From the NCBI GenBank assembly GCA_022592445.1, contig JABYQR010000198.1, positions 20,485 to 84,484 of the forward strand: DNA of 64,000 bases, in the 5' to 3' direction. Of the stretch, positions 1 through 64,000 are shown one piece after another; position 1 is the stretch's first letter; each line of letters begins with the position of its first letter. The DNA is from Cytidiella melzeri. Its lineage: Eukaryota > Basidiomycota > Agaricomycetes > Polyporales > Irpicaceae. Position numbers and translations under genes: made by a program. Below the pieces are notes generated by a model, which did no database searches, had not been told where the DNA came from, and saw nothing but the letters and a program-made list of their open reading frames with translations.

Positions 1-1
1 T

Positions 2-1552
2 CACCCTCTCAAAGACGATTGGTTTAAGTCTATGAAACTTGAGGTTGATACACTCGAACAACTCGGCACTTGGGAATACTGTATCCCGCCGCCAAATGCC
101 AACATTACTGGTTCTCGCTTCGTCTACAAGACTAAGTACGAACATGGCAAAGTTACTAAACTCAAGTCAAGACTTGTTGCGCAAGGATATTCTCAGCGCG
201 ATGGTATTGATTACTATGCAAACGACTTGTTCGCTCCAGTCGCGCGCATGAGTTCTATGCGACTCATACTCACACTTGCAGCTTCACTACACTTCGAGAT
301 TAACCAACTCGACGTTAAGTCTGCTTACTTATACGGTAAAATTAACGATGATGAAGATCTTTATCTTCGTCCGCCGCCTGGCGACTTACTGCCCAACTTG
401 CCTAAGGGCTGGGTACTTAAATTACGCAAAACTATCTATGGCCTTAAACAAGCCGGACGTCGCTGGTACAAGGTACTATGCGATATACTTTTCCAACTTG
501 GACTTAAGCGTTCAGACTATGATAACGCTGTCTTCTACCTTTATAGGGGAGAAAAACTAATACTAATACTCGCTGTTCATGTCAACGATATTACTCTCTG
601 TACTATCACTTCTGTCGTCGCTGAACAATTTGAGATAGCACTTAGACAACATGTCGAGGTAACAAACGGTGGCACTATCCACTGGATGCTTGGCATGGAA
701 ATCGATTACGACAAAGCCTCTGGTGTTATCAAGCTTCGTCAACGCGATTATATCCAAACTATACTTAAACGAAACAACTTTGACCACGATCATACACGCC
801 GTACGCCTATGATACACGAGCACAACTTAGCCCCCCGTGACTCGAAAGAACCTCGTCAGGACGCTGACGCTATTAAACAATACATGTCTTTAGTCGGTGG
901 TTTACGATACGTTGCTGACTGTACTCGACCAGACGTTGCATACTGCACTGGTCAACTTGCACGATACTTAGCTGACCCTTCTAAGGAACACTTCGCTGCA
1001 GCTAAACAGTGTTACCTATACTTGAAGGGAACGTGCGATTACTGGCTTGTCCTAGGAAACCAAGCAACTACTACTAATACTTCACTTGTCGGATACGCTG
1101 ATTCTGACGGTATGACTACATACGGCAATAAACCAATAATGGGCTACACCTTCACATATAATGACTCGCTTATCTCTTGGTCAAGTAAGCGTGGTTCACT
1201 AGTAACACTATCGGTCACCGAAGCCGAATGATATGCCTTAGCGCATGCGTCAACTGAAGCTATATATCTAAAAGCACTCATTGACGAACTACTTAACTCT
1301 ACTATGGACCCTGTCAAAATGTATACTGACAGTGCATCAACTATTGCCATTGTTAGCTCACCTGACGAGCAACATTCGCAACGGACTAAACACTTCGAGA
1401 TTCGTAAGAATTTCATCAGCAATCATGTACTCAAGAAGTATATAACTATTCATCACATATCTTCTAACGATCAACGTGCTGATACACTTACTAAAGCACT
1501 ACCTCTCGAAAAACTCAAGCACTTCAATGAACTACTTCATATTCGTGCTTGA
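2..1552 (+). pseudogene. Ty1/copia pol 3' part (RT-RNase H), broken
   Basis: The frame is open from base 2, so the element continues left of the window. It encodes the copia-type reverse transcriptase (FAPVAR motif, YGLKQAGRRWY, then the catalytic box) followed by RNase H ending in HIRA. Two lesions are visible. The catalytic box reads HVNDI, where the second copy in this window reads HVDDI, so a catalytic aspartate is replaced by Asn. An in-frame TGA at 1229-1231 interrupts the RNase H domain where the second copy has Leu; the same frame then continues to 1552. The polypurine tract and LTR follow directly. Family assignment is secure; the copy is not functional. Confidence 0.93.
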
Positions 1553-1559
1553 AGGGGAG
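1551..1559 (+). other. polypurine tract of copia copy 1
   Basis: GAAGGGGAG lies directly before the LTR. It is the expected plus-strand primer site, and the same purine run (reverse complement, 44611-44619) borders the 3' LTR of the second copy. Confidence 0.75.
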
Positions 1560-1731
1560 TGTTCGACTATATTAAATTAAGACGCTCAACGTACGGGCGC
1601 TGTAGTTACCGTATATAAGACTAAAACTGATCAATGCAACGACACGCACTTTTGATCCCCAACTCCCACTGTGTGATCCCTCTCAGACTCGCTCTCTCAA
1701 CGCTCTCCACTACTTTCATAGCCTTCTAACA
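1560..1731 (+). repeat. 3' LTR of copia copy 1
   Basis: About 172 bp, beginning TGTTCGACTATATTAA and ending CTTCTAACA. It aligns along its length with the two LTRs at 44441-44610 and 49442-49611 (reverse strand there). It contains a TATATAAG-like segment near 1613 that could be the LTR promoter. Many differences from the other copies are at CpG positions. Confidence 0.9.
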
Positions 1732-2440
1732 TAGATTAGATGTACTCGCTGCTTCACGGTGACACAACCGTGACTAACGATCAAAACCTTTGAATGAAAT
1801 GCCCTGTCCCTCTGTGAAACCCGCAATAGATAAGCCACAACAATTCCTTGTGAGTAACGTAAGTAAGTCATGGGTGAGCTCTTTCACCTTTGCGTGCAAA
1901 GAGGATCCAAATTTGCCTGACTAACTACACGCACCTGCCCTCGTAAACGTGTGAGTCCCTGCCCTGACAAACACAATCTGGAGCCGGATGACAACAAAGT
2001 GGATCCAGCCGGAGCGTTTTTCAAGCCCAATGCAAACCTCATTCCCGTGCAAAACAAGTAAGCAAATTGTATTGGCTAGGATTTCGCCCAATGGTATCTA
2101 TGCACTCTGGACGCAGGTCTTGTAAAATGATACCTCAGCCGTCCGACGCAAACTCGAACGAGTTGATCTAGACGCCCATCACTTGAAAAGCTCATTTTTC
2201 GAGAATTCGTGCCACGTGGGGTATGATCTACCCCCACTCTGACGAAAAAGACCAGATGTTCTGCCTGTCCGCGTTGTGACATTTCGCGCCATCATTTTCT
2301 CGATTTGTAGAGTTATTCTCGCATCAGTTTTTTCCTTTTTCCTTCTACAGCAGGAGCGCTAGCGACTGTCTACGGGAGCTCCGCGACCGTTCTCCATCTC
2401 CCTCTCTCTCTCACAGGCAGAACGTCTGGGTACGGGACTA
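1732..2440. other. no gene recognised
   Basis: Non-repetitive sequence between the copia LTR and the inverted-repeat arm. It holds only short open frames without splice support. A CT-rich patch lies near 2393-2412. Confidence 0.5.
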
Positions 2441-2896
2441 GCAATGTCTGTAGATTGCTGCACATGTACCTGACTAGAATTTTACATCATTTGCCAGCAG
2501 GAGTGGAGTTTGAATTTGAGTCTGGATGACCTTTTTCAGTAGACTGGCCATAAATTGCTCAATTCCACTTCAATTGACAGGATGTTTGTACCAGGATGTT
2601 GCCACAAGATGGGGCTATCCAATTGTGTACTATATTTACAGATACAGCTGTACCCATATGCAGTCTGTAGAAATCAAAAACTGCATTTTGATTGCAAAAG
2701 TGATCTGATACGAAGTAATAAAGGGCTGATAACAAGGCCAGTGTGATGTCATCAGCTGTATTCATTGTTTTTGTTATTGACACTGTATTCTGCCAACAAT
2801 TCCCACACTTTGGGGGACAAAAAGGTCACATCTGAAAAGGCATAAATGTGCTGGAGCACACTGGAACAATTCTTCTTCATTGGTCAGGAATTGTAA
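2441..2896 (+). repeat. left arm of long inverted repeat
   Basis: About 455 bp that is, with small gaps, the reverse complement of 4250-4708. Matching landmarks are GCAATGTCTGTA at the outer end, the GGATAGCCC/GGGGCTATCC core and the GTGCTGGAGCACACTGG block near the inner end. By eye identity is roughly three quarters or more. The arms enclose one complete secreted-protein unit. No transposase frame lies between them, so this may be a non-autonomous element or a large inverted duplication. Confidence 0.85.
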
Positions 2897-2978
2897 CTAT
2901 GCAGGAGTGCTATAAACAAGCTACAGAAGTATTGTACTGTTTGTTGATCCAGCTACCAATAACAGATCTAGCTTCTGT

Positions 2979-3344
2979 CTACTTTGGTCCTAAGCTGTGT
3001 GGGCCCTCAACCTCTTTAACTATGTTGTCAATTGATGGCTCTGTGTTTGGTAGTGAAGGACTATCTGGTACTGGGGCTTTTGCTTCACCTGATTTGCCTA
3101 ATTCTGCATTATAGTATGGCCAGACAAATTCAAACCCTGGCTTGGCTTTGCCTGAAACATCCCTGTCAGACCGGGGAAACTCACTCCTTCTTCTCTCCAA
3201 GCTTGAGGGACTGTCAGAGACAGCTGGATTACTGGATCCTGTGTACGGAGCAGCAGACACAGTCACTGTAAGGAATGTGCCAGTGACAACAGTGGCAAAG
3301 AAGACAAGAGAGGTGGAAAACCGCATGACAGTATGGGATGGCAA
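2979..3344 (-). CDS. small secreted protein, family unit A
   Basis: 121 residues with no recognised domain. The N-terminus MPSHTVMRF leads into a hydrophobic stretch ending VTVSAAPY, a clear secretion signal with likely cleavage after SA. The mature part is short, rich in Ser, Pro and charged residues, has the family segment SLERRRSEFPRSDR, and ends LGPK. It is a paralogue of the genes at 6963 and 8556: the signal peptide, the Arg/Ser segment and the terminal PK are shared and the middle is not. Transcription probably starts below the TATA box at 3762-3768 and crosses several short leader introns, with donors near 3690 and 3564. Small secreted proteins of this kind are often effector candidates in fungi; no function can be read here. 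Confidence 0.75.
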   Translation of the reverse strand: MPSHTVMRFSTSLVFFATVVTGTFLTVTVSAAPYTGSSNPAVSDSPSSLERRRSEFPRSDRDVSGKAKPGFEFVWPYYNAELGKSGEAKAPVPDSPSLPNTEPSIDNIVKEVEGPHSLGPK

Positions 3345-3761
3345 AGAGGGATAACAGGGGTTAAAAAGGGTAGCTGGACAGCCAGCTGTGACAGTGAGCT
3401 CAGTACAGTAAGTGCAATGTGAACAATGTACTCACAGAGTAGTGTAGGATGTCAAAGGGCTCAATGATAACTGGGTTTGAATGGACAATAAGATGGCCAG
3501 CTGTGAGAGCAAGTTCAGTACAGTGGCCCAAAGTTACTGGAACACAACTAACAATTTACTTACCAAATGGAATTTAGACTGTTGAAATGCAATGAAAGGG
3601 TCTGGACAGACAGTAAGCCTGCTAGCTATGATGGCAATATCAGTACAGTGGCCCAAGACAGGTGTAACACAAGCACCAATGGTACTTACCAACCAGTGCT
3701 GAAGCAATGAGAAAACTTGGAGTGGAGAGTGTGCTGGGGTACAAGGAGGGAGGCAAGGGAC
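3345..3761 (-). other. spliced non-coding leader of unit A
   Basis: Read on the minus strand, this stretch repeats a module of short exon plus short intron. GTAAGT or GTGAGT donors lie near 3690, 3564 and 3432, and AG acceptors lie just before blocks resembling CTAGC(T)GTC. The same module occurs above the genes at 6963 and 8556. The first unit-A exon has no ATG, so these exons look like 5' UTR. This is inference from splice consensus and repetition. Confidence 0.6.
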
Positions 3762-3768
3762 TTTATAT
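3762..3768 (-). promoter_or_regulatory. TATA box of unit A
   Basis: ATATAAA on the minus strand, in the shared block ACAAGAGATATAAA that recurs upstream of unit C at 7794-7800. Confidence 0.65.
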
Positions 3769-4207
3769 CTCTTGTGATCTATGCACAGTGCGGATGCAGT
3801 TGAAACAGTGCACAGCTGAGAATTCTAATAGGGGGTGAAAAGGTCTTGGATGGTAACACCTGAACTGCCCCATCCTCATAACAACTGCAGGCTGTGTAAT
3901 GCATGATGAAGCCTTGATTGATGCTTGCTATGCAATGAAGCTGAATGAAGCATGGCTGTGTGATATGCCATGTCTGTGTTTCAACACTGCTTTGTTTTAG
4001 AGCAGACCTGCCCATATGTACAAAAATGGTGTTTGATCTGTATCAGGCAGTGCAGTCTTACACAGAACTTCATTGCTCTCACATATGCCAAACAGCCTGA
4101 GAGCTTGCTTGACTAGAGGTGCACCCTGCAACATTGCTATAATCAAGCAACAGTAGTTATAAATACTAATTTGAATACCAAGAACAGAAATATCTTCTCA
4201 ACACTGT
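3769..4207 (-). repeat. shared upstream spacer of the secreted-protein units
   Basis: This segment is repeated, diverged, at about 6490-6960 and 7801-8560. Shared phrases include AACTGCAGGCTGTG, the block around CATGATGAAGCCTTGAT, and GTTTGATCTGTATCAGGCAG. The duplicated unit therefore includes promoter and intergenic DNA, not only the gene. Confidence 0.7.
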
Positions 4208-4249
4208 CTACTTTGGGCCTGAATTCCAGCTCTTGAGATCTTTTGTTAT
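4208..4249 (-). pseudogene. truncated 3' end of another secreted-protein unit
   Basis: Read on the minus strand this is the end of a family reading frame, ...GPK then TAG, in the context CTACTTTGGG that marks the stop codon of the genes at 2979, 6963 and 8556. Upstream sequence is lost exactly where the right inverted-repeat arm begins (4250). A fifth unit was therefore cut by arrival of that arm. Confidence 0.65.
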
Positions 4250-4708
4250 TACAATTCCTGTAGAATGAAGAAGAATTGTTCCAGTGTGCTCCAGCACATT
4301 AATGCTTTTTCAGATGTGACCCTTTTGTCTCCCAAAGTGTGGGAATTTGATGGGAGAATACAGACAGTAACAGTCTCAATATCAAAGCAATGAATGCAGT
4401 TGATGGCATCACGCAGACATTGTTATGAGCCCTTTCTAACTTTGTATCAGATCGCTTTTGCAAACAAAATGCACTTTTTAAATCTTACAGACTGCATATG
4501 GGTACAAACCTGTACAAATTATACATCATTGGATAGCCCTATCTTGAGCAGCATCCTGGCACAGTATCCTGTCAATTGAAATGGAACTGAGCAAGTTATG
4601 GCCAGCCTACTGAAAAAAGTCACTCAGACTCAGATTCAAACTCCACTTTTGCTGGCACATGATGTCAAATTATCGCCAGATACATGTACAGCAATGTACA
4701 GACATTGC
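4250..4708 (-). repeat. right arm of long inverted repeat
   Basis: Reverse-complement partner of 2441-2896. Its inner end abuts the truncated family stop codon at 4208; its outer end runs into unrecognised sequence. No convincing target-site duplication is visible at the outer ends. Confidence 0.85.
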
Positions 4709-5700
4709 TTGCTCTCTGAACAAGGAATACAATCAGAACACATGCCACAAGTATTGTTGGCTCTGAGCAAGACTTCCAAGTAGTTTGAAAGCTAACAAAG
4801 CATTCTCAACCCCTACATTCTTAGACAAAGGAAACTGATAGTTGCATCAGCAGTGAGCACTTTATCTGATAGTCATACAAAGTTTCACAACCATCAGTTG
4901 CTCTCTAAGCAGGATTCACAATTAGAACACAGCCTGTGGCAGTTTCAGTGGAGATGAGGCAGTTCAGACATCAACAGGACACATGTAACATGTTTTGGGA
5001 GTTGATCTGATGAGACACCCTAAAGCCCTTCATTCTTGTCGCCATCTGGGATCAACAGTGAACACTGCACAAGATTAATGATAAGATATGAGGCTCCTTG
5101 CTACCATTGGTGACCACATTTATCAATGTATGGCTCCTTTCCTACAACCAAACTGATCAACTGTAGAACAGTCACTTTATCCCAGATCAAGTTGCTTATC
5201 AAAGGTGTCACCAATAGCAAATGCCCTTACTACCGTCAATATTCCTGGCCAGATTATTTGGCAAGGTTCTTACTGGGAACAAAACTGTTTAATGAGGTTC
5301 TTATTGGTAAAAAAAAGTCACAGGCTCAAGTGACTATTTCAGGCTATATGACTTATTCAATTTGCTATCAGTAACATAATCACCTGTAACCTGCTCCTGG
5401 AGTTTACCCTGATTGTATCTAGATTAGTTGACATAGTTCAACACCATTAAGAGAAGACACATGTCAAACAACCTTTATTTCTATGCTCTACTCCACCAAC
5501 TTGTTTCAATTCTATACTCACATCCATTGTTGCACTTCAAACAACACAGCACAGTCCTCCTCCTTTCCTGAATGATTGTGTGCTCCAGTGAAGACAAATC
5601 ACCAGCTTACTATACATTACTCATCATAGAAGCCATTCACAACAAAATTGCTTAGTCAAGCGGCTACCAGCAGCAAGTTTACTTACAAATCTAGCTCAAA
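4709..5700. other. no gene recognised
   Basis: AT-rich sequence between the inverted repeat and the broken unit B. An 82-residue open frame at 5126-5374 has no domain, no splice context and no relative in the window. Confidence 0.45.
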
Positions 5701-5714
5701 AAGTGATATTTCAA

Positions 5715-6110
5715 TCAACATTCAGAAATATGTACTTGCTGCTTCCCAGCCTTGCTAAAGCTAGCTCTAGTAAGCAATGACTCTGGCTTTGAGTAGAGCA
5801 GAGGAGAATTGTTTGGTACAGGGGTCATTGCTTCACCTAAAACAAATAAAAACCTGTATGGACCGGTGATAAGCAGATTGTAGGTATATGATAGGCACCT
5901 ATACTCTTTATCATCTGAAACAGAGACATAAGGCCAGGGAAGGTAAAACTTGCTCCTCATTCTCTCTGGGGGTGTTGAAGGAAGTTGGATTGCTGGACCC
6001 TGCACTGTTATGCAGAGCAGCAGACACAGTAGCTGTATGGATGCACTAATGAAAACAGGGGCAAATAAAACAAGAGAGGTAGAGAACCACATGACAATAT
6101 AGAACGTCAA
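5715..6110 (-). pseudogene. secreted-protein family unit B, broken
   Basis: The start resembles unit A (MTFYIVMWFSTSLVLFAPV). The frame is lost inside the signal peptide: sequence equivalent to VSAAPY lies in another frame around 6020-6030, and the open frame runs through unrelated residues afterwards. The Arg/Ser segment survives as ERMRSKF. Its upstream block, with a degraded TATA site near 6477, repeats the family pattern. It is best read as a decayed paralogue rather than a working gene. Confidence 0.6.
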
Positions 6111-6962
6111 AGGGCAGTGTTGAAAAAGACGGCAAAACAGCTAGCTGTAACAATAATATAAAGTAAGTGTAATGTCACCAACCATGTACCTACTGAGCAG
6201 TGTAGGATGTTGGAAGGACATGTATTGGATAGATGACAGGAAGCTACTGATAAGAACAAGTTCCATACAATGACCCAAAGCAGATGTCACACAAACAGCA
6301 ATGTACATACCAAACAAGGTGTAGGCTGTCAAAGGGCACAGAAATGGGTTGCACAGACAGAAGACTGATTATCATGGCAAAACCAGTACAGAAACCCAAA
6401 ACAGGTATATCCCAAACACCACCAGTGCTTGTGAAGCAGCAAGAACTTGCAGTGTACAAGGATGGTGGCAAGAATCTGTGTATACCTTGTGGCTCATGTG
6501 TCTTGCAGTGCTGATGTGGGTCTTCTAACCTATGTGCATTGCAGTGCTGACGCAACTGAATTAGCATGAATCTAAAAATAATGATAGGATTTGGAAAGGT
6601 CTTGCATGGCAACTTCTGAACTGCCTCATTCTCATAGCAGCTGCTGGCTGTGTTCTGCACATCATGATGAAGCCTTGATTGATGCCTACTACTCAATGAA
6701 GTTTCATGAAGCATGGCTGTGTGACATGCATCTATCTTTCTTTCAATGCTGTCCTATATCAGACTTGCCCATATGTACAAAAGGATGGTGTCTGATCTGT
6801 ATCAGGCAGCACAGCCCTTTCTGATTGTCTTACACAGAGCTTTGATTGCTATCTCATACACCACACAGCCTGAGAACTTGCTACAATTGAGCTATGAACA
6901 AGCTACAAAATTTTTCAATGCTAATTCAGATACCAAAAACAAAATTTCCTTCTGAATGCTGT

Positions 6963-7385
6963 CTACTTTGGGGTACGAAACTTGCTGAGAAGGCCCATGC
7001 CTTTATTGCCATCTTTCTGGCCAGCTGGTAACTCTGAGTATGGTGGTGGTGGACTTTGTGGTGCAGAGGGCCCAGAGGCCTTTGCTTCCCCTGGTGCTTT
7101 GTGTTGCTCAGCTGCCTTTGGGATGAAAGTAAACGATGGCTGGCCATAACTTGCAAAATTTGGCCCTTTGTACTTTTCACCTACTGTATAGACATATGGA
7201 TCAGACCGTGTAAACTTGCTCCTTGTTCTCTTCAAGCTGTAGGGGTTGTCCGGAAAAGTTGGATTGCCTGATTCTGCACTGTTGTAGGGAGCAGCAGACA
7301 CAGCTGCCACGTGGAATGTACCAGCAACCACAGCGGCAAATAAAACAAGAGAGGTGGAGAACCGCATGACAGGATGGGATGGCAA
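6963..7385 (-). CDS. small secreted protein, family unit C
   Basis: 140 residues. MPSHPVMRFSTSLVLFAAVV starts a signal peptide that ends AVSAAPY. The family segment SLKRTRSKFTRSDPYVY follows, then a Gly/Lys/Pro-rich part with PQSPPPPYSELP and the family end FRTPK. No catalytic motif is visible and no cysteine remains in the mature part, so this is not a disulfide-knotted effector type. The upstream block repeats the leader introns and TATA box of units A and D. Confidence 0.78.
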   Translation of the reverse strand: MPSHPVMRFSTSLVLFAAVVAGTFHVAAVSAAPYNSAESGNPTFPDNPYSLKRTRSKFTRSDPYVYTVGEKYKGPNFASYGQPSFTFIPKAAEQHKAPGEAKASGPSAPQSPPPPYSELPAGQKDGNKGMGLLSKFRTPK

Positions 7386-7800
7386 AGAGGGATAACAGGG
7401 GTTGGAAAAAATAGCTGGACAGCTGGCTGCGACTATGAGTTCAGTACAGCAAGTGCAATGTGAACAACAATGTACTTACAGAGTAATGTAGGATATTGAT
7501 GGGCCAGGTGATACCAGGAGGTGGATAGATGGTAAGATGGCTAGCTGAAAGAACAAGCTCAGTACAGTGACCCAAAGTGACTGCACCATTACTTACCAAA
7601 TGGAATGTATGCTGTTCAAATACAATGAGAGGCCTTGGATAGATAGTAAGATGGCTGGCTATGATGGCAAAATCAGTAAAGTGACCCAAGACAGCTGCAA
7701 AACAAACACAAATGTACTTACCAACCAGTGCTGAAGCAATGAGAAAACCTGGAGTGGAGAGTGTGCTAGAGTACAAGGAGAGTGGCAAGGTAGTTTATAT
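7386..7800 (-). other. spliced leader and TATA box of unit C
   Basis: A TATA box (minus strand ATATAAA, 7794-7800) is followed by repeated short exon/intron modules with GTAAGT donors near 7720, 7600 and 7480. The exon preceding the first donor matches that of unit A (TTCAGCACTGGTTG). ORFs read across these exons stop quickly, supporting a non-coding leader. Confidence 0.6.
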
Positions 7801-7890
7801 CTCTTGTGGTCTGTGTGCAGTGCTGATACAAGTGAAACAGAACCCATTCTACAAGTAATTCTGATAGGGGGTGAAAAGGTCTTGGGTGGT

Positions 7891-8320
7891 AACATCTGAA
7901 CTGCCTCATCTAATAACAACTGCAGGCTGTGTTCTGCACACCATGATGAAACCTTGATAGATGCATGGTCAAAGACAAAGCTAGATCAAGTGTGGCTGTG
8001 TGACATGTGTACATTTTTGTTTTGACACTGCTTAACATCTGAACTGCCTCATTCTCCTAACAACTGCAGGCTGTGTTCTGCACACCATGATGAAACCTTG
8101 ATAGATGCATAGTCACACACAAAGCTATATCAAGTGTGGCTGTGTGACATGTGTACATTTTTGTTTTGACACTGCTTAACATCTGAACTGCCTCATTCTC
8201 CTAACAACTGCAGGCTGTGTTCTGCACACCATGATGAAACCTTGATAGATGCATAGTCACACACAAAGCTATATCAAGTGTGGCTGTGTGACATGTGTAC
8301 ATGTTTGTTTGAACACTGCT
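7891..8320. repeat. three tandem copies of a ~144 bp repeat
   Basis: Copies start at 7891, 8034 and 8178 with AACATCTGAACTGCCTCAT and run to about 8320. Copies 2 and 3 are nearly identical; copy 1 is slightly diverged. The repeat is part of the shared upstream spacer of the secreted-protein units, where unit A and the broken unit B have a single copy. Confidence 0.9.
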
Positions 8321-8555
8321 TAACACCAGACCTGCATGCATGCACAACATCATGGTGTTTGATCTGTATCAGGCAGTACAGCCCATTCCAGCTGTTTCAT
8401 GATACAGAACTTGGTTGCTATCACATACACAAAACAGTCTGAGAACTTGTTCAACTAGAGTCTAGAGGTCTACTGTGCAACAGTGCTACAAACCAGCTAC
8501 AGAACTTTGTACACTAATACAGATACCAATAACAGAGTTACTTTCTGGATACTGT

Positions 8556-9266
8556 CTACTTTGGGCGTGAGGAACCCTCTGTCCAGGCCTTTGCAATTTT
8601 TCCCAGATTTACAATTGGCAATGGTCTGACTGGCTTTGGCTGTAGCAGTTCAGGAAAAGTTGTTTTAGGACCCTGTGCTTGTTGTGGTAGGCCTCTGTGT
8701 CGATACTCCACTTGCTTTTGAGATCTCCCAGCTGCAGGTGGTTGCCTTTGCTGAGCCACAGGTTGTTGCCTTTGCTGAGTTGCAGGTTCTTGCCTTTGCT
8801 GAGCCACAGGTTGTTGCTTTTGCCGAGCCGCAGCTTGTTGCCTTTGCTGAGCCTCAGCTTGTTTCCTGTGGTAAGCAATGTATTGCTGCCTGAGCTTAAA
8901 GTCACGAAGATGCTGCTCCCTCTCAGCCTCAGCCTGTCGTTGCCTTTGATGTTCCTGATCCTCAAGGAATTGCTTTGCATATCGATGAGCATCAACTGCT
9001 TTCATCCCCTTTCTCTCAAGTTCATATTGTAACCTTGCAAGATCTGCAGCCATGATTTTATCCCTCTGCTCCTTTGCTTCCTTACTGGTGCCACTGGGGT
9101 CAGCCCAATAGACATAGGGAGCAGACCGGGGGAACTGGCTCCTTGTTCTCTCCAAGCTGTAGGAATCGCTGGAGGAACTGTCGTATGGAGCAGCAGAGAC
9201 AGTTGCTGCATGGAATGTGCCAGCAACAACAGCAGCAAATAAAGCGAGAGAGGTGGAGAGGCGCAT
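8556..9266 (-). CDS. secreted Gln-rich protein, family unit D
   Basis: 236 residues from the ATG at 9266. An upstream in-frame ATG at 9335 lies before a probable 3' splice site and is therefore intronic. The signal peptide MRLSTSLALFAAVVAGTF ends near VSAAPY. Next come SLERTRSQFPRSAPYVYW, then a charged, probably coiled-coil stretch (about residues 55-135), then about 60 residues of degenerate repeats built on AQQRQ(Q/E)P, and a basic tail ending SSRPK. It is much longer than units A and C because of the helical and Gln-rich part. Gln-rich secreted repeats can mediate self-assembly or adhesion in other proteins; that is only a possibility here. Confidence 0.8.
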   Translation of the reverse strand: MRLSTSLALFAAVVAGTFHAATVSAAPYDSSSSDSYSLERTRSQFPRSAPYVYWADPSGTSKEAKEQRDKIMAADLARLQYELERKGMKAVDAHRYAKQFLEDQEHQRQRQAEAEREQHLRDFKLRQQYIAYHRKQAEAQQRQQAAARQKQQPVAQQRQEPATQQRQQPVAQQRQPPAAGRSQKQVEYRHRGLPQQAQGPKTTFPELLQPKPVRPLPIVNLGKIAKAWTEGSSRPK

Positions 9267-9724
9267 GATGGTATGAGATTGTGAAGGGTGATAGAAGAGG
9301 TTGGATAAGGCAGTAGGACAGCTAGCTGTGACCATAAATTCAGTCCAGTGATCTAAAGGGAGAGCAATGTGGAAATGTACTTACTGAGCAGTGTGGGATG
9401 ACAAAGAGCTGGGTGATAACAAGGGGTTTGAGGAGATGGTAAGACAGCTAATTGTGAGAACAAGTTCAGTACAGTGACCCAAAGCAGGTGCAACACAAGC
9501 AACAATGTACTTACCAAACAGAATGTAGGCTGTTGTCAAAGGGTAGTGGAAGGGTTTTGATAAGAGGTAGGATGGCTAGCTGTAAAGACAGATTCAGTAC
9601 AGTGACCCAAGGCAAGTGCCACTCACACAACAAAGGTACTTACTGACCAGCGCTGGAACAATGGGAAAACCTGGATAGAAGAGTATGTGCTGAGGTGGCA
9701 TTGTGGTGGCAAGGGAGTTTATAT
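9267..9724 (-). other. spliced leader and TATA box of unit D
   Basis: The clearest copy of the leader. The TATA box is at 9718-9724. Donors GTAAGTAC follow GCGCTGGTCA, TTCTGTTTG and CACACTGCTCA. The introns end TTTACAG, ACAATTAG and GGTCACAG, each followed by a CTAGC/CTGTC-type exon start. All three introns contain a version of GGGTCACTGTACTGAA shortly before the acceptor. Exons and introns are each roughly 70-95 bp. The ATG at 9266 is the only ATG after the last acceptor. Confidence 0.65.
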
Positions 9725-9850
9725 CTTGCCTGAAAACATAGGGATCAATGAAAGTCCACATGCCCCAGATAACAACATGTGAACTGCCCCATCCTGATAA
9801 CAACTGCAGGCTGTGGTGTGAGCATGCCAGTGGTGATGAAGGCTCAGTCA

Positions 9851-10590
9851 ATGGTTACTAACATCAAATGAATCATGGTCCTTATCACAAAGACGTTTGA
9901 CCTTGCGTCCGCATTTGTTTAATGATTTGATGTATCCAGCCTGCATGATGTGTGAAAAAACGGGACTTGATCCGAAACCTCGTCGCAAGAAGCTTACTTA
10001 CTATACACGCACAGAGACGATCCGTCAACTCGCACCGTACACCGACTCTTCGAACGATATTTCGTACAAGACGTATAAGATTGATGGTTTGAAGTTATAA
10101 TGATAACGTATGCAACATATTATGACAAATACGAAGCGACACCAACAGTGACAGGCGGTATTTTATCGGAAATTCGGTGGCGATTGTCGAAAGTGGGGGT
10201 AGTCGGAAGCCAACAATGAACATACATATGATGAAGAAAAAGAGTTCCAAAAAACCAGTAAAAAGAAATAAGTAACAGCATACTTTAGTGTTCGACGAAG
10301 GGATTGGCGGTAAGGACACCATTGGAATAGGTTGACTTGGATGCATCACGATGTCCGAGAGTCTACAGACGAGATGCGCTGTGCAGATGTGGATGCACTG
10401 CGGCGGGTACACGCGCCTTTTTGGCCGGGACGGCAATTGCGAGCGCTGGCGAGGAACACCATGCCGCAGCACAGCGCTGTATTTGGTGTTGGTATGCTCG
10501 AGTTCTTCCCTCAATTGGAGGTCGATGCAGAGTTGAGATTCCATGTTGGCACACAACGCACTTGATCCCCATCTTCACCTGCCAGGCAGC
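9851..10590. other. no gene recognised
   Basis: Beyond the last secreted-protein unit. Open frames here either lack ATG (9897-10100) or overlap on both strands without coding signs. It probably holds the 3' UTR of the gene at 10591. Confidence 0.45.
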
Positions 10591-11148
10591 TTACACGCAC
10601 TGGCCGCCGTCCTCTTCGGAGATGGAGGAGAGAGAGGAGAAGGATGACGTGCGTGAAGAGGCTCGGAGGTGCCGTGGACGGCTGTTGTTGGTGTTGTTAG
10701 TGGTGGCAGAAGTGGGAGGGGAGATCCAACGCGAATTGGCGGGGGACGTCGAATAGATGACGTCCGGCTCGGCTTCGTCGTCTTCGTCAATTGTGTGAAG
10801 TGAGTCTGCGTCCGAAGACGAAGACGAGGATGACTTTCGAGGACGCGAATCTGTCTCAGAACTCTGCGAAACATGGACTGTCAGAGACGTTGAAGACGAT
10901 GACGAATAGCGTGTACATACCTCGGACTTGGAGGAGTCCTCGAGCCATGCCGAAATTCTGCGCGAGAACTCACGCTTGCGAAGAAACTCGAGTCGTGCAC
11001 GTCTCTGCTCAGACGTCTCGACGTACGGCTGCAGCCTTCCGCGGTGGTCGTACTGCACGTAGGGGCTCCATGGAGAGTAAACAGACGTATTGGCGTTGAT
11101 GTCGAAAGGGGTCACGTAGAGGTTGTGCTGCTTTGTGGAGGAGGACAT
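10591..11148 (-). CDS. conserved-looking Ser-rich protein, function unknown
   Basis: 185 residues from the ATG at 11148 (MSSSTKQHN). The N-terminal half is ordered: VYSPWSPYVQYDHRGRL, then a basic helix RRARLEFLRKREFSRR. The C-terminal half is low-complexity Ser/Asp/Glu (SSSSSSSDADS, IDEDDEAEPD) and ends EEDGGQCV. There is no signal peptide or membrane segment. A TATATAAA site lies about 135 bp upstream. It is not a family I can name; a nuclear or cytosolic regulator would fit the composition, but that is a guess. Confidence 0.65.
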   Translation of the reverse strand: MSSSTKQHNLYVTPFDINANTSVYSPWSPYVQYDHRGRLQPYVETSEQRRARLEFLRKREFSRRISAWLEDSSKSEVCTRYSSSSSTSLTVHVSQSSETDSRPRKSSSSSSSDADSLHTIDEDDEAEPDVIYSTSPANSRWISPPTSATTNNTNNSRPRHLRASSRTSSFSSLSSISEEDGGQCV

Positions 11149-11280
11149 GGTCGATAGCGAGGGGATGGCAGGTTGCAATGTCAAGGGGTGCGGGCCGCGA
11201 TATATGTAGCAGATACGGGCGGCTAGAGAACGGCGACGGGAGGGTCTGGACTGTTTGGGGTGGAGTGATCATGGCGTGGG

Positions 11281-11290
11281 CTTTATATAT
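11281..11290 (-). promoter_or_regulatory. TATA box of the 10591-11148 gene
   Basis: ATATATAAAG on the minus strand, at a normal fungal distance from the ATG at 11148. Confidence 0.55.
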
Positions 11291-11918
11291 TGCCATTTCC
11301 GGGACTCGATCTCAGGGGCTACGTGGACCTGTCCTGGATCACGTCAGCGTTACGGCCAACCTTTTTCTTACGTAAATCAGCCTCCGCGCCGAAATGACTT
11401 TGTATCGCGCGCGGAAACATACACAAGTCCGATTAATGACTCATCCCGCGCCATCTGAATCCGACAGTCAGTCAGTCAGTCAGCAATGCGAGATCTATGC
11501 GGGGGACGTTTCTCAAGTCAGTGCGCCCCGTATGTATGGAAGGAGTCAAAGTACAAAAAGACACGTAAACTGGTCTGGCCTCTTTTGCGCCGCCGGCACG
11601 GTAGCAACAACTGGGGTCGAAAGCAAACACAAGAGAATGAGTTGTAAGACATTAGAGTTCGAGATCTCGTTGCGATGTCGGCAAAGCCATTTTCGGACTA
11701 CAGCTATATGGCGGAATACGAGCTGAGTGGTAATTCGAAGTCGCCGACAGCCCTCTTCCAGCCAAAGGCAGCTCGGCAGTGCGATGCGAAGTAACCCCGA
11801 TCAATGATCGACGTACTCCGTCACGGTCCGACAACGGGTCGCTTTTGACAACCCGCCCATACTTACGGAATATGGCTGTAACATGTGCGCTAACCTATGC
11901 ACTTCAAGTTTCCGGCGC

Positions 11919-12290
11919 TCACTGAATGGGCAGAGACCACAAAATATGAGAGAGTTCTAGCATGGCGACCTTGTAATCTGGTGTCGATTGCATTTTGTCG
12001 TGTTGGATACATCGATAATGATGAATGCCTGTGAATTTTCGTAGTAGAATTTGAAGCAAGATGGTTCGAATTGAAGGCGGGCGTTGATGCATGTCTTCAT
12101 CTCTGATGTACAGCAGATTGAGCTCGAGATTCCAAGGTACACGGCGCAACGCTATGCACAGTGTGCATACATATATATCGCAGACCCGAGTTTGATTTCG
12201 AAAATCAGCCCGGAATACTCGCAGACTTTGGACAGGCAAATCCAACTCCATCAACTTCTCCACAACGGGACTCACAAAAAACTCTACCAT
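11919..12290 (-). CDS. doubtful small ORF
   Basis: 123 residues starting with ATG. The first third (MVEFFVSPVVEKLMELDLPV) has plausible codon use, but the rest shows no domain and could be read-through of an intron. It lies in the gap between the 10591 gene and LHS1. The rest of 11291-12383 holds nothing recognised except a short CAGT run near 11466. Confidence 0.2.
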   Translation of the reverse strand: MVEFFVSPVVEKLMELDLPVQSLRVFRADFRNQTRVCDIYVCTLCIALRRVPWNLELNLLYIRDEDMHQRPPSIRTILLQILLRKFTGIHHYRCIQHDKMQSTPDYKVAMLELSHILWSLPIQ

Positions 12291-12383
12291 GTCGCCGATA
12301 AATAAACTGCGTTTGGATATGTACAGAATGCTGATAATTAATTAAGGGAAAAGCAGTCAAGAAAGTCAAAATCTTCTACCATT

Positions 12384-15300
12384 CTACAACTCATCGTGCT
12401 TCGTCGGTGTCGGCGTCGGTTCACTCTCACCCCCTCCCGTCTTCGTCTCCGCCTTTTTCGTCACCTTCTTCCTCGGCACCTTCCTCCTCACCAACCTCTG
12501 CAACTGTCCCTCAAGCACCTTCGCCCTCCCCCTCAACTCGCTCGACTCCACCACCGGGTCCTCGTCGTACCTCCGCCCCTTCTGCTTCTCCACCACCTCG
12601 TTCAACCACGTCTCGTGCTCCTTCAATGTTTTCTCCAACGACTCGAGCTCCTCTTTGCTGTACTTGGCCGGCTCCCCGCCCTGCTCTTCCACAGAGAGGT
12701 TCATCTTGGCCTCCGTCAGGAACATGCGCGAGTTCCAGTTCCACATCTGGCTGTTGTTCAGCGCGTGCGGGAATTCCTTGATCTCGCTGTAACGGTGCAT
12801 CACCGGTTTTTCGAGTTTCCTAAGCACACACATCAGGGCACTGCCCACGATACACACCAAGAAGTGATAAAAACACTCACTCGAGATCAGTCCGCCGCTT
12901 CACGTACTCGCTCGTGTCCGCATCGTCCCCGTTGTCATGCAACCACGCAAACGTCTCGTGCAACTTCTCCTTGAAAGTCTTCCGCTCTTCTTCCCTCGAA
13001 CACTGTCTAAACGGCGTCTCACCCTCTTCCTCTAGCAGGTCACGCACACGATAGAGATACGCCTCCAGCGCGTTCCGAGCCTCGTCCTTCTGCCGCGTTG
13101 CCGCCTCTGCCATATCAATAGCTCGCAGCCTGCAGTCACAATCAGCAAAAACAAAGAAAACCAAATGACTGGGGCAAGAGAACCGAACCTGTCACGCGCA
13201 GTCCGTTTCTCCACTGCGGACATCGGAGGGATAGAGGGCCACTTGATCTCGACCTCGAGGGGAATCGTATCCTTCGGCTTCTCCTTCTCCTTCTCCTTCT
13301 TGTCCGCAGTCCCATTGCTAGGAGTCTCCCCCGCAGCGCTCGTAGAACCAGAAGGAGCAGTCCCCTCAGAGTCTTTCTCCACCTCCCCGCTCTCCGCCCC
13401 CAACGCACTGTTCAGCAAGCTCTTTAGCTTACCCGTAATCGACTCATCCTTGAACTCTCCAAACGCGACGACATCTTGGATGTTGGTGAACCCAGACTCA
13501 GAGAGGACGACCGTCGCCTTGATCACAGGGTCAACAGCGCCTGCGTCTGTCAAGGTTTTCAGTGCTTCTTGCACCCCTTTGATATCTGCCTCGAGGATGT
13601 CTGTGGGGTACCCACTGTGTGCCTCAAAATCGTCAGATGATCTTGTTCATTTGCGGGGAAGATGAAGGGATTACGTACGAGCCTGGGGCGGTCTTGTACG
13701 CCAATTTGAGCACAAAGTCATCTTTGCGTTTGAAGGTGAGCGTTTTCTTGCTCCCATGCTTGGATCCGGAGGGGAGCACGAGCGTGTTGATCGTGCGAGT
13801 CTTGGACACGTCTGATCTGGCGGCGGCACCTCCAGAGGTGTATGACACCTGGATGTCGTACGGAGTGATGTCAGTCACCCGAATGTCTTTCGTCTTGAAC
13901 TGCCGGCTCAAGGCAGCACCGTGGAGAGCCGCGCCTGGTACGATGCAGAACAAAAAGGTCAGGTGAAGAGACCACGAGTGCAGGTTGAGGGACTGGCGTA
14001 CCTAGAACGGCAGCTTCGTCCGCGTTGACGTTCAGTGAGATCTTGGACCTGTGTCAAATAGTCTCAGTCATATGGGTCAACACATCATAGCTACGTGATC
14101 ACTCACTCGCCAACCGCAGCCTTGACAGCGGTCTGGATCATGGGAATGCGTGAGGCGCCCCCAGTGAGGATGACACTCGTTACGTTATCCTACCATAAAC
14201 CCTCAGTTTTCGCAGCTCCAACCTAGAGTACAATGTACGTAACATACCAATGACAAGCCAGCGTGAGACAGAGCGTCAAAGATGGGCTTCGCGAAACGGA
14301 TCTTCATGTCCTTGCACGCGTTTTCAAACTCCTTGCGCGTGACCTTTGAGCGGTAGTCTATATCGAATGCGATGCTCTCGACCTGCCCTCACATGAGCTG
14401 CATTTCTCAGCTTGTCGAAAACCAAAAATACGTACCGACGGGACTGCTTCAGTATTCGCACTCAAGATCGCCTTGACACGGCCAGCCTCCTTCCACAGCT
14501 TCGCCATCCCGCGCTTGTCCTCGCGAATATTCTTATTGTGCTTCTTGATAAAATCGTTCACAAGAATCTCTTGAAGTCGACGGTCAAGCTCAGTGCCGCC
14601 AGTGGACCTGTCAAACCCGACTCCTTTGACTGTAATAGACGTCGCCTGATTCTTCTTTCCCTCCGAGCTGAAAGCCACGATCGTCGCACGCGTAGAGGAC
14701 GCACCGGCGTCGTATATGACGTGGTACTCCGGCTTCTCGTTGAAAGTCCTCGTCATGGCGTAGTTGACAGCAACCGCCGTTCCGTCATGGATCAAGGCCA
14801 GTGTCTTCATGCCGGCGATCTCAATAGCGTCGACGACCGCATCCCGTTCCTGCACCGTAAAGTACGGCGGGACAGTGAGGATCACGTCCGTGACCTTCTC
14901 GTTTGCCGCCGATTCTGCAAGCTCGCGGACATACCTGAGCTGCATCGCGATGAGCTCTTCAACACTCCATTCCGTTCCGTCCGAGCGCTTCAGCGCAACC
15001 GTTCCGCGAGTGGTCTCTGTGAGCTCCGCGGTGGATATGGAGCGGTAGAAGGATACAACTGGTGAGTCGTATGGTGCGGCTTGCAGATATTTAAGTGAGG
15101 AAAACGAGTCAGTGGGAAACCTGCCTGCCTGCACACCTCCTGTATTCAGCATACATTGGCATTTGGACGACGGAAGTGAGCACACGTACGATGTTGAACG
15201 CATCGGACCCGAACAGCCTGTCCTCCCTTTTCCATCCCACCGTTGACTGTATCTTTCGTTTCGAGCTCCGGTCTAAGAGCACGTCGAAAGGCACTCCGGG

Positions 15301-15420
15301 GGACATTAATGAGGCCTTGATCCAGTCAGAACCATAGTCTATCGCCAGAACGGATGCCAGCGCATTTTGAGTGAAGAATGAGAGACACAGGAAAAGTAAC
15401 ACAGTCAGGCGGGTCATCAT
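12384..15420 (-). CDS. LHS1: ER-lumen Hsp70-family chaperone LHS1/HYOU1 (GRP170 type)
   Basis: Nucleotide-exchange factor and holdase for the ER Hsp70 Kar2/BiP. Exons by phase-checked splice reading: 15420-15190, 15128-14436, 14382-14248, 14189-14107, 14048-14002, 13934-13679, 13614-13189, 13129-12881, 12819-12384, giving 851 residues. The signal peptide MMTRLTVLLFLCLSFF is followed directly by the Hsp70 ATPase start VLAIDYGSDWIKASL. Later ATPase motifs are DVILTVPPYFTVQERDAV, IYDAGASSTRAT and VILTGGASRIPMIQ. The C-terminal half has the charged insertion and helical bundle of the large Hsp70s, and the protein ends HDEL, the ER-retrieval signal. A cytosolic Hsp110 is excluded by the signal peptide and HDEL. 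Expected to be induced by the unfolded-protein response; no element was verified. Confidence 0.95.
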
Positions 15421-16253
15421 AGCTGTAGCGAGGTCGTCGCTGCAGTGGTCATGAAGTATAAGGAGGAGAGGGGACACGTAGACGAGATACTGTAAAACGC
15501 GAAGACGTGGCGAAACAGATGTGAAGGCCACGTGGCGCTGAGATATTTGATTCGCGCCGGTGCGCCGGATTATTGGCGGGTTAATCTGTCACCAATAGGC
15601 AAACAATTCGGACTGGGAGCTGATTGTCAGTGTCGAACGCGGCGATGGGAAACTTACACAGTCGGACAAAGGCAACGACTGAGGTCATGCGACACGAATG
15701 ACCTTGGGTGGTACAAGATAGTGTGGTGCAGAGAGGCACCTCCAGTTTGCAGGTACTAGGAACAACATGCCCCATCACAGAACACTATGGATATACAAGT
15801 CGCGTCAGATGGTCAAAGCCTCGACAAACGTTACTACTTGTTGGATGTCATAGTCAGTGCCATAGTATTTGATTGGGCAAGGTGGTGAAACTTGGACGTG
15901 ATGTGGAATGGAGACGTACTAGGTGTGGAACCTTCTCCTTGTAGCCGTTCTATATCTTACAATAAGACAAACTCGCGCGTTAATTTGAATAGTCAGCGTA
16001 AAAGTACGAACGTAAGTGCGTGTAATTGAGCCCTAGTAGTTTGGGGCAAAACAGACGCTAACGCCACAACGCTGGCGCTTATGCGAAAGACACTAGCATC
16101 ACTGACTCCTCGACATCCGCGGTTCAATCACTGGCCAGTGACATAGCAGGACTCGAACGAGACTCTCGTTTTCACTCCCAACTACCCACTCACTCTCAGC
16201 AATGACGGTGCACTCAAACGTTAACTGAACAAGAAATCAAAACAACATGGTAT
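15421..16253. other. intergenic, LHS1 promoter side
   Basis: About 830 bp between the 5' end of LHS1 and the 3' end of the next minus-strand gene. No coding signal is recognised. Confidence 0.45.
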
Positions 16254-17023
16254 CTACGCTTCTCCACCAATCCACAAATCACGAACCCTGTTCAACTCGT
16301 TCACAAAGGCGTTATGGAAAATCGACACCCAGCCGTCACCTGCCCTGACACGAGCAATAACACCATCCTGCTGGCGCAGCATGAGCACCTGATTCCCAAT
16401 AATCCCTAATCCCAACAGTGTATTTCCTCCTCGCTCCCCGACGACCTCCATGTAGCCCTCCAATTGGGCTGCCACGTCGAGCTTACTGGCCGCAAGCGAT
16501 CCAATTTCAATCACAACACGTATCTTGTCCGGGTCTTGGTTGTCATCATTGTCGGCGCCCCAATATTGGTCGATATTGAAATCGGGGTGATGTCTCTTGT
16601 GAGTGACGGCGACACCTAAACCACAAGGATACAGTCAATGAGTAAGGCAAGGCACAACAGAGATTTGGCGAACACGGAAAACACTGCGTCGAGGAATAAG
16701 CTGCTGTGCAACTGCAAACGTACCATGTGAGTCTATCGATTCAATAGACATGTCATTTGCTATAAGATCATCAGAATCAGCACTTGCGAACGAGCAGTGC
16801 CTATGTAAACGTTACCATTGGTTGCGGTCTCCTCGCGGAGTAAGGCCTGCGGCTTGACGAGAAAGTGCTCTGCAAGAAACTTCTGTCCTTGCAGGTAAGC
16901 GTTCCATGGACCGTAAGTCTGATGCTGATGAGCAGGAGGGTTAGCTTGCCACCCGTCCAGACGATCCTGGAGGTAGTCAGGTAACAGCGCTGTGCGATCG
17001 AAGGCTCGGTGTCGGTCAACCAT
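16254..17023 (-). CDS. unknown protein, three exons
   Basis: Exons 17023-16816, 16759-16724 and 16615-16254 join in phase to 201 residues, with GTAACG and GTACGT donors and TATAG and TTTAG acceptors. The protein starts MVDRHRAFDRTALLPDY. The middle carries acidic DNDDNQDPDK, then a beta-rich part (RVVIEIGSLAASKLDV) and ends DLWIGGEA. There is no signal peptide or membrane helix. Not a family I recognise. The TATA box is near 17065. Confidence 0.7.
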
Positions 17024-17063
17024 GGTGGCAGTTGTGAAGTTTCTCTGTGCTATCTTCCAGGCC

Positions 17064-17073
17064 TTTTATACTC
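17064..17073 (-). promoter_or_regulatory. TATA box of the 16254-17023 gene
   Basis: GTATAAAAGG on the minus strand, about 45 bp upstream of the ATG at 17023. Confidence 0.6.
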
Positions 17074-17218
17074 GTGTGGTCTGACGACACACATGACAGT
17101 CTTCACGCCTGGCCCAGATTTTGCATGTTCTGTGCCTCGCTAGAGGGTCTGAAACCATTCCTCGCGAGGGGCTGGACTTGTTGCTCTGCGAGGAATGATC
17201 TCTCGTGATACTTGTGGC

Positions 17219-17475
17219 TCGATAATACGACGATGCTTGGCATGGAATGGACAAAGATAATGCATCGTATCTCAAAGGGTAAAAAATCATCGCGAAAGCG
17301 TGCTTACCAAAATCACAATCAAAGGATGCATGGGGAATGTTCTTCCGTGACAAGTTGTGCCTCGATGATACGACGATGCATGGAACGGAATGGACAAAGA
17401 CGATGCAATGCCTCTCCAACAGCCAAAATTTCATCGCGAAAGCGTGCCTGCCACAATCACAATTAGTGAATGCAT
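17219..17475. repeat. two-copy direct repeat in a shared promoter
   Basis: Two diverged copies of about 120-130 bp, starting near 17219 and 17349. Both contain CTCGAT(A/G)ATACGACGATGC, ATGGAATGGACAAAG-type sequence, and TCATCGCGAAAGCGTGC. They sit between two divergent genes (17023 minus, 17600 plus), so they may be duplicated regulatory DNA. Confidence 0.75.
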
Positions 17476-17599
17476 GGAGTGGAGAACGGAAGAACAATGG
17501 TTGCTCTAGATTTTGCGAGCAGTGCTAACCTTCGGCCTTAAAACGTGAACGACGCCTTCGACTTTGAGATCCAACCCCAGGCCCTGATCACTCTTCACC

Positions 17600-18298
17600 A
17601 TGTCGGCTCAACCTACCAACACTCGCTACGCATACTGGGTGGGCTACCAGCTTTCTCTTGACGACTTCAAAAATCTGGTTGTCAGTATACCCCAAACCAA
17701 AGCCAGACTCGCCGCCAACAAGGAAATCATATACAACGACTATTTTTGCGCCTACCTCAAGTGGAGGCGGTCTCTGCCGAAGGAGCAGAGGAAGAACGTC
17801 CTGCGTGTGTTATGTGCGTGCCAATTTTCTGTCTTGTCCACCGTGACACATCTAACGTCAATATCGTTTTCCACCAGACCGCTTCAAACCTGACGCCCCA
17901 AGTGACGGAAAAACCGAGCAGACAGCCACTCACATCGTGTTCTGCATCCGTTTCGTCGACTACACTGGCACGAAGCAGGTCGAGGATCCGAAGAATCCAG
18001 ACTATACCGTCATTCGCAGCGAACGGAAGGAAGATAAACAGAAGCTGGACAGTTTTGTGGAGCTGGTGAAGCAGTGTGGCGGCAAGCCGGACGTGAAAAA
18101 GTTCGGATTCACTTACATGAAGGAACTTCATCCGACGACGGACTGGAGAAACGTGAGTATCGTGTATTGTTCTGCAATTAAGGGACAGATGCTTACTGCT
18201 AGGGTCTACACAGTTCTGAAGGTGTTGAGTACACATGGTCTGCGTTGCGTGAGGTGTTACTGGCATGTAATAGATGCTTACCAGCGGTTGAACCATAA
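17600..18298 (+). CDS. unknown protein, three exons
   Basis: Exons 17600-17813, 17878-18152 and 18203-18298 join in phase to 194 residues. The protein begins MSAQPTNTRYAYWVGYQLSL, has a Lys/Arg-rich helix (WRRSLPKEQRKNVLRVLYRF) across the first junction, then a beta-like part HIVFCIRFVDYTG, and ends LPAVEP. No signal peptide or known domain. The two splice junctions that keep one frame open argue for a real gene. Confidence 0.65.
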
Positions 18299-18767
18299 AC
18301 GCGTATGGAAGTGACAGGAGCTTGACGCGGCTAGCAAGGGAGGAACTAGTTAAGAGTATCTGAGCGCACGAGGCCGGATCGACGCTATTATGTCTTCGCA
18401 TGTGGTCAATCACAGTCCTCCGTTGATATAACAGCCGATCTTGGATAACATTACTAATAAGTCATAGTGAGATGACTCGAAGATAAGCTCGACGAATGGA
18501 AGGAGTCGCGTGTCTTACCATTGTAGAGATTCGCGTTCAGTTACAGCATCTAGCGTACAGGGTCGGGTCTGGTGGTATGGTCGTCCCCTGATGTCCATAA
18601 CGTGCTTCAAGTAGAGTATCGGAGCCTCCTCGGGGCTTCAAGACATTCATAATCGTCATGTCAAGATGCCCCTGCAATTGCTCAGAGCTCGCCTTCGTCC
18701 CATTCGCCTGCTCGTCTGTCGATTGCCCCTGCGTCCTCGTTGTGTCCGTGCCTACCGTCGTCCTAAC
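18299..18767. other. no gene recognised
   Basis: Intergenic stretch. An open frame extends upstream of 18768 from 18666, but that leader is Arg/Leu/Pro-rich and looks non-coding. Confidence 0.4.
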
Positions 18768-19529
18768 ATGGCCAGTAGCATCGTCACCGCCATCTCATCC
18801 ATCGTCAGGATCATCGGAGCCACCTCTAGCAACCAGGACCTTGTGGGAGACAATGCTTCTAGCGTCATCACCACCGTCGACTTCCAGCGTGTTGTCCAGG
18901 GTGTAAACGCGCCTTTCTTCACCACCGTCGCATTCACAGACATTCAAACCATACACAGCCAGTTCTACCGTAATTGGCTCCCTACCGTGGTCAACCTTTC
19001 TGGAGGACAACACCGCGAGATCACCCCCGACGACATCAAGGTCCCTGCGGGCGCGTCCTGCCATATATTTCGAGCCTTGCTGGGTGCAAGAGAACAGCTA
19101 GCACAACTGATGAACGGATTAAGAGAGGTGTTAAAAGTTCATTTGACCAGTCTACACACCGATGAGCTGCTGCGAGGATTATTGTCCTTTATCCATGTCT
19201 TTGGTCTGCTCCTCCATATACACGCTGTCGTTGCCAAGCTACGTAGTATCAAGATTGGAGCCGTGTCTCTGGATGACCGCAGGCTTGTGACCGACACGCG
19301 GTCAGTCCCGCAGTATCTTGTGGACGGGGAAGCAGCTCTGAGCTTACCGCTCCGCGACTCCACCCTGCAGAACAGACGACAGAGTGAAATCACGTACATA
19401 CGACCATCACCTAGTGATAGGCTCCACCCGCCGTTCTGGTACTTCAAAGACGATTACACTCCTCGCTCGTCTACCACACCGGATATAACCCTCGCTGTGC
19501 GCCTTAGGGCGACAGTCGCAGTGGAGTGA
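18768..19529 (+). CDS. unknown protein
   Basis: 253 residues if started at MASSIVTAISS (18768); the same frame opens earlier at 18666. A hydrophobic N-terminal helix is followed by TTVDFQRVVQGVNAPFF and VVNLSGGQHREITPDDI. A hydrophobic segment (LLSFIHVFGLLLHIHAVV) lies in the middle and could cross a membrane. The C-terminus shows no pattern and may include an unrecognised intron. No family recognised. Confidence 0.45.
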   Translation: MASSIVTAISSIVRIIGATSSNQDLVGDNASSVITTVDFQRVVQGVNAPFFTTVAFTDIQTIHSQFYRNWLPTVVNLSGGQHREITPDDIKVPAGASCHIFRALLGAREQLAQLMNGLREVLKVHLTSLHTDELLRGLLSFIHVFGLLLHIHAVVAKLRSIKIGAVSLDDRRLVTDTRSVPQYLVDGEAALSLPLRDSTLQNRRQSEITYIRPSPSDRLHPPFWYFKDDYTPRSSTTPDITLAVRLRATVAVE

Positions 19530-19744
19530 GAGCCAGGCGAGTCAATTCCGCGAAACGCACGTGAGAAACGTGAGGAGCCGAATGCGAGCGGTTTTCGTTG
19601 ATCAGGCGAAATAGCTTTCGGGAATATTCGCTCAATTGTACTAACAAATGAGGGGGAGGGAGCGGAGGCAAGGAGCCCACAGATTTGTCATTCGGCCTTC
19701 ACAGCCCATGCCGTTGGTTGGTCGGCCTAGGGTGATGGCCTTCA

Positions 19745-20056
19745 GGTTAATTTAATCGACGATTCCGCCAAAGAAGACGCCGTTACAATACAGCATGACC
19801 CTAGCAGCGCAAGTCAAAAAGAGCTCGGGATTGATGGTATGGGTGAATGGGAAAAACTCAACGACGTACCCGAGAGTGCAGAGGAATTCGTTTCCCTCTC
19901 TGCAAAGCTGTGCACGGAGGCATGGCCCAAAGGTGGTAAGTTGGCTGGCGAGGATAAACCGTTCAGCGTGCACTAGCAGAGCTGGATACTGGTATCGAGA
20001 TGGAAAAAATTCACGTGGAGGAGAAGGAGTATGCGATGGCCGTATCGAGCTACTGA
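19745..20056 (+). pseudogene. orphan exon pair without a start codon
   Basis: A frame open from about 19745 reads acidic, codon-like sequence (GIDGMGEWEKLNDVPESAEE). It reaches a GTAAGT donor at 19936 and resumes in phase after TAG at 19976, giving AELDTGIEMEKIHVEEKEY and a stop at 20054-20056. There is no ATG; an in-frame TAG lies upstream, and CCTTCAG just before 19745 could be an acceptor. Either the first exon is missed or this is the 3' relic of a lost gene. Confidence 0.45.
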
Positions 20057-20634
20057 ATTTGTATTGGTATCGTGGGAGACTTGGGAGGTACGCCAGTGTA
20101 GCCGCCTTGGGAGAGGTAGATATGTTTCAGTAGATCATTGACTGCTCTGCGAGCGGTGGATAGGCTTAGAACGTACCGAATATGAATGGTGACACCATGT
20201 TTTTTCCGCACACATAAACGCTTGGCAACGCCACAAAGCCGGCGCTTGTACTAGTAGGGGAGGCTGCATACATATGTACGAGGCCTGCGTAGCTGCTCTG
20301 CGTGCCTGACCTCAGCCTAGAGAGGAGATGTAGGTGAATTTTTACATGATTGGCCAGGCCATCGGGTGTAAAGGGTCCTCCGGCATTCTTCCGATATATC
20401 ATTTTGGCCCGCCATCCGAGTGGGCTGTACACTGAACCAAAGACTTGATTGACCAATGATAGAGAACGGGTGATCACCTTCATGACCACGGCCACAAAGC
20501 AACACAATCGCGTATATGGCCGTTTGGAAGGCCATCGATCTATATGGGCCAGCGGTAGTCGTCAACCTAATCCGTCACAAGGCTGGATCTGCAATAACAG
20601 CGCCACACGTCAACGTTATACTTGGAGTCCATTC
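20057..20634. other. no gene recognised
   Basis: Short overlapping frames only; promoter of the 20759 gene at its right end. Confidence 0.4.
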
Positions 20635-20643
20635 ATATAAAAG
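20635..20643 (+). promoter_or_regulatory. TATA box of the 20759 gene
   Basis: ATATAAAAG about 120 bp upstream of the ATG at 20759. It supports that start over the longer open frame beginning at 20516. Confidence 0.6.
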
Positions 20644-20758
20644 GCTTGTTGGTTCAGTGGGCCTCTTCTTACCTGTACCTTCATCAACAACTCCCTGCTC
20701 CTGGTGGAAGCTTCCTCGTCACATTTCACACGCCGCGAATCTTGAAGCAGGAAGCAGC

Positions 20759-21786
20759 ATGCTAGGTACAGACAAGATCGAGAAGAAGATCAGGCGATTA
20801 TCCTGGATGGGACAACGCCCTTCGGAGGATGATGTGGCGTCGAAGAATGTGGAAGTTGTCGTAGACAGTGGGAATTGGACAGTGCGTGCGCCAAAGGAGC
20901 TGGTCTGGGAGGTTATAAGGAATAGCCAAGCTGAGTATATTCGGTAAGTCCACATTACGCGTACGGTCCACATAACTGGGAAGAAGTGACTCACGAACAA
21001 CTTTCGCAGAAACCCTTTCCTGTAAGGAGTAAGCTGTATGAGCTGTGGTCAGCATGTGACTAACATGGGGAATCAGTCGAGTGGACAAGCATGACAACGT
21101 TATAGGCAACAAGGAAGGAAACAGCGCTGCCGAGATGTCGTTCACTGCAGAGCCCAACAATTCCGGCTGTCGCGAAACGTGCAAGCTGCGTAATGCCTCC
21201 TACAAAGGATACATGAACCAGTAAATAAAATGTGCCAGTTCATGATGTCCAATTGACTGACCTTGAGCGCAGACAGCAGACACTCGAAACCAAGCGGCTG
21301 AGCGACAAAGACACAGGTATGAGCAGATAATCACTTGCATGCTTTGTGCTTGTGCTAACGCAACTCATCGGCTGGATAGATGTCAACGGTAGCCCTAGTC
21401 AGAAGAGTGCAGCAGAACAAGAGTTAAAACAGTTGATGGCAGGGACGCATGCTACTCACGAGCAATGGGCGGTCACATATTCCTCTCCGCCCAAAGGCAA
21501 GGGACAAAGATGGGTCGGTGGCGACTCTGCTACCACCTATCATACGTTATCAGCTGATAGCGAGGATACGTGCACGTACTGGATCGAGGAACGAATCACG
21601 TATCGCCCGGAGGGTGGAAGAGGGACTGGACCTGGTATGATGCCACCTGGGTTGTGGGAGAAGACTCTCCGCGGGATGACTGAGACTATCAAGAATGTCT
21701 GCGAAAAGAAATATGAAGCTAAGCTGTCGGAGGGAAAGTCAGACAAAACGAAGGGGAAGGAGAGAGCGACGTCTGATAACCAGTAG
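20759..21786 (+). CDS. unknown protein, five exons including a 12-base microexon
   Basis: Exons 20759-20943, 21010-21021, 21077-21220, 21273-21316 and 21380-21786 join in phase to 263 residues. The second exon is only 12 bases, between a GCAG acceptor and a GTAAGG donor. The protein starts MLGTDKIEKKIRRLSW, has a compact part around VRAPKELVWEVIRNSQAEYI, a region rich in Gly, Thr and Trp (GKGQRWVGGDSATTYH) and a Lys-rich tail ending ERATSDNQ. No signal peptide or known catalytic motif. Family not recognised. Confidence 0.65.
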
Positions 21787-22291
21787 AGGGCTTTCGAGGG
21801 ACATACGGACATATGCAATCGCTGCCGCGCTGAACATTGACCTCCGCCTGCATTTTCTGACTTGTACTAGTTGCACGGCTTCGGAGCCCTGATGAGCTTG
21901 GATTCATGATTATGGTGGACTCCGAGTCGTGCGAGCTGAACCTCCTGGTTCGTACGTTCACTCGTTGAAGTGCATGCTTCAAGGCCTCAAGAACGGGTGA
22001 TCAGTGTCAAACGAACAAGGGACTATTGAATGTGAGCAGTGTACGTCGTTGTAATAGGAAAAGAGACCATCCACTCGTACGTCGCGGCCAACGTGACGAC
22101 GAACTGGCGTGGAGTCACACGCACGTAGTGTCACTGAGACACCAATCGACTGCGACGAACGTAACATTAACAAGACTATTTATAGTGCAGAAAAATGAAG
22201 ATGCGCTACTCGTACAAGTATGTAACAGGAATGCGGATGCGAATGAGAAAAGAAATGCATAGCGACAAAGTCCATCTCCTGCTGCAGAACC
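21787..22291. other. no gene recognised
   Basis: Intergenic between two convergent genes; probably both 3' UTRs. Confidence 0.45.
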
Positions 22292-23984
22292 TTAGAACAT
22301 ATCCCACTCAGATTCCTCGCTTATCCTGGACTCATGTGCGTCCAATGTGCCCAACGCCTCCTTCTCTAGTTTCGTCTCTCCAGCTGGTGGCTGCAGCTCG
22401 GCGATCGTAGCGGGCAGCTGTGCATTTGACGTCGAAGCGGATGCGTCCGACTCCGTATCTTCGTCCGTGTCCATACTTGCGTCAACTGCATGATCGGCGG
22501 TGGGAGGCACGACTAGCGAGTCGTGGCGAGAAGGCTCAGCAGCCATGTTCGAGGATGAAAGTGAAGAATCACAAGGAGACGCTTGTTGGGATGGGTCTTC
22601 AGACATTGCTGTGTCTTTGTTCTGCTGTGCGCCGGCCGTCTCAGCAAATGCCTTCTGCCTCTCCCAAGCCCTCCACGTCACAGCCTTTACTTTCTCCACT
22701 CTCTCTGCCTCTCTCTCTACACTTCGCACCACCTCTCTTCTCCGCTTCCTCACAAGGTCATCCCCGCCACTCTGAATGCCGTCCAGTGCAGTCAGAATCC
22801 GCGCCAGTTCCTCGTCGTACATGTGGACAGGCGCATTGGTCGGCGTGTATGCGAGCCTCGGGACTTGTCCCTCGTTCCCGTCTTCAGCGAGGGAGGAGAG
22901 CTCGGAAGGGACAGGGACGGAAATGTGATGGTGACTGTGAATGGACGATCCCGGTGCGGTGTACTCCAACGTCGATGGTAGGGTGAACGCCTTTTGTAGC
23001 TGGGCAAACTTCGCGGCGTGCTCCGCGATGGTGCGTAAGGCGCGGTGGCGGCGCCAGATGGATTGGATCTTAGTCGCTGCGTCGATTTCCTGCTCTGTAG
23101 GTGGTTGACGGGATTGAGGTTTGTTTGGCTGTTCGCGTTGGGCAGGTACAGGTCTCGCAGCAGGGGAGCCGGGGGTGTGAATGGGGACTTGTTGGCGTGG
23201 AGGTGAACGAGAAGCAGTTCGTTCGACGGGCGAGGGCGATGCAGCGGGTGGCATAGGACGAGCACATTTTCCGGGCGACATCGTTCGCGATCGGCGTGAG
23301 AACGGCTAGAGAAACTGTCAGCTTGCGCCTGTGCTGGCGAAATATACTACGTACCGTATCCTGCGACTGAGCCGTCCTTGGTAGTCTGAGGCCAAACAGA
23401 TCTTCTAGAGGAAACATGGACTCTCTGGACTGCTGTTGCCTGCGGAGCAAGTCCTCCTCGAGCCTCCTGCGCTCGCGCTCTTCAGCTTCTCTCTGTAACT
23501 GGAACCTCCTCCTCTCCTCCTCTTCGAGGAGTCTCCTTCTTCTTCGCTCCTCCTCGAGTTCCATCAGTTGTCTCCTCCTCCTCTCTCGCTCTTCTTCCAC
23601 AAGCCTGAGTGTCTCCCGCTCGCGCTCCCTCTCGCGTTCAAGGGCAGCTGCGCGCTGGCGGTCGAAGATTGAAGGGTAGCCATAAGCGGACTGTCGACGA
23701 GATGGATATCCAAAGCCATCTCCAGGCCTAGCAAACCCGCCGAGCATGTCGTCAGCGTCGTCCTCATCCGATAAGTAGGAGCTGTGCGCCGATTCGTAGG
23801 CCTGTCGTGCAAGCCTCGCGCGTGCAGCACGGCTTCGCGCCTCTTCTTGTGCTCGAGTGGCTTCGGCATACTGGCGACGTGCAGCCTCTTCCTCGGCTAA
23901 TGCTTGCAAGTAATCGGACTGTCCGCCGTACGAGTACATCGGTGCGCCATAGGTGTCGTAGGGGAAGTTGCTGGTAGGGAACAT
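22292..23984 (-). CDS. IQ-motif and BAG-domain protein (Hsp70 co-chaperone)
   Basis: Exons 23984-23355 and 23305-22292 join in phase to 547 residues. The first exon has a Tyr/Gly-rich start, then a very long Arg/Glu helix (RERERERETLRLVEEERERR) likely to be a single coiled coil. The second exon has a Pro-rich linker, an IQ calmodulin-binding motif (AATKIQSIWRRHRALR), then a BAG-like three-helix region (VHMYDEELARILTALDGIQ to VEREAERVEKVKAVTWRA). It ends in an acidic disordered tail (DTDEDTESDASAS). BAG domains release ADP from Hsp70. The IQ-plus-BAG order resembles other fungal and plant BAG proteins. An upstream exon with a membrane segment may belong to it (24066-24360). Confidence 0.8.
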
Positions 23985-24065
23985 GGTGTGAGGTGTGCGT
24001 GTGCAAAGCGCGTTTGTCAGCTATAGGTGGACATGCGCAAGGGGCGTGGTTTTAAGTACTCACAT

Positions 24066-24360
24066 GATGCTCTTTCGTGAATCTTCCACTTCTGTCTGTC
24101 GATTCTCGATGCGTCGGGATTGATTGTTGAGGCGCAGAATCGTCAGGAATATCAGTGGGTGAGCGGGGCGCTCCTTGAAGGTTCTTGAAGTTTCTCGAAG
24201 CACTTTCCTTTTTTGGAATGTAGCGCATCAGAGGATGCCGCGGCCCGACAAACGCCTCTCCGCCTGTCAGTCTTTGGATTTTCATAATTCGAGCTTCGAC
24301 CATGACCGCGACGACGACAACAATGGCCCAAATTTCTCTGAATTCACGTAAGTGCTGCAT
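24066..24360 (-). CDS. possible upstream exon with membrane anchor, or separate small gene
   Basis: Open from ATG at 24360. MQHLREFREIWAIVVVVAVM contains a short hydrophobic helix, followed by a basic, Ser/Pro-rich part ending TKEHH at a GTGAGT donor. After a CCTATAG acceptor, 12 in-frame codons lead straight into the ATG of the BAG gene at 23984, so the two can form one protein in phase. If so, the BAG protein would have a membrane-anchored form. As an unspliced gene it would be 102 residues. Confidence 0.45.
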
Positions 24361-24691
24361 TAGACTGAAAGTCCCACTGGACTTATGATTGAAACCACGC
24401 AGTGTATATCTACGTGCATGTATCTCCTATCGAAAATTTCCCTCGGTGATTTTTGGTCGAGTTGGCCTGGTCCGCCTTGAGAGCAGGTGCACGCATCAGC
24501 TACATTTCCCACAAGTGATCACAAGTTATTCCGATACTACCGGAATACTTGTAAGCTCTTAGTGTGTTGCTGCATGGCCACGTTTGGTGAGCGATTATCT
24601 CATGACACTATCGGCCTTGCAATCAGACCGGCATGACGCTACGTATGAGTGTGCCGTTTTGTGCTGAGAAATATGCAGAGTGCAGTCGCAC

Positions 24692-24701
24692 TGTATATAT
24701 A
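24692..24701 (+). promoter_or_regulatory. TATA box of the aldo/keto reductase gene
   Basis: GTATATATAT about 90 bp upstream of the ATG at 24785. Confidence 0.6.
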
Positions 24702-24784
24702 TCGAGGTAGGTAGTCCCATGAGCTCCGGCAATTCCACACTCTAGTTCTTCCCAATTTTGCAAGCCAGACACTACCTCTCAACA

Positions 24785-26232
24785 ATGTCACCGACGCTCC
24801 CCACTCGAAAGATTGGCACGGACAGTGTGACCGCTATTGGATGGGGCGCAATGGGTTTATCAGCTTATTATGGCGCCGCGGCTCCTGATGAAGAACGGCT
24901 GAAGGTAAGTTTCTCGTTCAACCCCTCTGCAAAAATATGCCTGATCGCAGGAAACGTGTAGTTCTTGGACGATCTCTATGCTACTGGCTGTACGATGTGG
25001 GATAGCGCGGATGTGTACGGAGATAGCGAAGAGCTTCTTGGAAAATGGTATGTACGAACTTTGTCTGAAAGCTTCACAAAGTTTGCTCACTGCCGACTAC
25101 GATCGAACAAGGTTTAAGAAGACTGGAAAGCGTGACGAGATCTTCCTGGCTACGAAATTGGGAATCACGCGCGATCCGAAGCGTCCGAGCAACGGGTCTC
25201 CAGAGTATGTCAGAGAGAGAGTAGAAAGGTCTTTGCAGCGATTCGGAGGTGAGACAATAATAGCAGATTCTATCATTGACACAAGTGTACTGATTTGTTT
25301 GCAGTTGAACAGATCGATCTTTACTATCTTCACCGGTACCTTATCTGTCCTTTTCTGCTGTACGTCTTACCAAAAATGAGTCTCTCTCAGACCTGATCCT
25401 GCGGTTCCCATCGAAAAAACTGTTGGTGCATTGGCCGAGTTCGTAAAGTGCGTCCCCTCTGAACTCCCGCTTGAAGTCAAGTACTTACGAATCTTCACGA
25501 CAGGGCCGGTAAAATTCGTTACCTCGGCCTCTCCGAATGTACCGCCGCCAGCATCCGACGTGCGCACGCCGTTCACCCAATCGCCGCCATCCAAGTCGAG
25601 TATTCCCTATTCGCACTCGACATCGAGGAACCAGAAACCGACGTCCTCAGAACGGCACGAGAACTAGGTATCTCCGTCGTAGCGTACAGTCCTCTGGGAA
25701 GAGGGATGCTGACAGGAAGATTCGTACGTGTCCTTCTTCCCTTGGCTCAACATGTTTGCAAGCGACTGACAGCCTCGGTGGGATGACTTTTTATGCAGAG
25801 CTCACCAGACGATTTTGAAGACGACGACTTCCGCAAGACGATCCCGCGGTTCTCGCACGAAAACTTTCCCAAGGTGCTCAAAATCGCCGACGCTGTCAAG
25901 GCGGTTGCGAAAAAGTATGACGCCACACCAGGACAGGTCGCACTCGCGTGGTTGCTCGAACAAGGCGAGGATATTATCCCTATCCCGGGCACCAGGTCAA
26001 CCAAGGTTTGTATCTTCCTATACAAGTTGTCAACGATAAATGAGAGCTGATAGTTGGTTTGATCGGGTAGTACTTGGAAGAGAACCTCGGCGCGCTAAAT
26101 GTGAAGCTCTCTAAGGAGGATATCGCAACCGTCAGGCAGCTCGCGGAGGAGGCGCATAAGACATTTGATACGCGGTACTCATCGCAGACTATGACCACGG
26201 TCATGATCGACACTCCTCTCCTGGAGGATTGA
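24785..26232 (+). CDS. aldo/keto reductase (YakC/IolS-like)
   Basis: NADPH-dependent carbonyl reductase, cytosolic, substrate unknown. Eight exons in phase (24785-24904, 24962-25047, 25112-25248, 25305-25335, 25391-25447, 25504-25723, 25799-26005, 26071-26232) give 339 residues, the usual family size. The start [19 protein letters not shown] leads to IGWGAMGLS. The catalytic tetrad is visible: Asp and Tyr in [17 protein letters not shown], Lys in ATKLGI and His in LYYLHR. Cofactor-side motifs are [14 protein letters not shown] and [11 protein letters not shown]. The family includes pyridoxal reductase and many secondary-metabolite or aldehyde-detoxifying enzymes; no cluster partner is adjacent. 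Confidence 0.93.
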
Positions 26233-27635
26233 AGACGCACGACTGGATCTGGGATAAATTAGGTGTACGCATCCCAAATTGTATCATATGTTTTAAACCC
26301 ACTATCACGAGAGCCATCTGCCGCGGTTGTTTCACGAGGACAAGTCATCGAAAGTATGTGCGTGAGGTTGTCGTCCTGAGTTATTGTCAAGCGGACTGTA
26401 TCTTCTACTCCATCTGTCTTTGCTTAGCAGCGCGAGAGTCGTGCAGGCCTTGCGATTACGACTTGCCCCAGTTCATGCCAAAGCCAACACGAGTGAGGTC
26501 CAGAGTGAGGCGATGTTGAGGAGCCGCTCCGCTAGCAGTATCGGGTGACATGACTGTCAACGAGCGCACATGCTTCTACGGTGCACAATCCATCATGTCC
26601 ATAACCACGCAGTCCAGCGTTGTTCAGTCTCAGAGCGTCCAGGATACATTTGAAAAGCTATGGAGGGATATCTGTGCCAGTCTTGCGATAGGGTTGTCAA
26701 ACATACCATTAGTTACTGTACTCAACGCGTGAGAGTGCAATGTGCGATGTACAGGCCCACGGCTGAGCTACTACAGACTTGTGCGGTATGATCACGGGAA
26801 AGGGTATTCGTGATCGCTAGTTCTCTCGATCCCTCTTCTGGCCAGCGGTGCTCTACTCGCAACCCACATCAGCACTGCTGGTGGTATCAGAACAGTAGTT
26901 GGTAACGTAATGTCGAAAGCGTAATCTCACCGTCGATACATTTGAGCTACGTTCCGGATACCAACGTTGATAGGATCGCAGTCGCAAGGCGGGCACTTTG
27001 GTCACTAGATTGCCTGAGATGCTGAGACGATGCAGCTCTCCATGCTCGCTGTCTGTGAAGCTCAGGTGGGTGTAACAGTAAACGTGCTGATCTTTGATCA
27101 TGATCATAGCGAAGGTCTGAAAGTTGAGAGTCAGCGCTGCGTTTGTCAATGAGGTTATCCCGTACCATTGCGCAACCTTGCATCGTGGCTTATGGCTGGC
27201 TTACTTCAAGTGCGCTCTTGAAGTACGACTGATCAGCTACACAGCCATGCCATGGTATAAGGTTTCCACATACAGACTGTCATCGTTACCCAGAGGCTAT
27301 GAAAGCTCGACTGCGCCCGCGAGGCATGGAGACGCATTGGCTAGTGAACGAAGATCAGAGTAGAAAGAACATAACGGGGAGCACCGAGCATACCTGGATG
27401 ATTGCGCGCTAGCAGGGAGGAGGGTTATCGACTAGTACAGGGCTTAGGTGCAAGTGTGAACCTAAAACACAAAACCCCAAGCGAAATCCCATCAGTATAT
27501 CTTCACGGGAATACTCAGCACTCAATGCCATACTAGCAGCTTAACAAGACGATGGCGGCGTACATGGCAGAAAATATGCTAGTATTGTCACCGAAGCAGA
27601 ATTAACGTAGCCTACGGAGTGGGCAAAGACGGGAA
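26233..27635. other. no gene recognised
   Basis: 1.4 kb between the aldo/keto reductase and the 3' end of SET2. A minus-strand frame around 26853-27149 (HVYCYTHLSFTDSEHGELH) looks faintly coding after an AG acceptor near 27125, but no start or partner exon could be fixed. Confidence 0.4.
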
Positions 27636-30600
27636 TCAGGACACAGGGCTTAGCCCTCTAGATCGCTCATAACCTTCGCCCCATTTCAGCCCTTCCTTTC
27701 GCCAGCGTACCCGAGGATCAGAAACAGAGTCCGAAATCGAAGGGATTAGTTGCGACGAGTAATCAATCTTCGTGGCTGCGTCCGATTCTCCCGGTGAGGG
27801 TTCCGCGTCGCTATCATCAGCTGCGTCAACGTCCACCTCCATCAAATCAGCCGCATCGTGGATTGGTGATCCTGAGTCTTGGTCGTGTGCCGAATGCGTC
27901 GTCGATGTAGATGCATGAAGAGTTTGTTGTGAGGATGACGATGAGGGCTTGTGCTTTGACTTCTGCAGCTTCCGTACGATCTTAGCTACATACTCCTTGG
28001 CAAACTTTTTCATCTTTGCTTTCTTCTCCTCGGAGAGCGAGTCGAGACGGCCTTCTTTGTAGCTTGACGATTTCTTCTCCTTGTCCGCGATAACAGTCGT
28101 CAACTACAGATTCATCAGCATTCGCACAATGCACGAAGACTGGGGAAAAGATGGTATCTCACCTCTTTTGCGTGCTTCTTAAACGTTTCATGATCCATCT
28201 TGTCCTTGTACTTGGACAGACACTTCACTACGATAGGGCTCACCAACTTTTGCAGTTGTTTGTCCTTTGCAGCCTCCTTCTCTTCCTTCGTCAACTTCGG
28301 TTTCGATGGTTTCTTCGAGGCGACGTCAGATTTCGAAGCAGGAACAGCAGGGCGAGCTGCTGCTGCCGCCTCGGCATCTGCGGCGGCTTTCGCAAGGATG
28401 TCGGCAACTTGAGCCTGTGCTTTCCGTCTTACTTCCTCCTCGGATTCCTTCGGACGGAGAGGTTCTGAGTATATTCTTTCCCCGAAACGAACCCTCGTAG
28501 GTGGGGCGAGATAGAATCCGGCAACTGGAGACAACGAACGACGACGCTTGCTCGGTCGATCGTCCTCGGCCTCATCCCTCTGGATATCCTGATTGTCTTG
28601 GCTGTCCTCGTTTTCCTGCAAAAAAAGTCAAAAAAACTGATGGCGACAGTGACATTGATATTGATCAACTTACGACTACCAAACGCTTCGGAATCCGATA
28701 TCCAGACTCTAATTCTGACCATTGACTGAGAAGCTGAAAGTGAACTTTTAGCTTCTGTCAATGAAACCCTCCAATGTCAGTGGCCTGCTGACCTTCTTTG
28801 CCAAGGTAGAAATAGCTTCGCTATCCGACTCGGCTAGAAGTTTTATAGGAACTTCTATATCCGAGTCATCCACCTTGTTGCGTGTTATGAGAGGCCAAGC
28901 GGCCAAGCACTCCATCACCTGGAAAGATTTCATGAGCCGATACCTGTTTAGCGTAAAAGAGACACGTACAACGTCACAGATCTCTGCATCCTTGATGTAG
29001 TCTTCTAGAATATTTTTCATCGCACTGAACGCACGGAGCCGCATAATTTGTCGCAGGGCGGGCAGATCTTCGGTAAGCTGTGATAGCTGTTAGATGGCAG
29101 AGCAACCTGGATAGAGTACCGGATATGGCATACCTTGATACGAGTAAGAAGCTTGAACAAGACTTTTCGACTCTGAGTCTGCCGGACGGCTTGTACCAGC
29201 TTTGGCACGTCCTTGACTTGTAGAGGCTTGAGGTCGGGCTACGTGAAACGGTCTGAGATAAGTGCCAGTTTTATAGCGAAATGAAATGGAACTCACGATA
29301 AAGTCCTCGTCTAGTTTCTTGCCCTTCTTCTTCTTGCTGCCCTTCAGGCCTAGCGCTTCGACTTCATCAGTGATACCAAGCGCTGACAGGCGAGCGAGTC
29401 AGCTAAATTTAAAATGCATACACGAGGAGCGTACCATCCAAGTAGAGATCGTCCATAGCCGCAAGGTCTGTTTGAGTCTTGCCGCCAATAAACCCGACAC
29501 ATTTCGCTTCCCCGCAGTAGCATGGTTGTGCTTCGTGCCTAGAGCATAAACATATGAGTGAATGAATCTCCGTCAAATTAAAGAGTTACCCACCCGTAAC
29601 GGTCGACATTGTAGTTGAATGTCAACTCCTCATCTTTCTTGATGTTACGGTTCGCGAAGATGCCCATCCGTACATGCCTTCCAACTGACCATTTCGCAAC
29701 GTAACAATTCGGATTACAGCTGTGATTGGCAAAGCGACCGATGCCGCCACGCTTTGTCGCATCGATGTACTGAGAGCAGCAACGGGATCAGGAGTGAGCA
29801 GACGGACGAGCCTAACAACACATACCTCGTCTTTCTGAAGCATCATGAAGTAGAAATGTCGAATGCCTTCCTCCGCATACTGTCGCATACGCTTGACAAA
29901 GGATGGGTGACTGACTACGTCTCCCACATACTCATAAATAAATGAATCCCTGAAATGGTACTCATCAACGAGAGATAGATAGAATGAGAAATTTTTCACT
30001 TACTTTCGCAGGTCCGCCGCGGCTCGCAAGCCAAATCCCTTCTTCTCCGTCTGTACAATATCTATAGGGGCGTATTGCTTGCGCTGAAAGCTACGAATGA
30101 AAAGGCAGTCAGCCTCCTTTATCGTACAAAGACTCTGCAATGCCACTGACCGTTGATTTCTACAGTACGATCTACATTTACAGTCGCCTGGCAAACATTC
30201 CACCTGTGTGAGTCTGTTGATGCAGTCGGAGTCGTGTCCGCAGGCTTCGTCAGGATCGTCGACGCCTAAGCCACCCCAAACAACCGTTGAAGACATGAAA
30301 GTCAGTAACGTCGCTCATTCAGACTCCGTAAACAGCTCCTGAAAGTCAAAGTACTGACCGTGCTCATACTGGCAATCGCACGTCATACTCTCTCCTCCCT
30401 CTCTCGACCGACCCAACGTGCTGTACTGGTAGTGGTTATCCGGAATCTCGACGAATGTTTGCATTGCAGCATCTTCAGCACGAGGCAAGTCACCAATAAG
30501 CTGTGCTTGTGGCTTTCCCGCCTTTGCTTTCGGCTTCGATGTTGCGGGGGGTGTTGCTGACGTGCGTGGGGTCTCTTCAGGCGACGGTGAAGGCGACGGT

Positions 30601-30845
30601 TTCTCGTTGACTGATGTACTACGTGAAGACGACGGCTCTAACATAGCAGCCTGTAGCTGCTCTTTGCCAACCTCTAGGTCCTCCCATATGTTCTCAAGCT
30701 TGAGAGGTACAACTTCGTTCTTCAGGACCGCACTATTGTCCTCCAACAGCATGACAGCGTCGGGCTCCTTCACCTCTGCCGTTGGGTCGACAGACATAGT
30801 TGATTGTTTACGCTCCATGTTGACAAGTGTCACAGTCTCGGACAT
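27636..30845 (-). CDS. SET2: histone H3 lysine-36 methyltransferase SET2
   Basis: Nuclear enzyme that methylates H3K36 on genes transcribed by RNA polymerase II. The first exon (30845-30359) is disordered and ends in the AWS zinc motif start CDCQYEHG. The next exon (from 30265) continues [18 protein letters not shown] and [11 protein letters not shown]. The SET domain follows over several exons: [25 protein letters not shown], the catalytic [16 protein letters not shown] and [13 protein letters not shown] post-SET cysteine cluster ([11 protein letters not shown]) comes next. Further on are a TFIIS-like helical part (28750-29210), a Lys/Ala-rich linker and the C-terminal SRI region (KHAKE joined to [11 protein letters not shown], then [16 protein letters not shown]), which binds the phosphorylated polymerase tail. 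Internal exon ends are approximate. It shares a ~340 bp promoter region with RPA49. Confidence 0.93.
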
Positions 30846-31188
30846 AGGAGATGGTGGCCAACGGTGTGTGGAACGGTGTCAAGGAAGCAAGAGTAATTGT
30901 CACGCCCCCAAGGGAGGCCTCACAGTGAGGCGCTGTGGTAGTGCAGCAAATTAAAGCCACAAAAAAACTAAGCTATACCACGATAGCTCAGCTCGTTTCC
31001 TAGCCGAAGAGCTAGTTCAAAACATACCTAGATAAATAAAGCAGCTTTACTCTCGTAGTGGCCGCAGTTTGTGGTTTTGACGAAAGAATTTGAGGGAGAG
31101 CCCATAGCATGACAAGCGCCCGTGGACTGCTGTATTTTCTTTTGCTGCTTGGCGGTTCGGAAGTGGCTGTGATCGTTGACTTCTGACT
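30846..31188. promoter_or_regulatory. bidirectional promoter region, SET2 / RPA49
   Basis: The start codons of two divergent genes are only about 343 bp apart. No clear TATA box on either side, as is common for housekeeping genes. Confidence 0.5.
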
Positions 31189-32810
31189 ATGTCGTCTTTT
31201 TCCAAGAAACGCAAGAGAACGGTTGAGGATGATGCTGGCCAAGTGACTCTCAAGGTTGCTCCGACGACTGGAAAGACTGTCGGCCCTGTTCTTGGTGTGT
31301 AGGCTCACACCTGTCCCTGCCGTATGCCTAATTCCTCCAAGTCCAGCTAGCTTTCCTGCATTGCAACCTCCTCCAACGACACCCTTCAAGCTATATCTCA
31401 GAGAGGATGGCAAGAATGCGTCATCTTCCCGAGATACCCTGCTGGTAGGAGAGACAGCAACCATGGAATTTGCGTCGTCCGAAGAGGGTCTGAACGCAAC
31501 CGCCGGATGCAGGTATGCTCTGAACACCGTTCAAACGGTCACAACGCTCATTCGACTTGCAGCTACTATGTAGGCATATACAACAAACGCACGAAGACCA
31601 CCACTATTCGTGCGGCACCCCTGCACATCCTCACGCAGCAAGTAAAAGCTCTCAAAAACCTCAAGCCAATCGAAGTCTCGACAGAGGAGCGAATGAAGCT
31701 ACGGAATAAGTTGGGAGAGACGTTCGGAACGAAAAAGGCACAGTCCGCCATTCGCACACAGGAGCGTAACAGGGTGGATGTGGATGCCATGCGAGGGGTT
31801 GCAGCCCACTTGCAGGAACGAATACAGGAAAACACGGAGAGCTTACCAACTCTAGGTACACTACACAACTCTCTTTCGTGGCAAGCCTACTAACCTCATG
31901 ATCAGAGGAAGCTAAAGCTGCAGCAGATTCAAGCAGATTAATTCCGCGGTACGACGAGAACGCGATGCGCCCAGACGACGTGTACAAGCTGCACGACATC
32001 GTTCCGGAAGCCGAATTCAATGCGCTCTCAGTCACTCCGTTGAAGGCTGCAGGGTCGCAATATGAGCGCGTGGCAATGCTACCTTATACGCGGTCTAATT
32101 GGGTCAACCAGCATCTGAACCTATTGTACAGTACGCCAAAACCAAACAAGACCACTGTGTACGGACTACTATTTTGTATCTTCTCTGGGATGCTGAATTC
32201 GTTTCCGGTAGGAAGATCCTCATATACATATCAGCACTCTTCGCGTTCAAAAATGCAGCGCGGATAGTAAACGACAAGCAAGCACTGCAAGATCGCTTGA
32301 AGAATGTACCAAGTTTAGTGCTAGATGGCCTGCTGTCTCGCTTCACTGAAACGTCGAAAGACAAGAACGAGTGCGTTCTCTCGCTATCCGCACAGACGTA
32401 TCTCACGTCGGACCTCATGTAGAGCACGAATCACACCTCAAACAGAGACAATGCTCTTGGCATATATGTTTGCCCTGTGCCTCCGCGTGGACGACTATGC
32501 TACGGATACAACTTTACTCGCGAAGGACTTAAGTATGGCAGTAACGAAGTCAGTGCAAATATTTATGCCCACCTGCGCGTATTCTGACATTCGAACGCAG
32601 AGTGAACCCTTTGTTCAAGTCACTTGGTATGGATTCTATCCTTTTTTGTTTTCCTGTTCTTAAGGCCATTCAGGCTGCAAAATCGAGACATTGACCGCTC
32701 TGGACCTCAAGCGGCTCGGGCTTCCCGACACCGCAGCGAACACGAAACGCGCGACGCTCAAAGTTCCACTGGCATTCCCGCAAGTTCGTGCCAAGCGAGC
32801 ACGCCGGTAA
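31189..32810 (+). CDS. RPA49: RNA polymerase I subunit A49
   Basis: Subunit of the nucleolar polymerase that transcribes rRNA; the A49/A34.5 pair helps initiation and elongation. Eight exons in phase (31189-31294, 31347-31512, 31563-31855, 31906-32158, 32212-32370, 32423-32548, 32601-32626, 32674-32810) give 421 residues, typical of the family. A Lys-rich start (SKKRKRTVEDD) precedes the dimerisation domain with YYVGIYNKRTKTTTIRAAP. The linker and C-terminal tandem winged-helix part include PYTRSNWVNQHLNLLY, TETMLLAYMFALCLRVDD, LFKSLGCKIETL and ALDLKRLGLP. It ends FPQVRAKRARR. One exon is only 26 bases. Confidence 0.92.
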
Positions 32811-33084
32811 ACTCGATAACATTCGTGTACCAATGTATCATTGCTTACATCTCTACGGCTAAAACAAGTCGATGTGGTATATAATTAGCGCTACGATCTT
32901 GCGTGAAGATTAGATACAGAAGTCCGAAACAGCAAAGGGAGAAAACGATCCAAGCCTCGCACATAGGCACGGGCCAGCGCAGTAAAATGACCTGCAGGTA
33001 TCACAGATTCAGACAACACGTGGAAGGAGAACAGTTGCAGGGCGAAGTGTAGTAGGATGATTCTCGACTGCTCGGTTCAATATG

Positions 33085-36000
33085 TCAGCGAGAAGCCGGT
33101 GGTAAGGGAGGCACTGCAGGTATTGTAGGGACTGGTGGTACAGGAGGTAATGCTGACTGCTGCTGTTGCTGACGAGGTCGCTGCAGCCTGCGTTGTTGTG
33201 TTTCACGTGCTTGCGCCTCGCGTTCCGCTTGCAGACTGTTGATAGTATGCAGCTGTTGCTGAATGAAATCAGACGTGCCAGGTCTGGCCCATTGAAGTCA
33301 GATCTCCGTCGCACTATAGGAACACACATGCAAACACACCGCATTCTGAGGATGCGCAGGATTGTCTCTCCACTGGAGACTTCCTTCTCTTGTTGTTTTT
33401 CTCTTTTTCGATCCTTGATGGTACCCAAGTTTCGTTGGGAGTAAACACTCTTCGCCCGCTTCTTCACCGAGGGAGAAGCCCGTAAAGTCTGTTGCATCAT
33501 GCGCACACCTTCCTCCATGAGTGCATCCCTACGAACGGATCATCAATGCCTGGCAGAATTCACATAGAGATGGGGTACGTACGTATGCCAGTCATAGTAT
33601 AACCGGATGGACAAAATGTCTCGATACTTCTGGTTTTGCAGCGCCTCCAAGGGTACAGGTCCCTCTCCGCCAGCATAGAAGTAATCTCTGAGGAACTGAG
33701 CAGTGTGTGTATTTGAGCAGCAAATTCCAGCAGGAACTCATGGTACGCACCTTGAGCCATTTAAAGACAATATCCACCTCTTTGTCCGACAGAGGCTTCA
33801 TGTCACTGGATACTTCTGACAACGGAGGTACCAACAGCCCTTCTATGACATTGAGTATCTCCTTCCAGACCTTGATCATCACTGTGTCCTTTGTTGAGTC
33901 ACTGAGGTATGTGTTCAGGGTTGGGAAATTGGCATCGAAGAAATCGAAAACAGGGGTAATGGCAGCTTCGATCTCCACGTCCGATAACTCTTCAGGACGT
34001 ATCCGAGGCTTTTCGGAGGACGGAAGGGGGATCTGTACTTCAGAGTTGTTTGTGCCCAAGGCTGAACGATACAGCGCTTGAACACCACCAAGAGCCTTGT
34101 TGTAGTCGATGCTCAAGGTGCCTGACCTGACCAGCGTTTTAAGCACGGTCCTCGACACGTTCTGACGCACGAAGGGCGAGATCTGATGACATATTAGTGA
34201 CATCGACTGGTAACAATGCACTGCCACATGATTTTACCTTGTCGACAAAGACTCGGACCATGTCGCTCTCAGCTCGCTTGAGAGACCTGAAGGCCCTGCC
34301 AAAGTAGAACTGCGGATCGTCTTTCTCGCCCTCCATGCTGATTCGCAACAGAATTCGGCCGTGACCGTCGTCTAGGTCTAGCCAGAGATCGTGAGTCAAA
34401 AAGTCGCCGTATCGACGGGGATCGAGACAGATGTAAGCACGCCCGACGGTGTCATGTTTGCCTATCAATGAGCGATCACGGATGCTGACCATGAGCCACA
34501 GCGGCTTTTCAACCGAGATATCGAAGGTCTCGTCCCCTGTATCGCATGTCAGTCAAATCCCCAAAACATTCTTTGATGAATACATACAGCGAGGAGAGAG
34601 CGACTCGTAGATGGTTCGGGTTTTTGAGAGTCGGTTCCCCTGTTCGTCGCTCAAAGTTACGAATGTGTCAAGCTTCGATGAGGGGCTGTTGTCCGACGCT
34701 ACGAGGCCCTCAGCAATACAGATCTTGACAGTGAACAAGAATCGCTGCGCCTTTGGTGGCTCGTTTGCAGTGGAAGGTGATATACTGGCCATAATCTCGG
34801 CTTTCCTATCCGCTTGTATCTGAGCGTACATGCTGTCCAGAGAGCGGCGTGCCGACTCGATATTGTTCAGTTTCACACAGGATTCGGGCTGGAAAGTGAA
34901 CGGCTCTAGTTTCTTCTCCGTGGTGTTAGCGAGCTGCTTCGCCTTTTCCAACCACGCCGACGATTTCTGGGGCTGGAGATAGTCAGTGGGACGGGGAAAC
35001 ATCTCCGCCATGAATAGTTCCTCCACGCTACGGCAGTAGAATTCGACAGCCTTACTAATTGTCTGATGGCATTGGAGGTCAGCTCCAAGTGCTCAACCTC
35101 AGGGATTACTCGTACGTACCTTCGATAAGCTAGTAAAGAATTCCGCTTCTTTATGCTCGTCTGTCCACTCCAGGTCCTGTAGGAAGCCGACTGGACTTCG
35201 CAGAGAGTCGAACAGATCAATCACAGAAGAGCTGTATCCCTCTGCACCCTCCGCTTGGAACTGTGAACACATGAGATGATGCGCATCGAGGGATGTATCA
35301 AAAACGAACTTTGTCTGCTGCAATTGCCTAACTGCCAGTGAGAACTGACACTCGAGGGACTATGTGGGTTCGCTTACCGCTTGCACCCACTGCTTAGTCT
35401 TGTTGTCGGTGTCAATAAGCCATTGTTGAACATATGGCTCAAAGAATCCTGACAAGTCGAAGTCCGCGTCGCCCCTAAGACAATGATGGTCAGTAACTGC
35501 AAAGGTTTTGGCATAAGTAAACCCATACTGAGGACAGAACGCCTTGTACATTCCAAGAATCGTCTTCGATCGACGGTAGAGCGAGAAGATATCCTGTATC
35601 GGTATGTCTGGAGGTGGGCCATTTCTCGAGGATTCAAATAGGCGTTTGCTCGAGCCATCCAAGTCTTGCAAATACAATGGAACGACAATCTCAACGAAAA
35701 GGGTGACAACGTCCAGGTGTCTGTTGATTTGAGTGTGAGATCCCCGCTACGGTCAATATAGCGCACGTACCCAAGCACAGGTTCTGGAAACCGCTTGTCC
35801 AAAAGTTTCGCCGACTTCTCCATCTCGTCAGTGAGTAAGAGGAGGGGGAGGGCTTTATTCACTCCAGGAGCTGAATATAGATCCCGCTTCTTCTCGTCGT
35901 ACCACCGTCCAGATACCGACCGGATCTGTTCCTGCACATCCGTCATCCTCGCAGTGATATCAACATCGAAACGCTCCAGTAGTCCGCTGTCTCGTACGAT

Positions 36001-38003
36001 CTCCAGCACTTGGATGTAAGGCTCAATATCCGCGGGTTTGACGTTCGGCAGGTTGTCCATGGCGTGGTAAAGACAGGACAAGAATATGTTGAACAGGCTT
36101 CCGTATATCTGACACAAATAGTCGTGCTAGGGGAACCAACAACTGGTCAATGGCCGCGTAGGTAAGAAAATTTAGTCAACGGGCTCACGTCTTGTATGGG
36201 CCACTTGTCCAGTTCGATCTCATGCATAACTTTGGACAAAGTCTGCAAGGCCTCCGGGATGCACTCCAAGGGAACCTCATTACGTTCGTAGAAGCTCTTC
36301 ACGATTTCAAGGAAGCACGCTGCTCGGTACGGCTGTCCAATCCTCCATCGCAGCGCACATTCGTTGATGAGCTCAATGTGCGCAGGAGTCAAGATGCCTA
36401 GCGAGACTTCGTCGTCGTCCCCTACCGTGTCACTTAGCATCGCCTCCAGATCCGCAGAAATGCAGCATTCGAGAAGACGCTTGTAATACTTGCGTGGGTT
36501 AGGCGGGATGAACGTAAAGTTGTTGCCAACAGGAACGTCATCGTCGTCTCCGACTTCGACGCCTGCTGCCTCGGGATCGTTCGAAGGAAAAGGACTAGAC
36601 AGGCTAGGGTGATAGGAATTCCGGCTTCCAGTAGAGGAGTGGCGTTGTGGCTGGTAGTAAGATTCACGGTTGGAGTATATGGACCCTGGTCGATCACTTG
36701 TCGCTTGTGAAGATGGCAAAGCGTCGGGTGGAGTCGATTTTGCGAGCTCTGGATTGAACTGAACCATCACGACCATGAGCTGTGACAAGTGCGACGTCTC
36801 GAGAACACGCCAGTGTTGCCATGCTGCATCGTTTCCGAAGTCTTCACGGCGCCCAGGGAATGAAGCACCAGCGTTAATGTTCTTTAGACACATCTGCACG
36901 ACCCGGTTCAGACATTTTGCACGTATATGGCATTATGGATGCTTACCTTGAGATCCTGCAGCGCAGCTTTCTCGTGACAGTACTTCCTGAGCTCGTCAAC
37001 CTCCCGCTGCACCTGCTCAATGGGTAGCTTGAACAACTTGGAAGCAGTAAGAACCAACGGCATATCGTGGACACTTGTGCTGATCCGCTTGGTTGACGAT
37101 ATCGAATCCCGCGTAGACGAAGAGTCGTAGCCAGAATCGCTGTACGATGTGACTGGACTTGATGATGGTGCCAACTTCGCGGCATAGGTGTCGAGCCTGG
37201 CCGTGAGCTCAGCTGGTACATGACTGACATTCCTCAAGCAGTCCCGCAGCAGCTTGATGAACTTTGCGATGTGGTTATTCAACTCCACCTTCCAGCCGTC
37301 GCCTGCCAGTGTCGGCTCTTTCCTTAGAACGTTCGTGGCGTTTGTGGCGAACATTAGGATCATTTCCTCGATTTTCCTGTTCTCTTTCATTTGCTTCCGG
37401 AAGTGCTCCTCCTTGACTTGCCCGTAGAACACGGCCATCGTTCTCCGTATGAGCTGGTCGGAATATCTGCGTGGAGTGGATGAGATGGAGAGCTAAGGAT
37501 TCAGCAGCACACCTAATATCGATATCTTGCGTTTGAAGAGATGTGCGCAGATTCACTAGTGGTGCAGACCCTGCGCGAAGATGAACATCGAACGGAGCGC
37601 AGAAGGCTCGGTGACCGGACGCCAGACCATGGCCTCAAGCATTGTCCGCACCACCTTTGTCTGTGCACACTCTTCGCACGCTGTGCAATCGATGTTGGAT
37701 GACCTGAATAGCAACAAAAACGTACGCTGGATCCTTGCCCATAGCGATATCCTGCAGCTTCTGCTCCAACACCTTTAGCAGATCCTTGGGAAACCTCACC
37801 GCCTTCGTCCCGTCCCGATAATCCTTGAATACATCTCCCAGAGATACGATAGATCCTGATATAGCACCTGACAGTCTTGAAGAGTAGTCTCGCTGTTCTC
37901 GAGGTGTCTCTGGCTGGGCTTGTTGTGGCTCAATCTTCGGCTGCATCTGATAACTCAAGAGACTGCACAGAGCACTTAGCTTACTCGATCGTCGAGCATT
38001 CAT
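33085..38003 (-). CDS. Munc13-like C2 protein (fungal Ync13 type)
   Basis: A large protein of roughly 1,300 residues with many introns, acting at the plasma membrane in exocytosis in related fungi. The start is MNARRSSKLSALCSLLSYQ; VRFPKDLLKVLEQKLQDIA and the following helices (36900-37740) form the first part of the MUN region. Helical MUN/MHD1 sequence continues through 35360-36899. A C2 domain lies at about 34240-34770 (FLFTVKICIAEGLVASDN, KLDTFVTLSDEQGNRL, VGRAYICLDPRRYGD). MHD2 follows at 33760-34140 (IKVWKEILNVIEGLLVPPL). The C-terminus is Gln/Arg-rich then Pro-rich and stops at 33085. The order MUN, C2, MHD2 is that of fungal Munc13 relatives. Internal exon ends were not all fixed. Confidence 0.85.
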
Positions 38004-39296
38004 AGCGATAGAAGCACGTACGCTACCCTAAATACGTAGCTGCGCACAATTCATAGTCGTTAGCCCAAATCAGAGGGATAAATATAGGTGGGCGCACTTC
38101 ATGAGTTCCTCGTCGGAGACTCTGTACTTGGAGACCCGCCTCTCATGATGCATAGACCCGCCATAACTTCGTCTTGAGCTGGAGAATCGTTTGGACATGT
38201 CCAAGGTTTCGAGAGTCGTTATCGTGTCGTCACAAAACAGACCTGCGCCGCTTTGGGTCTAGTGAGAGTCGCGTGCGAGTTTCAGAACAGGTATGATGGA
38301 TTCGCGGTTGGCTCCTTTCAGCACTCGGTCAATAACCACGCTGTGGCACGAGATGTGAAGGGGGACTAGCAGGACGAGCAAGCGGGAGGATGGGGTCCTG
38401 ATGAGCGAGTTACTCAGGTTTGTCGGCGGTGCCATTGGCCTGTATAGGCAGAGACGCCGAATCCGGATATGTGCAAGACATGTCCTTTAGCAACAGGTGC
38501 AAGCTCGCACTCAAGGTCTATGAAGTCACTCGAGATGTAGACTTGCTCAGCTCTCTAAACTTTTCCCTGGCCAACAAGTCAGTGGCGGCCTTGCCAGCGA
38601 CTGATATTGTTGCACAAATTGGGCGTCTGAAGTTTGAACCATGCTGTAATAACTTAGCGTACTCTTCAAAAATGGACGTTTCCTTCTGTACAGCCTCTCG
38701 GTGATTGTAGCCAAATTCTACTGATCTACTCTGTCAGTTAACCACAACGAAAACTACATAAATACCACGCACTCCTTCAATGAAGACAATATGGGGTCAC
38801 GTGTACTAGGCGTCTATCACTCGGCAGTCGACTTTGTGTTTATTTGGGCTTGCAGCTTTGGACACCAACGACGACCATTGTCCTCTTCCGTCCTCGCTTT
38901 TTGTTCTCTCAAACCTTTGACAATGGTCCCTCGACGACGTCGCGTCGTGTGAGAAATTATACATGAGACGATGGCAGAAAATCAACAAAGAAAAAACCGG
39001 TACATAAGGCCACCGCGCGATGGTCAACGCCGTCTTCATCTCCCAACCTCAGTTGTGCCTGTTCCCTTGCGGCGGCCTTGCCTTGCTTGTGTCTGATAGA
39101 GCTTGACGCTCTTTCTCTCTACCTCTTGCTTTTCTCGTGGTTTCTCTAGACGTCTGCACGAACACACGCTCTCTGTCTCACTCACTTACTACACCCACGC
39201 TCACACTCACTTGGTGCCGGCACCCACTGCTCTCACTCGTCTTCCACTCCATAGCACAGATCACGATCCCTCAAGCCTCTCAAGTCATTCAACAAG
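38004..39296. other. no gene recognised
   Basis: 1.3 kb between two divergent genes. The right part (39090-39260) is rich in CTC and CAC, typical of a fungal promoter and 5' UTR. No coding frame with splice support. Confidence 0.45.
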
Positions 39297-40364
39297 ATGG
39301 TCAACGCACGAGGATGTACGTGCAAATTTCTTTCGGGATATATACACAGCTCACCTCAAAGAACCCTTAGATCTCTTCATCTTTTTGAATGTTGTGCGCT
39401 TTATTAGCATAATAGCCCTCATATTACTGTTTACGAGCAACGTCGTGACAATGGCCGACGACATCAAGGCCGTCAACCGTTTTATTGCGGAAGGCAAGTC
39501 GGATGACTCTGCCACGAACTCGATACAGGTCGACACGGACTACATCGAGTACGTTTCCTTTTACGCGTTCAAGTTTTCAAAATTCATAATTATCTGCACT
39601 CAGAGGCAGCACCGTCCCCAACCAACCAGCAGGCGCCTTCTGGTCCGTCCTCAACACTCTGTTAGTCGTCGTCCAAGCCATCGTCTGCATCCTCTCCGAA
39701 CTCTCGTGGCCAGACAAATTCTTCGATGCGTACTTCCCCGTCCTCGGTCCATCCTTTGGTCTCGGAGCCCTCGGAGTGATCCAGTGCCTCCTTGGAGCAG
39801 CTGTACTCTCTCACCACGTCGCCGAGTTCCCTCTCGTCTCCGCCTTCTTCGTATTCTCTGTAGGATGTCTGAACATCCTACTCGGTCTCATCTTCAGGGA
39901 GCACGCAAAGTCTAGGAGGAGCATCAAGCAGTGGAGGAACGGCGACCAGGAAGCGTTGCCTACCACGGGCAAAATGCCCGCATATAACATTGCGTTCCCT
40001 CAACATCAGGCGACGTTCACTGGCGGCTCCTACAACGAAAAGGACGCGGGTACATGGAGGTCGGGAAGCCTGTCGAGCCAGAAACAAGGATTGGGCTTTG
40101 GGCGTAAGGCGGAGATGACTGCTGCCAGTCAAGGTTGGTCATTCCCGCTACTTCCTCGCTCGAGCTCAGTGACTAACCGTGTGCTGCGCAGGCTACGTTG
40201 TCCGACAACCCGAAGAGTCTGTGCCTCCATACGCACCAAAGCCGGGCTCACGGTACTCTCATGGCAGCTCCGAGTCGGAGTACACTGAGACGCACGAAGG
40301 TGGCCACTCTCGTCCCACTTCCGTGCACTCGCCTGTCACGAATTCGAGTGAAACTGCCGTCTAA
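39297..40364 (+). CDS. four-pass membrane protein (fungal DUF7598-like)
   Basis: Exons 39297-39315 (19 bases), 39350-39548, 39604-40133 and 40192-40364 join in phase to 306 residues. The first exon encodes only MVNARG. The first membrane helix is FLNVVRFISIIALILLF; three more follow after the soluble loop (WSVLNTLLVVVQAIVCIL, LGALGVIQCLLGAAVL, VSAFFVFSVGCLNILLGLIF). The C-terminal 150 residues are soluble, rich in Gly, Ser and Tyr, and end SSETAV. The architecture fits a widespread basidiomycete membrane family of unknown function; that family name is from memory and should be searched. Confidence 0.82.
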
Positions 40365-41086
40365 ACGCCTATCGCCGTTGCGCCATAATACCAGTGGGAT
40401 CACTCCTGTTGTATCTATAATCTTTGTAGCTATAAGACCTGATAATGTTCGGTGTCGTGCAATCGATGTATTGTCGCTCATGGGCAACTTGGCCAATGAA
40501 GAATGCGCACGGTGTCGACGTTCACTGGTACCGGTGGATTTCGCAAGCCCAGAGTCGCTGTCTGGACGCAGCTCGCGATCTGCGTTGCTTGTCTATGGAT
40601 GCAGTTTCATGACTGTGGGTCATCGATATGACACTACCTCCCGAGTACCCGACAGGTCTCCCTGCTCGCCACTTTGACTTGTCCACGTTGCTGTTGCTGC
40701 GCCATTACTTGAGGCTGAGGGCTGTTCAGGTAGCAGGCTGTGATGGCGCAGCTGAGCACGTTTGTCAGAGATTACTCATGTATCGACCAACCGCTGAATA
40801 CTGCATACGATTGGCTGTCGAGACGCAAGCCGAGCGCGACCGAGAGCGTCCCTCGTCCACATATCGAAAAAAAGCAAACTCCCTGCTGGTTCCAGACTCG
40901 AAGAGTGTGGCAAGTTCGAGCTCTAGATTTTCTCGGCACGGGACGTAAATAACCCATAACTTGGGGATAACTCCTGAAGAAGGTAATCCTGATCTTAGAT
41001 ATCGATGATGAAAACAGATAAATAGACCACGGTCGCGCTCTCCACTTCTCTCCCCAACACCCCCAACATCCTCCTACACACACAAC
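40365..41086 (+). promoter_or_regulatory. gpd promoter region
   Basis: About 720 bp before gpd. Directly before the ATG is a long pyrimidine-rich leader (41034-41086, CTCTCCACTTCTCTCCCC and on), the usual mark of strongly expressed fungal genes. An AT-rich GATAAATA site lies near 41017. Confidence 0.6.
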
Positions 41087-42602
<1,516 letters not shown>

Positions 42603-43273
42603 AAGGTGGCACTCGCTCCTGGTAGAGGAGGAACGCTTTGTCGGTTCCCTCTGAACCCATCATAGACACTTCCCATACGATACTCGCTGAAAGAGATTTG
42701 AAGAAATATCGGAAGCACCAAGATGTATAACGTTGTCTCGCTTGTACCGATCGAAGATAATCCTTGTAATTAGCGATTGGTGTACTTTGAAAGCAAAACA
42801 TAGAAATTGTACTGTACGCGACATTAATACGCGCCAGTCACTGTTCTCCCTAAGAGTTGACTCGAAAGGGCCGCCGTTGCGCGGCAGGATCTTGCTCTTC
42901 TCAAATTTTATCAGTTCTGTGTTAAGATAGGCTCCCCGCTACATCACATGACAGGTGTGACGGCGCTTGCGTCCATTTTGGCGGGGGGCCACAATTGTAA
43001 AATTAATTACTGGCTCATGGAGCCATATAGAAACAATATAAAACCGGAGAACTATACACAAAGATGTTTGCTAGAATTGTTGGGTTACAAATTTTTGGAG
43101 ACGGTAGTCGTAAGGGAGTAACATCCAAAAACACCGCAGAGAACGAGCGCTAAGAGACGTTATTCGGGACTGCAGAATAGATGAATGTTTTCCGATGGGG
43201 AGCTGACCAAAACAGTGCGCGAATATTATAGAGGGACCTGCACCTTCACGACTGGCAGAGAGGCTACTGCTAT
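42603..43273. other. no gene recognised
   Basis: gpd 3' UTR and intergenic DNA running to the transposase relic. Confidence 0.5.
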
Positions 43274-44440
43274 GGCAAGAATGTCGAAGAGAAAACATGC
43301 CGCCATTAGCAACCTTGGCAAGCATGCTCAGCCTTCGAAGCAGCCGAGGCAAGCGGCCCTCAATGAGAATAACAAAGAGAATAAAGTGAGTCTCATATTA
43401 TGATGTAGATGAGACATGTATGACTCACATGCGTGTCCCAGGGCACTGCGCGCGATGACAGTGGTCTGTACATCTCCGCAACGACAGTTGAAGCAAGCCT
43501 AGAGCAAGCTGCGTGTCTTAGAACACAGATGTCAACAATGTTTGATAAAATCTGCCAGCCGACCTGGGCACCAGAGACCGTCAGCACGACATACCATGAG
43601 CCCATGCAAATTGAGACACTCACATCTGTTCCTGAGGCTTCATTGGATCTTGAACCAACCGTGACACCAGGGACGCGGTCAAGCTTGGCTTTGCGCAACG
43701 ACTCTGATGCACAGTTCAAGCCCCCTCCATCTGTTGCTGAAGCTTGAGCTGCATGGATGGATGTCAAGAACATCCTGCAGCCCCGTCGGAAATCTGGATG
43801 CGGGCATTTGACTTTCCGAGGTGACAAGAGATTGTGGAGGCGGCTGGGACAGATGCGGATGTTCTTGTACAAGTATGTCCATGGGACAATGAGCTGGATC
43901 TCTGCATCAGTAAACACTATGCACGACACAGAGGCAAGCACTTACATGGCAAGACGACTCCGCGAGTGGACGAGAGCGTTCATGAAGAATCGTCAGGCAC
44001 TCCCGTACAGCGGATTGGTCAACGGCTATTGGAACGCGTGCCTCCTCGATCAAAAACCCGACCTAGCAATTGAGGTTCTGGACCACCTGCAAAGCATTGG
44101 GAAACTTGTCCGTGTGCAAGACATTGTCGACTTCACTGCCAGAGCAAATGTTCAAGCAAATCATGGACTCACGAGAGCTGTTTGTCTGTCAACGGTGCAG
44201 ACCTGGATGCGTTGTCTTGACTATCGCTGGATGAAGAGCCCCCATGGACAGTTTGCTGATGGACATGAGCAAGAAGATGTTGTGACGTACCGAAACAAAG
44301 TTTTCCTCCCTGCCCTCGCTGATCTTGATCCCGATGTTCTTCACTTCAATCCGGGTGGCACAGTAGTTCCTATCCCTGGTGATACTCCCCTGCCACACAA
44401 TTTGCGAGTTGTTTACTGGTTCCATGACGAGTCAACGTTT
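43274..44440 (+). pseudogene. DDE-type transposase relic, truncated
   Basis: MARMSKRKHAAISNLGKH opens a first exon that splices (GTGAGT at 43387, CAG at 43440) into a long frame. An in-frame TGA at 43745-43747 breaks it; the same frame then runs on from 43757 with DNA-binding-like helices and ends at VVYWFHDESTF. That HDESTF motif is the start of the catalytic core in a repeated Agaricomycete transposase-like family (recognised from memory). The frame stops where the copia LTR begins at 44441, and the rest of the core is absent to the right of that element. Dead by nonsense mutation and truncation. Confidence 0.65.
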
Positions 44441-44610
44441 TGTTAGAAGGCTATGAAAGTAGAGGAAAGTGTTGAGAGAGCAAGACTGAGAGGGATCACA
44501 AGGTGGGAGTTGGGGATCAAAAGTGCGTATCGTTGCATTGATCAGAGTAAGTCATATATACGGTAACTACGGCGCTCGTATGTTAAGTGTCTAATTAATA
44601 TAGTCGAACA
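44441..44610 (-). repeat. 3' LTR of copia copy 2
   Basis: 170 bp, TGTTCGAC to CTAACA on the minus strand; pairs with 49442-49611. Confidence 0.9.
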
Positions 44611-44617
44611 CTCCCCT

Positions 44618-47600
44618 TCAAGCACGAATATGAAGTAGTTCATTGAAGTGCTTGAGTTTTTTGAGAGGTAGTGCTTTAGTAAGTGTATCAGCACGTTGAT
44701 CGTTAGAAGATATATGATGAATAGTTATATACTTCTTGAGTACACAATTGCTGATGAAATTCTTACAAATTTTGAAGTGTTTAGTTTGTTGCAAATGTTG
44801 CTCGTCAGGTGAGCTAACAATGGCAATAGTTGATGCACTGTCAGTATACATTTTGACAGGATCCATAGTAAAGTTCAGTAGTTCATCAATGAGTGCTTTT
44901 AGATATATAGCCTCAGTTGACGCATGCGCTAAGGCATATAATTCGGCTTCGGTGACCGATAGTGTTACAAGTGAACCGCGCTTACTTGACCAAGAGATAA
45001 GCAAGTCATTGTATGTGAAGGTGTAGCCCATTATTGGTTTATTGCCGTATGTAGTCATACCGTCAGAATCAGCGTATCCGACAAGTGAAGTATTAGTAGT
45101 AGTTGCTTGGTTTCCTAGGACAAGCCAGTAATCACACGTTCCCTTCAAGTATAGGTAACACTGTTTAGCTGCAGTGAATTGCTCCTTAGAAGGGTCAGCC
45201 AAGTATCCAGCAAGTTGACCAGTGCAGTATGCAACGTCTGGTCGAGTACAGTCAGCGACGTATTGTAAACCACCGACTAAAGACATGTATTGTTTAATAG
45301 CGTCAGCATCCTGACAAGGTTCTTTCGAGTCATGGGGGGCTAAGTTGTGCTCGTGTATCATAGGGTACGGCGTGTATTATTGTGGTCAAATTTGTTTTGT
45401 TTAAGTATAGTTTGGATATAATCGTGTTGACAAAGCTTGATAACACCAGAGGCTTTGTCGTAATTGATCTCCATGCCAAGCATCCAGTGGATAGTACCAC
45501 CATTTGTTACCACAACATGTTGTCTAAGTGCTATCTCAAATTGTTCAACGACGACAGAAGTAATAGTACAGAGAGTAATATCGTCGACATGAACAGCAAG
45601 TATAAGTATTAGTTTGTCTCCCCTGTAAAGGTAGAAGACAGCGTTATCGTAGTCTGAACGCTTGAGTCCAAGTTGGAAAAGTATATCGCATAGTACCTTG
45701 TACCAGCGACATCCGGCTTGTTTAAGGCCATAGATAGTTTTGCATAGTTTAAGTACCCAGCCCTTAGGCAAGTTGGGCAGTAAGTTGCCTGGCGGTGGAC
45801 AAAGGTAAAGATCTTCATCATCGTTAATTTTATTGTATAAGTAAGCGGACTTAACATCAAGTTGGTTAATCTCGAAGTGTAGTGAAGCTGCAAGTGTAAG
45901 TATGAGTCGCATAGAACTCATGCGCGCGACTGGAGCGAATAAGTCATTTGCATAGTAATCAATACCATCACGCTGAGAGTATCCTTGCGCAACAAGTCTT
46001 GACTTGAGTTTAGTAACTTTGCCATGTTCGTACTTGGGCTTGTAGACGAAGCAAGAACCAGTAATGTTGGCATTTGGTGGCAGGATACCGTATTCCCAAG
46101 TGCCAAGTTGTTCTAGTGTATCAACCTCAAGTTTCATAGACTTGTACCAATCGTCTTTGAGAGGGTGATTAAGTACATCTTTGAAAGTGACAGGGTCACC
46201 GACGTCCTCAGCATAGTAAGCGTTAAACTCAGTTAAGTAGAAAGCAATGTTAGTGTCTACTTCGTTGTAGTTTAGACCACGAGCTTTACGCGATAGTTGA
46301 GGAGTTCTGTTGGAACGCCTTGGACCAGTAGGGTCAGGCTCGTCGATTTCCATTGGTTCTATGTGAGGGTTGTCCTCAAGTTCAAGTTTTTTTTCTGTAG
46401 TAAGTTTTTCGACATTTGGTTCTTTCTCCCCTTCAATTTGTATTGTAGAGTCAACAAATTGCAAGTTACGTTCAACCCCGACACATTGTCCAAAGTAAAC
46501 GTAGTGACCTTTAGAGTGTTCAGCGAAGCCTATCCAGACTCCCCTTTTACCCTTAGATGCTAGTTTATTTGTGCGATATTTGTCGTATACGATGCACGGC
46601 TGACCAAAGACTTGAAGTCCATCAAGGTTAGCATCTGTGCCATATCGCTTAAAGTAAGGAGTTTTGTAGTTAAGTATAGTGCGAGGAGAACGATTGTACA
46701 CATACATCGCGTATAATGCAGTGTACCACCATAGTCAATTTGGTAAAGATGCAGTAGCAGGTTTACTCGAATCAAGTTCATAATAGTTTGATCTACACGC
46801 TCAGCAACACTGTTTTGCTGAGGAGTATCATGTACAGTAAGACGTAGTATAGTTCCTTGAGTTTTCAAGTAAGCAGTCATAGCTTTACTGGTAAAGACAC
46901 CGTCATTATCGGCTTGAAGTATCTTGACACAAATACCATATTGTGTCAAAATTTCAGTAGAGAAAATGACCCACTGAGTATAGGCGTCATCTTTAGTAAC
47001 TAGTGGTGCAAGTACTAACCATCTAGTAGCATTGTCGACGATAGTCAACCAGTATTTATGTTTACCAGTAATCAATGCTGTGGGTAGAGGCCCAAAGATG
47101 TCGATATGAAAGTGATATCCGAAAGCTTCAGCTAACGATGAAGAACAAAGTTTCGGTACGGTATTGCGATGGATATTGTTAAGTAAACAATCCTCGCACG
47201 GAGTTTCAGTATGGTCAGTTATATGATCAGTAATGATTGACGAAGTTTGAAGTAGTTTCTTGATCATGAAGTAACTGAGATGATCGAGTTTTTTATGAAG
47301 TTCAGATAAAGTAATGCCAGTTCTATGCACGCTTGCTAAAGAAGTCACTTGAGTTGATGATAGTGTGTATAAATCGTTTGATTTTCTAACAACAGCCACA
47401 CAAGTCAAGTTTGAGTTGTATATAGTACAAAGATTGTTATAGAAAGTAAAACAATAATCAGAGTCCAGTTTTCCAACGATGATTAAAGTAAAAGGTAGAG
47501 TTGAGTTGAAGTAGACATTCTTCAGCAATAGTTCAGTAAGCTTACCACTTTCCTGTTCCACCTCGAGTACCATGTCACCAGCAAGTTTGAAAACTAGTTG

Positions 47601-49373
47601 TTCTGAGTTGGCAACAGTCAGTACGATAGTTGGTACGGAGTGGACATTGAAAAGTAAGTCTTGATACGGCGTACAGTGTAAAGTCGCGCCAGTATCAAGA
47701 ATGTGTATCAACTCATCTGTTGACGAAGTCGCATACAGCGGAAGTAGAGTAGGAAAAGTAGTAGTAAGCGAAGTACTTACGTGCATAGTGACGTCGGACT
47801 CAGAGAGAGCCGACACCCACGCGCTCTGCTTGCGACGAGGAGTAGTTGTCGACAGACCAGCGACAGCGGGAGTAGTGACAACAGCGGTGGCAGTGGCAGC
47901 TTTGCCCTTGGCACCAGCAGCGACGGACTTCCGAGTGATACCCTTCCTCTTTATTGCCTCCTTGGACTTCTCTGTGTAGGGCGAAGGGCAAGTAGACGTC
48001 GTGTGGCCTGTCTCGTTGCAGTTGTAACACTTCATCTTCGAAGTGTCACGGACGGACTTCTCCTTAGAGTAAGGAGCGGCAGCCGCACAAGCGCAGGAAG
48101 TGGCTTTTGCCAGACGTTTAACACGTTTTTTGACTGCTGGCAACGCAGCAGAAGAACTACCAGCGGGCCTATCGCGAGGGACAAGAGTTGACAAACCCTT
48201 GGACTGAGAGCGGTCAAGTGGATAAGCGAGTCGCCAGCTATGGAAGTTGTGGCAAAGCTCAACGCTCAGAGAGATGGGGTTGTAGTCATACTTCTCACCT
48301 GCAGGAGTACGGGAATGCACACCAGCCTCGTAGCTAGTGCAAGTATGCGCATAGGCGGGGGGAATGATGCCAACGAGGGCGGAGTAAAAGATGTGCTGAG
48401 GAAACTCAATCCCTTTGGAGAGAATCTTTGAGTACAAGTTGTGCGCGTCGTCGAGTAGTTTGTCCATTTCGTGGACAGGACGGTGGATGGAGAAGAGTTG
48501 GAAAATTTTGTTTGCGTCCGACATAGTAGAAGTCGGCTCAAAACTTTCGGAAAGTTTCTCCATCAGTCTGTGAGGCGCAGTCTTGTTGAGATAGTTCGCC
48601 ATCACAGAGTCTGCAATGTGTCCCGCCAGGAGGTTGAAGACGGCCTGTTGGACCTCTTGAGGAATGGTCAGACCACCCCTGTAGCTGTAGAAGTCGACAA
48701 TGGTCGACATTGCAGTATTGACGCGGAACTTCCACATTGGCCAGGTATCAGGACCTGTGAGTTTGCCAACGTCTGCGAAGGCTTTGTGGACGTTGCTCAG
48801 CAACATAGTATACTCCACATCGTGCTTTGGAGGCACAGAAAGGAGGGATGACACTGCTCACGCGGAGTCAGTAGGGCCAGATGGCGAGGGGGAAGGTGCG
48901 CGATGGGCTCTGGGCAGTTTGCCCCTTCGCCTTTCGTGCGCCTCATCATCGTCCATAGCATCGTCACTATCATCTGACGATGGCTTATTGGGGTGACGGC
49001 GAGCGAAGTCGTCGCAGAGTGTGTTGAATGGAGTGCGACGACAATCAGAGGGGGGTGCTGATACTTGTCGTGATGCCGTGATGCGGGCAGTGGATTGGTC
49101 AACGACGGCAGAGGTAGTAGGAATGTTTGTGGTGTGGTCAGAAGGTGTAGGACCTGGGGTAACAGCGCGAGAAGCGGAGGACATTGGATGTTGTTGAGGA
49201 GGAGTAGGAGCAGGAGGAGGAGTTGGAGTAGGAGTGATGACAGGGGTTCTCCTGTGAGTACGAGGAGGGCGAGTGGAAGGCCTGGAGGTAGTAGTACCTC
49301 GGTAGAAGTCGGTTTGGTGTTGTTCGCACGTAGAACAACAAAGTTGAGACCGATCAGTGGGATCAGAGCTCAT
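44618..49373 (-). pseudogene. copia gag-pol polyprotein, broken
   Basis: Order along the minus strand: Pro/Thr/Ser-rich leader (from ATG 49373), gag with a CCHC knuckle (CYNCNETGHTTSTC, near 48010), aspartic protease (ILDTGATLHC, near 47690), integrase core (DIFGPLP..., IVDNATRW, VKILQADNDGVF, around 46900-47100), reverse transcriptase with intact HVDDI, and RNase H ending HIRA. Three lesions are seen: an in-frame TGA at 48858-48860 between leader and gag, a frame change at about 46700 in integrase, and a one-base loss near 45365 before RNase H. Domain order PR-IN-RT-RH is that of Ty1/copia. Confidence 0.92.
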
Positions 49374-49430
49374 CAACTGGTGGAGAGTGAGTGCAGAGAG
49401 TAGTATAAGTGAGGTAAAGAGCTTATCCGG

Positions 49431-49441
49431 GGCTCATAACC
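49431..49441 (-). other. primer binding site matching the initiator tRNA-Met anticodon arm
   Basis: The minus strand reads GGTTATGAGCC directly next to the 5' LTR. This is complementary to GGCTCATAACC, the anticodon stem-loop of initiator tRNA-Met (CAT anticodon), not to a tRNA 3' end. It indicates priming by an internal or half tRNA, as known for Drosophila copia. Confidence 0.7.
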
Positions 49442-49611
49442 AGTTAAAAGGCTATGCAAGTAGAGGAAAGCGTTGAGAGAGCAAGAGTGAGAGGGATCAC
49501 ACAGTGGGAGTTGGGGATCAAAAGTGCATATCGTTGCATTGATCAGAGTAAGTCATATATACAGTAACTACGGCGCTGGTACATTAAGTGTCTAATTAAT
49601 ATAGTCGAACA
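49442..49611 (-). repeat. 5' LTR of copia copy 2
   Basis: 170 bp; starts TGTTCGACTATATTAA on the minus strand and carries GTATATATGACTT, a possible promoter core. Confidence 0.9.
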
Positions 49612-51259
49612 AAAGAGAACAATAGCAAAAGAACAATAGGAGTCTATGTGAACAGTATCTATGACGTCAAACCCTAGCTATGGGCTGAGCCATGTGGTCT
49701 TACATAAGCTGAGCCGCGTGCCAGTGTGACGTAGCAGCAGGTAATGTGACCATGTAGAGCATCTAAGCCATGTGATACAGGCACTTTAAAGACTTGCAAG
49801 TGGTTTGTGCAGAGAGGGTTGCAACTGAGTTTCAACCAGATTTCAACCTGGTTTCAAAGGTAAAAACTAGAGGTAAAATGCAAAAACTAAGGGCTAGTCA
49901 GGCCATCCACAATAGCCACAGCCAAACTGCTGTCACTCTAGCAGCCCAGTCAGTCACACATATCTGTTGTTTTTCCTGCTAGACAATATCAACAATCAGA
50001 GAGTTTAGTTTAGTAGGAGACATATGTAAGTGATATTCTTCTGCATGTTATGCTTACCCCACACCAGGATCTTTGGGATCTTGAAAGATCAATGTTTATA
50101 AGAGTGACTTCAACTGCACATAAACACACCAGTAATGCTCAGTAGGTCACATCCCGTTCTGAGAGATTCTACAGAGAGGATATATACATATATACTACCT
50201 AGTTGCACACATGGGAAACTTTACCGGCACAGAAATACAAGCAAGGACAAGCCTGGAGGCTGTTTTGCAACATCTGTCCATTTGCAACGCTAGTCCCACG
50301 ACAGTATCAGCTTTGACACATGTCTCAGATCTGTAAAGAGTAAAATGTGGATGTCAAGAGTTTGGTAGACTGTCCCGGCGTCGGATCAAGGGTGCTGCTT
50401 CGGGATGGATAGAGTGGCGTTGAAAGGTGCACCACGAAACAGCCTGAGTGGGCGCAGCGGAACTTGGAAGTGATGTCGCAGTGTAGAGCAGGTGATGGGA
50501 GACGCGAATTCGCTTCCATTGATACTGTGAGAGAAGCCAAGGCTTGTCAGCAAAAACTCAATCATGTCACGTCTCACGGTAGAAGATCCCATCCAAACGG
50601 AAAGGTTGGCAGTTCCCCGAGGGCATCGTACACCGGAACAAAAGTCTTGCTCAGCATCCCGTCTACATGAAAGACCCAGCACATTGGATCCACATGTATG
50701 CCGTTAACAAGGTCCAAGAGCGCGGGGCAAGCCTGCCGCTGCCGTTGGAGTTTGCAGATGGCAAAAGCAGGATGGTGGCGGCACTGCGACGGCACTGAGC
50801 CTGGCGACAGCCGTGGAAGCGCGACTTTGAATTGCGACCTGCTTGACGAGCCTGCTTTGGCCGGCCTGAATGAACGCGAGTGTAGAGAATGAGAGAGTGC
50901 GGTGGCCGTACGGGAACAAGAGTCGCACGAATGGGTGTTGCGATCCGCTTACATAAGCTTGACGCCACCATCGACTTCCAGTGTCAGAACATTTCATCCG
51001 CCATGTCGCTGTCGAACATGTCGGATATGTCTTGTCTGGAATAACATGAGAGTTTGAAACGTCGAGGACAAGCAACTGAGAAAGAAAAGAAAAAACATCT
51101 GGATTGTTCATAGCTCCAGACTGAGCTGGCGGGAGCGAGCTGGAGCCATGACGGATTGACTTTCCTTTTCAGGCAGGCAGAGATAATCATCAGCAGGGCT
51201 CATAAATCCAGTCGAACGGGACAACCTTCACTTCCATCCATCCATCCTCGACCAGTATC
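49612..51259. other. repeat debris and unassigned sequence
   Basis: 49612-49800 repeats phrases found, partly in reverse orientation, at 63420-63900 (AACAATAG runs, CCCTAG(C/T)TATGGG, CATGTG), so it is probably the end of another repeat family. 49801-51259 contains several short overlapping frames on both strands and no recognised gene; its right end is the promoter side of YPD1. Confidence 0.45.
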
Positions 51260-52114
51260 ATGTCCCGTCTCTCTTCCCCACGACCCCAAGTGCTCCCAGA
51301 CGCACCCAGAGCAAAAGTACCATCAGCGAACGCACTGCCTGCCAACGGCAGGAGCACGGACGGCCTCGTGTCGTCACAACTATCTAGGCAGGGGGCGGGA
51401 GCAGCAGTAGCAGCAGTCAAGGTGCGCTCTCCGTCGCCAGAGCCCATAAAGCCTGTAGATGACAAGGTGTGTACACACTCCCTCCGATCTCTAAGCGATC
51501 GCTCCGTCTCGGGGGTTTGAGCTCGCTTTAACCAACCGCCTCTCTCTCTCTCTCTTCTCCGCAGTCGAAAACCTCCGTGGCTGCCTCGTCTTCCCACCCG
51601 GAGGAGCAGTCGGACTTGCCGGTGGTTGCCATGGACACGTTTGAGCAGATCCTTGAGCTGGACGAGGACGACGACATGGAGTTTTCCTCAGAGATGGTGT
51701 GGCAGTATTTTGAGCAGGCGGAGCAGGCGTTTACGGATATGCAGGAGAAGCTGTGCGTAAACACTCCCCTTTTCCCTGCTTGCAACTGTTCTTTGTGTGA
51801 GGATCTGAATGCTTCCGCGTTGTGTTCTCGGATTTTGTTTTTGCAGTGATGAGGAGAGCTTGAGTGCCTTGTCGAGCTTGGGCCACTACCTCAAAGGATC
51901 CTCCGCCGCACTGGGAGTCGCACGGGTACAAGCCACATGTGAGAAGATCCAACATTACGGACAGTGCTGGGACGAGGACAAGAACGCCGCGCTGTCTCAG
52001 AAAGTGGCTCTCGAGAAGATCGCCGGATGCATCAAGCGAGTCCAGGTCGAGTACAAGGAGGCAAAATTGTGGCTGGAGGCATGGTACAGGGATAAGGGCA
52101 TCGTCAAAGACTAG
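51260..52114 (+). CDS. YPD1: histidine phosphotransfer protein YPD1
   Basis: Relay protein of the fungal two-component (HOG) osmotic-stress pathway. It accepts phosphate from sensor-kinase receiver domains and passes it to Ssk1/Skn7-type regulators. Exons 51260-51466, 51565-51752 and 51847-52114 join in phase to 220 residues. The first ~85 residues are Ser/Pro/Ala-rich and probably disordered. The HPt four-helix bundle follows (FEQILELDEDDDMEFSSEM, then SLSALSSLGHYLKGSSAALG), with the phosphorylated His in the HYLKGSS motif. The C-terminal helices end RDKGIVKD. The N-terminal extension makes it longer than yeast Ypd1. Confidence 0.93.
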
Positions 52115-52973
52115 GTTAGGTGAGGACAACAGAGGAGTTTGGGCGGGTGGGGACCCCCTTTGGCCGATTCGTGTGGATCGGCTGCTGCTGCGCGAGACGC
52201 TTACACACATACACACACACGCATACGCATACACGCACGATCCCCCCTCCTACCACTATTATCTCGCGAGCTTGGCGCACTCCATCCACCCACGCTCCCA
52301 CCCTGCCCTATTCTCCATCCCTCGCGCATCGTGCGAGACGCAAGACGGTTGTATGTCCGCCCTTCTCCCAGGTCCTCTAGGTCAGAGGAAAACTTCGGAC
52401 GACTCGAGTGTATCGAACCCAGTGTACGTTATGCATTCTTTCTTTTTCCTATCTTGTCATCCGTGGTGTGTTGTAGCTTGTACAATGTACAATCCTGTAG
52501 GCGGCTTGCCATGAACCAAGTTTTTTCTTTTTTTTTTTTTTTGGCTTGCTCGCTTCGTTATGGTCTTACACTGTCTCCGGTCCTTGAGCTCTGTCTCTCT
52601 CTCTCTCTCTTGCGCATACCTTCACTCCCCTTTACCTTACCTCTCTCGCTTGCTATGCTGTGAACCGCTGTCTTCTTATATCTCTGTCTAGCTCATTGTG
52701 ATGCAATGCTATCAACTCATTCTTATGTCAGGGCAGTTAACAAGTATACTCGGGGATAGAGAGTATCGTAGAGTTGTGGACTGAGAAACGGATTACGCTT
52801 TGCGGACTTTGCTTGACCCTGATAATCCTCTTTGAAGAGCGGGGTGACGGAAGCAAGCTATTGTAATAGCCTGAGGCATGTCTCTTCGCGCAGCACTACT
52901 AGGCTATCGAGGACCTGAAGTCTCCAGGTCGTATTACTTGTTGGGCGGGGGGAAATGTAACACATGAATTCTT
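52115..52973. other. YPD1 3' region with simple repeats
   Basis: Contains an (AC)n-like microsatellite near 52204-52238 and a T run near 52520-52541. No gene recognised. Confidence 0.5.
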
Positions 52974-54511
52974 TCAGTAGACCTTCGAAAAGTACAGAAA
53001 GACGAGGAATGGACTGGTGCTAGTGGGACGAAATTCGGAGTGATACCACTGCAAGTGGAAGAGACGATGGACGGCGTCGATTCTGACTGCTATTCGGAGG
53101 AACCGCGGAACGGGGTCAGCGCGTGATGCTGTTGGGTTTACAAGTCGACTCACAACGTGTATACATTGTGTACAGTATTGATGCGCAGAGATGATACAGA
53201 AAAACTTGCAAGTGTAGTGTAGCCCGGAAGTCCGGCAGTCGATATTACTGCTGATGATCTCCGGACCGTAAGTAGGGACCGAGGATAGATCTTGAGTACT
53301 TAGAATCTCCAATGGCGGGCCGTATTTAAGAAAGAAGGCAAACTCGAGGACGTCGACGAGGTAGAGGTGATGCATGAGAGTCAAAGTGTGTAAAAGGAAC
53401 TGAAAGTCGATACGAGCGAGGACAAGCTCCAATTCGACAGTTTTCATTCTTGCGACGAGTGATGATCCAATCCGTTTGTTGTTCCGAGACGCAAAAGACC
53501 TGTTGTTGCTGGTAGACGTAGAAGAGCGTCGGCTTGAGTTACTGTGGAGGAACTTCGGGGAGTAACGCAGGAGCCGAGCGTAAGTCTCCAATGCTCATCG
53601 AGGGAAAGAAGTCATGAGAGGCAGAATGTCCAAGCACGTCGACAAAGCTCCCGCCTGAAGAAGCGACCAAGCCGACTGTAGGTAGAGATGGGTAGGGGAC
53701 GAGGCCGGCGAGGTACCGAGCGGCGTAGGACTTGTCTGTGGATGGATCAGAGTGCGATGGGTCATAGGCCCCAGAGCTGGTGGAATCATGTCTTCGTGCG
53801 TGCGCGAGGCGTTCTCGGTAGTACGATTCGGAAGGTTCGGGACGTTGAGGGGGTGAGGTCTCGTAAATGACTTCACTGCGGACGAGGGTGTCGACATGAT
53901 CCAGCTGCGTTGTACAAGTAGCAGAGCTTGCCTGCCCCAAAGCGCAAGCATCGTCGCAAGGCTGAGCCATAGCTTTAGAAGCTTGAAGCCGAGGGAGATC
54001 CGGATCTTCTGGTAGCTTTCCTGGTCGACCAACATGACATTCAACCTGACTGTTGTCACTGGCAGAACTGTTCGACCTCGCCAGCTCTTGCATGTAGACC
54101 AAGCTTTTCAATGCAGTAGATTGAGTCACAGCTGAAAGGACGAAGACACAAGACAAGGGATTGGGAAGAAAAAGTCGTGGTTGGTGAATCGCGGTGGTGG
54201 TTGAAGCTGAAGTTCAAACGTTTGTGTTCCACATTCCCTTCTGGAAATAGTCATGCACTTCCTCGGCAATAGCCGATCAACGAATACCGCGCGCTCCCGA
54301 CTCTCAGTCTTCAAGCTTCAAGTTGGAACTCATCCATGCGTACCTGTTCACGACGCAGGCCCGTATCTCGCAGCGTACAGAGCATGGCCGCGAATGTCTG
54401 GGAGTGTATTCCCACAGCCTTGAGCCTTCCTTGACCACAGGAGTAGCTGACAAGATTGTTGATAAGCTGCCGTACATCGATGTGTTGCTTTGATACAGTA
54501 GCGGCTGTCAC
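52974..54511 (-). CDS. unrecognised gene, 5' end apparently missing
   Basis: Three coding-like stretches on the minus strand. 54350-54511 (IDVRQLINNLVSYSCGQGRL, TFAAMLCTLRDTGLRRE) ends at possible donors GTGAAC or GTACGC. 53539-54133 follows an AG acceptor after TTTC and is Ser/Pro-rich (VTQSTALKSLVYMQELARSN). 52974-53591 contains a hydrophobic helical part (ELVLARIDFQFLLHTLTLMH, VLEFAFFLKYGPPLEIL). No ATG opens the first stretch, and repeat debris starts just upstream. Junctions are uncertain; the gene may be truncated by a transposon. No family recognised. Confidence 0.4.
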
Positions 54512-54539
54512 AGATTTCCAATGTTTCTACAAGACTTGC

Positions 54540-55292
54540 CTTACCAGGTAATGGTATTATTGGGAATATTTAAATGCTTATCAGGCACTTATCCAGCGCT
54601 TAATCTGGTGCTTATTCTCAGTACCTATCAATTGATGCGCTGATGTGCCCTCTGTCTCTGATGCAATGATGCGCTCCTTTTCTTATATGTGTATCACATG
54701 ATATAACTCTCTGGAACCTTGTAGAACATGCTGGAACTATGATGTCATAGTGTAGAACATTCTAGTAGATGATGTCATAGTTCTTAGAACCTTTAGGAAA
54801 AGTCTAGCCTTGTCTTAGAACTAGCTAGAACAAGTCTAGCCTTGGGACTGGGTTATGGGGTCAGGTCATGGGGGCAATTGCTATTGGTTGATTATTGAAG
54901 TGGCACCACTAGGGCATAGGGCATGCTTAGTAAGGTAGATTACTTCGCTTACTCACGTAGGTATTAGAGGTCTTAGGGTAGTACCTGGGGTCTTTCCCTT
55001 CATGTATATATAGAGGCAGTCCTGAGGGCATATCCCCTCAGTCTTATCCACTCTGTTGATCAAGGACTACTCTGTACTCCCCAGTACTCACTCTCACCAA
55101 CACCTCACTCTCTATCTCATTATCTCCCCCTGAACTTTAACAACTATCTGGTGGGTGTAACCTTAACTGTTACAGTTGGACAAGACTGCCCCTACTCCCT
55201 CACATCTCTGGATGTGCTGGAGGTTTCTTTCCCCTTTCTTCTAGGTCTTGTGCCTGTGTGTGGGCCCCTTTACAAATCCTCTAGGAATAGAG
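54540..55292. mobile_element. remnant of an older LTR-type repeat
   Basis: Short repeated phrases (GATGTCATAG twice, AAGTCTAGCCTTG twice), a TATATATAGAGG core near 55005, a pyrimidine-rich leader (CTCACTCTCACC...), and ATCTGGTGGGTGTAACC, which looks like an LTR end followed by internal sequence. The gypsy LTR at 55293 starts inside it. It encodes nothing recognisable. Confidence 0.4.
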
Positions 55293-55815
55293 TATCACGA
55301 ACATGCATATTTTTCCCTTTTCTTTTCTCTTATTTTTCCTTATCTTATCTTATCGATAGCCATTTTCCTTATCTTATCTTATCAATGACACATGGTGCCT
55401 GCATGTGATCAAGTACATGTGACAGACCAGTCACATAATCATAGAAGGTGCTGGAACATTGTGGAACATTGTAGAACATCGCACCATAGCACACCATACG
55501 TTCCCATGGCAGTGTTAGAAGTACAGACCCAGTACCAGGGGTCCTTGTCTGAGATGTATATAAACCCACCCTGTAGCTCCCTAAAGACCTCAGATTCTAC
55601 CTCCTGGTCTTTAGGTGACGTCCACCTTGTACCTAGTCCTTTACAGTACTAATATAACCTGGTCTTTAGCTCATCGTTAGCTGCTCCCTTGTTGTTGTTT
55701 CTCCTTCATCATCATCATCTGCCCTGTCGTCATCGTCCACGCGAGTTCGCTCGACGTTTCTCCACCCCCGTCGTCACTTCCTTGCTCTTCATAGAGTTTG
55801 GCTGTGTTCCTGACA
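55293..55815 (+). repeat. 5' LTR of gypsy element
   Basis: 523 bp, begins TATCACGAACATGC (first TG mutated to TA) and ends GTTCCTGACA. It contains GTATATAAACCC near 55557, the likely promoter. Confidence 0.92.
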
Positions 55816-55918
55816 TTAGGTAGAATCTCCGTACGCTTGCCTGGACGTCGCGCAACCGCACAATTCCTTTCACAATGTTTTTAAAAGTTTAGTCCCCTCG
55901 GTTTACCAGTACGTTGTA

Positions 55919-56590
55919 TTGGCTCGGACCCTTGATCTTCCTTCTCACGTTGTGGTTGTAGTGCCGAAAGACATACGCATCTGTTGTAACGTACCCGAGT
56001 CTTTCTTCGAGGCTCGACAAGAACTGCGCAAACAAGGTTGTCCCCATCTCTACACAGCGAAGAACCTTGAAACCATCGTCTCGTACGTCTCACACCGTCC
56101 TCACTACCACCCTCTCGGTACTAGACTCCCACACTTTGACCACAAAAAGTTTGCTCGAGACAACGAGTCTATCAAGGAACGTACACGCACCAAACATACG
56201 CAAACCCTCGCCGACCGTATTGAGAAACCGTCTCTCAAGGATTGCATCTCCCGGGCACCTGCACCACCTCGACCGGACGCGCAGAAACCGGTGACACTCA
56301 ACTTCCATAAGTTCTCCATCAAGGACCAAGTCAGCATCCTCAAGCCAAAGATCGAGGCCACTACCAGACGCCTCAAGATTCTGATTGAACTTACCCGTGA
56401 CCGCAACGACTCACAGGTCAAATCAGTCCTGCTACTCAACAACAAACTTCTGTACCTCACACAGCATATGGAGGAAGTACTCTCCACTCGCACGCCTGCC
56501 CAGCTCAAAACACTGAATTGGGGCCTGCAGTCAGTAGGACAAATCAACTTCACACAACTGCGCAAGAGGTTGACAGAGGTCACGAGTTGA
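55919..56590 (+). pseudogene. extra ORF between 5' LTR and gag of the gypsy element
   Basis: A 223-codon open frame without ATG; the nearest ATG (55875) is in another frame, so a start or small indel has been lost. It begins after VVLARTLDLPSHVVVVV, has basic and helical parts (KIEATTRRLKILIELTRDRN, LLLNNKLLYLTQHMEEVL) and ends LRKRLTEVTS. It lacks the gag knuckle and any enzyme motif. Its length and codon-like sequence suggest a former real protein of the element, not noise. Confidence 0.45.
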
Positions 56591-56851
56591 GTTGCATTTG
56601 TAGCAGACGGAGGATACTTTGAGAAACTCCCTTTGTAGTAGATAGCAATCATTGAGTGCGATAATCTCTTCCACGTCTTTGATCCCGACAATTGTCTGGA
56701 CTGTCACAATAACGGAGAGGATTACACGTATATCAAAGTCTGCAAACAGCAGCTGTGTTCAAATTGAAGTCAAAAGTTTGTAGTATCTCGTCATTTCAGA
56801 GAAGGACAACGATACTCCGGTTACGCACCCTGTGATAAAAGTCAAATTCCA

Positions 56852-58099
56852 TTGACTGTCGGAGTTCCTGAAGAAGTTGAAGTTGATACCAGTTTAGTTG
56901 TACCGGAAATCTCACCGGTTTCACCAGACGTCACATTTGCTACCCCCATTATTCCTGACCCCATCACTGCTCCTGTCATCCCCAAGGTTATACCAGAAAC
57001 TCTACCAATTCAAACCTTTTCCCCCACTCCCATCATAATGACAACACCCGCAGTTGATCCCGCCTTGATTGCAGCCATTGTAGCTGCAGTTGCGCAAGCC
57101 ATGCCAAGACCGCAAGTCACGGTCAACAATAACGACTCCAAGCCCGATAGGTACAAGGGCAAACACGGCCGTGACTTGGGGCAATTCTTGTCGCAGTGTG
57201 AAGCTTACTGGGTGACTGCTGGCATCACCGAAGAAAAAACCAAGGTTCTATCAGCCATCTATTGGTTGTCAGAGAAAGCTGCACAATGGGCAATAACAGT
57301 CACCGACCACATGGCTGACAACAACGGTGATTTGCCAGGCAATCTTGACACATAGGCCAAATTCAAGGCTGAACTCAAAAAGTACTTCGGCAATGCAACG
57401 CCCGAGGATACTGCCATTCGTGAACTGGAGAAGCTCTGTGGAGCTGAGAAGAAGGAAAAGAATGCGCGGGATGTCGGCACATACATCACTGACTTCGAGT
57501 CATACGTGGGTTGCATCAACGGGTTGAGCAACAAAGACAAGAAGATCCGGTTCATAAATGGACTCCCTGAATACATCTACGGACGGCTTGCAACGGCTGA
57601 AGCACCCCCAGCCAGTTACCAAGGTTGGATTGACAGGTCTCTGAAAATGGCGGCTGCGTATGCCCGCATCAGAGAAACAACGGAGAAGAAAATTCCGTCT
57701 GTTCCCTTGTTGACCATGTCAAGACCTACCCAGTCCCAGCCCAGGTTTACCCTGGTTCCCCAAGCCTCGAATGGCCCAGTTCCCATGGAAGTTGATGCCT
57801 TCAAAATGCAGCAGGGGCGGCGGTGTCATAACTACCAGGAACTTACCATGGATCCCAGTCATATTGCACGCATGTGTAATAAGCCCGCAGTCCCTCGTCT
57901 ACCTCCTTGTGGACCACGTGTAGCAGCTACCAATGCAGAGGCCTCGACCTCTAAAGCCAAAGGGAAGAAACCGGAGGCAACAGGAGAGCCGATTCCGTCA
58001 GGGGTATTAGAAGTAACCCTTAACACAATACTTGGAGAGCTGGAAAAGTTGAAGGCAGAGAATGCTGACCTCAAGAAGAGACTTGAGGAGGGTTTTTGA
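56852..58099 (+). pseudogene. gypsy gag, interrupted by an amber stop
   Basis: Pro/Thr-rich start, then the retrotransposon gag core (DRYKGKHGRDLGQFLSQCEAYW side, LSAIYWLSEKAAQWA). An in-frame TAG at 57353-57355 stands where relatives usually have Trp. The same frame then continues with FKAELKKYFGNATPEDTA to a Lys/Glu tail at 58099. No clear CCHC knuckle remains (CHNYQ..., 57827 region). Confidence 0.8.
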
Positions 58100-61000
58100 T
58101 TCGGGCCGTGATTCGAGCTGCGCAAGCATGCGTCCCACGTATACCATGTAACAATAGAATTTCCGCACTCGCGTCTGATGTTTTAGAGACTGGTTCTGAA
58201 TCAGAACATTTTCACGTACCCATCACAGTTTCAGGAGTGCGGAGATCTAAAGAAGTCGCAGCAATGATTGATAGTGGAGCCTTGACACTATTCATTCATA
58301 AATGGTTTGTTTGAGAGCATTGTATCAGGACACAGAAGTTGAAACAACCAATTCTGGTGTACAACATAGATGGAACCCCAAATTGAGACGGGGCTATTAA
58401 TGAAGTCGCCATTCTCAATATGAGGATAGGGGACCACAAGGAAAGGACTCTCTTTACGGTTACTGACATCAGGCCAGAAGATGTAATCATAGGAATCGAT
58501 TGGTTGAGTTACCATAACCCCACCATTGATTGGTACAAAGGCATCATCAGGATGGATGGATGTCCTGATGCGTGTAAACCTAGAAAACGGGTTGAGGAAG
58601 AAAAGGAGGTTGCAGCTAAGAGAACAGCTGAGCCTAAATGGAAGAAGAGGACCCCAGGATTACGGAATGTTGTGGAACAACTTCTGTACTTGCTGGTGGA
58701 TACGGAGGAGGCCGAAGAAGACCTCGAGGAGACCACAGAAGGTTCAGGAAGTTTGGAAATAGCCAAATTGCCGAAGTTACAGGCGCAGGCCACTACTCAG
58801 CTCGGTGGAAAAGGAACTCCCCGACGCTTTTACACACATGTCCAACACCTATAGTACAGGAAGGCGAACACTTGTTCACTCTAGCAGGATACACCTACTC
58901 TAGTGAATTAGCTGAGGTCGAGAACCGGGTTAAACCAGTCAAAACATTTGAGGAAATGGTACCTGAACAATATCGTCAACATGCTCATATCTTCTCCGAG
59001 ACGGAATCTCAACAACTTCCAGAACACAAGTCATACAACCATGCAATTGAGTTGATTCAGGAAGCAAAAGATTCCATGCAAAGGTTTACCCGCTGTCGCA
59101 TCCCGAGCAAGAGGAACTTGACAAGTTTATCCAGGAGAACCTAGAAAAAGGGTACATTGACCGTCAAAGTCTCCAATGGCATCACCTTTCTTCTTTGTCA
59201 AGAAAAGGACGGAAAGTTGCGTCCAGTTCAAGACTATCGAAAGTTGAACGAAGTCACCATTAAGAACCAATATCCACTACCGTTAATCTCTGAACTCATG
59301 GATAGGCTAGAGGCACTAAGTTCTTCACTAAGCTGGATGTCAGGTGGGGATACAATAATGTCCGCATCAAAGAAGGCAACAAACACAAAGCCGCATTTGT
59401 CACCAACCGAGGACTGTTTGAACCCACAGTTATGTTCTTTGGCCTTACCAATTCCCGGCCACGTTCCAAAACATGATGAATGCATCTTTGCTGACCTCAT
59501 TGCTGAAGGCAATGTCACCGTCTACCTGGATGATATCCTCATCTACTCCAAGGAGATATCGAACACCGCAGGTGGTACACGAAGTTCTGGGACGACTCAG
59601 GCAACATGACCTGTTTTTGAAACCTGAGAAATGCGAGTTTGAAAGGTCGGAGACGGAATACCTTGGTGTCATCATTGGTCATAACCAGTTACACATAGAC
59701 CCTGTCAAAGTAAAAGCAGTGGCTGAATGGCCTGTACCGCAGAATGTCTCCAATATCCGCCGATTCCGTGGGTTTGCAAACTTCTACCGGAGGTTCATCA
59801 AAGACTTCGGAAAGATATGTAAGCCCCTAGACCGTCTCACAGGCAAGGCTCCTTGGAAATGGGGTCCTGAAGAGCAGTCAGCGTTTGATGAACTCCACCG
59901 ACAATTCGTGGAAGCGCCGGTGTTGGCAATGTGGAGTTTTGATAGACCCACACTTTTAAACAGATGCATCTGGATATGCAATGGGAGGGGTATTGGAGCA
60001 ACAAGCCAAAGACGGCGCGTGGCATCCAGCAGCCTGTTGGCCTGAAGGCATGACTGAGACTGAACGGAACTATGAGATCTACGACTGAGAACTCATGGCA
60101 ATTGTACGAGCCCTTGAAGACTGGCGTCATTACTTGGAAGGGCTACCAGAGAAATTTCCTATCTTCTCTGACCACAAGACCTCGAGTACTGGAAGACAGC
60201 TCGTAACTTGACGCGCCGTCAAGCACGTTGGTCGTTGTTCCTCTCACACTTTAACTTTGAAATCATCCGAAGCCCGGAAAATCAATGGGAAAGTCGGATT
60301 CATGTCCAGGCTAGGCCAACACGAGGTCAAGGACAAGAAGATAACTTATCACAAATAGTCTTAGGACCAGAGGTCTTCCAAGCTGCTGCTTCTCAACGGG
60401 GGCAAGCTAGCATACAATCAGACAGAGACCTGTTCAAACGTATCTGTGAATGTTCTCTGCAAGAGACTGAGGTGGCAGAAGCACTTGCCAAAGTCAAGAA
60501 ACTCGGACCTCGTCTTCTTAGCCGGGACTCAAAGAGTGGAACGTGGAGAACGGACTGTTATTGTTCCGGGGAAACGTATGTCTCTAAAGATGACAAAATC
60601 CGAAAGGAACTGGTTTGGAGACATCATGACTTACCCGCCGCCGGACATCCAGGCAGGTACAAGACACTGGAACTGCTATCTCGGAACTACTGGTGGCCCA
60701 GCATGACACGCTTTGTCAATGACTATGTAGACACATGTGACACCTGTCAAAGAACGAAGACATACCCCGCTCCACCACGCGGTCCACTCAATCCGCTAGA
60801 GCCGCCCAATGCTCCATGGGAAAGCGTCACCACGGACTTCATTGTCAAACTACCACCATGTAAAGGATACGATTCCATCACGGTTGCAGTTGATCGAACA
60901 ACAGCGCAGGTGCATTGTTATCCATCACGGAAAACATGAAAACTCCCAACACGTGCAGGATTATATTGCAAATGTGTTCCGACTTCATGGTGTACCTCGC

Positions 61001-61920
61001 CAGATGATCTCAGACCGCGGATCAGTGTTTGCATCCAAGTTTCTCCGTGCTATCTACGATGCACTCGGAGTAAAGTTGTCCATGTCTACTGCATATCATC
61101 CCCAGACAGATGGTAAAACCAACGTATGAACCAAGAGATAGAACAGTATCTCCAAGTGTTCTGCTCCTTCAGACAGGATGACTGGGTAGATTGGTTACCG
61201 ATTGCGGAGTTTGCGCTTAATAGCCGAGTACACTCGTCCACCGGGAAGGCCCCTTCGAACTGATCTATGGGTATCTACCGGAATTCCAGGTGCCTTTGAA
61301 CCCAGTGTCCAATGTTCCCGCAGCAGACGAACGTCTTCGAGCATTACGAGAAGCCCAAGAAGATGCTAAAGCTGCGCTACAACTTACGGCAGAACACATG
61401 AAACGGTTCTACGATCATGGAGTTGCAAAAGCTCCACAGTTTAAAATTGGTGACAAAGTTTACGTGGAACGTGAAAAACATCCAAAGGAACAGCCGGTGG
61501 CAAAGCTAGCACCAAAACAAGATGGTCCCTATGAGATCTTAGAAAAGATTGGGGATTTGAATTACCGGGTTAAACTCACCATTCGGGACAAGCGCCACCC
61601 GGTGTTCCATGTGGATAGGTTGCAACCAGCCAAGACGGCAAGTTTGGTCCCTAATCGGGAATTTCCTAAACCTGAGCCAATTGTGGTAGACAAAGAAGAG
61701 GAGTACGAGGTAGAACAGATTCTTGATTCAAGGATCTTTGGGTGAAAGAAGAAGTTTCAGTACTGTGTTAAGTGGAAAGGATACCCAGAATCAGAAAATT
61801 CCTGGGAACCAGCAACCAACGTCACTCATGCCGATGAAGCTGTAAAGGATTTCCACAGACGACACCCAGAAGCTCCACGACCAATCGCTGCATCTCTATT
61901 CTTGGCAATGAACTTCTGAC
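58100..61920 (+). pseudogene. gypsy pol: protease, RT, RNase H, integrase, chromodomain
   Basis: Spread over several frames. Protease has AAMIDSGA near 58260 and VIIGIDWLSYHNP near 58485. Reverse transcriptase shows [15 protein letters not shown] near 59205 and the catalytic [12 protein letters not shown] near 59525, with a frame change between them. RNase H is near 59890-60200. Integrase has the H2C2 finger and WWPSMTRFVNDYVDTCDTCQ near 60690, and the core TTDFIVKLPP near 60830. A C-terminal chromodomain, YCVKWKGYPESENSWEP (61765-61815), lies after a TGA at 61743-61745. Clearly inactive. Confidence 0.88.
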
Positions 61921-62026
61921 CAATCAACAAGAATTTTGAGAAACTACCTTCAGAAACTCTACGACGTGTATCCTTGTGGGAAGATGGAAAAGACTCAACT
62001 CCTGCCTTCCGGAGAAAAGGCCTTTA

Positions 62027-62038
62027 GGAGGGGGGTAA
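62027..62038 (+). other. polypurine tract of gypsy element
   Basis: GGAGGGGGGTAA directly before the 3' LTR. Confidence 0.7.
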
Positions 62039-62561
62039 TGTCACAAACATGCATACTTTTTCCTTTTCTTTTCTCTTATTTTTCCTTATCTTATCTTATT
62101 GATAGCCATTTTCCTTATCTTATCTTATCAACAACACATGGCGCCTGCATGTAATCAAGTACATGTGACAGACCAGTCACATGATCATAGAAGGTGCTGG
62201 AACATTGTGGAACATTGTAGAACATCATACCATAGCACACCATACGTTCCCACGGCAGTGTTAGGAGTACAGACCCAGTACCAGGGGTCCTTGTCTGAGA
62301 TGTATATAAACCCACCCTGTAGCTCCCTAAAGACCTCAGATTCTACCTCCTGGTCTTTAGGTGACGTCCACCTTGTACCTAATCCTTCACAGTACTAATA
62401 TAACCTGGTCTTTAGCTCATCATTAGCTGCTCCCTTGTCGTCGTTTCTCCTTCATCATCATCATCTTCCCTGTCGTTATCGTCCACGCGAGTTCGCTCGT
62501 CGTTCCTCCACCCCTGTCGTCACTTCCTCGCTCTTCATAGAGTTTGGTTGTGTTCCTGACA
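62039..62561 (+). repeat. 3' LTR of gypsy element
   Basis: 523 bp, TGTCACAAACATGC to GTTCCTGACA; pairs with 55293-55815 along its full length. Confidence 0.93.
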
Positions 62562-62851
62562 ACTCGCTTGATAACTGCTCCTATTGCGACACTCAGAGCG
62601 ACCACCCAATTCCCTTGCGCTCAGGACCTTTTGTCCCGCTCGACTGCGATCGCCTGCGCGCACCGCATCCAGATTGTTGGCTGTCACCAGACTTTGAAGG
62701 CAAGGACCACAAGTGCAAACTAGTACAGTTCAATCTTACAAGCTCTACCAACGTCGTTGTTGGCCACGCATTTGCTTGCAATACGCATCGCCGCTCGGGA
62801 GGTGTTGTTCTACACTACCGCCCCCGCGCGCAGTCTATCGAGTCAAATTGA
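62562..62851 (+). other. coding-like fragment after the gypsy element
   Basis: A frame open out of the LTR continues with a Cys/His-containing stretch (LDNCSYCDTQSDHPIPL, PHPDCWLSPDFEGKDHKCKL) and stops at 62851. GC content and codon pattern differ from the LTR. It has no start of its own and could be an exon of a disrupted gene or part of another element; the residue pattern matches no finger I can name. Confidence 0.3.
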
Positions 62852-64000
62852 CTGCAGCCTCATATTTCCTTACGCTGCGACTCGTGTTCCATTAGTTTGT
62901 CTTTCCCTTACAGTTCCTTTTGGTTTCGTTATACTGTGTTTGCTTCTTAACTGCGTTATTTTACTGCGTTATTGCGTCTGCGTTTCACCTTCACTGCGTC
63001 GAGTTTACTGCGTTCACTTTCACTGCGCCCGCGTCTTACAGCGACTACTTTCATCTTCACCAGCAATCACATTTTGTGTTTGAGATTCATACTGCGCCTG
63101 CTTTTACCATCCGCATCTCTCCGCGCACTGATTTACTACAAGTCGCGACGTCTCCCGCGCGTTCTCTTTGAGCCGCGCTAAAACTCTTTTGCTTTCACCG
63201 CACCGACTAGCCCTTTTACCCGCGATACGCATGGTAGTTTGCCCGTCTAGCTCCCTTCACATAAAACCTATATCACAAACCTTGTTGCTCTTTACAGCAC
63301 AGGTAAAACTAGGACTCTAAGACCACCTCGCACACTTTCACACTTCCGCGCTCCCACACCTTTACACTTCTATTGCCACTTCGTGGTTGGTTGTGTTGAC
63401 TTTAAGGTTGTACTTAGTTTTGGAGCGTGACTCAGTGTCTCAGCGACGGTAGCTATGAAATCACAGCCCTAGTTATGGGTCAAGACATGTGATGGTTGCC
63501 ATGTGACATGGATAGTCCAACAGAGACCGGATTTTTCCAATATTTTCACAAGTTTACAGCCTTAGGCGCCTATCTAGAGCGCTTATTTTCCGGCTAGGAG
63601 TGTTACCGGACCTAACCCTAACCTGGGTCACGTGACATCCTGCCTTATTTATCAATAGTCCAGACCCAAACCCTAGACTCAGTCTGGAGCGGTTCCAGAT
63701 CAACCTAGGCTATTGTTCTATTGTTCCTCTTCCATTGATGGGGATTCCCCAGGGATTCCCCCAGGTCTTATTGTTCTATTGTTGTATTGTTCTAGTTCTA
63801 TTGTTCTATGTACCCTGGTCCTTGACAGTTACTCAGGTCCTTGACAGTTACTCAGGTCCTTGACAGTTACCCCGGGTTCCTTATTGTTCTATTGTTACTC
63901 CAGTCCCACAGTTACTCCAGTCCCTAGTGTGGGAACTGGTGCACAGACCACCCAGACACAGTATATATAGTACCCCTTACCCTCCCTGGTTCTGCATCTT
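62852..64000. repeat. low-complexity and repeat DNA to the window end
   Basis: CTGCGTT-type short repeats (62930-63110), CTATTGTT runs (63710-63810, 63876-63897) and three tandem copies of a ~20-mer GTCCTTGACAGTTACTCAG (about 63812-63872). Phrases match 49612-49800. A TATATATAG core at about 63963 suggests that another LTR-type unit runs off the right edge. Confidence 0.55.

Follow-up and report, generated by a model that had tools for sequence, protein, structure and literature searches.

Within the window, a 64,000-nt stretch of DNA from Cytidiella melzeri, positions 2979-9850 harbor three intact genes and one decayed gene, all on the minus strand (Table 1). This arrangement agrees with the original prediction of at least four units in one orientation and with a self-BLAST of the window, in which similarity amounts to 78% over 852 nt between U1 and U3 and to 72% over 622 nt between U1 and U4 (E range in the window 0 to 9e-87). 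Each of the intact units U1, U3 and U4 contains the anticipated TATA box and repeated leader modules, namely a TATAAA motif followed by three predicted leader introns of 50-67 nt with GT-AG borders and the donor GT[AG]AGTA. The decayed U2 retains two predicted leader introns. The leader repeats of the window exceed chance by far: with up to three mismatches allowed, the genome contains 155 copies of one 26-nt exon/intron junction, versus 0 of the reversed pattern. A reading of U4 as a 259-aa open reading frame (ORF) from position 9335 was rejected, since that start falls inside predicted leader intron 3 and the family start is at 9266.

Table 1. Features of the four units in the window
Unit	Feature	Position	Strand	Length	Remarks
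U1	ATG-to-stop	2979..3326	-	115 aa	single ORF
U1	predicted leader intron 3	3386..3435	-	50 nt	GTGAGTAC...CACAG
U1	predicted leader intron 2	3501..3563	-	63 nt	
U1	predicted leader intron 1	3626..3689	-	64 nt	
U1	TATA box	3762..3767	-		TATAAA, first base 3767
U2	decayed unit	5715..6092	-		ATG kept; family frame lost past first residues
U2	predicted leader intron	6145..6193	-		nearest module 3 of other units
U2	predicted leader intron	6247..6310	-		nearest module 2 of U4
U3	ATG-to-stop	6963..7367	-	134 aa	single ORF
U3	predicted leader intron 3	7427..7479	-	53 nt	
U3	predicted leader intron 2	7545..7596	-	52 nt	
U3	predicted leader intron 1	7659..7721	-	63 nt	
U3	TATA box	7794..7799	-		TATAAA, first base 7799
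U4	ATG-to-stop	8556..9266	-	236 aa	single ORF
U4	Q-rich repeat in coding sequence	8706-8897	-		24-nt repeat
U4	predicted leader intron 3	9326..9384	-	59 nt	
U4	predicted leader intron 2	9448..9514	-	67 nt	acceptor TAG outside aligned acceptor column
U4	predicted leader intron 1	9580..9643	-	64 nt	
U4	TATA box	9718..9723	-		TATAAA, first base 9723

The units belong to a family whose loci, mostly dispersed, number at least 209 and are spread over 158 contigs of C. melzeri. This number is the union of searches in which the best 150 of 264, 317 and 320 candidates were scored, and it took in 25 of the 101 places from the first genome search (sequence was fetched for 60 of the 101). Neighboring pairs no more than 5 kb apart number four among these loci, two of them in the window; tandem duplication, named in the original prediction as a common route for fungal secreted-protein families, is thus not how most of this family is arranged. 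In two protein searches, all relatives but one protein were assigned to C. melzeri, and no description of this family was found among the literature matches listed.

A hidden Markov model (HMM) of the leader matched 63 of 64 genes (60 picked by protein match plus the four window units). It was trained on 46 of the 64 and matched 17 of the 18 left-out genes, five of the 17 being near-copies of training genes; the matches were weak for L050 and L057. L045 lacks a leader at the usual site and carries an inverted 110-nt leader piece upstream. When the U3 leader alone was used in a DNA search, 25 of the 27 loci examined (L012-L038) had a usable family start, the exceptions being L022 and L032, and L012, L017 and L033 were already in the set. 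Near-identical copies (L062, L068, L069, L093 and L095) were removed before the splice-column, ATG, CpG, composition and pair counts, and L045, L050 and L057 fell outside the strict set because they had no sufficiently strong module. In the resulting 56 genes, the number of leader introns was one (37 genes), two (13) or three (6). Three leader introns had been considered unusual, a view at odds with the 19 of 56 genes that have two or three; the proposed secreted-type family with a non-coding leader and modules multiplied within a unit was upheld, but the triplication is not confined to one unit. Each of leader modules 1, 2 and 3 of U1 is matched by the module of the same rank in U3, and the positional match extends to modules 2 and 3 of U4; module 1 of U4 is, by a narrow margin, nearer to module 2 of L085 (0.75) than to module 1 of U3 (0.73). 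Because of this positional pairing across the three units, the triplication most likely predates the tandem copies.

The predicted donor is GT or GC in 82 of 83 leader modules, and AG is present at the aligned acceptor column in 73 and absent there in 10; two of the 83 yielded no usable intron. Leader modules of different genes are often just ~55-65% identical, and their splice columns are still conserved: mean conservation over the eight splice columns was 0.944 versus 0.728, a value reached in 0 of 100000 random draws. The predicted leader exons contain nine ATGs in 8329 nt (92 expected under a Markov-1 model), compared with 49 in 4953 nt (88 expected) in the predicted introns. The binomial p value of this contrast is 2e-13; as the family genes are related, the counts are not independent, and the introns of the same genes serve as an internal control. 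Exon lengths modulo 3 are mixed (8/7/10 for internal exons and 13/22/20 for last exons), with no sign of a frame constraint. After removal of L066, L087, L079 and L076 from the ATG profile and TATA counts, a TATAWA motif was located 61-100 nt upstream of the first donor in 28 of the 52 remaining genes, versus 2 of 52 in a control interval, and was absent from the expected interval in 24; ATG density drops right past the positioned TATA box. This is strong sequence evidence that the predicted leader is spliced and untranslated. The annotated proteins P0001, P0005 and P0008 consist of a single ORF from the family ATG. The annotated P0002 differs from its single ORF, and some members with short ORFs appear, when read by eye, to hold a coding intron, which implies that a leader intron need not be a gene's sole intron.

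The encoded proteins are short (median 153.5 aa over 54 members; all three intact window units below 300 aa) and share a conserved hydrophobic N-terminus with a VSAxP motif, which is signal-peptide-like and forms a helix at residues 5-20 in a predicted model. Similarity at 1e-3 was found for 959 of 1711 pairs of leader DNA and for 23 of 1540 pairs of protein sequence from residue 33 onward. The promoter, the leader and the predicted prepro region form a constant block, and the predicted mature protein is hypervariable. The original prediction had overlooked this joining of a constant 5′ block to a hypervariable mature part. The dipeptide KR is concentrated at residues 56-80 (24/1303, versus 10/2664 past residue 100); a KR of the xTKR type is present at residues 46-100 in 21 of 54 proteins, and a looser KR or RR in 42 of 54. 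Cysteine richness is not a feature of the mature parts: beyond residue 28, at least two Cys were counted in 12 of 54 members. No Pfam match was found at E 0.01 in 44 of 45 members, and the other gave one weak match to FSIP1 (E 0.0052).

A single mature domain common to all members was not established by iterated profile searches, which excluded U4, short proteins and nine entries that were copies or broken. With profiles from residue 51, a slice that includes the end of the propeptide, seed L060 linked 13 of 59 parts with no decoy among 1180 and seed L065 linked 22 with two decoys, the other seeds linking fewer with 0-2 decoys finally. From residue 76 (57 parts, eight seeds), the links fell to 1-11 with up to four decoys, for instance three links and no decoy for L060, seven and one for L065, and six and none rising to 11 and four for L089. 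Small related groups among the predicted mature parts are thus supported, and the remainder may reflect capture of unrelated coding regions.

In two close pairs from two lineages, L075/L093 and L094/L104, identity breaks at the dibasic site, and one variable segment sits between ~95% identical flanks. For L045/L075, dS was 0.060 and dN 0.163 (p 0.015), and three close pairs pooled gave p 0.014 for positive selection; the pairs were chosen for closeness, and the others were saturated or gave values below 1. These values are suggestive of positive selection.

A model that we consider probably correct as a whole is that of a TATA-driven gene with a spliced leader, a prepro product, a copied constant block and intron-dependent mRNA. 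Transcription would start shortly downstream of the TATA box, and the transcript would bear an untranslated leader from which 1-3 introns of 45-75 nt would be removed, as the splice signals suggest; translation would then begin at the first AUG left after splicing. The putative prepro-protein would begin with a signal-peptide-like stretch that hardly varies, continue with a propeptide bearing dibasic (Kex2-like) sites and end in a hypervariable part released by predicted Kex2 cleavage and secretion, with a presumed antagonistic or recognition role. The constant 5′ block would undergo copying or homogenization across the family of at least 209 loci, and the mature part would diverge or be swapped. 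The elements of this model supported by the sequences are the splicing signals, the predicted untranslated leader, the constant/variable architecture and, in two lineages, the loss of identity at the dibasic site. The likeliest role of the leader is intron-dependent mRNA accumulation: it would provide an intron, often required in basidiomycete genes for mRNA stability, and let the often single-exon coding region vary freely, additional modules providing a further intron dose. Introns raise mRNA in Cryptococcus neoformans, where number and position matter, according to excerpts of PMC3744415, and raise mRNA level in Ganoderma, according to part of PMC8379801. For CAS3, PMC3744415 reports that mRNA was lowered by the two outermost introns and that its level was not regained with one or two introns, a result that counts against the model. 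Unlike those cases, the introns of C. melzeri are predicted to lie in a family-wide untranslated leader, with a module number that differs between paralogues.

It is also conceivable, though unlikely, that the leader introns serve translation control, by removal of upstream ATGs or provision of a short clean 5′ UTR, rather than mRNA accumulation. ATGs are tolerated in the introns and not in the exons, so that intron retention would add upstream ATGs in some genes; the introns themselves are nevertheless ATG-poor, and efficient translation calls by default for exonic leader sequence free of ATGs, so that no special switch is needed. The near-absence of upstream ATGs in the predicted exons likewise speaks against control of the upstream-ORF type. 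We are similarly doubtful that the leader with its introns is simply a neutral passenger of a 5′ block spread by segmental duplication and decay. The entire block is indeed homologous, decayed copies exist (U2 in the window and L105 elsewhere), and CpG is depleted in family genes beyond the window units as well as in the island at 2500..9850 (observed/expected 0.10, versus 1.02 at 9950-43000); CpG depletion is frequent in silenced repeats. Such neutrality is, however, hard to reconcile with splice columns and ATG-free exons conserved at the low module identity noted above, and with the higher ATG content of introns in the same genes. A transposable element or satellite, rather than genes, is a very improbable identity for the region: the CpG ratio and a high-copy repeat of ~457 nt forming inverted arms around U1 would fit, but this repeat is located outside the units, ORFs, TATA boxes and splice sites persist in the intact units, and the annotation treats three relatives as genes that begin at the family ATG.

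The predicted proteins resemble fungal small secreted proteins such as the products of the ssp genes of Pleurotus ostreatus (PMC10705924 and PMC5674062) in their shortness, their hydrophobic N-terminus and their near-lack of Pfam matches; the at least 209 loci, the one constant promoter-leader-prepro block and the hypervariable mature parts set C. melzeri apart. C. melzeri is a wood-decay fungus of a mainly white-rot clade. A hypervariable coding domain in otherwise conserved genes is shared with the HYP effectors of cyst nematodes, each encoded at one locus whose many alleles carry motifs in altered order (PMC11228951), unlike the many dispersed loci in one assembly and the divergence across the entire mature part found here. 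A further likeness in layout, with no homology claimed, is to the conotoxin superfamilies, in which a hypervariable mature part follows a conserved prepro region. A family of similar size, 221 genes in C. betulinus, and positive selection on some conotoxins are reported in PMC10561478. The C. melzeri family differs from conotoxins in its mature parts, which are not cysteine-rich, and in its introns, which are predicted to lie in the 5′ UTR. Conotoxins are laid out as pre, pro and mature regions with a conserved prepro, and their introns sit in the coding region.

Venoms and parasite effectors are the best-known sources of very large hypervariable secreted families, and such a family, of predicted secreted type, is now found in a fungus from a clade made up mainly of white-rot species. 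Its genes with one, two or three leader introns and related promoters are natural replicates for asking whether intron number tunes expression in Agaricomycetes, and the close pairs that differ mainly in the mature segment bear on how diversity arises. The scarcity of upstream ATGs across paralogues can indicate, from DNA alone, where transcription starts and where 5′ UTR introns lie. More speculatively, and with low confidence, the family might be a cassette system for secreted-protein diversity, in which a fixed constant 5′ block (at some loci also a 3′ flank) would be combined with exchanged mature cassettes at protease-site breakpoints, intron number would set output, and the products would act in antagonism or self/non-self recognition. 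If this reading is true, the products would act among fungi or microbes that compete in wood.

Self-BLAST resolved the predicted cluster of at least four same-orientation units into three intact minus-strand genes (U1, U3 and U4) and one decayed copy (U2), in agreement with the original prediction. The predicted order in each intact gene is TATAAA, exon 1, an intron, an exon of 62–65 nt, an intron, an exon of 63–65 nt, an intron, a 59-nt last leader exon and the ATG. U1 and U3 are 0.79 identical in the leader (the predicted spliced, untranslated 5' region), 0.72 in the prepro segment (a signal-peptide-like start and a propeptide with dibasic sites) and 0.53 in the mature part (background ~0.45). 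The repeat flanking U1 was also sought genome-wide: 40 of 652 candidates were scored, matching at ~90%, one of them the window's own copy.

Features of the gene cluster, its surroundings and one distant locus (window positions unless a contig is named)
Feature	Position	Observation
Family units U1–U4	2979–9850	minus strand
CpG-poor island	2500–9850	sharp-edged, ending near 9.9 kb
Repeat of ~457 nt	2440–2896; 4249–4709	inverted copies flanking U1, 83% alike
144-nt unit	7909–8340	three in tandem upstream of U3; related single copy upstream of U2
Duplicated segment	1–1731; 44441–46168	94% copy on opposite strand; putative Copia-like retroelement end, by reading of the ORF at 32–1231
Leader piece of L045	C390:51431–51540 and 52288	110 nt, inverted, ~750 nt upstream; 97% identical to leader of L075

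The cluster belongs to a large family. Searching the 49.7 Mb genome with the U3 protein gave at least 101 matches (150 of 264 candidates scored), and two other N-termini gave at least 150 each, which is every candidate scored (of 317 and 320); their union, compiled by hand, comprises at least 209 loci spread over 158 contigs. No more than four pairs of neighbours in this union are 5 kb or less apart, and two of these pairs are in the window, so the tandem array is an unusual arrangement for the family. Among 60 places retrieved from the 101 (L039–L098), 58 have an ATG at the expected start, and 56 sequences give the consensus MxFSTSLVLFAAIVTGTFHTVTVSAxPYxS. Two pairs encode identical proteins (L067/L068 and L094/L095) and may stem from recent duplication or from both haplotypes having been assembled. 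In six loci (L044, L047, L055, L061, L064 and L070) the ORF is short, and several of these ORFs terminate at a GTGAGT-like donor, which suggests a subfamily with a coding intron.

The leader is shared almost throughout. A hidden Markov model (HMM) of the leader module, the short exon-intron repeat, matched 63 of 64 genes (60 loci picked by protein similarity plus the window units; E < 0.01), with one hit in 38, two in 17 and three in 8; it was trained on 46 of these genes, so most matches are partly by construction. Outside the training set 17 of 18 genes matched, five being near-copies of trained genes and some matches being weak (L050, L057). The sole gene lacking a match is L045. In the reverse direction, a search with U3 leader DNA yielded 46 matches, and 25 of the 27 such loci examined (L012–L038) have a usable family start; the leader-first and protein-first searches thus agree. 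A stricter set (E < 1e-6, five near-identical copies dropped) retained 56 genes with 81 usable introns of 45–75 nt: one in 37 genes, two in 13 and three in 6. Across 83 aligned modules, a GT or GC donor is kept in 82 and AG occupies the acceptor column in 73, some of the remainder having a nearby AG instead. Mean conservation is 0.944 in the eight splice-critical columns versus 0.728 in the 96 others, a value reached in 0 of 100,000 random draws.

For the ATG counts, exon 1 was assumed to begin 30 nt beyond a TATA-like motif, present in 31 of 56 genes, or 65 nt ahead of the donor in the others. On this basis the predicted leader exons (8329 nt) hold 9 ATGs versus 92 expected from first-order base statistics, and the introns in these genes (4953 nt) hold 49 versus 88 expected. 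Two of the nine lie in decayed U2 and one (L051) shares the reading frame of the start codon; a further ATG in U4, ~24 nt past the TATA box, falls just outside the assumed exon 1. No multiple-of-three rule was found in leader exon lengths. Over 52 genes, in 20-nt bins, ATG density is 13–33 per kb as far as position -80 relative to the first donor, falls to 5.8 in the next bin and is 0–1 from -60 on, while TATAWA occurs 61–100 nt before that donor in 28 genes versus 2 in a control interval at 221–260 nt. This loss of ATGs and the position of TATAWA point to where transcription would start and the untranslated region begin.

The modules of U1 and U3 match by position (0.88, 0.82 and 0.85), whereas those within U1 share only 0.53–0.65. 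In U4, modules 2 and 3 fit this pairing (0.78 each), and module 1 is marginally nearer module 2 of L085 (0.75) than module 1 of U3 (0.73). Modules were multiplied within a unit, as originally proposed, but the triplication is not specific to one unit: the pairing indicates that it most likely preceded the tandem gene copies. Internal leader exons apparently fall into two groups, the majority ending like exon 1 and those of U1–U4 and L084 leaning towards the last-exon end; the two scores are close for several of these exons, and in U1 the first internal exon leans slightly to the opposite side. This hints at more than one origin, as far as such short modules can tell.

CpG observed/expected is 0.10 in the cluster versus 1.02 at 9950–43000, and across 59 family genes its median is 0.29 (range 0.09–1.14), with the background taken from the window alone; the majority of family genes elsewhere are CpG-poor too. 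Methylation followed by deamination would be the obvious reading.

Conservation of the 5' block contrasts with the remainder of the gene. At a cutoff of 1e-3, 959 of 1711 DNA pairs of leaders (-300 to 0) are similar, 3' flanks give 14 matches, and 23 of 1540 protein pairs compared from residue 33 onward are similar, although DNA and protein BLAST allow no strict comparison. On a single contig, L075 and L093 are separated by ~32 kb; they share 149 of 150 leader positions and their first 57 codons unchanged, diverge at the KR codons, and then have mature parts unalignable beyond background and different 3' flanks. L101 matches L075 at 134 of 140 aligned leader bases (160 columns) and 237 of 250 positions after the stop codon, with a mature dS of 0.785. 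L094 and L104 differ by a single mismatch over -240 to +155, beyond which mature dS is 0.27, dN 0.42 and 40 of 89 residues are identical; L105, near L104, is a frameshifted copy of it. L021/L028 show a weaker pattern (leader 0.96, mature 0.71, 3' 0.92). Unlike these broken pairs, L058, L062 and L069 are alike along their full length. Either mature segments are exchanged, or gene conversion stopping at the dibasic site homogenises the 5' block.

KR is enriched at residues 56–80 (24 of 1303, versus 10 of 2664 beyond 100). Members' mature parts gave no Pfam match except one weak one. Iterated profiles connect some members, larger links leaning on the propeptide end; profiles from residue 76 on gave small groups only (at most 6 of 57 free of a decoy). 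In a model of L089 that used 24 members, pLDDT exceeds 90 for the bulk of residues 80–150, mainly helices (pTM 0.53), and no convincing PDB match to it was found. From the hypervariability and hints of dN > dS, our guess is that the proteins act in antagonism or recognition among wood-dwelling microbes.

The coding region is one exon in U1, U3 and U4, and the annotated relatives P0001, P0005 and P0008 equal single ORFs; P0002 differs from the ORF of L057, so this holds often, not always. In C. neoformans, PMC3744415 reports that intron removal greatly lowered mRNA in most genes tested, that intron number and position act cumulatively, that some introns are negative and that one or two are insufficient; in Ganoderma, a polypore like C. 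melzeri, mRNA and protein rose when an intron was added, according to PMC8379801. Given these effects and the often single-exon coding regions, we infer that a leader intron may meet the expression need of such genes, which would leave the coding part free to vary.
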